From a virus, in the IMG/VR virus record IMGVR_UViG_3300005581_000045, positions 1 through 36,428 of that record: a stretch of DNA of 36,428 nt. One strand, written 5' to 3'. How positions within the stretch are numbered: the first letter of the stretch is position 1; every line of letters begins with the position of its first letter. Below are positions 1 through 36,428 of the stretch, piece after piece. Under the pieces are notes generated by a model that made no database searches, was not told the DNA's origin, and worked only from the letters and a program-made list of their open reading frames with translations. The translations under genes were made by a program, and so were the position numbers.

Positions 1-227
1 TGTTGACCTTGATGATAGAAGCCCTGTTGATTGGGATCCATGCCCGCATCAATCATTCTGCGTTTGTCTGGGTCGTTCAGTGCTTCATAGGCCGTGGAGA
101 TTTCTTTGAATTTGGCCTGATCACCACCTCGATCGGGATGATGTTTCATAGCCATTGCTCGATAGGCTTTTTTGATTTCGGCGTCTGTGGCGCCTCTTTT
201 TAATCCTAGGGTAGAGTAATAATCCAT
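1..227 (-). CDS. dnaJ-like: J-domain (DnaJ-like) protein, 5' part only
   Basis: The minus strand from 227 to the window edge encodes 75 residues that read as a canonical J-domain: helix I with [14 protein letters not shown], helix II with the basic face [12 protein letters not shown], the HPD tripeptide (residues 30-32, HHPDRGG), and a helix III ending in [12 protein letters not shown]-domains stimulate Hsp70 (DnaK) ATPase, so this phage protein probably recruits host DnaK. The 3' end lies outside the window, so whether it has glycine-rich, zinc or substrate-binding domains is unknown. ATG at 227 is the first possible start and lies only 6 nt from a strong -10 box, so the message may be leaderless; no Shine-Dalgarno is seen. 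Confidence 0.93.
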
Positions 228-262
228 GTTTACAGTATACAATAAAAATAGGACTACGTCAA
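228..262 (-). promoter_or_regulatory. Sigma70-type promoter for the J-domain gene
   Basis: On the minus strand TTGACG (257-262), a 17-nt spacer and TATACT (234-239) form a near-consensus promoter. The -10 ends 6 nt before the ATG at 227, which predicts a start of transcription at or next to the start codon. The -35 box lies in the loop and 3' arm of the terminator hairpin at 250-270. Confidence 0.75.
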
Positions 263-270
263 GTAGTCCT
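241..270 (-). terminator. Intrinsic terminator of the lysis operon
   Basis: Read on the minus strand, AGGACTAC / TTGAC loop / GTAGTCCT makes a perfect 8-bp stem (250-270) followed by ATTTTTATTG. It lies directly downstream of the last gene of the lysis operon (stop at 302) and just before the J-domain gene. Confidence 0.75.
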
Positions 271-301
271 AAGTATTTACTACAGATTTACTGAGCGGAG
301 A

Positions 302-523
302 TTATTTTTTTACTGGTACTTCGGTGCCTTCGTGCTTTTTATGCACTTTGACTTCTTTGCAGTTCTGTTTCGGTTTGTTAGTCTTTGGATCCATTACAGG
401 CTTGCCATCTTTGCCCTGTTGATTCACACAGACTTTTTTAGTTTCTGGTTTTTTATCTTCAGCACTATATACAGGCATGGCCATGGTAAGTGCGAGACCT
501 AGTGCTAGAATAATATTTTTCAT
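302..523 (-). CDS. Small secreted protein, unknown function
   Basis: A 73-residue protein. Residues 1-20 are a typical signal peptide (MKNIILALGLALTMAMPVYS) with likely cleavage after VYS, leaving about 53 residues that are strongly Lys-rich with only two Cys (V-C-V and N-C-K), which could form one periplasmic disulfide. Start ATG at 523 follows AAGGA, and the stop of the upstream holin-like gene lies within that ribosome site, so it is the last gene of the late lysis operon and ends before the terminator. No family recognised; a role at the envelope during lysis is only inferred from position and signal peptide. Confidence 0.75.
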   Translation of the reverse strand: MKNIILALGLALTMAMPVYSAEDKKPETKKVCVNQQGKDGKPVMDPKTNKPKQNCKEVKVHKKHEGTEVPVKK

Positions 524-532
524 ATGTGTTCC

Positions 533-1045
533 TTATAGTTCTGGTTGATCAGGTTGCATGGGCATGGGTTTGCCTGTGCTGCTTAACGCTGTGTTTGGCT
601 TAGGTGCGCTTCCAAAGCTGCTTCCGCCAAAGCCTGCTGACGGGGAGTTAAACGGTCCTGTTCCAGCTGTTGCACTGCTAGCAAAGCCTGTTGCAACTGG
701 TGTTGCTGGAACAGGGTTAACTGCTGGACTTGGGGTAGTGTTGAGTCCTCCATTGTTTGCTCCATTAAGTTTTTCTTGTGTGCGTCCAAATGCCGCGATG
801 CCTAGTACTGCTCCCATGGCTATATGAAATAGTCCAGCACCTTGCAGTGTCAATGGATTCCATTGTGTAATAGGTGTACTTGTAATAGTTTGTAGTAGGC
901 TCCAAAGAATTGGAAATATCACCATGTCAAATAGGCATATGCCCATATACATCCAGCCCATCATCGGACGCCATTTTGAATTCATCCAATCTTCTTTCTT
1001 CTTTTCAGCCGCACTCATTTTTTCATATTCTTCTTGGGTTGCCAT
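533..1045 (-). CDS. Holin-like membrane protein
   Basis: A 170-residue protein with a charged N-terminus, a hydrophobic segment at about 27-51 (WMYMGICLFDMVIFPILWSL) and a second at about 70-87 (GAGLFHIAMGAVLGIAAF), then a low-complexity tail rich in Gly, Ala, Pro and Ser ending near residue 170. The arrangement RPMMGWMYM...PLTLQGAGLFHIAMGA resembles the putative holins of marine T4-like phages and the 3TM gene-transfer-agent holin family. It sits next to the spanin and endolysin genes, which fits release of the endolysin across the inner membrane. The holin call rests on topology, context and remembered similarity; no lysis gene function can be proven from sequence. Start ATG at 1045 is preceded by a GGAGCG-type ribosome site. 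Confidence 0.65.
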   Translation of the reverse strand: MATQEEYEKMSAAEKKKEDWMNSKWRPMMGWMYMGICLFDMVIFPILWSLLQTITSTPITQWNPLTLQGAGLFHIAMGAVLGIAAFGRTQEKLNGANNGGLNTTPSPAVNPVPATPVATGFASSATAGTGPFNSPSAGFGGSSFGSAPKPNTALSSTGKPMPMQPDQPEL

Positions 1046-1065
1046 GTTATTCGCTCCTACTGTAA

Positions 1066-1185
1066 TTATTGCTTTTTGGCCAACATAGCCTGGATCTTTT
1101 CTTGTACAGCCTTAGCCCAAAACGGCTGTGGAAAATTCCAACCTATAAATGCTCCAACTGCTATCCATAATAGTATATCTAACAT
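1066..1185 (-). CDS. 39-residue single-pass membrane protein
   Basis: A short gene with ATG at 1185 preceded by AAGGAGCG at good spacing, and stop TAA at 1066-1068. The protein starts MLDILLWIAVGAFIGWNFPQ, one short hydrophobic span (residues 2-17), followed by an amphipathic basic tail (WAKAVQEKIQAMLAKKQ). It lies between the o-spanin and the holin-like gene. Small one-span proteins in such positions are often antiholins, pinholins or accessory holins; that is inference from context. Strong ribosome site and tight packing support it as a real gene. Confidence 0.7.
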   Translation of the reverse strand: MLDILLWIAVGAFIGWNFPQPFWAKAVQEKIQAMLAKKQ

Positions 1186-1203
1186 AGTTCGCTCCTTGAT
1201 GTA

Positions 1204-1467
1204 TTATTTAACTGATTCGAAGATTTTCTTCTGATCTCGGTACCATTCCTGCCATGCATCTGTTTTAGTCTTGCATTCATGATATTTACCGTAATTTCGG
1301 ACCACAATTTCAAGAGTTCGACTAAGTTGTTTTGTTTCTGCAGGCGTTTTCTCCAGTTCAGGACAGGGTATATTAAGTTCCGCTGGTACGCTTGGAAATT
1401 TAATAGTCACTGGCACAGTGGTTGAGCAGCCGGCCAACAGCAGCACAAACAGCAGTAGATATTTCAT
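1204..1467 (-). CDS. o-spanin (Rz1-like outer-membrane lipoprotein)
   Basis: An 87-residue protein with a lipoprotein signal: MKYLLLFVLLLAGC, lipobox LAGC with the acylated Cys at residue 14. The mature part is short and Pro-containing near the N-terminus (VPVTIKFPSVPAELNIPCPE), typical of outer-membrane spanin subunits. It overlaps the stop of the upstream i-spanin by ATGA (1464-1467). Together they would bridge inner and outer membrane and fuse them in the last step of lysis, which implies a Gram-negative host. Function inferred from the pair arrangement; sequence similarity among spanins is always weak. Confidence 0.8.
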   Translation of the reverse strand: MKYLLLFVLLLAGCSTTVPVTIKFPSVPAELNIPCPELEKTPAETKQLSRTLEIVVRNYGKYHECKTKTDAWQEWYRDQKKIFESVK

Positions 1468-1931
1468 TTGACTTCTTCCTTACTAGGATCAGATGCTGCT
1501 TTATTGAGTATGTCGACGGCTGCGGGATCTATCTCACATTTAGCGTCAATTATTTTTTCCACTTCTTTGATTCTGTCAATGTATTCTATTTCTTTTTGTT
1601 TAATTACCTTTGTTTTGTATACAATTTTCTCTTGAATAACTGTATTGACTTTCTGACTTTTTTCTTCTGCGATCTTTACTTTTGCTTCTAATTCTCTAAC
1701 ACGTTCGCGCCACAGTATTTCCGTACCATAGCTGCCGAACATATATACCCCTATCATCAACACGCCTACACCGATTAATTCTGACGGTAGCTTGTACTGC
1801 GACATCAAAGGAATCCACGCTACCAATTTGCTGGCCACGTAAAGTCCTGCCCCTAGTATCATCAGTGCATAAGTTACCCAAACAAAAAAACTATCTGGAA
1901 TCAATCCCAGCATCCACCCCAACTGACTCAT
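1464..1931 (-). CDS. i-spanin (Rz-like inner-membrane subunit)
   Basis: A 155-residue protein with two hydrophobic segments (about 16-42 and 51-69), then a long highly charged region (74-128) with heptad-like pattern (WRERVRELEAKVKIAEEKSQ) predicted to form a coiled coil, and a short C-terminal tail. Directly followed by the lipoprotein gene with a 4-nt overlap, the classic two-component spanin layout. Classical Rz has one N-terminal membrane span; this one appears to have two, which constrains its topology. Starts 4 nt after the endolysin stop. Confidence 0.75.
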   Translation of the reverse strand: MSQLGWMLGLIPDSFFVWVTYALMILGAGLYVASKLVAWIPLMSQYKLPSELIGVGVLMIGVYMFGSYGTEILWRERVRELEAKVKIAEEKSQKVNTVIQEKIVYKTKVIKQKEIEYIDRIKEVEKIIDAKCEIDPAAVDILNKAASDPSKEEVK

Positions 1932-1934
1932 TTA

Positions 1935-2561
1935 TCAGTCTCCAAAGATATGCAGTGCGTGTTCGTAGTGTTTGATGCGATCTTCGAGACCGATAGTACC
2001 ACCGTTGATGCGTTTGGTCAGCGTCAGTATATCACCTGCATCGGCCCACTTGTTGAGATTGTTCTGTTCCCAAAAGAAACAAGCACTCTGCACAGCACCC
2101 TCAAATGTCTGTAGATACTCTGAAGCTTCTTCTACTGGAATATCTAGACTGGCTGCGAAAAATGTATAGTTGTCTTTACCTGTGAGCTGTATCAATCCTC
2201 GACCACAGTAGCGCCATCCATCGCCTGATGCTTCATCTCCATTGCCCATTCTATTGGCATAGACTCTGTTGGCTATGCGTTCTGGTTTGTTTGCATAAGC
2301 AGCTGCGGTAGCATCATCAGGAAAGTATTTAGGAAATACCTTGCGCAGACTGGCGGCCTTGTAATTGAGGTTCTCTTTGAGAAAAACAAATCCACCGCTT
2401 TCATGAGCGCACTGTGCCAGAAAGGCAGCCACACGCTGTGGTGTATTGATTTCATATTCTGGAAGTATGCTTGAAATAGCCTCATACCATTGTGATACAT
2501 AAGGATTCCGTGGAATCATTTCCTTTAATTGTTCTTTGGTAAAATTAAATGTAAAGCTCAT
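1935..2561 (-). CDS. Endolysin, GH19 (chitinase/lysozyme-type) glycosidase
   Basis: A 208-residue soluble protein covering a whole GH19 domain with no signal peptide, so it needs a holin for export. Diagnostic motifs: AHESGGF with the presumed catalytic acid Glu54, NRMGNGDEASGDGW with the second acidic residue region (about 105-116), and GRGLIQLTG (120-128), the GH19 substrate-groove signature. It would cut the glycan strands of peptidoglycan. Gene order endolysin, i-spanin, o-spanin, small TM protein, holin-like protein forms a lysis cassette with almost no spacing. Family assignment is secure; exact bond specificity is not visible. Confidence 0.92.
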   Translation of the reverse strand: MSFTFNFTKEQLKEMIPRNPYVSQWYEAISSILPEYEINTPQRVAAFLAQCAHESGGFVFLKENLNYKAASLRKVFPKYFPDDATAAAYANKPERIANRVYANRMGNGDEASGDGWRYCGRGLIQLTGKDNYTFFAASLDIPVEEASEYLQTFEGAVQSACFFWEQNNLNKWADAGDILTLTKRINGGTIGLEDRIKHYEHALHIFGD

Positions 2562-2563
2562 TG

Positions 2564-3310
2564 TTATGTCCTTTTAAGTAGCATAGACCTTGCGCCGTTA
2601 TTGAAAACAAAGTTTTCACCGATTTTATTTATGTGGTAGTCCCCTAATACTTTAGTAAGCCAAAACATTTCACTGCTAGCTGCCTCGTCCACAGTATAGC
2701 CATCTTCTATGCCTTCTAATATGGATTCTGTGGCACCGTCTTTGATGATCTGTAGTTTTACTGTTCTGTCAAAGGGTTTGTGTATGGTTATGATGTCACC
2801 GTCCAGCGTGAGATCATCCATGAGAGTTTTTGTGAAAAAGCCACGCACACTTTCTGTGCGCATGCGATCCATCAGTCCTTGATATGCAGAAGAATTGTCA
2901 GGAATCTTTTTCTTGAGATTTTCTTCAGTGGCTTCGTGTACTTGGCTTTCTTTATAATATTTAAATTTTAGATCATCTAGGCCTGTGAGCTTTTTTACAC
3001 CGTAGGCGAGTTCTTTGATCTGCTCAGACAATTTAGCTGTGCGAGCTATTTCAACAAACACAGAGTATTCTCCACGGTTGTCTTCTCCGCTGCTGACATC
3101 TGCGTCTAACACAAAAGCATATCCCTTTTCGATAAATTCCATTAGATCCTTGGCCGGTGAACGATCGTTGACCTTGAAACTGATCACACATACGTCTTGA
3201 TCCTCGCCCATCTTGGATCTAAAAGAATCTACCTCGAAGGTTGGATGGACCATCTCTTTGAGATCGTAGGCTCTGAGACCTTCGTTAAGCTGCTGGTGCT
3301 GGTTGTGCAT
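2564..3310 (-). CDS. Conserved phage protein of unknown function
   Basis: A 248-residue protein. An upstream in-frame start at 3370 exists, but ATG at 3310 (MHNQHQQLNEGLRAYDL) has AGGAA at fitting distance inside the end of the preceding gene, so I take 3310; it overlaps that gene by 26 nt. No membrane span or signal. The sequence mixes charged helices (residues about 85-150) and a beta-rich C-terminal half. I do not recognise a catalytic motif. It lies between a gene with a T4-like late promoter and the endolysin, so it is probably expressed late and could be a minor virion or packaging factor; this is inference only. Confidence 0.75.
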   Translation of the reverse strand: MHNQHQQLNEGLRAYDLKEMVHPTFEVDSFRSKMGEDQDVCVISFKVNDRSPAKDLMEFIEKGYAFVLDADVSSGEDNRGEYSVFVEIARTAKLSEQIKELAYGVKKLTGLDDLKFKYYKESQVHEATEENLKKKIPDNSSAYQGLMDRMRTESVRGFFTKTLMDDLTLDGDIITIHKPFDRTVKLQIIKDGATESILEGIEDGYTVDEAASSEMFWLTKVLGDYHINKIGENFVFNNGARSMLLKRT

Positions 3311-3818
3311 TTGCCATTTCCTGTGCTTGTTGTTCTGCAGGATCAATCTGTGCATTAACTCCTGATGCACTGACTATGTCCTCTATCTTGTTCTTGTCTA
3401 GTTCTGTGTAGCCTCGATTGATATCGTTCATCAGTTTCTTAGGCATGGTTATTTTAATCATCCAAACGGGTTCTTGATCGATCTTGCCTTTGCGTGTGCC
3501 AGGGCGGATGTCATCGGGGGTCTTGATCTTACGTACTTTTGATATCGCGGTTTCAGCTATCTGTACCTTGCAGCCGTATTCTAACAGTCTTTTTCCGCCT
3601 GCAGGCTCCGGCAGGTCTTTTTCGGGCCACATAAATGTACATTCCACGAAATATCTGGATTCTTTAGGACCAGATACCAGTTCTCCGTCCAGCCAGTTGT
3701 CGTAGACATAGACATCTAGTTCATCGATCACACGTTCGAAGTCTTTGAGTAAATTCAAGCTGTTATTAGAACCGTAAACCTGTTCTATGTTAGCTATAAC
3801 GTCTTTAATATCTGCCAT
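3285..3818 (-). CDS. Conserved phage protein of unknown function, first gene of late lysis operon
   Basis: A 177-residue protein starting MADIKDVIANIEQVYG at 3818, preceded by GGGAGA; a longer in-frame start at 3845 lacks such a site and would run through the late promoter motif. Contains a beta-rich middle (VYVYDNWLDGELVSG, YFVECTFMWPEK), then VWMIKITMPKKLMNDINRG, and an Ala/Gln/Pro-rich tail. No signal or membrane span. Unrecognised family. The presence of CGATAAATA at 3833-3841 just upstream marks it as late-transcribed. Confidence 0.75.
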   Translation of the reverse strand: MADIKDVIANIEQVYGSNNSLNLLKDFERVIDELDVYVYDNWLDGELVSGPKESRYFVECTFMWPEKDLPEPAGGKRLLEYGCKVQIAETAISKVRKIKTPDDIRPGTRKGKIDQEPVWMIKITMPKKLMNDINRGYTELDKNKIEDIVSASGVNAQIDPAEQQAQEMANAQPAPAA

Positions 3819-3832
3819 AGTATCTCCCTTTG

Positions 3833-3841
3833 TATTTATCG
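3833..3841 (-). promoter_or_regulatory. T4-like late promoter before the lysis operon
   Basis: Minus-strand CGATAAATA about 15 nt upstream of the ATG at 3818 matches the T4/cyanophage late promoter core (TATAAATA / NATAAATA), with no -35 box. It would drive the unknown gene pair and the whole lysis cassette. Confidence 0.55.
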
Positions 3842-3880
3842 CCAAAAATCAAACATAACACTTTACTTTTCCCACCATTG

Positions 3881-3888
3881 GTTAAATA
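3881..3888 (+). promoter_or_regulatory. Possible late promoter of the phoH-like gene
   Basis: GTTAAATA on the plus strand, one base from the late core, about 70 nt upstream of the phoH-like start. No sigma70 -10 box was found in this intergenic region, so this is the best promoter candidate. Confidence 0.35.
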
Positions 3889-3900
3889 CACTTGTGTTCG

Positions 3901-3954
3901 GCTACGGACACTACGGTTAGAGGTCCGTGCCTAACATTTACAGGAGGGCTAACC
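3901..3954 (+). promoter_or_regulatory. Structured 5' leader (candidate pseudoknot) of the phoH-like gene
   Basis: ACGGAC (3904-3909) pairs perfectly with GTCCGT (3923-3928), extended by GC (3901-3902) with GC (3929-3930) around a bulge. The loop carries GGTTAG (3915-3920), which can pair with CTAAC directly 3' of the stem (3931-3935), the geometry of an H-type pseudoknot, or with CTAACC (3949-3954) just after the AGGAGG ribosome site (3942-3947). The two choices are mutually exclusive, as in a switch. No known riboswitch class recognised. Confidence 0.45.
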
Positions 3955-3958
3955 TTAT

Positions 3959-4699
3959 ATGAAGCGAAAAAGAGCGCAAGTACAGCAAAAACCGCAGTAT
4001 GATTCACGTTTTCCCAACAACGTTATAAATATTGATCAGAGATTGAACGAGAAACGCAAACGAGTTCAAATATATCCCAAGAATCTTAGCCAAGAAACTT
4101 ACCTACTCAAACTAAACGATCCCAACAAAATGATTATATTCGCTATCGGTCCAGCCGGTACGGGTAAAACCATGCTGGGTGTTCAGTGGGCAGTGGATCA
4201 ATTAAAATACGGATCAGCTGATAAGATCATCATAACGCGGCCTGCTGTGAGTGTTGATGAGCAACACGGTTTCTTGCCCGGGGATCTAAATGAAAAAATG
4301 GAACCTTGGACCAAGCCTATTTTTGATGTGTTCACGGAAAATTTCAACGCCAGAGAGATAGAAAACTTTGTGAAAGAGGGGGTGATAGAAACCAGTCCTT
4401 TGGCCTACATGCGTGGAAGAACTTTCAAAAACGCAGTGATTGTCGCAGACGAAATGCAGAATGCCACACCTAGCCAGATGAAGATGCTGCTAACGAGGCT
4501 GGGGCAAGGATCTAAGATGGTGGTAACAGGAGATCTACAACAGGCAGATCGTCCCAGCACCAACGGGCTGTTGGAGTTTTTACATCTCTACAACAACTTC
4601 CAAGGTCATCGATATGTAGATCTTGTAGAGTTTGATATAGAAGATGTAGAGCGACATGAAGCAGTCAAAGAGATATTGTCTATTTACGGCGATACTTAA
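3959..4699 (+). CDS. phoH: PhoH-like P-loop ATPase
   Basis: A 246-residue protein with Walker A GPAGTGKT (64-71), Walker B VIVADE (160-165), an RPAVSVDEQHGFLPG region (about 94-108) and VVTGDLQQAD (188-197), all signatures of the PhoH family. PhoH-like genes are common in marine phages; their biochemical role (RNA-linked ATPase or helicase in some family members) is unsettled. The first 50 residues are basic and may bind nucleic acid. AGGAGG sits 11 nt before the ATG. It is one of three plus-strand genes, isolated between two minus-strand blocks, with an unusually structured leader. Confidence 0.93.
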   Translation: MKRKRAQVQQKPQYDSRFPNNVINIDQRLNEKRKRVQIYPKNLSQETYLLKLNDPNKMIIFAIGPAGTGKTMLGVQWAVDQLKYGSADKIIITRPAVSVDEQHGFLPGDLNEKMEPWTKPIFDVFTENFNAREIENFVKEGVIETSPLAYMRGRTFKNAVIVADEMQNATPSQMKMLLTRLGQGSKMVVTGDLQQADRPSTNGLLEFLHLYNNFQGHRYVDLVEFDIEDVERHEAVKEILSIYGDT

Positions 4700-4717
4700 A
4701 CTTATATAAGGAGATAC

Positions 4718-4737
4718 AAGGGGTCTAAGGACCCCTT
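4718..4737. terminator. Hairpin between convergent genes, likely bidirectional terminator
   Basis: AAGGGGTC / TAAG / GACCCCTT forms a perfect 8-bp stem with a 4-nt loop between the phoH-like stop (4697-4699) and the convergent stop at 4736-4738. There is no clear T-run on either side, so termination efficiency is uncertain; it may also protect 3' ends. Confidence 0.55.
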
Positions 4738-5230
4738 AGTCGTTTACAGCATTGCCTTCAGAGTCAACTTCCAGCCAGGTATAGTCTCCCAGCCATTTTA
4801 CACGGCAGATATAGTCATAGTGTTGAGGAGCACCAGTGCACCACTCATCGGGGCCCTGATGAACTAATATTGTTCCCCCATGACGAGTATCATGTGCCAA
4901 CCAATATATCTGGCCATGATAGGTCTGGAATTGATACTTGGCGGCATGAACCCAATCAGTGATTTCTAATCTACGCTTGATACTTGCAGCCTGCGTCTGT
5001 AACACAGTCACCAACTGCATGATACGATTGTATTCCTGTTGACCGTGCATGCGGGCCACATTGACCATCACGTCTTTCTGCTTCTCGATGGGAATCAGAT
5101 CAAAAGCAGGAGACCCTACCTCTGTGGGATAAGGAGTAACGTTCTTATTAAAAAACGCAACTAGACTGTTATCTATCTTAGCATCAAAACTGTCTCGGCC
5201 TTTGGCCAAGTTTGATTTTTCATCCGACAT
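4736..5230 (-). CDS. DUF2452-like phage protein
   Basis: A 164-residue cytosolic protein. Layout resembles DUF2452: an N-terminal VGSPAFDLIPIEKQKD-type segment, a central helix with QTQAASIKRRLEITDWVHAAKYQFQ (read in two parts), then GQIYWLAHDTRHGGTILVHQ and the tail GPDEWCTGAPQHYDYI with WLGDYTW. The function of that family is unknown. It overlaps the clamp-loader stop by 11 nt and is the last gene of the replication block, ending in the hairpin at 4718-4737. In T4 the position after gp44 is held by gp62, but I see no gp62 likeness, so I do not call it a clamp-loader small subunit. Confidence 0.65.
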   Translation of the reverse strand: MSDEKSNLAKGRDSFDAKIDNSLVAFFNKNVTPYPTEVGSPAFDLIPIEKQKDVMVNVARMHGQQEYNRIMQLVTVLQTQAASIKRRLEITDWVHAAKYQFQTYHGQIYWLAHDTRHGGTILVHQGPDEWCTGAPQHYDYICRVKWLGDYTWLEVDSEGNAVND

Positions 5231-6143
5231 TTAATTTGGCAAGTCTAATCAAGGTAGCAGACAGATTGATTTCGCTGTCTGCACAGACCACATGATCTAT
5301 CAGTCCCTGTTTGATCAGCAGCACAGCTTTGTGTTGATTTTCCTCAGAGCCAAAGATCTCAAGATTCGTATATAGCCAACGATATACTTCGATCATTTCA
5401 TCGGCCTGTATCTTGCCACACAGCATCTTGCGAGCTTCGTTGATCTTACCGGCCTTGAACAGTTCCACCATGTCAAACTTCCATTCCAAGGTGCCCGTGT
5501 CGCTGTCGCTGGGCATGGTCAGTTTGCCCTGTGTGGCGTGTTGTTGCAGCAGATTAAGACATTTGCGCAGATCGGGATAGGCCACCTTGACATAGTTGTC
5601 TAAGGTGTCGAGATCAAAATCTATGCCTTCTTCCACCAACACAGTGGCAGCTCTAGCTGTGTACTCAGTTTGATCCAGTTTGGTAAAGTGAAACTGCTGG
5701 CAACGACTATGGATCGCGGGCACGATCATGTTAGGCGTATTACAGGTCAATATGAATCTGCTGAAGTTGGAGTATTCTTCCATGACACCTTTGAGAGCAT
5801 CCTGCGCAAATGGGGTCAGTCGATCTGCTTCATCCAGTAGCACCACTTTGAAAGGACCGAATGGAATCATGCTGACAAAGTTAGTGATCTTTTCTTTCAT
5901 GAGATCTAGGCCACGTTCCCGGCTGGCATTAATCTCTAGAACATCATAGTCCTCGATACCGATCTCACTGATCAGCAGTTTGGCCATAGTGGTTTTACCT
6001 ATGCCTGGTGTACCGCTCAGCAGTAGATGAGGGATGCTTTTTTCTCGGATCCATGCTTCAACCTGTTTGCGCTGATTATCATCACGCCAAACATATTCAC
6101 TGATTTTTTTCGGACGGTATTTTTCAACCCATAGTTCTTTCAT
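5220..6143 (-). CDS. 44: Sliding-clamp loader ATPase subunit (T4 gp44-like)
   Basis: A 307-residue AAA+ protein of the replication factor C small-subunit type. Motifs in order: LWVEKYRPKKISEY (4-17, RFC box), Walker A GTPGIGKT (44-51), Walker B VVLLDEAD (100-107), sensor 1 ILTCNTP (131-137), and SRC with the arginine finger (146-148). It would open and load the gp45-type clamp on DNA. AAGGGG lies 6 nt before ATG 6143. The clamp (gp45), gp62 and the polymerase are not seen in this window. Overlaps the next gene by 11 nt, consistent with coupled translation. Confidence 0.95.
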   Translation of the reverse strand: MKELWVEKYRPKKISEYVWRDDNQRKQVEAWIREKSIPHLLLSGTPGIGKTTMAKLLISEIGIEDYDVLEINASRERGLDLMKEKITNFVSMIPFGPFKVVLLDEADRLTPFAQDALKGVMEEYSNFSRFILTCNTPNMIVPAIHSRCQQFHFTKLDQTEYTARAATVLVEEGIDFDLDTLDNYVKVAYPDLRKCLNLLQQHATQGKLTMPSDSDTGTLEWKFDMVELFKAGKINEARKMLCGKIQADEMIEVYRWLYTNLEIFGSEENQHKAVLLIKQGLIDHVVCADSEINLSATLIRLAKLNVG

Positions 6144-6152
6144 CGCGACCCC

Positions 6153-6392
6153 TTAAGACTTTAATATCTTAATGATACGCTTTTTTTCCTGTTCTTGCAA
6201 CCAGTCCTTCTCCAAATCCCCGAAGTCTGGAGAATCTGCTAGTGCAGCGTCTACCAGTGCCTTGACCTGATATAGATCCTGTTTGGCATAGAAGGCAGTG
6301 AATCCATCGTTGTATGGACTCTGGCATTCTCTGGCCAAGGCATTAAGTTGATTTGAGATATCAGATACATCCCAACTTTTTCGGAATCCCAT
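6153..6392 (-). CDS. Small conserved phage protein, unknown function
   Basis: A 79-residue acidic protein with helical content; the segment ARECQSPYNDGFTAFYAKQD (residues about 20-39) looks like the conserved SPYNDGFT motif I associate with small proteins next to clamp-loader genes in marine T4-like phages. No membrane segment. Its stop lies 9 nt before the clamp-loader ATG and its start touches the co-chaperonin stop at 6392, so it is cotranscribed with replication genes. Function unknown. Confidence 0.7.
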   Translation of the reverse strand: MGFRKSWDVSDISNQLNALARECQSPYNDGFTAFYAKQDLYQVKALVDAALADSPDFGDLEKDWLQEQEKKRIIKILKS

Positions 6393-6814
6393 TAGTTAAA
6401 CTTCGACATGTTCCCAGGTAGGAAATCTTGCGGACTTATGTTCGTACTAGATCCATTAGAGAATTCTTGACCTATATAGAAGTCGTTGGGCTTTTGATCT
6501 GCGACAGCTATTACAGCAGAAACTTCGACTTTCTGGACTTCTTTGACGCTTTCACCGTCGTCGATTTTGATCTTGCGGGTCCAGCGACCGTGTTCAATCA
6601 GTATCCATTGACCAGGTTCAACATCTAGTTCACAGCTAGCACCTACTTTATAAACCTGTGCCCAACGTGGTTTTACTCCATGAGCCTTACCATCGTCGCT
6701 GTGGATTACTATACCTGCAGCAGTTGTCTGCTCTCCCATATCCATGCCATGCACAAGGATGTCTTGCGTCAAAGGGCGGACCTGCATTTTTCGTGCTTCG
6801 AATGATGTAGTCAT
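6392..6814 (-). CDS. GroES-like co-chaperonin (T4 gp31-like role)
   Basis: A 140-residue protein with a Cpn10 core: VRPLTQDILVHGMDMGEQTT (12-31), a mobile loop region ending in the GroEL-contacting AAGIVI (32-37), a WAQVYKVGAS strand (51-60), and VEPGQWILIEHGRW (65-78). Cpn10 caps the host GroEL folding chamber; T4 gp31 replaces GroES for capsid folding. The C-terminal about 40 residues (from DQKPNDFYIGQEF) extend beyond a standard Cpn10 and are predicted disordered. Sits between small unknown genes of the replication block. Confidence 0.8.
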   Translation of the reverse strand: MTTSFEARKMQVRPLTQDILVHGMDMGEQTTAAGIVIHSDDGKAHGVKPRWAQVYKVGASCELDVEPGQWILIEHGRWTRKIKIDDGESVKEVQKVEVSAVIAVADQKPNDFYIGQEFSNGSSTNISPQDFLPGNMSKFN

Positions 6815-6817
6815 AGA

Positions 6818-7048
6818 TTACTTTTTATTACCACGTACAGCTACTTCTTCACGCATGGCGCCTGGATTCTGTGCATAGAAATCCTGAAGTACCTGTTCTC
6901 TGGTTCTTATGATTTTACCACCTTCACCTAACTCATCGCCACGAGCATTTACTCGCATATTGCCCACAGCTGGTGTTTTTTCATTACGTAGAGATAATTT
7001 CTCCATGTCAATTTCTTTGCCTCTCACGCTGGTATATGTTCTACCCAT
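6818..7048 (-). CDS. Small conserved phage protein, unknown function
   Basis: A 76-residue basic protein. The core SVRGKEIDMEKLSLRNEKTP then AVGNMRVNARGDELGEGG and the Arg/Lys-rich tail resemble a small conserved family of T4-like marine phages with the ARGK...AVGNM.VNARGD pattern; function not known to me. ATG 7048 follows AAGGAGA at ideal spacing and the start overlaps the upstream gene end by 8 nt. Confidence 0.75.
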   Translation of the reverse strand: MGRTYTSVRGKEIDMEKLSLRNEKTPAVGNMRVNARGDELGEGGKIIRTREQVLQDFYAQNPGAMREEVAVRGNKK

Positions 7049-7514
7049 TTTGTTTCTCCTTAAAGAATTCTTCTATTGGTATGTCGTATTTAATCGGGTC
7101 TATCTTGTGCACCCCTATGATATGAAGCACATAACTGGCCACTGAACTGCCTCGACCTACTCCCCAAATTATGTTGTTGGCTCTAAGAGTATCTACTATA
7201 TATTTCATAACATATAATACATCATACATACCGTTTGATATAAACAGTTCTAGTTCTTGCGATACTCTATCTCTTTGTTCGTCAGTGGTGCATTCGCCGT
7301 AAAGAAATTCTACCAAATTAGGGCAGTAATCGTTTGGAATAAACCAATGTGTTGGATCGATATCTTTTGGGGGAACAGGATAATGCAGATGTTCTTTTTG
7401 CAGTTGATCTATGTATTGACTTAAATCATCAGAAGTTTGACAATGTTCCAGTATATCCGGACCGTGTCTGAGAACACCTTGTATCAGTTGTTCAGTGGAG
7501 TTATTAATCGACAT
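7041..7514 (-). CDS. Stand-alone fragment of DNA polymerase III alpha (C-family) fold, no catalytic residues
   Basis: A 157-residue protein. From about residue 60 it follows bacterial DnaE: CPNLVEFLYGECTTDEQRDR with SQELELFISNGMYDVLYVM (about 85-103), then IIWGVGRGSSVASYVLHIIG (115-134), which matches the DnaE palm motif GPGRGSxxGSLVAY, and HKIDPIKYD (136-144) matching the TDxDPLxFD motif, then IEEFF. It stops just before the point where DnaE carries its catalytic PDxDxDF aspartates. So it cannot be a polymerase; it may bind DNA, nucleotides or host polymerase parts. ATG 7514 overlaps the upstream gene by 11 nt. Confidence 0.75.
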   Translation of the reverse strand: MSINNSTEQLIQGVLRHGPDILEHCQTSDDLSQYIDQLQKEHLHYPVPPKDIDPTHWFIPNDYCPNLVEFLYGECTTDEQRDRVSQELELFISNGMYDVLYVMKYIVDTLRANNIIWGVGRGSSVASYVLHIIGVHKIDPIKYDIPIEEFFKEKQNG

Positions 7515-7734
7515 TGATCAATTGACCTAGATCACTATCTGTGCTTTTCATTTTGTCTGCATGCCTTTTAGCAAGTTCCTGTCTATATATTGTAATGAAA
7601 GTTGATAGCTGTGTCAAGAGATCTCTACTGCCCAAACGGGCTGCTGCGTGGTATTTTTTGTTCAATTCGATCAGTTTGTTTTCCACATCCTGATCTTTCA
7701 TTGTGCTCAAATCGCTTTCTAGGGGATGAAACAT
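7504..7734 (-). CDS. Small conserved phage protein, unknown function
   Basis: A 76-residue helical protein starting MFHPLESDLSTMKDQDVENK, with KYHAAARLGSRDLLTQLSTF and a C-terminal IYRQELAKRHADK. This looks like a short family found beside baseplate and tail genes in marine T4-like phages, but I do not know its function. Its stop and start share bases with neighbours (TAATG at 7732-7736 region). A sigma70-type promoter is embedded within it (7589-7617). Confidence 0.7.
   Translation of the reverse strand: MFHPLESDLSTMKDQDVENKLIELNKKYHAAARLGSRDLLTQLSTFITIYRQELAKRHADKMKSTDSDLGQLINVD
7589..7617 (-). promoter_or_regulatory. Internal sigma70-type promoter for the replication block
   Basis: Minus-strand TTGACA (7612-7617), 17-nt spacer, TACAAT (7589-7594). 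It lies inside the 7504-7734 gene and points into the polymerase-III-like, co-chaperonin and clamp-loader genes, giving them a way to be transcribed early despite lying downstream of the late fibre genes. Confidence 0.6.
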
Positions 7735-8315
7735 TAGCTGTATGCGCCTAGATAATTTAAAAATATCATGTCAGTGCTGTGTTGCCAAACTTCTATGATC
7801 ACAGGGTTGGTAGCAGAAGTTACAGTGAGACTGCCAGGAAATCCTGCGGATTTTTTCAACACAGTACTACCTGTGACTGTGAATGTAATGGTTCTTGCAG
7901 TACCGTCACCGTAGAGCTCTAGAGTGGCCTTGCCCACTTGCCCTAGACCTGTAACATCTACCGCAGCCACAGGAAACTCTGTAAACTGGATAGCACAATT
8001 AGTTCCAAACTTTATGATATGATACATAGCCTGCTTGAAACTGACATCCTGGGTGCCTACCACTATAGCAGCACCGTAATCTTTCTTTCGGAAGTATGCG
8101 TCTTGTAGGGTTATAGAAGTAGCTATGTTATAATTGAAATCACTTTCAACATCTGTTCTGGCCACATTGTCCTGCAGATCTTCTATTTCAGTTTTGGCAG
8201 CAGAGAAGTTGGTTTTGATAGTATCAAAGTTATCTCTGAACACCTGTGTGTCGTTGTCCTGTCCAGCTACAGGAAAGTTTTCATTTATTGCTGCGAAATT
8301 AATAAGGCTTGTCAA
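7734..8315 (-). CDS. Virion-associated protein with fibre-type N-terminal motif
   Basis: A 193-residue protein starting with TTG (8315) in a TTGA overlap with the upstream stop; GGAGA lies 11 nt upstream. Residues about 9-46 (INENFPVAGQDNDTQVFRDN then FDTIKTNFSAAKTEIEDLQ) are a variant of the anchor motif seen in the neighbouring fibre proteins (ND.GD..R..F.KVN.NF..L). The rest is beta-rich without a recognised enzyme motif, ending in VIIEVWQHSTDMIFLNYLG. Most likely a short tail or baseplate decoration protein; inferred from context and motif. Confidence 0.7.
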   Translation of the reverse strand: MTSLINFAAINENFPVAGQDNDTQVFRDNFDTIKTNFSAAKTEIEDLQDNVARTDVESDFNYNIATSITLQDAYFRKKDYGAAIVVGTQDVSFKQAMYHIIKFGTNCAIQFTEFPVAAVDVTGLGQVGKATLELYGDGTARTITFTVTGSTVLKKSAGFPGSLTVTSATNPVIIEVWQHSTDMIFLNYLGAYS

Positions 8316-10786
8316 GGTAATTTTTCTCCACGTTGCGGGAATGCAAGGTATTTATCCTCTATTTCACCGTCTATGATATCTATGACGTAGCGATCTGCTA
8401 CGAAATCGATGGTTTTAAAATCAAACTCGCTGGCACGAATTCTAGCTAAAACATTAACTGCTGTGCCGGGATTGCAATAGCATAAGGGCAGAGCTTTGAC
8501 ATAGCCAGTTTCGTATGATTCTTGATCCTGTATACTGCGCATCCATAGAGGCAGGAATTCGCGATCATTTAGACCAGTTTCAGCCATACGCCTCCGCATG
8601 TTTTTAATACTGTTTGGAAATATTCTTTGATGGTCACTGTCGCTGACTAATGGGATATCACTGTCGATTTTTATGCTGTCGTAGCTGATCAGCACTGGAC
8701 TGTTAATATTGTTGGGTAGATTTACCGTGCCACTGATACTGCTGCCATTTTTTTCCAAAGGATCAACGATGTTGACATATATGACTTCGTATATGGTTTC
8801 CTGGGTCTGAGAGTTTTTGGCTTTGGCTATTCCTAAATCGCCAAACTGTAATCTCTTGCGATAATGATTTCTACTCATGCTCTGCACATAGCGTACAGCT
8901 TCTACGCTTTCTATGCCCGCATAGACCAAGACCTGTAATGCGGTCTGCACACCAAAGTTCGGATCGCCATATCTATACAGATCACTGGGTTGAAAAATAG
9001 TAGCGTCTGTGATAAAATTATACCAAGCCAATCTTTTGGATTTTGTTTGGAATGCCTTGACATACAGATTAGCGAATGTGTTGGAATTTTCTGCTGTCAC
9101 AGTGATATTGAATGTTCGATTAAGGGTAGCGAAATTTACACTGTCTCTAGCTCGTATAGTAAATGTGAATTTTTTATCGAATTTAGTAATACCGCCATCA
9201 AACGTGGCAGTAAAATCTCTGCTTAGACTGGAACTGTCCTCTGCAGGCGCTAGACTGTCCGAGACTTCGTAGAATCTAGTGAGCCCCGGGCCCGCATCGT
9301 CTGCGAATTGTTTGACCTTGCCTTGGATATCTCCTGTGGGCACAAAAGTCAGTCCCGGCGGCAGTGTGCCTGATACAAATTCATAACCTATCCTACCACC
9401 ATACAACAGTGTTTCTGCTTGAACATATTTCTGACTGGGTTGATTAGGTTTGATAGTGCCGAGATCGCTGTCTGTGATCCACTCCACCGCGCTGTCAATT
9501 TCGCCTACTATTTGCACTGTGAACTGTTTATCAGCGGTTGAAACTCCCGCGATCCAGAATTCTAAATCTGTAGGCAGTCGATTGCGATGTGCTATGGTAC
9601 AGATGTAGATCAGTCCTAGATATAGCACAGCATCATAGGCTAGATAGTTAGTGCTGTTATTCCATATGCCTTTGAGAGTATAGTTGGCATATGCCAAACT
9701 GCTGGGGAAATTTGCAGCCCGCATAGTGAACATATAGGTACGTGAAACTCTGGCCTGGTAAGGCACACGTCCCGCTATTTCACCAGTGATACTGTCTAGC
9801 GCCATGCCTGGGGGAAGTTGACTAGGCGAAAGATCTGCATTAGTAGGTAGTAGGAAATAAGTTATAGTGCCAGTCAATGACGGTGGATCATATACATCTA
9901 GATAGATAGTAACGTAGTTGTTGGCCCGGAATCTACCAAGATTGGATTCAGTGATCCATATAGGTGTTCGATCGCTGTTGGCATCTGAGGTAAACAGATT
10001 GGTATCAACCTGCATGATTGAATTATCTGCCTGTAGGAATTCTTCAGTAACCACATATATCTTAAACAATCTGGTTTCTGTATGCACACCGTCTGTGACA
10101 GCTACTATGAATGTGTAGATTCTGCTGAGTCTTCTAGGTGATCGGCTGGGCTCGTTGTAGTCAAAATACTGTGAGTCATAGACAAAGGTATCAAACCCGT
10201 TGGATCTAGCCTCAACGAAATCTAAAGGTGTCACATCCAGGGGCGCAGTATCGTAGCCTCCAGATGCGTCTCTGAGATATTCCAACGCAAATATAGGGTC
10301 AGTGAATCCTGAGATTACTCCGTCTCTACTCAGAGTCAATCCCGGAGGCAGCAGTCCGCCATTGGGCACCAGATAAAATTCCAATTTATCTCCAGCGATG
10401 AGATCGGTATCACGGGCTTCTAGTTGGAAGTTGACCTGAGCGTTGTCTAACACAAAGTATGCTTCAGCAGGCCCTATGTTAAGGAAGCCTTCTTTGGTGA
10501 GCCATATTGGGGCATCTGAACCATCCACTGACAGGCTAAAGGTACGATCTTCTATGTCTACACCATCAAAAGCACGGATCACAAATCTGCTGGTGGTGTA
10601 GACCTTGACCTCAGTAGGCGAACCTTTAATAGCATTATTGCTGAGTCTAAGACCTCTAGGCAAGGTGCCTGCCAACAGGGTCATTGTGACTGTGCCTAGG
10701 TTGCTGTTGGCTGACAAAGGCAAATCGACTATGATACGTTCAGTGAGTATGCCTAGGCTGCCAGCTGGGGTGATCCAAGTGATCAT
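8312..10786 (-). CDS. Large adhesin-like virion protein with four putative-Ig (He_PIG) modules
   Basis: An 824-residue protein built of repeats. Four modules each open with W-I/L-T followed by a short LG/IG element (WITPAGSLG near 4, WLTKEGFLNIG near 93, WITESNLGRF near 278, WITDSDLGTI near 435) and contain the He_PIG signature: LPRGLRLSNNAIKGS, LPPGLTLSRDGVISG, LPPGMALDSITGEIAG, LPPGLTFVPTGDIQG. Such cadherin/Ig-like folds act as spacers and binding domains on phage tails. The last about 250 residues (from NSNTFANLYVKAFQTKSKR) lack the repeat and include basic patches and DFVADRYVIDIIDGE; probably an assembly or attachment domain. Stop overlaps the next gene by TTGA. Cotranscribed with the fibres. 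Confidence 0.85.
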   Translation of the reverse strand: MITWITPAGSLGILTERIIVDLPLSANSNLGTVTMTLLAGTLPRGLRLSNNAIKGSPTEVKVYTTSRFVIRAFDGVDIEDRTFSLSVDGSDAPIWLTKEGFLNIGPAEAYFVLDNAQVNFQLEARDTDLIAGDKLEFYLVPNGGLLPPGLTLSRDGVISGFTDPIFALEYLRDASGGYDTAPLDVTPLDFVEARSNGFDTFVYDSQYFDYNEPSRSPRRLSRIYTFIVAVTDGVHTETRLFKIYVVTEEFLQADNSIMQVDTNLFTSDANSDRTPIWITESNLGRFRANNYVTIYLDVYDPPSLTGTITYFLLPTNADLSPSQLPPGMALDSITGEIAGRVPYQARVSRTYMFTMRAANFPSSLAYANYTLKGIWNNSTNYLAYDAVLYLGLIYICTIAHRNRLPTDLEFWIAGVSTADKQFTVQIVGEIDSAVEWITDSDLGTIKPNQPSQKYVQAETLLYGGRIGYEFVSGTLPPGLTFVPTGDIQGKVKQFADDAGPGLTRFYEVSDSLAPAEDSSSLSRDFTATFDGGITKFDKKFTFTIRARDSVNFATLNRTFNITVTAENSNTFANLYVKAFQTKSKRLAWYNFITDATIFQPSDLYRYGDPNFGVQTALQVLVYAGIESVEAVRYVQSMSRNHYRKRLQFGDLGIAKAKNSQTQETIYEVIYVNIVDPLEKNGSSISGTVNLPNNINSPVLISYDSIKIDSDIPLVSDSDHQRIFPNSIKNMRRRMAETGLNDREFLPLWMRSIQDQESYETGYVKALPLCYCNPGTAVNVLARIRASEFDFKTIDFVADRYVIDIIDGEIEDKYLAFPQRGEKLP

Positions 10787-10798
10787 CGGAGTTGTCCC

Positions 10799-11374
10799 TT
10801 AGACAATGCTGCCGCAGTCTAGATCAAATCTGCCTGGCAGAGTAATTGTGCCAAAATCCATATTAGATGCTGCGAACAGCGCCTGCATGGAGTTGTTAAG
10901 TGTGCCGGTAATGGCACCAAAATCATATGAGGTTAATATATCTGTTACTGGTATAATGGTTTTGATCGAAATAGCAGAACCAAAGGCAGTGACTTCAATG
11001 TCTTTGACACTGGTTACAGACCCCGGAGCTGCTGTACCTGCTATAGTGATCTGTTGATGTGTGCCGGCTAACATCACACCGGCGTCTGTGTCTATTCTAG
11101 TAAACGCATCTGGAGCTGTGCTGTTGACCACTATGCTGGTGTCTGTGTCAGTGAGCAGCATTTTTGTACCGCTTACTAATTTTTTAAATCTCAATTCTGC
11201 GCCGACTTTTTCTTTGAACACGCCCACGCCGGTATTATTAACGTTGACAGCAGTGATAGTTAACTGCGCACTTAAATCTGAGAAGTTGGCATTTACTTTC
11301 TGGAACGCGGTGCGTAGATCGTCACCTAGGCCGTCATTTACCACATTGCCGATATTGATTGTTTGTATTGTCAT
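10799..11374 (-). CDS. Short fibre-like protein with shared N-terminal anchor
   Basis: A 191-residue protein. Residues 4-34 carry the anchor motif (INIGNVVNDGLGDDLRTAFQ, KVNANFSDL), nearly the same as in the 767- and 2514-residue fibre proteins. The remainder is beta-strand and Thr/Val/Ala-rich (ITAVNVNNTGVGVFKEKVGA, AGTHQQITIAGTAAPGSVT), ending PGRFDLDCGSIV. Start ATG 11374 has a GAGAG-type weak ribosome site; a late-type motif GGTAAATA lies about 21 nt upstream (11395-11402). Likely a short tail-associated protein. Confidence 0.75.
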   Translation of the reverse strand: MTIQTINIGNVVNDGLGDDLRTAFQKVNANFSDLSAQLTITAVNVNNTGVGVFKEKVGAELRFKKLVSGTKMLLTDTDTSIVVNSTAPDAFTRIDTDAGVMLAGTHQQITIAGTAAPGSVTSVKDIEVTAFGSAISIKTIIPVTDILTSYDFGAITGTLNNSMQALFAASNMDFGTITLPGRFDLDCGSIV

Positions 11375-11394
11375 ATCACGCTCTCTTTATTGTG

Positions 11395-11402
11395 TATTTA
11401 CC
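11395..11402 (-). promoter_or_regulatory. Late-type promoter motif before the 10799-11374 gene
   Basis: Minus-strand GGTAAATA, one mismatch from the NATAAATA core, about 21 nt before ATG 11374, in the only real gap (11375-11485) of the fibre operon. Confidence 0.4.
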
Positions 11403-11418
11403 GTTTATTAGTATCCAA

Positions 11419-11476
11419 TTATGCAGGAGTTTTGCAAACTAAAAAATTAAAATTATTAGTAGCCAAAGTAGTGTAA
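11419..11476 (-). pseudogene. Remnant of a DUF1566-like module 3' end
   Basis: Downstream of the LamG-fibre stop, a +1 frame reads ...TTLATNNFNFLVCKTPA then stop (TAA at 11419-11421). The 34 bp at 11426-11459 match 12156-12189 inside the LamG-fibre gene at 33 of 34 positions, the one change being silent (Phe codon). The fragment has no start and is out of frame with the gene before it, so it is a leftover C-terminal end of a duplicated or displaced module. Confidence 0.8.
11426..11459. repeat. 34-bp direct repeat, copy 1 (remnant)
   Basis: Matches 12156-12189 at 33 of 34 bases; same orientation, 730 bp apart. Encodes NNFNFLVCKTP in both copies. Confidence 0.9.
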
Positions 11477-11485
11477 TAAAAACAT

Positions 11486-12541
11486 TTAAATTCCGTAGGT
11501 ACCTTTAACTGCATTGTAATTCTGAGTTATCTCAGCACCAGACAATGCTCTGTTATACACTCGCATCTGATAAAAAACTGGATAATCAGCTGAATTTGAG
11601 TTGTTTATTGTATCCGTTAAACCTGTACCGTTATTTAAATGCCTTGCCCCAAAATAAAAATCACCTGTCGCAAAGAGTGTTTGATTATTGATAGTATCAG
11701 TTGTTCCAACTTGTGAACCATTTAGAAACAGACTAATTTGTGTGCCATTGATAACAAAAATCCAATGTCTTATAGCATTACTAGCAGTTATGGTTACTGT
11801 GGTTTCATTATTAGGAATACCATAACCTATCTCTGTTGAAGAATTCAAATATGCTAGGTATCCACTGTTATTATCATAAAATTCATTACCCCAAATAGGT
11901 GCCCAAAATGATGTTGGATTAAATGAAGCAACCACTTCAACTGTTACAGTGTTTGAAGCAATATTGTAAGGGACACTGATATAATCCGTACCATTTGCAT
12001 CCGCATTGTTTAGTCTTATGCCACCACCATTGTTTGACACATACGATGGAGAACCTTGTAGCGTTGCATTACGACTATTGCCACTAGAATCAGTCCATGT
12101 AGTTCCAGATGTTGGTGCAGTTTGTAAATTGAATTGCAAACCTGAAGTTACGATTGGAGTTTTGCAAACTAAAAAATTGAAATTATTAGCATTCGAAGTT
12201 CCAACATTAGCCCCGGTAAAAAAATTAACAACACGCCCAGACTCTGAAGTCCAAATATTGTAAGCATGGCTCGAAAATACCCACCCATAAACACTTTGGG
12301 CATCAGCATAACTCAGTACTGCTGCAAGACTTTGAATTTCTGCAACAGTGGCCGTTCGCCATGTTCCTGGCGGAAAGTCTAAACCTGTGAAGTTTGCGGC
12401 GTAGGTTTGTGCTGCTGCATAAGTCCCACCAGTGGTCATAGGAGCCCATGTCAACCCAGCTAGAGTAACATATCCTGCTGGCAGTAGTGAGAGGCGTCGT
12501 CGACGACCAAACTTGAATGTGCCTGTGAATGAACCCAGCAT
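11486..12541 (-). CDS. Tail-fibre tip protein: DUF1566-like plus LamG-like lectin domains
   Basis: A 351-residue protein. After a basic leader (SFTGTFKFGRRRR), residues about 24-131 resemble DUF1566/C-type-lectin-like folds: WRTATVAEIQSLAAVLSYAD, GWVFSSHAYNIWTSESGRVV, and NNFNFLVCKTP. Residues about 134-351 look like a concanavalin/LamG domain: WTDSSGNSRNATLQGSPSYV, VSVPYN-type strand, EVVASFNP, HWIFVINGTQISLFLNGSQ, YFGARHLNN, and the classic ending YQMRVYNRALSGAEITQNYN. This is a strong receptor-binding candidate for carbohydrate. No ND..GD anchor motif, so it may dock onto another fibre. Start ATG 12541 overlaps nothing but lies 1 nt after the upstream stop. A copy of the DUF1566 end survives downstream (11419-11476). 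Confidence 0.8.
   Translation of the reverse strand: MLGSFTGTFKFGRRRRLSLLPAGYVTLAGLTWAPMTTGGTYAAAQTYAANFTGLDFPPGTWRTATVAEIQSLAAVLSYADAQSVYGWVFSSHAYNIWTSESGRVVNFFTGANVGTSNANNFNFLVCKTPIVTSGLQFNLQTAPTSGTTWTDSSGNSRNATLQGSPSYVSNNGGGIRLNNADANGTDYISVPYNIASNTVTVEVVASFNPTSFWAPIWGNEFYDNNSGYLAYLNSSTEIGYGIPNNETTVTITASNAIRHWIFVINGTQISLFLNGSQVGTTDTINNQTLFATGDFYFGARHLNNGTGLTDTINNSNSADYPVFYQMRVYNRALSGAEITQNYNAVKGTYGI
12156..12189. repeat. 34-bp direct repeat, copy 2 (in gene)
   Basis: In-gene partner of 11426-11459; lies exactly at the boundary between the DUF1566-like and LamG-like parts of the fibre protein. Confidence 0.9.
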
Positions 12542-12542
12542 G

Positions 12543-14846
12543 TTAGAATCCTGTTAGTTGTCCCAGCACGATGTAAGTGCCAGAATTGTTTATGATACTA
12601 AATGTCACCACATCAGTTCTGTTGGTGCTGGGTGTTGGTGTGACATTGCCCTGCCAGTTTAAGGTTTGTATTACTCCACCTATCCCAACAGAGTTGGGAA
12701 TAAAGCCTGTACCGCCTTGTTCTATTATCAAAGTCAATGCGGTAGCATAGCCGCTAGATAAATTTAAATTGGTAAAGTTTACCGTAAAAAGGGCATCTGG
12801 GCTGGTGTGATAGAATATATGTCCTAGAGAACAATCGTGTGTTACAATACCTGTGGCATCTGCTTTGGTTTGAAACTTTTCGTGTACACCGTTGTCTATT
12901 TTGAGAATACCCGCAACCTGTATACCACCCGGAGTTTCAAGATTGCCATCTTCACCAAACTGCCAACGGCGTAGAGTTGAGTCTGCAAGGTTGATGTCAA
13001 TGTTGATGTTGCCGTTGCTCTTGATATCACCCGATAAGGTTAAATCACCGTTGACAATGGTATTGCCAACATGGATGTCCACATTACCACCTACCAGTGG
13101 TCGAGAGTATTCTATACTAAAGCTATTTGATACACCGTTGACCGCATAGTCATAGCTCAATGTTCCGTATTGATAATCACCACTGGCATCAGTGAAAATT
13201 GAAGTGGAGACTGATGTGTTGATGCTGGATACGCCATTCACATAAGGTAGACCTGAACTGTCGAGTATGGTGCCACCTGCTGGTAGTGTTAAATTACCAT
13301 CCTCACCGAATGACCATCTGCGTAGAGTTGAGTCACTCAAGTTGATATCAATGTCAATGTTGCCTTCACTGCGTAGTTGACTAACTGTGCCAGTCCAGGC
13401 TGTGGTTTGAACTGTAGTATCAGGGAATGTCAAACTGCCATTTGCTTTAAATGTCCATTCCTTGTCAAAATCTCCATTCATTGGATTGTAGGCGCCTGTT
13501 ATTATTTTGACATCACCTGCACCATCGGCGCCACTGCCAACTATCACTCCTGAAAAGGCTGTTGCCGCTACATTGTTTTCAGGGTTAGCGTTTGTCCATT
13601 GTAAAGAAGCCTGACCTGTGGATCCACCTGAGTAAACTATTATTGGGGTATTGGCACTGCCCTGGATACTTCCATAGGATGTGGATGCCAGTATAGACAC
13701 CTTGCCACCCGGTAATGTTAAAATGCCATCCTCACCAAACTGCCAACGGCGTAGAGTTGAATCACTCAAGTTGATGTCAATGTTGATGTTGCCTTCACTG
13801 GTGATATCACTGCTGTAGGAAACTTCTTTGGTGGCAGCGTTGTATTGCAACACTCCGCTGGTGCCGCCAATATTTCTAATTGGTGCTACATAAAAACTAT
13901 TAGTTTGTGCGGCAACCCCGTCGACTGCACTACCGCTGGCATTTAATATGATTGTGTTGTCAGGTTGATCTGTCTGTCCAGCGAAACGACCAATGGCTAT
14001 GGCATCCTCACCCTGTGCTGAATTACCAGCATAACTACCTATGGCCACTGCATAAGGACTTTGATTGGAGAATCCGGCTCGTTGTCCCACTGCCACTGCC
14101 TCGTAACTTTGGTTAACTTGGCCAGCACCGTATCCAACTGCTACTGAAAACCCGCCTTGGGTAGTAGAACCAGCACTGTTACCGACTGCTACAGAGCTGA
14201 CTCCTTGTGTTGTGGCTCCTGCTCCATAACCTATGGCCACTGACAGTGGGCCTTGTGAAGTCTGACCAGCAAACGCACCAACGGCCACACTACTGGAGCC
14301 TTGTGAAGTCTGACCAGCATTTGAACCTAATGCTATTTTAGTTTCTGATGTTCGTAACCCCGTAGCACTAACGATGCCTGGGGCTTCTAGGTTCCCATTT
14401 GAGCCAAGACTGACAGTATAAGCACCGTTGACCAATGTACTGCTCGGAGTATTTACTTGACCGCCATTAACTGTTAGGTTACCATTGGCATCTAGGCCTA
14501 CTGCTGTGCCACCGATGTAGATAGTGTTGTTGCTGACATAGAGACTACGCCAAGGCAGTGTGCTTGAGCCTAGATCTCCACCAAGAGCAGTCTGGGGAAG
14601 AATATCCCCACCCACAGACAGGTTGCTGGTTACGGTGGTAGCTTGATCTATGACAATACTTGAGCTATCATCTGTGCTGATAGTGCTGCCTAGAAATGTT
14701 AGTGCAGTATCTTGTCCTGTAGTAGCAAGTCCTACCGCTTCGTAGAGTTCTGTGAAGTTAGCATTGACTTTTTGGAACGCTGCTCGTAGGCTATCGCCTT
14801 TCTTGTCATTAGCTGCGGTGCCTACATTAATGTTTTGTTTTGCCAT
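12543..14846 (-). CDS. Tail fibre with YadA-like head repeats and conserved C-terminal fibre domain
   Basis: A 767-residue protein. N-terminal anchor motif (INVGTAANDKKGDSLRAAFQ, KVNANFTELYEAVG; 5-38), an STISTDDSSSIVID module (about 54-67), then eight or so 16-residue YadA/Hep_Hag-like repeats (about 168-297, pattern SVAVG..AG..TQG), a bridging NASGSAVDG...FYVAPIR segment, three copies of a GNINIDINLSDSTLRRWQFG module (near 350, 495, 610), and a C-terminal about 100 residues (VTHDCSLGHIFYHTSPDALF, SVGIGGVIQTLNWQGN, DVVTFSIINNSGTYIVLGQL) typical of marine T4-like phage fibres. Trimeric beta fibre is expected. GGAG precedes ATG 14846. Confidence 0.87.
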   Translation of the reverse strand: MAKQNINVGTAANDKKGDSLRAAFQKVNANFTELYEAVGLATTGQDTALTFLGSTISTDDSSSIVIDQATTVTSNLSVGGDILPQTALGGDLGSSTLPWRSLYVSNNTIYIGGTAVGLDANGNLTVNGGQVNTPSSTLVNGAYTVSLGSNGNLEAPGIVSATGLRTSETKIALGSNAGQTSQGSSSVAVGAFAGQTSQGPLSVAIGYGAGATTQGVSSVAVGNSAGSTTQGGFSVAVGYGAGQVNQSYEAVAVGQRAGFSNQSPYAVAIGSYAGNSAQGEDAIAIGRFAGQTDQPDNTIILNASGSAVDGVAAQTNSFYVAPIRNIGGTSGVLQYNAATKEVSYSSDITSEGNINIDINLSDSTLRRWQFGEDGILTLPGGKVSILASTSYGSIQGSANTPIIVYSGGSTGQASLQWTNANPENNVAATAFSGVIVGSGADGAGDVKIITGAYNPMNGDFDKEWTFKANGSLTFPDTTVQTTAWTGTVSQLRSEGNIDIDINLSDSTLRRWSFGEDGNLTLPAGGTILDSSGLPYVNGVSSINTSVSTSIFTDASGDYQYGTLSYDYAVNGVSNSFSIEYSRPLVGGNVDIHVGNTIVNGDLTLSGDIKSNGNINIDINLADSTLRRWQFGEDGNLETPGGIQVAGILKIDNGVHEKFQTKADATGIVTHDCSLGHIFYHTSPDALFTVNFTNLNLSSGYATALTLIIEQGGTGFIPNSVGIGGVIQTLNWQGNVTPTPSTNRTDVVTFSIINNSGTYIVLGQLTGF
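12942..13030 (-). repeat. About 90-bp repeat, copy A
   Basis: Encodes GNINIDINLADSTLRRWQFG followed on the protein by EDGNLETPGG. Related to copies at 13286-13370 and 13712-13810. Confidence 0.85.
13286..13370 (-). repeat. About 90-bp repeat, copy B
   Basis: Encodes GNIDIDINLSDSTLRRWSFG followed by EDGNLTLPAGG; most diverged in DNA of the three copies. Confidence 0.85.
13712..13810 (-). repeat. About 90-bp repeat, copy C
   Basis: Encodes GNINIDINLSDSTLRRWQFG followed by EDGILTLPGG; close to copy A at the DNA level. Confidence 0.85.
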
Positions 14847-14857
14847 TTATCGCTCCG

Positions 14858-16906
14858 TTATACCAATGCTGCTATTCTTGTTTGGAAGTCAGCAAAGCTG
14901 GCGCTGGCTGCAACCACTGATTGTAATTCTGTGAGATTTATAACTCTACTGCCTTTTACAGTTAACCTTTCAGCTACAATGATATCGTTTTCAACAACAA
15001 CATCTGAATTGAATGTGGTCAGCACATCAACTGTTATGCTGCTAGAATCAGTGGTCGAAATTGTACTGTTAATAAACTCTAATGTTGATGTATAAAATAA
15101 TTCTTTGGTTGTGGTATTGTAAACAACAGGTCTAGCTGATAATGTAGTTGACCTAACAGGATCAACATAGAAGCCAGCTGTGGAACCGTTGAGTGCAACT
15201 CCACTGGCATTGATTACAATACTGCCTGCTGTTTGACCTGTCTCTCCAGCTTTGTAACCAATAGCAATAGCATTGGCTCCTTGATTGATTTCGCCTGCTT
15301 CGGCACCTAAAGCTATACCGCGGAGACCCTGACTATTATTTCCTGCACCAGCACCCACAGCCACTGCATCACCACTCTGTGAGGTAGCACCGGCACCTTC
15401 GCCAATAGCCACTGTGGAGCCACCTTGTGATATATTGCCAGCGTTAACACCAATAGCCACTGCACTCATACCTTGATTATTTTGACCAGCACTAAATCCT
15501 AATGCAATTGCACTATTACTTTGATTAGTTTGACCAGCATTTTGACCTAACGCAAGTTTTGGTTCAGCGGTTCTTAATGTTGTAGCTTCTATATTACCGT
15601 AGACTGTGGCAGTGTTGCCATCTATGATCTGGGTAGAACTATCTGTAAACACAGAGCCTATGAATATACCTCTTAGTGTGCCACTCACAGCATCTACCAT
15701 CACTGTGGAATCATCTGCGAACACTGAACCACGCAAATCAAACACTGGATTCACCGCGATAGTTAAAATATCTTCGTTAGCAATGTCTGATTTAGTAAGA
15801 GTAATTCCTAGACCATTGTTTATGAACAATACATCACTGGCAGCGTCGGCCAGTAATCTGTTTGCACTATCACCGTTGACTTCGATTTGAGTAAACGCAT
15901 TTACCGCAGGTGCCGAGTTTGTGATAGTGACATCACCTGTGGCTACATCTGTTGAAACAGTGATACCTACACCGGACGATATCGTGATCACTCCGGTATT
16001 GGTAACTCTGACGTTGTCACCGGTGCCAGCAGTGATGTTAATACCAGCACCTGTGGTTCTACCTGCGGGCAGTGCTGTGGTGCTCTGTAGGCTGCGGACA
16101 CCTGAGTTAGTTACTGTGGTCGTGCCGCTTGCTGTTGCCACACTTATGCCTGAGCCTGCTGCTACACTAAGTACACCTGTGTTTGAGATAGTGATTGAGT
16201 CTGCACCCGAGCTTACCAGCATGCTGACACCACTACCACTGATCAAGTTTAGGGTGTCACCGAATTCTGTTGCTACCACACTGTTACCAGCGTCAACTTC
16301 GATGATTTTGAAGAATGTCTTTTCTGGATCTATTATCAAGCTAGTGCCAATACCAGTTATAGGATCACCGCCAACAGTAGAATTGGCCGGAAGATTAATT
16401 GTCAGTCCAACCCCTTTGACCTGTGCTGCGCCCGCCCATAATCCGTTCAAGGGTTTTACCGCGGTATGCTCACTGCTGAACACAGCACCCCATTTGTGTG
16501 TGGTATCACCAAGATCACGTAAATTATCTGTGGTAGGACTCACATTGGTATCTAAACTGGTAAAGTCAATAGGCGTTAATCCGCTTCCGCCGCCTATGGT
16601 AGCGATTATAACATCAAAATTTTCATTGATCAGTGTAAACGCTTCATTCACGTCACTCCATAACAATGGAGGTGCTCCTACAGATATGTTGTTATTAAAT
16701 GCAGTGGCTGTGATCAAACTACTGCCATCTGAAACCACAGTCTGTGATAAATTCACAGTCCATGTGCTGCCTGATCCAGAAACGATAAAAGTACCTTGTA
16801 ATACTTCAGTACCATACAGAGCGTTTCCTACTGTGATCGTACCTGATACCAACGTAGTTACAGTAAGGGTAGTTCCTGTGATAGACCCTAAAAATGTTGC
16901 TGCCAT
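14858..16906 (-). CDS. Tail fibre with YadA-like head repeats
   Basis: A 682-residue protein. Residues 1-68 form a small repeat-type domain (FLGSITGTTLTVTTLVSGTI ... GNALYGTEVLQGTFIVSG), followed by a degenerate anchor (WSDVNEAFTLINENFDVI, about 83-100), long beta-rich stretches (SGSGVSMLVSSGADSITISN and similar), then seven or so 16-residue YadA-like repeats (about 447-567, AVAIGVNAGNISQGGS pattern) and the NASGVALNG...FYVDPVR and STISTTDSSSITVD modules. The C-terminus ends VVAASASFADFQTRIAALV with no catalytic or chaperone domain seen. AGGGAG lies before ATG 16906, which overlaps the giant gene stop (TAATG). Shares modules with the 12543-14846 gene in a different order. Confidence 0.83.
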   Translation of the reverse strand: MAATFLGSITGTTLTVTTLVSGTITVGNALYGTEVLQGTFIVSGSGSTWTVNLSQTVVSDGSSLITATAFNNNISVGAPPLLWSDVNEAFTLINENFDVIIATIGGGSGLTPIDFTSLDTNVSPTTDNLRDLGDTTHKWGAVFSSEHTAVKPLNGLWAGAAQVKGVGLTINLPANSTVGGDPITGIGTSLIIDPEKTFFKIIEVDAGNSVVATEFGDTLNLISGSGVSMLVSSGADSITISNTGVLSVAAGSGISVATASGTTTVTNSGVRSLQSTTALPAGRTTGAGINITAGTGDNVRVTNTGVITISSGVGITVSTDVATGDVTITNSAPAVNAFTQIEVNGDSANRLLADAASDVLFINNGLGITLTKSDIANEDILTIAVNPVFDLRGSVFADDSTVMVDAVSGTLRGIFIGSVFTDSSTQIIDGNTATVYGNIEATTLRTAEPKLALGQNAGQTNQSNSAIALGFSAGQNNQGMSAVAIGVNAGNISQGGSTVAIGEGAGATSQSGDAVAVGAGAGNNSQGLRGIALGAEAGEINQGANAIAIGYKAGETGQTAGSIVINASGVALNGSTAGFYVDPVRSTTLSARPVVYNTTTKELFYTSTLEFINSTISTTDSSSITVDVLTTFNSDVVVENDIIVAERLTVKGSRVINLTELQSVVAASASFADFQTRIAALV

Positions 16907-19900
16907 TATGTTCTCCCTACCGCTATTTCGACTAACCCAATATGATCTGAATCGTAGTTCTTGATGGCTTTGCCTACCACTGTACCTACTCGGATATCCC
17001 CGCTGGCAGCCACTGCCACACCTGCTATTCCTGAAGTCACTAATATGTCTCCTTTGCGTATTTTACCTACTACCTTGCATGGCACTCGTCCCTGCAGAGC
17101 AATTAAGTTTTTCAATCCCGGACAGGCTTCGTACATGGTGTAAGCAGCGGTGTTAGATACCACACCTGCTACCCTTGTATCATTTTTAACATTAGTGGTT
17201 GTGACTTCTTTGTCACCGCCAAACACCAATACTGTGCCTACTTCATATTGCTCGTCACCTTCATAGTTTTCTGCTAGGTCAGCTGCATAGGTGGCTTGGA
17301 ATCTACTGGATCCTGTCAGTGACCAATAACCTGTAACATTACCGAGATTAGTGGCACCACCGGTGGTCAGTGTACCATTGTTGCCAACGTTGACACCTAT
17401 ACAGGTCACTGTGCTGGTAGTGCTTATAACACCGTTAGAAGTTATAGCACCTACTGCAGTGATAGGAGCATTTGCACTGCCGTCTTTGTCCTTGAACTCA
17501 TGTGCATCATTCCTATAGGATATTTTGTTATTGCTGGCTGTTGCTGTGTCACTCTGTATGAATATTCCGCCTACTGTATTAAAACCATAGTACCTAATGT
17601 AGCCGCCAGACCCACTGGCCAGTGTGTCTATGGCAATGTTATTGTCAATTTTAAGGCTCTGAAGATCCACTGTCCTACCACCAAAATCTCCATTAGAATC
17701 TCTAGCAATCAGTTCACTAGCTCCCACTGCCGAAGACGATCCCGCACTAGAGTTAATGACACCATAATCAATGTCTGCAGTGTTGCTGCCAGCACTGGTT
17801 CGTTTGAGAAATCCCACGCTGGAATATTGATTTTTCTTAATGGCTCCACCTTCGTCTACTACTGTGGTAAAGGCCACTGCACTGGGGTTGGCACTGGATA
17901 CCGTTGAGTTTCCTACCAGTGTGTCTGGAGCCAGTTGAGCCAACTTGCTAATGGCGATCGCAGCACTAGCACTGACGTCCGCATTTACAATGCTGGTAGC
18001 TAGATTCAGTTTGGAATAGGCAATCGCAGCACTAGAGTTAATATCTGCGTCGACGATACTGTTGGCTAGATTTAATTTGCTATAAGCAATGGCCGCAGCA
18101 GCATTAACGTCTGTGTTGATAATTGCGCCTGCTACTATCTGTGCATCAACCTGATTCAGTGCAGAATCTACTCCTGGCGTAAGATTAAAGGTTATGTCGC
18201 CGATAACCGTGGTATTGATAGCGAAATCACCCGAGCCAGTGAATGCCAGAATATCTGCCGCCTTAGCATTTGTAACGGTAACATCTTGGAAATTATCAAA
18301 AGTCAAACTGCGTAGATTAACCACTTCCTGTGGATTTGTAGGATCCTGAAGGTCCGCAATCTTGTTGTTGGCCATGTTTATAGTGCCTTTCATAGCCAAG
18401 GTACCATTAAGAGCCAAGAAGCCGCCTGTCACTGAAGGAATTAATTGTCCGCTAGATACTGCCGATCCATCATGTTGCATGCCTAATCTACGTTCAATGT
18501 AGATACGTGCAGCATTTTCTGTAGGCACAGTGTCTGTGGCGTTGTCAGTGAATCCCGAATCAGTTGAGAATTCCGAAACGGGCACACCTCGTTTGAAACC
18601 AATACCATCCAAGTTACTCAGAGCGATGCTGGCAGCAAAGGTCACTGTGCCCGTGCCTTGATCAACTCTAAAATATGGACCTACAGAAAAATTGCCGAAT
18701 TGATCGGTAGTAACATAAAACACACGACCAACATCACGTTCTTCTGTTTCTGTATCTGGGTTAATGGAATTAACACTTGGGCCGTAGATTTCTTTAGGAT
18801 AGTTGGTATCAGCATAGGAACCCGTGCCTATTTCTAAAAGGTCATGACTGGTTACACGAGTTAGAGAAATACGTATAGTTAAACTGCCTATAGCACCATT
18901 GGTTCGTATAGGCACAGCACTTTTTGCACTGTAGCTAGAACCATAGGCAACGATGCTGTGCACCAACGGTTTGTTTAGATACACACGAGCAAAAATATCG
19001 TTAGTCACTGTCAGCGGATCGTACTGTGACACAATGTACTCTTCGCCTTTGAACATAAACTTAGAACCAGTGACTCTGCTGATACTTTGATCCGGTACAG
19101 CCACCACAGCGAATGTTGTATCGCCGGCTCTGCCCTGCACCCTGCTTACAGTATGAGTACCAGTCTGTGAACCAGCTGTAGCTATCCCACTTGCTGCTCC
19201 AGGTGATATTGCCAGGGTGAACGTATCAGGTGTTGGCGTAGATTGTACAAAATAGTTGATGTTTGCATTCAATCCGCCAGGCAATGTGCCTGTGGTTTTA
19301 AATCTAATAACATCGTCAACAGCAAAGCCGTGCGCAGTAGTAGTCACTACTCCAGGTGTAGCAATAGTTATTGTGGCATCCAGTTCCCCTCCAGCGACTG
19401 CTGTCATTGTGCCTGAAGCCGTGCTAAGAGTAACTGCGGCACCGCCTTGCGTGGCGCTGACAGTGATTTTAGAATCCGGAACCACACGACCTGCAGTAGC
19501 AGGAGTTGACGATATAGTTCCGCTTGATCCTGACGTATAGGTAAACGTAGTGGCATTGGTAACAGTGATAACCACTGCGTTGTCTGAATCTAATGCAGTA
19601 CTGGTTGTATTGATATCTACGGTCTGTCCAGAAGCCAATCCGTGATTCACTGATGTCACTATAGTAGCAGTAGTACCAGATCTCGCTACTGTAGCAATTG
19701 GAATGTTGGCACTAAATGGACTTGACAGAACGTAATATATAGTGCCGGCTGTGATACCACCGAATGTAGTACCTGAAAACACAACAGGCATGCCTGGCTT
19801 GACCTGATAACTGATGGTGCTGAGAGTAATTAAATTAGTGGTCACAGTGGTGTCTGTGGCAACTAAACTGTAGGTAGCTGCCACACCTGGTTGCCAAACA

Positions 19901-22900
19901 GTCAATTCAACATAGTCGTAGTTTTCTCTGAGATTGGTCTTGGTAAGTCCTTCGTGCTTGAGACTGAATGTTCCCGATCCAGCAGAGCTTGTGTTGATCG
20001 CCGTGCCGTTTTTGGTTAAACTTATTTTAAACTCAGTATCAGTCAAGCCATCTGGCAGCACATAATATTCTTGTTCAGTCACTATGCCTGTAGGCAGTGA
20101 TCCAGCTGCGCTGACCAAAAAGCTGATGGTGTAATTTTCTATCAGCTTGTGTGTTTTTACACCTTGTATGGTTAGACCAGTACCGTTAGTTAGTGCTTGA
20201 ACACTACCTCCGGGAGATGTGCTTACAGTGAACTGATTGTATTCTGGAACTGAGATTACATAATATGTAGTACCACTGATAAATCCATTGGCAGTGGACG
20301 TAGGTATAAATTTATCGCCTAGTTTCAGTTTGTGATTTTGTGCCGTGGTGCACAGGCTGCTGTCGGTGATATCAGTGATTGTCAGCAATACCTTGATCAC
20401 TGCAGGAGAAGCATTGGTTATACTCACTGGGTATGGACCGTTCTCATCTTCCACAGCCGTAAACAGTAGAACACGATAAACCAATTCTCCAGTTTCACGA
20501 AGTTTTAGGCCAGTTGATGGTCTAACAGCTACATTTTCAAGTCCGCCAGTTAGTATCAGTTGTCCATTGTTCCTCAGGGTCATTACTGTGTTATCGGGTA
20601 CGATCGCAGATAGTCCTTCACTTTCTGCGGCTCCTGTGCCTGTGGTTAGATTTAGACGTACCACTCCTGCGGGGAAGGCATCTTCCTGTGTAACGCTGGT
20701 AACCGGATATTTAAAAATTCCTATACTTCCGCCGTGATCGACTTCTAGTTCTGACCCTCCATTCGGAAGATAGTCATATGCATAAACATAGATAAACAAC
20801 CCCTCGAACGTATTAAGGTAGGCACCTCCATCGTTATAACATTTTACTTTCTGGGCGAAGTCTTCAAACACACTGGTAGGGGTTGGTACTTCTAGTGGAT
20901 CGAATCCTTCTGCCACCAGGGCATAATTACCATGAGCACTGGATCCACCTACTGATCTGATCTGCGCACCATTGAGACTGTAGTAACTGATGTGGCAGTA
21001 GTAGGTGAACATGCTCACAGCTTCTACCAAGCCACCATTAGTGGCACATATGCCGTAGCCTAGATCGTTGATCTGTGTGAAGTCATTACACAACAATGAT
21101 CTATTACCTGGCATCAGTATTTCATAGATTCGTTGGAAGCTGTGGACACCCGAACCAGCACTGGTAGTAGCCAGTTTGGTAATCGTTGATGTCTGAACCA
21201 CACGTCCAGCTGGTTTAGGAACTTCTCCTATAGTACCAGTGGTATTAGATACGTAGGTAAATGTTGTGGGATTAATCACAGTGATAACCTGTGCATTATC
21301 CCCATCTAGTACAGTAGCGGTATTATTAATATTAACTACAGATCCGCTGACTAATAGATGTGCAGTGGAACATACCACAGTGACTAAGGTGCCAATTCTT
21401 TCTACAGTAGCGATAGGAATTGTACTGCTAGGAGCAAACAACGACACTGTGATATTAAACGTGTTGTTGGTAATTCCATCCTCGACCACAAAATATTCCT
21501 GCCCAGCGACAATTCCGCCAGGCAGTGTGCCTGTGGTGCTAAACACTATAGTGGCGCCAGGTTGCAGTCTATGGTCTGCTCTGGTTATAACTGCCGGCGA
21601 AGCAAAACTAATGGTACAGGTCTGTGTGCCTGCTGCACGAGTAAATGGATTTGTGTCGTCTAATACAAGATTAGCAGTGGATCCAGCGGGATTATACACA
21701 AAGTCTCTAACATAATTGACACGGAATACAGAATCATCTACCAAGAAAGAACAGGGCAGTTGAGGAAATCTATCCAGTCCCGACACCCCCAGTGTCAGAA
21801 AATCACCACTAGTGGTATTATGGCGGAACTGTAGGTTGCCCGTGAAGCCATCCACAAACATACCACCTGCAAACACTTGGCGATCTTTGCTTCTTGAGAA
21901 TGAAGCACATTCTTGGAAGTATGGAGATTTAGCTGAGATCTGACCGGTAGGATCCAAAACAGCCATAAATCCGCCATGCCCTTGTGCAGTAATAGCCTGC
22001 CAGCGCACCGCATCGTTGGCCAAGAACACATCCATTTCTTCGTTGTTTTTGGGTTGATTCACGCTGCCAAATCCTGGACCGCTTTCATCTATGATATCAT
22101 TGATGGCAATTATCAAACTGGCCACAACATTATCTGACCCCACTTCTGCTACAAAGGCTTGATCTATGATCTGCGGGAATACAGTATTATAGACTGTGGT
22201 GATCACTGTGTTGTCGATGACACTCTGCATCAATTGGTTTAGTTTAATCAAAACTTCTTGATACTGATCCAGCTGAGCAGTGATAGCGACTAACGCACTG
22301 TCACTCTGATAGTATTTTAATGCAGCACTAACCGTACGATTATATGAGCCATACTTAAGGTCAAATACTATGGAATCGACCAGCAGTCCTATATCACGCT
22401 CACATAGTGCTGAATTGTATTCAAAATTGAACCAGATAGACCCCGCAATGGCTGTGGCAATATTGTTGTTGATCCAAGCTACAATTTCTTTTTGTAAGAA
22501 AGTTCTATTGAGATCTAGTAGTGCAGCAGCAGCATCGTAGTTGCCTGGATTATTGATAGGTGGATATACTGGATCTTCAGTGTCTGACAGATAATGGTAT
22601 GCATACAATTTGGTCGCAGTGGGCAACCCATCTATGACTCTGTCTCTGCGAAATTTTTGAAACGCCCACGGACTTGAACTGATACCTGGTCGTGGTCTAA
22701 ATATAACTCTTCGGAATTCATCTCCAACAATTGAACAGTTCTGTGGTACCTTTAACGGATAGTTTTCATAGTATTCACCGCTTTCAACTAGTATTGAAAT
22801 CTGTATGCTCTTACTGATGTCGCCATAACTGATTACTTCATCTATAACGAAGTTACCAAACTTGATGTCAACATCGAATATTTCATTGCCGTCGCTGTCT

Positions 22901-24450
22901 AGTGCCCCTGAATGTGTTAGTATCTGTGCCAATGCTCCTGAAGTTTCTCCTCTTAGGAAAAGGCCTTCACGGATATCTCTACCGCGTATGGCTTCGGGAG
23001 TGTTGGTTAATACATCGCCAGTGAAGTCAGTACGGAATCCGTCAGTGCGGATTCTGAATCTTGGAAGACTGACGTCTAATGTAGGTGTAGAAACAAATCC
23101 AGTTCCCTTGTCTGTGATAGTGATACTGGTAATAACTCCACTGGTAACCACAGCAGTACCAAATGCGCCTGATCCACTACCTCCTGTGACACGCACAGAC
23201 ACTAGACTATACCCTGTACCACCATTGGTGATGGCAACAGAAGCTACTTTGTAAGTGAGATTAAAAGTGGCGCCAACACCAATGGAACCAACACCTGGGG
23301 GTGCTGCAGATGTCGAGATAGTCGTGGTCACAGCCACAGAACCAGGTAATGTGGCTGCTACATATACTCCAGAAGATATTATTCTAAACGTGTTAATAGC
23401 ACCAGGTGTGCTCAAGGTAGTTAAAACTTGTATGGTGGCTATACTTGTACCGACGCCTCCGATAACGGATAATATGTCACCTGGATAATAGTTTGTGCCT
23501 ACACCATTAAGTTCGGCAGTATCTATGCTCATACTCAACACGCCGACAAATCCTGAACCTGAACCAGGTGCTACACCTATGCCATCTAAGGTACAGGTTC
23601 CTGCACCTCCGTTAAATGTCAGGATCTTTTTGTAAGGTCCAATTTCTGCAGGACCTTCTAGAACCAATTCTTCAGCACGTTTTAGCGCAGCTTCTAGTGT
23701 TCTGTATGCATAGGCCAACGCTCGTCCCTGCAGAGCTTTGGAAACACCGGGTCTATCATCAGCACCGCTGAGAGCCACATAGAGATTTACTGTGCTGCCA
23801 AACGCAGACGAATCCACATACTGTTTGGTGGCTGCGATCAATCCACCGTACAATAGGTCATCATCGGGTTCTGGACTGCGTGACAAAATAAGAGGCCCAC
23901 TCATGGTGCCGAACGATCCGTCCACTAGTCCTGTTTCGGTGTTAACAGTCTCTGTGCCTGCTCGAGATATCTTCGAATCTGTATAGGCTTTATTCACTAA
24001 TTCATGTTTATAGATAGGACTCAGTGGTGCTATATTAATACCAGCATCGAATATACGATATTGATTACCGCCCGACCGCATGGATAGATCACCGCCTAGC
24101 TGCGGTGAAGAATCAGCTACGATTTCTGAAAATTCACTGTTGATGATAATTTCATTGGGATTTGTAGTAAAGTCTATGCTGACTCCTGAGCCAGCTGCCA
24201 ACCTCTTAAAGGCCAATCCCGACTCAGTGTTATTGACTGTGAGTAATGGTGTTGATCCAGTCGCGGGATCATTCTGACCAACATATGCTTGGGGGGTGTC
24301 ATCTAGGCCGATAAAAGTGAGATTTTCACCTAGCCCTAGAGAACTGTAAAGTTCACGAAAGTTGTCGTTAACCTTGCGGAACGAATCTCTTATGCTATCA
24401 CCGGTGCCGTCATTGCCGATAGCACCAATATCAATTGTCTTTCTTGCCAT
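16906..24450 (-). CDS. Giant (2514-residue) modular tail fibre / adhesin with peptidase-G2-like C-terminus
   Basis: Start MARKTIDIGAIG at 24450 (AGGA 7 nt upstream) is preferred to a longer in-frame start at 24492. Order: anchor (NDGTGDSIRDSFRKVNDNF, about 10-33); pectate-lyase-like beta-helix start NLYVALSGADDRPG (about 222) interrupted by a Gly-rich block (about 262-480, e.g. NGGTGYSLVSVRVTGGSGSG) and resuming at VESGEYYENYPLKVPQNCSI (about 553); GTLPGGI..GQEYFVV repeats (about 975 and 1447-1750); FYVTTDQFGNFSVGPYFRVD (about 1910); three AAIAYSKLNL-type repeats (2113-2173); C-terminal 130 residues ADLAENYEGDEQYEVGTVLV then RVAGVVS, LQGRVPCKVVGKIRKGDILV, resembling the self-cleaving or capping peptidase-G2 type fibre ends. 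First gene of a 20-kb late operon. Confidence 0.88.
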   Translation of the reverse strand: MARKTIDIGAIGNDGTGDSIRDSFRKVNDNFRELYSSLGLGENLTFIGLDDTPQAYVGQNDPATGSTPLLTVNNTESGLAFKRLAAGSGVSIDFTTNPNEIIINSEFSEIVADSSPQLGGDLSMRSGGNQYRIFDAGINIAPLSPIYKHELVNKAYTDSKISRAGTETVNTETGLVDGSFGTMSGPLILSRSPEPDDDLLYGGLIAATKQYVDSSAFGSTVNLYVALSGADDRPGVSKALQGRALAYAYRTLEAALKRAEELVLEGPAEIGPYKKILTFNGGAGTCTLDGIGVAPGSGSGFVGVLSMSIDTAELNGVGTNYYPGDILSVIGGVGTSIATIQVLTTLSTPGAINTFRIISSGVYVAATLPGSVAVTTTISTSAAPPGVGSIGVGATFNLTYKVASVAITNGGTGYSLVSVRVTGGSGSGAFGTAVVTSGVITSITITDKGTGFVSTPTLDVSLPRFRIRTDGFRTDFTGDVLTNTPEAIRGRDIREGLFLRGETSGALAQILTHSGALDSDGNEIFDVDIKFGNFVIDEVISYGDISKSIQISILVESGEYYENYPLKVPQNCSIVGDEFRRVIFRPRPGISSSPWAFQKFRRDRVIDGLPTATKLYAYHYLSDTEDPVYPPINNPGNYDAAAALLDLNRTFLQKEIVAWINNNIATAIAGSIWFNFEYNSALCERDIGLLVDSIVFDLKYGSYNRTVSAALKYYQSDSALVAITAQLDQYQEVLIKLNQLMQSVIDNTVITTVYNTVFPQIIDQAFVAEVGSDNVVASLIIAINDIIDESGPGFGSVNQPKNNEEMDVFLANDAVRWQAITAQGHGGFMAVLDPTGQISAKSPYFQECASFSRSKDRQVFAGGMFVDGFTGNLQFRHNTTSGDFLTLGVSGLDRFPQLPCSFLVDDSVFRVNYVRDFVYNPAGSTANLVLDDTNPFTRAAGTQTCTISFASPAVITRADHRLQPGATIVFSTTGTLPGGIVAGQEYFVVEDGITNNTFNITVSLFAPSSTIPIATVERIGTLVTVVCSTAHLLVSGSVVNINNTATVLDGDNAQVITVINPTTFTYVSNTTGTIGEVPKPAGRVVQTSTITKLATTSAGSGVHSFQRIYEILMPGNRSLLCNDFTQINDLGYGICATNGGLVEAVSMFTYYCHISYYSLNGAQIRSVGGSSAHGNYALVAEGFDPLEVPTPTSVFEDFAQKVKCYNDGGAYLNTFEGLFIYVYAYDYLPNGGSELEVDHGGSIGIFKYPVTSVTQEDAFPAGVVRLNLTTGTGAAESEGLSAIVPDNTVMTLRNNGQLILTGGLENVAVRPSTGLKLRETGELVYRVLLFTAVEDENGPYPVSITNASPAVIKVLLTITDITDSSLCTTAQNHKLKLGDKFIPTSTANGFISGTTYYVISVPEYNQFTVSTSPGGSVQALTNGTGLTIQGVKTHKLIENYTISFLVSAAGSLPTGIVTEQEYYVLPDGLTDTEFKISLTKNGTAINTSSAGSGTFSLKHEGLTKTNLRENYDYVELTVWQPGVAATYSLVATDTTVTTNLITLSTISYQVKPGMPVVFSGTTFGGITAGTIYYVLSSPFSANIPIATVARSGTTATIVTSVNHGLASGQTVDINTTSTALDSDNAVVITVTNATTFTYTSGSSGTISSTPATAGRVVPDSKITVSATQGGAAVTLSTASGTMTAVAGGELDATITIATPGVVTTTAHGFAVDDVIRFKTTGTLPGGLNANINYFVQSTPTPDTFTLAISPGAASGIATAGSQTGTHTVSRVQGRAGDTTFAVVAVPDQSISRVTGSKFMFKGEEYIVSQYDPLTVTNDIFARVYLNKPLVHSIVAYGSSYSAKSAVPIRTNGAIGSLTIRISLTRVTSHDLLEIGTGSYADTNYPKEIYGPSVNSINPDTETEERDVGRVFYVTTDQFGNFSVGPYFRVDQGTGTVTFAASIALSNLDGIGFKRGVPVSEFSTDSGFTDNATDTVPTENAARIYIERRLGMQHDGSAVSSGQLIPSVTGGFLALNGTLAMKGTINMANNKIADLQDPTNPQEVVNLRSLTFDNFQDVTVTNAKAADILAFTGSGDFAINTTVIGDITFNLTPGVDSALNQVDAQIVAGAIINTDVNAAAAIAYSKLNLANSIVDADINSSAAIAYSKLNLATSIVNADVSASAAIAISKLAQLAPDTLVGNSTVSSANPSAVAFTTVVDEGGAIKKNQYSSVGFLKRTSAGSNTADIDYGVINSSAGSSSAVGASELIARDSNGDFGGRTVDLQSLKIDNNIAIDTLASGSGGYIRYYGFNTVGGIFIQSDTATASNNKISYRNDAHEFKDKDGSANAPITAVGAITSNGVISTTSTVTCIGVNVGNNGTLTTGGATNLGNVTGYWSLTGSSRFQATYAADLAENYEGDEQYEVGTVLVFGGDKEVTTTNVKNDTRVAGVVSNTAAYTMYEACPGLKNLIALQGRVPCKVVGKIRKGDILVTSGIAGVAVAASGDIRVGTVVGKAIKNYDSDHIGLVEIAVGRT

Positions 24451-24481
24451 AGTTTTTCCTAGGATTAGCAGTTGCTGAGTA

Positions 24482-24489
24482 TATTTATC
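24482..24489 (-). promoter_or_regulatory. T4-like late promoter of the fibre operon
   Basis: Minus-strand GATAAATA (in GGATAAATATAC) 32 nt before ATG 24450, no -35 box. It would drive all fibre genes down to the tail of the operon. The gap 24451-24518 separates divergent genes. Confidence 0.6.
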
Positions 24490-24518
24490 CAAAAATTTTA
24501 TAAGCCTAATGTAAATAC

Positions 24519-24809
24519 ATGATGTTCATCAAAACAGAAATCCAACAGAATCATTATGTTAGGCTCAGTAAACTAGGACATAGGCATGAGTATGTGAGAA
24601 ACAAAACCGCAGTGATTCTGAGATGCGACAGCTGTGATCGGGAATTTGCTCGAGATCTCAAACACATAGATAGGAAACGTCTCAGCAACAACTATTTCCA
24701 CTGTTGTGCTGACTGTGATGCTAAAAAATTTGCCCAGAGAATAGGAGTAGAACAGAAACAGATCTGGGATATGCCCGCGAGCATTACTCTGCCCGTAGGC
24801 AAGTACTAA
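24519..24809 (+). CDS. Small zinc-finger protein
   Basis: A 96-residue basic protein. C36-x2-C39 (RCDSCDREF) and HCCADC (Cys62, Cys63, Cys66) make a likely zinc ribbon, linked by KRLSNNYF (about 53-60), and followed by a helix and IWDMPASITLP. The CDxCxREF...RLSNNYFHxC..C pattern recalls small conserved proteins of marine T4-like phages, function unknown; DNA or RNA binding is plausible. Two tandem ATG codons (24519, 24522) are possible starts; no good ribosome site is seen and a GTAAATA motif lies only a few bases before, so the start is uncertain. Confidence 0.7.
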   Translation: MMFIKTEIQQNHYVRLSKLGHRHEYVRNKTAVILRCDSCDREFARDLKHIDRKRLSNNYFHCCADCDAKKFAQRIGVEQKQIWDMPASITLPVGKY

Positions 24810-24812
24810 ATA
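24805..24812 (+). promoter_or_regulatory. Possible late promoter of the dockerin-like gene
   Basis: ACTAAATA overlapping the stop of the zinc-finger gene, 22 nt before ATG 24834; CTAAATA is a known variant of the late core in cyanophages. Confidence 0.35.
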
Positions 24813-24833
24813 TTAGTCCAAGGAGAATTCAAA

Positions 24834-25139
24834 ATGGAAATCTTATTAGCGATTGCAGTGGTAGCGGTTATCGGTGCTCTTTTGTATTTTAACAGAAGTT
24901 CCAAGAGTCTTGATGTAAACAATGACGGTAAGGTAGACGTTTCTGATGCAAAGACTGCTGTTCAGAATGCGGTAGAGGGTGTCAAAACTGTCGCTGACAT
25001 AAACAAGGACGGAGTGGTAGATTCTGCTGACGCTGCTGTGGTTGTGGAACAGGCTAAAACAGCAGTGAAGAAGGCAGCTACAAAAACTAAAACTGCTGTT
25101 AAGAAAGCAACAGGTCGCGGTGGTAAGCCACAGGCATAG
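24834..25139 (+). CDS. Membrane-anchored protein with two dockerin/EF-hand calcium loops and basic tail
   Basis: A 101-residue protein: hydrophobic segment 2-19 (EILLAIAVVAVIGALLYF), then two 12-residue calcium loops DVNNDGKVDVSD (27-38) and DINKDGVVDSAD (55-66) with Asp/Asn at loop positions 1, 3, 5, 9 and 12, spaced 28 residues like a dockerin pair, then an Ala/Lys-rich histone-H1-like tail (AKTAVKKAATKTKTAVKKAT) ending GRGGKPQA. AAGGAGAA precedes the ATG. The last 41 nt overlap the convergent uvdE gene. Dockerins bind cohesins in cellulosomes; here the partner is unknown. Topology (loops outside or inside) cannot be fixed from sequence alone. Confidence 0.8.
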   Translation: MEILLAIAVVAVIGALLYFNRSSKSLDVNNDGKVDVSDAKTAVQNAVEGVKTVADINKDGVVDSADAAVVVEQAKTAVKKAATKTKTAVKKATGRGGKPQA

Positions 25140-26160
25140 TAGTAATTTTTTTGGCCTGTTCGTAGAGTGCGAAGCTGGCTAGATTTTTGGCCTTGCTTTC
25201 GCACATGATATCGAATTGGTCTCTGAAGGTCAACGCCCACTCATTGACCGCAGTGTTCCAATAGAATTCACTGTGTGCCCGCAGTTTGGCTTTCTTGTAG
25301 CCTGCTTCTAAGAGGGTCGGAAGATCGGGGCGGTGGTGTCCGGGATGAGCAATAAGGCAGTCTTCCCGTGATACACTATAATGTATGACAGGGCGCACAC
25401 CACGCCAACTATCAATAATCCCTTTAACACGGTTGTCAGTGCTTTCAATATATTCTCCAGTTTTAATCCAATGGTGATGTATGTCTAAGACCAATGCACA
25501 GTCCTTGACCAGTTCAAGGCTGTGTTCGATGCCCCAGGTCATTTCATCGTTTTCTATGGTAAGACAATTGCGAGCCTCGGGAGTCATCCGTGCCAAAGCA
25601 CTACGGATACCGGCTGGGCCTTGTCGGCCAGCGATATGCACATTGATCTTAAAGTCTTGAAACGTTTTACCAAACCCCATCCAGCGAGCCATGTCCACAT
25701 GATATTCAAACTCCTCTATACTACGATCAACAATATCGGGATTATCAGATGCCAGCACAGTAAACTGGCCAGGGTGAAAACTGAGACGAACACCACGATC
25801 TCTAGCAATACGCCCCACCTCAGCAAAATGCTGTTGGGCATATGCGACCACATGGCCTTGACGCCAAAACCAGCTGTAATTACGCTCAGTATAAACAGGC
25901 AGCACATCACTGCCAATACGCACCATGCGAAGTTCGTCATCTAAGGTACCTACTCTTTCTACAAGTTTGCGAACTGATTCAATGTTTCTTACCATGAGAT
26001 CCCATAGTCTCTGTTCTGCTACATCAGCAGTCTGACGTTTAAGCCATGCCACGGTAGTCGACCCTGTATTGAGATCACGGTCTCGAGCATTGATTTTCAT
26101 TCCGTCAACTTCGGAAGGATCGTTGATCCATTTGCAGGCAAAGCCTATACGTTTAGTCAT
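25099..26160 (-). CDS. uvsE: UV damage endonuclease (UvdE/UvsE family)
   Basis: A 353-residue TIM-barrel nuclease. Motifs: RIGFACKWI N-terminus, RIGSDVLPV (81-89), RLSFHPGQFTVLASDNPDIV (125-144, metal His129), INVHIAGRQG (172-181, His175), LTIENDE (200-206, metal Glu203) and VLDIHHHW (224-231). Nicks DNA 5' to UV photoproducts and starts alternative excision repair, useful to a phage in sunlit water. Full length for the family. The ATG (26160) lies 6 nt after a TATACT box, so the message is probably leaderless. Its 3' end overlaps the convergent plus-strand gene by 41 nt. Confidence 0.93.
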   Translation of the reverse strand: MTKRIGFACKWINDPSEVDGMKINARDRDLNTGSTTVAWLKRQTADVAEQRLWDLMVRNIESVRKLVERVGTLDDELRMVRIGSDVLPVYTERNYSWFWRQGHVVAYAQQHFAEVGRIARDRGVRLSFHPGQFTVLASDNPDIVDRSIEEFEYHVDMARWMGFGKTFQDFKINVHIAGRQGPAGIRSALARMTPEARNCLTIENDEMTWGIEHSLELVKDCALVLDIHHHWIKTGEYIESTDNRVKGIIDSWRGVRPVIHYSVSREDCLIAHPGHHRPDLPTLLEAGYKKAKLRAHSEFYWNTAVNEWALTFRDQFDIMCESKAKNLASFALYEQAKKITTMPVAYHRDLLLS

Positions 26161-26166
26161 ACTACG

Positions 26167-26195
26167 AGTATAACATCATCACTGCCAGTTGTCAA
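26167..26195 (-). promoter_or_regulatory. Sigma70-type promoter of uvdE
   Basis: Minus-strand TTGACA (26190-26195), 17-nt spacer, TATACT (26167-26172), ending 6 nt before ATG 26160. The -35 box is built from the last codons of the glycosyltransferase gene. Confidence 0.75.
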
Positions 26196-26979
26196 CAACA
26201 AACTTATCCTGAACCGCACAGGGATTTGGATCACCGTGGAACACCGCCACTGAGCATTCTGGATCGGGTCTAACATCATTGCGAACGGTGGCGAATGTGC
26301 GTTTGCCGTTGTTCATTGTGAGTTCACTGCGATTGCGGATTTCCCATTTATAACTCATGATCCATTCTTTAGGCCAAAATTTTATCGCACCTTGGCACAA
26401 CTTCCAAATCCAATCCTGATCTCCCTGCAGTCGTTGTGCATCTCTGGGATTGTTTTGGAATTGACTCCAGATATGACTCTGTGTGCCATGATCCCAAGCC
26501 ATCACAGAGCTGTTTAGATATCGCCATGATGCATAGAATTTTCTGTTGAAATCATGTATGCCTATGAATTGTCCGGGACAATATACCGTGAGTTTGTCTA
26601 TGTTGGCATGGATGACTACATCTAAATCAAAATATAATATTCGGCCTTTCAAGGGTAGATTGGGATCAAACATATGTACCTTGTGCCACCATCCTCGAGG
26701 ATAGTTGGCATTGGGTTGGACGATGCTGCGAACACCTTGTATAGGATGTTGATCATCAGTGAGACACACCAGTTCATAAGGCACAGTAATATGCCTTGCT
26801 ATCATGTTGCGTAGTCTTTCTACGTATTCACGACTGTACTTATTACCAAACCTCACACACAGGATAGTGATCTTGGTATTGGGATCGAGATTGGCCACTA
26901 TGGCTGCATATTGATGTGCGGCTTTAGAGGCTTTGGCCTCTCGTTTAATCCTTTTACGTTCTTGTTTTGACAATTCCAT
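26179..26979 (-). CDS. Glycosyltransferase (GT-A type, DxD motif)
   Basis: A 266-residue cytosolic protein. ITILCVRFGNKYSREYVERL (37-56) and PYELVCLTDD (67-76) form the nucleotide-binding Rossmann part, ILYFDLDVVI (114-123) carries the DxD metal/sugar-nucleotide motif, and FHGDPNP (247-253) is the usual C-terminal His-containing motif of GT8-like enzymes. The 20 N-terminal residues are Lys/Arg-rich. It overlaps kdsA by 26 nt and is translated with it, so it probably transfers a sugar to LPS, DNA bases or a virion protein; sugar and acceptor unknown. Confidence 0.85.
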   Translation of the reverse strand: MELSKQERKRIKREAKASKAAHQYAAIVANLDPNTKITILCVRFGNKYSREYVERLRNMIARHITVPYELVCLTDDQHPIQGVRSIVQPNANYPRGWWHKVHMFDPNLPLKGRILYFDLDVVIHANIDKLTVYCPGQFIGIHDFNRKFYASWRYLNSSVMAWDHGTQSHIWSQFQNNPRDAQRLQGDQDWIWKLCQGAIKFWPKEWIMSYKWEIRNRSELTMNNGKRTFATVRNDVRPDPECSVAVFHGDPNPCAVQDKFVVDNWQ

Positions 26980-27784
26980 CTATGGCAACCAAGTCTTCTA
27001 ATAGCTGTTTTAACTGATTCAATGGAATCATGTTAGGTCCATCTGAGGGAGCTGAATCAGGATCTTCATGTGTTTCTACAAATACACCTGCAACACATCC
27101 TGTGGCTACAGCAGCCCTCGCCAGGTACGGGACCATGGTCCTATCGCCTCCTGACTTCGACCCCAATCCTCCAGGTTGTTGCACACTATGAGTGGCATCA
27201 AAGACCACTGGATAGCCGGTGCTTGCCATAATGGGTAGGCTGCGCATATCCACAACGAGATTATTGTATCCATGAGTGTATCCTCTTTCACATAACATGA
27301 TGCGTTCATTACCAGTTGAGGCAATCTTCGCTGCAACGTTTTTCATATCTTGGGGAGCAAGAAACTGACCTTTTTTAACATTGATAGCACACCCGGTAGC
27401 ACCTGCTGCCAACAACAGATCAGTCTGTCTGCAGAGAAATGCAGGTATTTGTATGACATCTATTCCTGCATCTGAGACCAATTGTGCCTGATAGCTTTCG
27501 TGTATGTCAGTGAGCACAGGTATGCCCAACGAATGTTTGACGCTGTTAAGGATTTTTAAACCATCGTCTATGCCGATGCCGCGTTGGGTACCTAGGCTGG
27601 ATCTATTGGCTTTATCAAAGCTGCTTTTATAGACTAAATCGATATCTAGATCATCGCAGATTTCTTTTATGACACCAGCGGTATGCTCTGCATGTGTTTG
27701 GCTTTCTATCTGGCAAGGACCAGCGATTAGGAATATTTTGTTTTCGTTGCTGGCAACGATCCTGTTTATGGCAAATATACGCAT
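26954..27784 (-). CDS. kdsA: 3-deoxy-8-phosphooctulonate (KDO-8-P) synthase
   Basis: A 276-residue protein (ATG 27784; a TTG at 27799 is less likely). Family motifs: LIAGPCQIES (19-28), VYKSSFDKANRSS (51-63), VLTDIHE, IQIPAFLCRQTDLL, AINVKKGQFLAP, and GYNNLVVDM with FDATHSVQQPGG. Joins arabinose-5-phosphate and phosphoenolpyruvate in the KDO path to lipid A-core. Cys24 in GPCQIES aligns with the metal-binding Cys of the metal-dependent class, not the Asn of the E. coli type, and the other metal ligands (His of THSVQ, Glu of FVETHEDP, Asp of PSDGPN) are there. As a phage gene it is a metabolic gene that could change host LPS or feed a phage glycan. Confidence 0.93.
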   Translation of the reverse strand: MRIFAINRIVASNENKIFLIAGPCQIESQTHAEHTAGVIKEICDDLDIDLVYKSSFDKANRSSLGTQRGIGIDDGLKILNSVKHSLGIPVLTDIHESYQAQLVSDAGIDVIQIPAFLCRQTDLLLAAGATGCAINVKKGQFLAPQDMKNVAAKIASTGNERIMLCERGYTHGYNNLVVDMRSLPIMASTGYPVVFDATHSVQQPGGLGSKSGGDRTMVPYLARAAVATGCVAGVFVETHEDPDSAPSDGPNMIPLNQLKQLLEDLVAIDGIVKTRT

Positions 27785-27792
27785 AAAACTAT

Positions 27793-27984
27793 TTACCAAT
27801 GCCTAATAACGTTGGCAATAATAAACAGGCAGGTGATCACATGGATGATGACCCAAAAAGTTTTTAAGAACAATGCTATCCTTGCTTCGCGTATGGACAA
27901 GATGGGAACATCCGGACGATCTTCGTCTGTCTGTCCCATTAGGTGCCCGGTCGCCCGGGCCCATATACGTTCAAAACTATTCAT
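27793..27984 (-). CDS. Small membrane protein
   Basis: A 63-residue protein with a basic N-terminus (MNSFERIWARATGHLMG), an acidic linker (QTDEDRPDVPI), and one hydrophobic segment at about 39-59 (LFLKTFWVIIHVITCLFIIA). Its ATG directly follows the QueD stop (TGAATG) and its stop lies 8 nt before kdsA, so it is part of that operon. Possibly a membrane anchor or inhibitor in surface-sugar modification; function unknown. Confidence 0.75.
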   Translation of the reverse strand: MNSFERIWARATGHLMGQTDEDRPDVPILSIREARIALFLKTFWVIIHVITCLFIIANVIRHW

Positions 27985-28536
27985 TCAACACTCACGTATA
28001 ATAGGAATGTCGCCTTCGTATGTGGCAGAATTGCCTGCGTGTTCAAATACTTCTACAGATCTGATGCGTACTGTTGGATTCAGCGGATAACGATGGTTTC
28101 CGTTTTTCAACAACCAATCCATCTTGTCATAGCATAATTTAGCAAACATTTCGCAGCCTACTCCCGGAACAACACGTAGATCACAAACACCAGATCTACG
28201 ATATGGTTCTATCTGTACACGTTCTGCGTTACCATCGTGTTCGGCGTTTGAACTCCATCCTGCCATTTCTTTAAAACGATCTAGTAAAGGATCGTCTTCA
28301 GCGATCACAGTGGTGTGATCAAACATGTGATCGGCCCACGCCTTGAAGTCTTTGAGGCCACCAAAGTCCATGCCCCAATTCTTTTCGTCCAGAGTATCAC
28401 ATTCAAAAATCAATCTTATTCCGATTGAGTATCCGTGTAGTAATGAGCAATGGCTGTGTGTGGCACGCCATTGTCTAAAGCAGCAGGACAGGCCTCTGTC
28501 GTTGCCGTAGGTTTTCGTTGAAAGATATTTCGCCAT
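27985..28536 (-). CDS. queD-like: QueD / PTPS-like pterin synthase
   Basis: Start ATG 28536 has AGGAGG 6 nt upstream (a longer start at 28554 would place that site inside the coding part). The 183-residue protein has FRQWRATHSHC with Cys30, LLHGYS (33-37), WGMDFGGLKDFKAW (54-67), MFDHTTVIAEDDP (71-83) and VEVFEHAGNS near the end, matching 6-carboxy-5,6,7,8-tetrahydropterin synthase/6-pyruvoyl-tetrahydropterin synthase, a zinc enzyme acting on dihydroneopterin triphosphate at the head of the queuosine/7-deazaguanine path. The third zinc His of HGH is Tyr here. No QueC, QueE, QueF or FolE is in the window, so its product may feed host enzymes. Confidence 0.85.
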   Translation of the reverse strand: MAKYLSTKTYGNDRGLSCCFRQWRATHSHCSLLHGYSIGIRLIFECDTLDEKNWGMDFGGLKDFKAWADHMFDHTTVIAEDDPLLDRFKEMAGWSSNAEHDGNAERVQIEPYRRSGVCDLRVVPGVGCEMFAKLCYDKMDWLLKNGNHRYPLNPTVRIRSVEVFEHAGNSATYEGDIPIIREC

Positions 28537-28655
28537 CTCTTGCCTCCTATGCATAAAGCGAGTAAGTTTGACGACATGCAGAGTTTATAAAGCGGGATGA
28601 ATGACGTAAAAGTCCGCTGTGCCTGTGTGTATGATTTATTATACTACCAACGTAT
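28537..28655 (-). promoter_or_regulatory. Leader of the queD operon
   Basis: A 119-nt non-coding stretch. From the predicted start near 28631 the leader is about 95 nt and contains a weak AGCGG...CCGCT stem (near 28585-28612) before the AGGAGG. I looked for a preQ1 riboswitch and did not find one. Confidence 0.4.
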
Positions 28656-28666
28656 TTATAACGCAA
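28638..28666 (-). promoter_or_regulatory. Nested sigma70 and late-type promoters of the queD operon
   Basis: Minus strand: TTGCGT (28661-28666), 17-nt spacer, perfect TATAAT (28638-28643). A perfect TATAAATA late core (28653-28660) lies in the spacer and over the stop codon of the upstream gene (TTA TAA ATA). Two modes of use are possible from one site. Confidence 0.55.
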
Positions 28667-29249
28667 CAAATTCCACGTTATTTTTCTGCCATTCTTGAGG
28701 CATCTGCCAATCTCTGTGATTCCTTATAATGAATTTTTGATCGGAATGATGCATGAACACCCGATTGATCTGATAGATCCAATATGAATAATCTATAGCC
28801 TGCGATCCAGACTGTGCATAATTTTTTGTGCCCTTGTAGATATTATTAACAGCAGAGTTGATAGGATATAGATCGAACCCAATAAGTTCTATTTCAGAGT
28901 ATGCTAACTCAGCAGCCAACAACACAGCATACCCCCCACTGCCCCAATGATCGGGGTCGTCCTTTTTGTGTACGCCTTGGTACGGCAGCGCCGGCACAGT
29001 TTTGATATTTTTGTGTTTGCGTATCTTTCTGAAGTAATGAAACCATGAAGGTCTCACATAGATCAACGTGTTTTTGGTCTGAGAATTTTCCACAGCTTCA
29101 TCTGCCATTCGCCGATCACAGCAGATCAAATGATCAACAGTAACGTCTCTGTGAATAGCGTTGCAGCCAATCAGTGTGTCTGCGCTTAATGATTCTATGT
29201 CTATGGCTCTACGGCTTTCGCCATTACCAATAACCACAGCCCGAGACAT
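28656..29249 (-). CDS. Rossmann-like protein (DUF115/sialyltransferase-like), probable sugar-linked function
   Basis: Start ATG 29249 overlaps the fibre stop as TAATG; a longer start at 29276 is unlikely. 197 residues: SRAVVIGNGESRRAIDIESL (2-21), a nucleotide-binding-like GNGES loop, then LIGCNAIHRDVTVDHLICCD, WGSGGYAVLLAAELAYSEIE and LIGFDLY. The pattern GNGES...GCNA....D..., GxGGYAV...A and LxGFDLY resembles the DUF115/MptE-like and phage sialyltransferase-type folds. Adjacent to a fibre gene, it might glycosylate the fibre or produce a surface sugar; that is inference. Stop lies under the queD operon promoter. Confidence 0.65.
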   Translation of the reverse strand: MSRAVVIGNGESRRAIDIESLSADTLIGCNAIHRDVTVDHLICCDRRMADEAVENSQTKNTLIYVRPSWFHYFRKIRKHKNIKTVPALPYQGVHKKDDPDHWGSGGYAVLLAAELAYSEIELIGFDLYPINSAVNNIYKGTKNYAQSGSQAIDYSYWIYQINRVFMHHSDQKFIIRNHRDWQMPQEWQKNNVEFVAL

Positions 29250-30328
29250 TATTCGATTCTTCCGAATCCGCTCCAAAGACCAGGGCTACCTTGATTTACG
29301 CACACCCATCCTACGAATCTACCAGGAGACGGTTGGCTGTTCCATACGATGTCTCCAACAATAAAATGACCAGATGTAGGAGATTCTGTGTCACTGAGAT
29401 GTATTCTGTTATTGAATTTTATAGATCCATTAACATGTAATGCAGTTCTTGGGTCAGGATTATTTACATTTATTCCTAATATTCCTAATACCGTAACTTT
29501 ATTTGCGGGACTACCTAATACGATATTCCCGCCAGATTCGATTGAAATCCTTGCAGTGGCATCAGTGACAATATCAAAGTGGTTGCTGGCATACGTACCT
29601 ATATAGCCACGCACAGAATCTTTGGTACCTATTACTACTTCTACGCCGTCTTCGGCTATACTTAGAGCACTGTTGGGATCTTCTGTGCCCAATCCTAGTC
29701 TATTGGTTTCGCTGCTAAAGACCATGTGTTGGCCCACTCTCATACCACCTTCTACAATCAACCCTTTGAGATGGCCTACTTCTCGCAGACTGCTTTTGAC
29801 AACGGTGGGTCCTAGTTCTCGTTCGTCTATCAGCTTGATGTTGTTGACTGTGATGGTCTTGCCTCGGGCAAAATCTAAATTCTCCGACATAAAGAATCTG
29901 TCAGGATTGCTGGCGAATATAAATTGTTTGGTCTGTCCTCGACCAGCCCATAATAATCCTTTGCCTTCTATGCTGTCTCCGGAAAACGTTATGGGAATAT
30001 CTTTTTCGAATTTGATATCTGCTCGTAGTTCGTCTACTATCAGCACCTTGGTTTTAAGGGTGTTGCTAACGGTTAAATTTTCTATGTGCTCTACTGTGAG
30101 TGTTTTAGCATGCACTCCTTGATCGTCCACAGTCAGCTGTGTGGCTGTTGCAGAATCTTTGATACCTGTGCTGGCAAAGTTTTGCACAGTGCCTCCTTTG
30201 AGGTGATCGCCGGACAATGACCTAAAAGGTATTTTTCTGGCAATTTCCTTGGCATCAGGATGTGCTGTTTGTGCTAGGCCGTTGAGTTCGTCTCCGAGGG
30301 CGGCTAAAATATTATTAAGATTGCTCAT
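29249..30328 (-). CDS. Tail fibre / collar-type structural protein
   Basis: A 359-residue protein with ATG 30328 (MSNLNNILAAL), 8 codons inside a longer in-frame start. Residues about 40-150 are a beta-rich region (FRSLSGDHLKGGTVQNFAST), then LTVEHIENLTVSNTLKTKVL, repeated GLGTEDPNSALSIAEDG and GINVNNPDPRTALHVNGSI strands of fibre shaft type, and a C-terminal RFVGWVCVNQGSPGLWSGFG that resembles the end of phage short tail fibre or collar proteins. A late promoter core lies just upstream (30336-30343). Confidence 0.75.
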   Translation of the reverse strand: MSNLNNILAALGDELNGLAQTAHPDAKEIARKIPFRSLSGDHLKGGTVQNFASTGIKDSATATQLTVDDQGVHAKTLTVEHIENLTVSNTLKTKVLIVDELRADIKFEKDIPITFSGDSIEGKGLLWAGRGQTKQFIFASNPDRFFMSENLDFARGKTITVNNIKLIDERELGPTVVKSSLREVGHLKGLIVEGGMRVGQHMVFSSETNRLGLGTEDPNSALSIAEDGVEVVIGTKDSVRGYIGTYASNHFDIVTDATARISIESGGNIVLGSPANKVTVLGILGINVNNPDPRTALHVNGSIKFNNRIHLSDTESPTSGHFIVGDIVWNSQPSPGRFVGWVCVNQGSPGLWSGFGRIE

Positions 30329-30335
30329 AGTAATA

Positions 30336-30343
30336 TATTTATG
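30336..30343 (-). promoter_or_regulatory. T4-like late promoter of the 29249-30328 fibre gene
   Basis: Minus-strand CATAAATA about 8 nt before ATG 30328, immediately after the terminator at 30353-30376, so early transcription from the gene above stops and late transcription begins here. Confidence 0.5.
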
Positions 30344-30352
30344 CGCCAACAA

Positions 30353-30376
30353 AAAAACAGGCCGAAGCCTGTTTTT
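30353..30376. terminator. Bidirectional intrinsic terminator with UUCG loop
   Basis: Perfect 10-bp stem AAAAACAGGC / GCCTGTTTTT with a CGAA loop on plus, which on the minus strand is C-UUCG-G, a very stable tetraloop; T-runs flank both sides. It closes the 30394-31575 gene and isolates the late fibre gene. Confidence 0.9.
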
Positions 30377-30393
30377 ACTGAGAATTTACTTTG

Positions 30394-31575
30394 TTATTGC
30401 GATCGAACCAAGATAGTATCTTCGTTGATTCTACCATTTAGCTTGATATCCACAGCCTTGATATCGTCTAAGAACTTGCGTAGCTGTACCTTGCTGGCGG
30501 CCTTGAACTCTTTGAACTGTTCTTCTGGCTTGCGCAGTGTTTTTTGCACGGATTTAACAGGATCAAACCCTGTAATACTGGTGCCTTTGACACTGAGCTC
30601 TTGGTACTCAGCTGCCACATACTTGCCTAGTTTGCGGGTTTTTGTATTAAACACCCATAGCTCTTTGGCACCTATAATATCCTGTGGATTCACGCTGACT
30701 AATTTCAGCTTGTCATCCTGCTTGAGATGTTTCATTTTAGCCACTAGTTTAGACTTATCAGTGGGTTTCTTGGCTCTAGGTTTCTTGTTGATTTTGGCTT
30801 CCTGTGCCAGCATGTCGCAGGCAGAGAGAATCTCGCTGTAGAACATAACGATTTTTTTGACCTGTGCTTTGGTCAAATGACTGTAGCCTTCTTTGAGCTG
30901 TTCGCATTTGCCTTCTTGCAGTTCCAAATATTCGTCATACTGTCGCTGATACCAGTTCTTGATGATCCTGGCATGTGCAGCCTTGACCTGCCGACCTCTA
31001 AGCAAATTCAACAGTTTGAATGCCTTGGGATCAAACGCTTCTGGATCTGCTGAAAACAATTCTATAGCATCTTCGATCTCTTCAGTCATTTTAAAAGCAG
31101 CTTCTTGGGTGCGTTCTTGTATGCTAGGTTGGATCACTACAGGTTTTAATTCTGCGCCTGGCTCTTGTTCCTGTTCGTCGTTCTTGCCTTCTTCGATGAT
31201 GTTGGCAATAGCCTTGCTGAGCCATTCTGCTGTGTTACGACCTTCGTTGAAGTCCGCTCTTACCGGAGGCATGCCACGCAATAGGTTGGCGGCAATGGCT
31301 CCGACTGTGATAGAACAGCGATTGTCTTTGGTATCTTTGAACTGTTTGATGGTGTCTTTGGCATAGCCATTCACGCTCATCCAATTTATAACCTTGGGTT
31401 TGAGATCTTTGCCACTGTGTTCTAATCGGTAGTAGCTCATGGCATTACGAAAGTGACGACTGAATTGGTCTGCGGTCATCGTTTCATAGCCGTCCCATTT
31501 CGGGCTTAAATCACGATTGACTTTAGCACGATGCTCAGCCACATGTTTTTTAGAAACGCGAGTACTTGTTGCCAA
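30394..31575 (-). CDS. Conserved phage protein, basic, unknown function
   Basis: A 393-residue soluble protein that starts with TTG at 31575 (AGGAG 7 nt upstream). Segments: YETMTADQFSRHFRNAMSYY (30-49), VINWMSVNGYAKDTIKQFKD, NRCSITVGAIAANLLRGMPP, a helical middle, then a Lys-rich region KINKKPRAKKPTDKSKLVAK and EELWVFNTKTRKLGKYVAAE-like strands. The basic, helical character could fit nucleic-acid binding or a virion role, but I see no catalytic motif. It has its own perfect sigma70 promoter and UUCG terminator, so it is a single-gene early unit. Unknown function. Confidence 0.75.
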   Translation of the reverse strand: MATSTRVSKKHVAEHRAKVNRDLSPKWDGYETMTADQFSRHFRNAMSYYRLEHSGKDLKPKVINWMSVNGYAKDTIKQFKDTKDNRCSITVGAIAANLLRGMPPVRADFNEGRNTAEWLSKAIANIIEEGKNDEQEQEPGAELKPVVIQPSIQERTQEAAFKMTEEIEDAIELFSADPEAFDPKAFKLLNLLRGRQVKAAHARIIKNWYQRQYDEYLELQEGKCEQLKEGYSHLTKAQVKKIVMFYSEILSACDMLAQEAKINKKPRAKKPTDKSKLVAKMKHLKQDDKLKLVSVNPQDIIGAKELWVFNTKTRKLGKYVAAEYQELSVKGTSITGFDPVKSVQKTLRKPEEQFKEFKAASKVQLRKFLDDIKAVDIKLNGRINEDTILVRSQ

Positions 31576-31606
31576 TTTATGCTCCTGTGCAGTAATTAAT
31601 ATAGTT

Positions 31607-31635
31607 ATTATAGCACCAATTTAATATAATGTCAA
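31607..31635 (-). promoter_or_regulatory. Perfect-consensus sigma70 promoter before the 30394-31575 gene
   Basis: Minus-strand TTGACA (31630-31635), 17-nt spacer, TATAAT (31607-31612). The -35 is coded within the final Leu-Thr codons of the upstream gene. Predicted start about 31600, giving a 25-nt leader to TTG 31575. Confidence 0.85.
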
Positions 31636-31818
31636 CCGATCAATTTCAATGGTGTCACCATTGTCCAATTCTTGGAATATGGTCACAGCTTCTATGCCTT
31701 CTAGTTCCAAAGTATTTTTGGCTAATTCTTTGGCTTCTTTCAAACTATTGGTAGTATCTACCAACTCCTGATGCCCGACATCGTCTTCAGACCAGACCTC
31801 ATAAAGTTCCCAGGTCAT
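31621..31818 (-). CDS. Small acidic phage protein, unknown function
   Basis: A 65-residue protein (MTWELYEVWSEDDVGHQELV...) rich in Asp/Glu, no membrane segment, with alternating strand/helix pattern (a small alpha/beta fold like those of many early phage inhibitors). AAGGAGA lies about 13 nt before ATG 31818, in the end of the upstream gene. The last codons double as the -35 of the next promoter. Unrecognised. Confidence 0.65.
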   Translation of the reverse strand: MTWELYEVWSEDDVGHQELVDTTNSLKEAKELAKNTLELEGIEAVTIFQELDNGDTIEIDRLTLY

Positions 31819-31827
31819 AATAAATTA

Positions 31828-32385
31828 TTAATCTCCTTTTTCAAAGTTTTCCCAATCTCCACCAGGCGCTACGGCCCAGCCAAGACGTTGAAGATCATTC
31901 CGGATCTCGTCGGTAATGCAACCTTCAGGAACATATTTACGCTGATCATATAAATTTCCAGCTTCTTCGTCTTGATAATCATTTCGGATACCCGAACAAT
32001 ACCAATCGATGTAATCACCTTGTTGTCGCATATCAGCTACAATTCCGCCAGCATACCTCCAAGAACATGACCATTCCTCACCTTTAAGTACAGGAATGAC
32101 TTCTAGCCTAATGAATCCATTATTACACATTGCCGCATATAAGTTTTGAGCATATGCATCGTGGGAACGAACTTTCTCCAAAATCCAATCAGTGGTTAAT
32201 AGATCGTACTCCACGTTGTTGATTCTGCTTTTGAGATCGTTAAACTTATTATTATGTTCTTCTAAGACTTGTTCAAACCAATCAAGATAATTTTCATTGA
32301 TAGGTTCGCCTTTTTCTTCCTGTCGTTTGACATATCCCTCTTTTTGGAAGGTATGTCGATCAGGGCTTTTTGAAACTTTATCCAT
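31828..32385 (-). CDS. Conserved phage protein, unknown function
   Basis: A 185-residue protein: charged helix with coiled-coil tendency (NYLDWFEQVLEEHNNKFNDL, about 28-47), EVIPVLKGEEWSCSWRYAGG, VADMRQQGDYIDWYCSGIRN and VPEGCITDEIRNDLQRLGW. The GDYIDWYCSGI and EGxxTDEIRxDLxxLGW patterns recur in marine phage proteins I recall, function unknown. Start overlaps the upstream stop by 8 nt, so coupled translation is likely. Confidence 0.7.
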   Translation of the reverse strand: MDKVSKSPDRHTFQKEGYVKRQEEKGEPINENYLDWFEQVLEEHNNKFNDLKSRINNVEYDLLTTDWILEKVRSHDAYAQNLYAAMCNNGFIRLEVIPVLKGEEWSCSWRYAGGIVADMRQQGDYIDWYCSGIRNDYQDEEAGNLYDQRKYVPEGCITDEIRNDLQRLGWAVAPGGDWENFEKGD

Positions 32386-33628
32386 GTGATTTTACAATTC
32401 TATTCATAGATACTTCTGGATCCCATTCTTTGCAATACTTTTTACGATTAGCACGACCTTCTTTAGTATCAGGATCATAGTCGATCCACGAAAACTCTGT
32501 GCCATCACATTCGGGGCAATGACTGTTGTAGTCGTCATCTTCACACATATCGCTACGCATGCCTACCCAACCGCATTCTTTGTTATCACAGATAGCATCC
32601 GCTGGTTCTGGTGGTTGATTGACCCATGAGCCTGTGTCCCAATTATAACCACTCCAGGTTTGCACACCGGAGATTGTTTTGAACTTACCGTATTCCCATT
32701 CACCGAATTCTGTGCCGTTCCAATATGCTGTACCGTATGTGGTGCCATAGCTTTTCCAAACACAACTATACCAACCTTCTATAGTTGGTTTAGTTTTTGC
32801 AAATTTAAATTTAGGAGTTGATTCCCATGTGCTTGGACTTGTACCAATTGGAGGATGTCCCCAATCCTTTTCTCCAGGCTCGTAGCGTTTAAATCCGCCT
32901 TCATCGTCAGTGAGCCGAACCATGATCATGTCTGAACTCTTGCCGTCAGTGCTACCACCGTTGTTGTCGATTTCTTCACCGTCATACATCACTGAGTTCA
33001 CAATCTCTTCACCATCTACTTCATCGTAGTAGAGTTCTAGTTTTTCAATATCAAACGGTGCTCGAAGTTCAATTTCACCTTCAAAGAACGTGCCTTTTTC
33101 GTTGCTTCTACCAATAAACACCACTTCACCTTTTTTACGACTACCAATCCAGACTTCATCTTGACAACTCCAAGCAGGACTGTCTTCAACATCGTCGCAG
33201 TCATCAAAACTTTTTTCAAAAACTGTATTACCGTTTTCATCTTCGATCTGTATGTGTCCTGCATTGCGGCTCACACCATTCACATGTGCCATATCGTCAC
33301 ATTCATACCAGGACCCCGGTCTAAACGGTAATTTTTCTAGATCCAGTCCCATTTCTTCTTGCACAATGTCTTCATCGCTCCATGCTATTTCTGTCAGATC
33401 CACTGAGTTTTTCACGCAGTAGTTCCAGACTTTTTTATCCACGGTACCCATGACTATTTCACCACCATAGCCCCACAATGAAATTTTATAGGTGCGTGGT
33501 GTAAACTTAAGAACTTCTATGAGTTTTTGTTGTTCTGCTAGATGCTGTGCGGCTAATTCTTCAGCAGTTGGCTCCGGAGCATCGCCGGGAGCGAATGGCC
33601 ATGATCCTTTGGGGTTAGCGGTTGTCAT
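32378..33628 (-). CDS. Large early phage protein with C-terminal zinc ribbon, unknown function
   Basis: ATG 33628 (MTTANPKGSWPF) follows AAGGAGA and overlaps the upstream stop by ATGA; a TTG two codons earlier is less likely. 416 residues, acidic. The N-terminal part has YKISLWGYGGEIVMGTVDKK, the middle has CDDMAHVNGVSRNAGHIQIE, repeated Trp/Gly/Tyr-rich strands (WYSCVWKSYGTTYGTAYWNG), and the C-terminus a zinc ribbon: CDNKEC...GWVG then HCPEC (about 350-385). The two Cys pairs suggest zinc binding. Nothing enzymatic recognised. Part of the sigma70-driven operon 35198-31621. Confidence 0.7.
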   Translation of the reverse strand: MTTANPKGSWPFAPGDAPEPTAEELAAQHLAEQQKLIEVLKFTPRTYKISLWGYGGEIVMGTVDKKVWNYCVKNSVDLTEIAWSDEDIVQEEMGLDLEKLPFRPGSWYECDDMAHVNGVSRNAGHIQIEDENGNTVFEKSFDDCDDVEDSPAWSCQDEVWIGSRKKGEVVFIGRSNEKGTFFEGEIELRAPFDIEKLELYYDEVDGEEIVNSVMYDGEEIDNNGGSTDGKSSDMIMVRLTDDEGGFKRYEPGEKDWGHPPIGTSPSTWESTPKFKFAKTKPTIEGWYSCVWKSYGTTYGTAYWNGTEFGEWEYGKFKTISGVQTWSGYNWDTGSWVNQPPEPADAICDNKECGWVGMRSDMCEDDDYNSHCPECDGTEFSWIDYDPDTKEGRANRKKYCKEWDPEVSMNRIVKSHG

Positions 33629-34008
33629 ACACAATCTCCTTGTTCAGCAATTTTAGAAGCAGCTTTTGCGGTTGAATTGTTTTTGGATCGAAATTTCTTA
33701 ACATCATCCACCGCAGATTTCAGTGTTTCTGCATAGTTAATAGCCTGCTGTTCGGTCATGCACACAGTGGTTTCGCAGTCCACATACCCCTTTGACAACA
33801 GAGTCCAGATATGTTGCCAACGTGTCTTTGACCAAAAGTTGGTTTTCACCGTGGTGTAGATAGTAACGGTCACTTCATGATCGTCAGATTCAATCCAGAC
33901 ATTATGGCTGTGATCATCATCTCCGCAATTACAAACCACCTTGTAGACTCTGCTGTCTCCCCAATCGTGGGTCTTCAAAATACCTTCTGCTGGAATCTGT
34001 GCTTTCAT
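33625..34008 (-). CDS. Small phage protein with Cys-His cluster, unknown function
   Basis: A 127-residue protein. VCNCGDDDHSHNVWIESDDH (residues 25-44) places Cys and His residues close together, a possible metal site; VTVTIYTTVKTNFW (47-60) is a beta strand pair; the C-terminal half is helical and basic. It overlaps neighbours by 4 nt at each end (ATGA style). No family recognised. Confidence 0.65.
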   Translation of the reverse strand: MKAQIPAEGILKTHDWGDSRVYKVVCNCGDDDHSHNVWIESDDHEVTVTIYTTVKTNFWSKTRWQHIWTLLSKGYVDCETTVCMTEQQAINYAETLKSAVDDVKKFRSKNNSTAKAASKIAEQGDCV

Positions 34009-34226
34009 TGTACGGGCAACCTATCAAATGTTTTGACCTGCGAGCGACTGGCTGAAATAGCATCGACCATTCGATCGTAGTCGTCGGGATCCATGGCAGA
34101 TCGATAGATGCTCAGAGCCTGGGTCATCATCACTGCGGCTACTTCCAAGGCACCATGCACACCCACCATGTGATCAGTGAACTCAATATAATTGTCATAG
34201 AGCTGTTGCATTTTATCTTTGCTCAT
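34005..34226 (-). CDS. Small helical phage protein, unknown function
   Basis: A 73-residue helical protein: YDNYIEFTDHMVGVHGALEV, AAVMMTQALSIYRSAM, YDRMVDAISASRSQVKTFDR. No membrane segment is certain, though residues about 21-37 are fairly hydrophobic. Overlaps the 34213-34392 gene by 14 nt and the next gene by 4 nt. Unrecognised. Confidence 0.65.
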   Translation of the reverse strand: MSKDKMQQLYDNYIEFTDHMVGVHGALEVAAVMMTQALSIYRSAMDPDDYDRMVDAISASRSQVKTFDRLPVQ

Positions 34227-34392
34227 TTATTTTTTTCCTGTGTTTATATTCTCGTTTGATCCACCATTTATAAGTGTTCCAGTACTGTTTAATTGTAGCA
34301 GGTTCATCTCCGTAGGTCAATCTCTCCTCGCGATTCTCCATCCAAAGTCGTTGGACCCAAAGTCTAAATCTTGAAGGAGAGTTTAGGTCCAT
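34213..34392 (-). CDS. 59-residue basic Trp-rich phage protein
   Basis: A short gene with ATG 34392 and stop TAA 34213-34215. Protein: MDLNSPSRFRLWVQRLW, MENREERLTYGDEPA, TIKQYWNTYKWWIKREYKHR. Five Trp and many Arg/Lys suggest nucleic acid or RNA polymerase contact, but this is inference. It overlaps the upstream gene by 10 nt and the downstream by 14 nt, consistent with operon packing; AAGGAG lies just before the ATG. Confidence 0.65.
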   Translation of the reverse strand: MDLNSPSRFRLWVQRLWMENREERLTYGDEPATIKQYWNTYKWWIKREYKHRKKINEQR

Positions 34393-35198
34393 AGGCTTTC
34401 CCGAATTTTAATTAAACGAATCATCATTGCTTCATCTTCATCATTGTAGGTTTTTTCAATCTCTTGACTCTTATCCAAGGCAATTTTACACATCTCTGCT
34501 TCTTCTGGTGTTTTGTCGTCCATATCCAAAAGATGGTAACCTTTCTCACGGCGCATGTCACAGTACGCACTCCACCCGCTGGCATCATGAACATCTGGAC
34601 GTTTTGGATAAACTTCCTTCCACCATATGTAAAGCTCTAGAATTTCTTTGGCTGCTTTGGCTTGATATGTAGGCTCTGCTAGATGCTTTTCACCTTCGTC
34701 TAAGAACTCTTCGTTGGTCAGTGTCATTGCCCATTCTAGATAAGCAATACCTGCTTCTGGACAACGCCAATTGCGATACCAACGGCGCCACCATGGATAA
34801 TCGTATTTTTTCTTATCCTCATCACTCCATAAACAGTGGTGCCAAGCCTGTTCTATCTCAACAAAATCCACAAGCTCGTTAAAGAGACAAGGCAGAAAGC
34901 GATTGCCCACATCACGCCAATCACCTGGCGCAATATCTCTGGGATGGGCAGTAAGGGCATGACTGCGAGTAACCCAACGATTATTAATGTAATACCTAAT
35001 ATCATTTATTCTTTCCGGTATCCAACACCATACACCTTGGATTTTATCCAACCCTTCTTCAGCGATCCACCAACGGATTGGATATTGGTCTTTAGCGGCC
35101 TTTTCCCATTCTCGCCATTCTTTTCCTGTGCCACACTTTAGTTTAGTGGTCCCACGGATCCAATCAGCAAACGGGGAACAGGTCCAATAATTTCTCAT
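34383..35198 (-). CDS. Trp-rich conserved phage protein, unknown function
   Basis: A 271-residue protein remarkably rich in Trp (WTCSPFADWIRG, IRWWIAEEGLDK, YPWWRRWYRNWRC, ELYIWWKEVYPKRPDVHDAS), with DPRDIAPGDW-type loops and HASGWSAYCDMRREKGYH-like motifs. No signal or membrane span. ATG 35198 follows AGAAGGA; the promoter at 35235-35263 is 30 nt upstream. It is first in the operon of unknown early genes. The C-terminal 40 residues are acidic helix. Function unknown. Confidence 0.75.
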   Translation of the reverse strand: MRNYWTCSPFADWIRGTTKLKCGTGKEWREWEKAAKDQYPIRWWIAEEGLDKIQGVWCWIPERINDIRYYINNRWVTRSHALTAHPRDIAPGDWRDVGNRFLPCLFNELVDFVEIEQAWHHCLWSDEDKKKYDYPWWRRWYRNWRCPEAGIAYLEWAMTLTNEEFLDEGEKHLAEPTYQAKAAKEILELYIWWKEVYPKRPDVHDASGWSAYCDMRREKGYHLLDMDDKTPEEAEMCKIALDKSQEIEKTYNDEDEAMMIRLIKIRESLWT

Positions 35199-35234
35199 GT
35201 AATTCCTTCTCAGACTTAATAGTCGAACACTTTA

Positions 35235-35263
35235 ATTATACGATCTTTTCAAGAACCTGTCAA
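35235..35263 (-). promoter_or_regulatory. Perfect-consensus sigma70 promoter of the unknown early operon
   Basis: Minus-strand TTGACA (35258-35263), 17-nt spacer, TATAAT (35235-35240) in the 83-nt gap 35199-35281. Predicted start near 35228, leader about 30 nt. It should drive 35198 to 31621 as one early transcript. Confidence 0.85.
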
Positions 35264-35281
35264 TAACGATTAGAAAATGAC

Positions 35282-35665
35282 TTAGATTTTTCGGTGATAC
35301 CCTGCCAAATACAACATCATACTGTACTGCTCGTAGGCTTTTTTCACAGACTCGTGTGTCATACGAAAGTGTGATTCCTCACGTTCTTTGCTCATCAGCA
35401 ATTCGAACATATCGGTATAGCCCTGACTGTGAGGATTATTATTAAAGAAGCGTTTTTCCATATCCACCAAAGTCCTTAATCTGCTCTCTGGAATCTGCAG
35501 AGTATAGAGTTTCTCAGTTTGATATTCTACGACATCGTTTCGTATGACATCAGCACGTTCGGGATCTGTAAAGAATCTAGGGGGATGATATCTAGCATGT
35601 CGTCCAGTGTCATTGACCACTCGAACATCGTAGTTTTCACAAAATTTTTTGAGATTATCTTCCAC
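35282..35665 (-). CDS. Conserved phage protein, unknown function
   Basis: A 127-residue protein starting with GTG at 35665 (GCAGG 5 nt upstream). Mixed helix and charged: RYHPPRFFTDPERADVIRND, VVEYQTEKLYTLQIPESRLR, and a C-terminal KKAYEQYSMMLYLAGYHRK. No membrane span. It overlaps the upstream basic protein by 11 nt. Unrecognised. Confidence 0.65.
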   Translation of the reverse strand: MEDNLKKFCENYDVRVVNDTGRHARYHPPRFFTDPERADVIRNDVVEYQTEKLYTLQIPESRLRTLVDMEKRFFNNNPHSQGYTDMFELLMSKEREESHFRMTHESVKKAYEQYSMMLYLAGYHRKI

Positions 35666-35810
35666 GACCTGCAGACTTCTTGACGGGTTTGTTTACATTG
35701 ACCTGGCTACCATGTATGCCGTGATTAGCATCTGTGATGTTTTTGTTGTTGTTTTGTTTTTGATTCTGTTTCTTTTTAAGTAATGCGGCTTTGAGTAGGT
35801 CTGTTTTCAT
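35655..35810 (-). CDS. 51-residue Lys/Asn/Gln-rich basic protein
   Basis: ATG at 35810 in an ATGA overlap with the thyX stop (35807-35809), stop TAA 35655-35657. Sequence: MKTDLLKAALLKKKQNQKQ, NNNKNITDANHGIHG, SQVNVNKPVKKSAGRGR. Basic, disordered, ending in a GRGR tail. Likely nucleic-acid binding; function unknown. Its in-frame start and AGGAGC site just upstream support it. Confidence 0.6.
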   Translation of the reverse strand: MKTDLLKAALLKKKQNQKQNNNKNITDANHGIHGSQVNVNKPVKKSAGRGR

Positions 35811-36428
35811 TGCAGCTCCTTGCCTAATAAACTTTCTGCCATGGGAAACACTGTGGCAATAACTTCAGCACAGGCTTTTGCAACAAGTTGATGCTCTTTT
35901 TGTGTGCCGTTACCTGAACGCAGTTCAATGAAGTGAATCCACGAACGCAGGGTGCCGTTCATATAGAGTCTGCTTTCAATTAGGCCTTCTGGAAGAACAG
36001 CTCGAGCCTGTTCCTTGGCTATGCCATTAGCAATTGCCCATTCGTATTCCCGTTGTGCGGCATAGATGACTCGTTGCTGAGCTCGGTACCATTCATTTTG
36101 TAGCAGTTGATCTTCCACTTCGACACTGTTCTGTCTGTTCTTTGGGTCTTGAAGTCTGGCTTCTCTTGTAACGAACGCCAAATCTTTAGTTGGGTCAGCA
36201 TAGCGTTGACTGAATTCCTGAAATGAAAATGATCTGTGTCTGAGGATCTGTCGGGCAATATCTCTGGTGGTAGTGATTTCACAGCAGGCTGATACCATTT
36301 CCAAGGGACTCCAGTGTTGGTGTCGGACCAAGTATCGTATGAGCTTGTCTGATGTTTCAGTGTTAAGCTGGTTTGAGGGATTGCTGACACGGGCGCAATA
36401 CGCAATGAGTTCCTGCGCATCCTCGATG
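35807..36428 (-). CDS. thyX: Flavin-dependent thymidylate synthase ThyX, 3' part (5' end outside window)
   Basis: The reading frame continues to the window end with no start seen, so the gene is cut at its 5' end. It reads ELIAYCARVSNPSNQ..., KLIRYLVRHQHWSPLEM, then the ThyX signature RHRSFSFQEFSQRY (RHRxxSxNExSxRY variant with Gln for Asn), and IESRLYMNGTLRSWIHFIEL followed by RSGNGTQKEHQ near the end. ThyX makes dTMP from dUMP using FAD and methylenetetrahydrofolate, and supplies phage DNA synthesis. Stop overlaps the next gene by ATGA. Confidence 0.93.
   Translation of the reverse strand, partial: IEDAQELIAYCARVSNPSNQLNTETSDKLIRYLVRHQHWSPLEMVSACCEITTTRDIARQILRHRSFSFQEFSQRYADPTKDLAFVTREARLQDPKNRQNSVEVEDQLLQNEWYRAQQRVIYAAQREYEWAIANGIAKEQARAVLPEGLIESRLYMNGTLRSWIHFIELRSGNGTQKEHQLVAKACAEVIATVFPMAESLLGKELQ

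Follow-up and report, generated by a model that had tools for sequence, protein, structure and literature searches.

We identified a block of seven packed minus-strand genes (35198–31621), behind one perfect TTGACA-17-TATAAT promoter, in a viral DNA of 36,428 nt (the whole stretch analyzed, hereafter the window). Homologues of all seven occur elsewhere among viral contigs with their order kept, although for p416 such contigs are few. In our preferred but tentative reading, this is an operon, widespread in large uncultured tailed phages, whose strong and dedicated promoter of the sigma-70 type would be read by the RNA polymerase of the host and whose products would be soluble intracellular helpers of the replication phase.

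Layout and composition of the seven-gene block

The features discussed below are as follows.

35655–35810, minus strand: 51-aa ORF, basic, between thyX and p127a
35282–35665, minus strand: p127a, conserved gene immediately upstream of the W271 promoter, at 34/73 W271 loci
35219–35289, minus strand: extended W271 promoter, with TTGACA at 35263–35258 and TATAAT at 35240–35235; conservation also covers the spacer and the adjacent downstream bases
34383–35198, minus strand: W271, 271 aa, Trp-rich, predicted all-helical, widespread in large uncultured phages
34213–34392, minus strand: p59, 59 aa, basic, Trp-rich, homologues at 20/73 W271 loci
34005–34226, minus strand: p73, 73 aa, homologues at 30/73 W271 loci
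33625–34008, minus strand: p127b, 127 aa, with a CxCG...H motif, homologues at 39/73 W271 loci
32378–33628, minus strand: p416, 416 aa, very acidic, accessory, with two C-terminal Cys pairs
31828–32385, minus strand: p185, 185 aa, widespread, related through its C-terminal half to a small protein of a Bradyrhizobium prophage
31621–31818, minus strand: p65, 65 aa, acidic, homologues at 29/73 W271 loci
31607–31635, minus strand: second perfect promoter, with TG ahead of the -10, at the end of the operon, where it would serve p393
30394–31575, minus strand: p393, 393 aa, basic, phrog_11903, downstream partner gene outside the seven-gene block

Neighboring ORFs in the block overlap by 4–14 bases or, in a single case, are separated by 9 bases, which bears out the first-pass annotation of at least six tightly coupled genes. 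The unusual Trp content that it reported is also real: Trp accounts for 59 of 1196 residues (4.9%) in the seven proteins vs. 144 of 11,094 (1.3%) in the other mechanically called ORFs of the window (≥60 aa), with a share of 7.7% in W271, 8.5% in p59 and none in p73. As it had stated, no enzyme was recognized, none of the seven giving a Pfam or NCBIfam match over the curated cut-off. Its description of the proteins as basic did not survive, as six of the seven are acidic (net charge: W271 -10, p73 -4, p127b -3, p416 -41, p185 -14, p65 -13; p59 is +6) and the basic products lie mostly outside the block (51-aa ORF +10, p393 +16). The 51-aa ORF had no homologues among 53 related loci and might be no gene at all. 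Neither Rfam families nor tRNAs were detected within the window.

For the comparisons, 52 of 80 loci (51 distinct) were chosen by hand for the W271 set; the other 28 were excluded, without one-by-one checking, as already-sampled contigs or look-alikes. All locus counts (73 and 67, and 56, 53, and 70 for promoters) refer to loci with distinct W271 proteins. Two of 74 sequences (L008 and L009) were dropped from A7 and the same two of 23 from A1, seven of 55 new and seven of 18 old rows from A8, and one of 38 (L115) from A10. The order W271–p127b–p185–p393 is repeated across differing contexts, with exceptions that include L117, L273, and L294, and p59, p73, p127b, p185, and p65 are each absent next to W271 at many loci, in part since the loci end early. 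In a co-inheritance test, the correlation of pairwise identities between operon genes was mostly weak (rho 0.16 for W271/p185; 0.03–0.66 over all pairs), so that a single shared complex is not required.

The Cys/His cluster noted earlier on p127b was confirmed in part: C26, C28, and H33 are invariant across 16 sequences, whereas the second His is variable. The Cys knuckles behind the putative zinc ribbon on p416, which the first-pass annotation had named, are present near its C-terminus (C-x4-C and C-x2-C) in three of four sequences; they are retained in two homologues with 85–86% identity and missing from a third, shorter one. The gene itself is patchy, occurring at 6 of 140 W271 loci (6/73, and 0/67 further loci). 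Searches of INPHARED gave no match for p416 (tblastn, E 0.01) nor for p73 and a p127b homologue (E 1), and a best E of 0.3 for p65. Profile searches of the PDB gave chance-like best matches for p127b (E 0.29) and p416 (E 0.05). The p65 protein weakly matched phrog_2124, of unknown function (E 6e-4), and reached 23.4 bits against Pfam GA-like, slightly under the cut-off of 25. A p59 homologue was matched by WJE88041.1 (53 aa) of Phage C48C1, Kyanoviridae (45.5% identity over 74%, E 2e-4); among the 25 genes around it, the W271, p185, and p127b profiles found nothing below E 0.05.

W271 and p185

W271 was found in at least 554 viral stretches and p185, which is as widespread, in at least 595. 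W271 was single-copy in all ten contigs reached via W271 itself and in 15 of 18 reached via p185 (11 of 14 once four known W271 contigs are subtracted), giving 25 of 28 larger records; it was missing from the other three, one of them of 357 kb. Its conservation is about that of the clamp loader, as estimated from 21 pairs among seven genomes, two of which are identical in both proteins: W271 identity was higher in nine pairs, lower in nine, and equal in three. The C-terminus, MMIRLIKIRxSLWT, is nearly fixed. Depending on the contig, W271 neighbors thyX, a DNA ligase gene, a gene for a ClpP-like protease, or nrdA about 3 kb away.

The family test gave no Pfam, PHROG, or NCBIfam match for W271 over the curated cut-off or at E < 0.001. 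Across 72 members, the best E value was 0.015 against PHROGs and 0.0015 against Pfam, the latter for MAP65_ASE1 in three of the 72; the window member scored 13.4 bits against a cut-off of 26.9. No match was obtained in INPHARED (50,697 phage records; tblastn with two members, E 0.01 and E 1), and the profile found nothing in the PDB at E 5. A host scan, which needed exact short patterns, matched two of 84,980 species genomes, both as short MAG contigs. Those parts of the literature covered by a search for a Trp-rich phage protein did not contain the term “tryptophan-rich.”

The AlphaFold2 model of W271 is all helical (pLDDT 80.5, pTM 0.62), with residues 76–100 poorly modeled. Its best structural match, arfaptin (Z 6.5, 113 residues, 3.8 Å), lies inside the helical-bundle background. 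Foldseek detected two BFVD proteins of uncultured Caudovirales phages, A0A6J7WVM3 (E 8.8e-14, 33% identity) and A0A6J5M301 (E 3.6e-7, 25% identity). They differ from W271 in being 235 and 188 aa long, with TM-scores by W271 length of 0.42 and 0.44, respectively; both are uncharacterized and probably belong to the W271 family.

For p185, none of 40 solved chains compared with the model reached Z 2, the model matched nothing in BFVD below E 3, and its profile found nothing in the PDB at E 5. The C-terminal half (residues 75–172) aligns with WAX24383.1 of the Bradyrhizobium prophage ppBeUSDA76-2 (hhalign probability 98%); this protein, of 136 aa, lacks the N-terminal half of p185, was reached by the p185 search just at E 0.02, and had no other match beside it among 50,697 records at E 0.01.

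Promoters and the p393 gene

Of all sites in the window, just those at 35263–35235 and 31635–31607 score 12/12, with hexamers 17 bases apart, as expected of sigma-70-type promoters (16–18). Both of the perfect promoters claimed by the first-pass annotation thus exist, but the second would drive p393 and not the operon genes. Across eight related contigs of large size, perfect matches with a 17-base spacing numbered 63 vs. one for the reversed control, a count that is not independent, since G001 and G006, like G002 and G005, have most sites in common. Looser matches (≥9/12) showed no clear excess over chance (24 observed vs. 17.9 ± 4.3 expected).

A promoter of at least 11/12 precedes W271 at 55 of 56 loci in the thyX/p127a context and at just 3 of 53 in the ClpP/ligase context; the promoter is therefore no fixed part of the W271 family. 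Where it is present, conservation extends beyond the hexamers. Across 40 promoter-bearing loci, taken by identity band, identity was 0.59–0.83 in the spacer and 0.64–0.93 downstream vs. 0.41–0.70 at W271 fourfold sites; as these loci were picked for carrying the promoter, their hexamer identities are uninformative. We observe that this host-type (sigma-70-type) promoter is conserved and infer that it is used. A model of the extended promoter found no further strong copies in 11 records (up to 150 candidates scored per record, 5 of the 11 having more), and this absence is its only informative result, given training on loci from the same or near records. An inverted repeat, TGATTC...GAATCA, which lies upstream of the -35 and resembled an operator at a few loci, was rejected as such, its identity (0.42–0.72) being similar to that at fourfold sites. 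The T4-type late promoter TATAAATA was less frequent than its reversed control in all eight contigs searched and hence defines no late class.

Of the 63 perfect sites, 16 were retrieved and the genes behind ten were scanned; the first genes behind these included one for a primase and one for a dNMP kinase. The same type of promoter (≥11/12) precedes p393 at 68 of 70 loci. The p393 protein belongs to phrog_11903 (E 5e-63, profile positions 36–381 of 383), as does EST35_0192 of Pseudomonas phage PA5oct, with 35.9% identity; its own profile found nothing in the PDB at E 5. An 11/12 promoter with a spacing of 18 lies ahead of this PA5oct gene, whereas none precedes the p393 relative of phiM12; PA5oct, as every other phage record searched, has no W271 match. 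Downstream of p393, the window carries structural-looking, fibre-like genes (29249–30352), and contig G007 and PA5oct carry a head-tail adaptor gene. Since the same promoter type leads into the latter, the consensus promoter marks no early gene here and does not by itself point to the immediate expression on infection proposed at first pass.

Proposed role and alternatives

In the proposed mechanism, host RNA polymerase would transcribe the operon from its dedicated promoter, and the products would most likely be soluble helper proteins that act intracellularly in the replication phase of infection. The conserved tryptophans and nearly fixed C-terminus would hold the helical W271 to one conserved partner, either phage DNA or nucleotide machinery or a host component. 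The p127b, p185, and p65 proteins would be co-produced with W271, while accessory genes such as p416 would occupy slots within the operon. Counting against this reading are the three p185 contigs that lack W271, the structural-looking genes downstream of p393, the weak identity correlations, the loci at which operon genes are absent next to W271, and the scarcity of the promoter in the ClpP/ligase context.

An early takeover of the host, with W271 and its partners made right after injection to bind, and thereby divert, the RNA polymerase, ribosome, nucleoid, or division machinery of the cell, appears somewhat less likely to us. The strong host-type promoter retained in relatives, the small, mostly acidic proteins without enzyme match, and the primase and dNMP kinase genes behind other perfect promoters are consistent with it. 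However, p393 has the same promoter type and leads to the head-tail adaptor or fibre-like genes, and the near-constancy of W271 across many phages would be unusual for a host-binding effector. Those same downstream genes could instead point to morphogenesis, or to internal or ejected virion proteins, which we regard as improbable: W271 itself adjoins thyX, ligase, protease, or nrdA genes, and the PA5oct relative of p393 has no ESI-MS/MS note while its next three neighbors do. Such notes are no clean guide, as one of these neighbors, termed structural there, matches a dNMP kinase. Counter-defence, the function proposed at first pass, is in our view very improbable. DNA mimics are strongly acidic, as are p416 and p65, and p416 is patchy; yet genes for counter-defence tend to be accessory and of patchy distribution, and in this operon p416 alone is patchy, while W271 and p185 are widespread and evolve slowly. 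PADLOC matched none of the seven, but its silence says little because it covers defence and not anti-defence genes. The earlier observations mostly hold and their interpretation is partly supported; the operon looks more like standard phage equipment than an anti-defence weapon.

With similarly guarded confidence, if slightly less of it, we suggest that W271 and p185 could be hallmark proteins of a vast group of uncultured large phages, performing an essential job without known family or solved fold; in one lineage a dedicated extended promoter would tune W271, and p185 might contribute a new fold. PA5oct, which is grown on Pseudomonas and for which an RNA-seq study has reportedly been published, carries a p393 relative and the same kind of promoter, making one piece of this system directly testable. 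As W271 occurs in hundreds of viral contigs with clamp loader-like constancy, yet is unmatched in the INPHARED copy, any function found for it would extend to a large environmental phage group.

Gene order and distribution of the operon

Where the first-pass annotation counted at least six tightly coupled genes, seven lie packed on the minus strand (35198-31621), overlapping or almost touching, and their order is kept in other contigs. Named by residue count, these are W271 (the Trp-rich protein, 34383-35198), p59, p73, p127b, p416, p185 and p65. The window, a complete virus record of 36,428 bases, is probably a piece of a large tailed phage, since its other genes include thyX and those for a T4-type clamp loader, PhoH, tail fibre and QueD-like proteins; contigs with relatives of the seven genes reach 383 kb. 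A GroES-like/head morphogenesis gene (phrog_931, phrog_3188) is located at 6392-6814, and a sugar-acid synthase gene (phrog_5045, DAHP-synthase-like) resembling KdsA by eye at 26954-27799. A gene resembling KdsB, also by eye, was seen upstream of W271 in 6/73 loci; a phage-borne Kdo pathway is possible.

Relatives usually show the order thyX - p127a - promoter - W271 - (p59) - (p73) - p127b - (p416) - p185 - p65 - promoter - p393 - fibre-like genes, where p393 (phrog_11903, 30394-31575, minus strand) follows the operon. As contig ends cut many loci, the neighbour counts around W271 are lower bounds: among 73 loci with distinct W271 proteins we found p393 in 46, p127b in 39, p185 in 37, thyX in 35, p127a in 34, p73 in 30, p65 in 29 and p59 in 20, and a further 67 loci showed p393 (26), p185 (25) and p127b (23) nearby. 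The order is not rigid; p127b precedes W271 in loci L117 and L273 and follows p185 in L294. Two variable slots interrupt the mostly fixed order. One, between p127b and p185, holds p416 (32378-33628) or a 176-aa gene; the other, upstream of W271 in relatives, holds radical SAM, halogenase and cytidylyltransferase-like genes, and radical SAM genes of several kinds lie in the first 8 kb of L219 and L222, upstream of the operon.

When 80 loci were collected by p185 (flanks up to 3 kb), p393 was present in 60, W271 in 58, p127b in 55 and p59 in 38. Restricting the set to the 45 loci whose p185 is distinct and whose flanks are both present left W271 in 34. p416 is the operon's accessory member, present in 6/73 and 6/80 loci (the latter set overlaps the former) and labelled in 0/67. 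Searches of 18 chosen p185 contigs over their whole length, 4 of them previously known W271 contigs, detected a single W271 in 15 and no match in 3; W271 is thus common, not universal. One of the 3 without a match is the contig of locus L181 (G020, 357 kb).

Promoters of W271 and p393

The two perfect promoters, before W271 (35263-35235) and p393 (31635-31607), are the window's only 12/12 matches to TTGACA + TATAAT. A 12/12 site precedes W271 in 53 of the 56 loci with thyX or p127a (at least 11 in 55), in 1/53 loci of ClpP/ligase context, assigned by similarity to L020 genes (at least 11 in 3), and in 5/31 of other contexts (at least 11 in 10). Upstream of p393, 68/70 sites reach at least 11/12. 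A score of at least 11 was found in 94 of 3000 random 150-base stretches from the same loci, W271/p393 promoters included, and no promoter above 9/12 was found upstream of thyX (n=19), p185 (n=20), p65 (n=15) or p127a (n=17). In 40 promoter-bearing loci the spacer and the 16 bases 3′ of the -10 exceed W271 fourfold sites in conservation in every identity band. Scored with a sequence model of the promoter element, the W271 site reached 39-62 bits in 5 of 11 records and 18 bits in two others, G002 and G005; no other site in the 11 exceeded 19.4 bits among up to 150 candidates scored per record.

The likely expression at once on infection that had been read from these promoters does not follow from them, as promoter type is here no guide to whether a gene is early or late. 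In G007 a perfect promoter is followed by a p393 relative and a head-tail adaptor gene (phrog_211), and Pseudomonas phage PA5oct has the same arrangement behind an 11/12 site. Others of the ten genes scanned behind perfect promoters encode a primase, a dNMP kinase, a phosphoesterase and an HNH endonuclease, the rest being of unassigned function or without match.

W271 and the other operon proteins

A single-sequence search gave 53 W271 loci, and two profile searches confirmed W271 in at least 508 and at least 554 stretches (overlapping sets); it matched 2/84,980 species genomes and none of 50,697 phage records. Alignment columns average 73% identity over 72 sequences, and 13 of 21 Trp positions and the last three residues, LWT, are invariant. 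In 21 pairs drawn from seven genomes, W271 identity exceeded that of the clamp loader 9 times and fell below it 9 times, with 3 ties. The predicted structure is all-helical, and comparisons by sequence family and by structure yielded no family or fold assignment. In L043, L049 and L038, W271 is of a different class (62-63% identity), while p185 (75-77%) and, in L043 and L049, thyX (80-81%) and p393 (71-78%) resemble the window's copies no less than those of other phages do; alleles may be exchanged between phages.

p185 was found in at least 595 stretches. Its model is confident (pLDDT 83.1, pTM 0.80), with no match among the structures compared; over the C-terminal half it can be aligned to a protein of a Bradyrhizobium prophage, encoded a few kilobases from NinB-like and DUF968 genes. 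In p127b, C26, C28 and H33 are kept. For p59 a single relative turned up among phage records, and p65 weakly matches phrog_2124 (E 6e-4) and, below cut-off, Pfam GA-like.

In 5/73 loci a gene of the flavin-dependent tryptophan halogenase family (PF04820), with the motifs GGGTAGW and WIWRIP, stands upstream of W271:

Halogenase family genes beside W271
L017, 4389-5927: PF04820 gene, directly before the W271 promoter
L021, 4425-5927: PF04820 gene, directly before the W271 promoter
L089, 3014-4519: PF04820 gene, upstream of W271
L098, 24-1529: PF04820 gene, upstream of W271
L100, 2390-3895: PF04820 gene, upstream of W271

The family is present in 8 of 14 records searched, which include those of the five loci (G004 has four), and no such gene was found in the window. 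A link between halogenase and the Trp-rich W271 is speculative.

Possible role of the operon

The seven-gene finding is real and uncharacterised. It had been put forward as a takeover or counter-defence system; the evidence speaks more for widespread phage equipment than for counter-defence, to which we give little weight, as we do to the products being virion parts. Most weight falls on a candidate role as intracellular helper in the replication phase, with host takeover next. The two variable slots are a place to seek accessory genes, and L181 offers a natural case against which to judge what W271 contributes.
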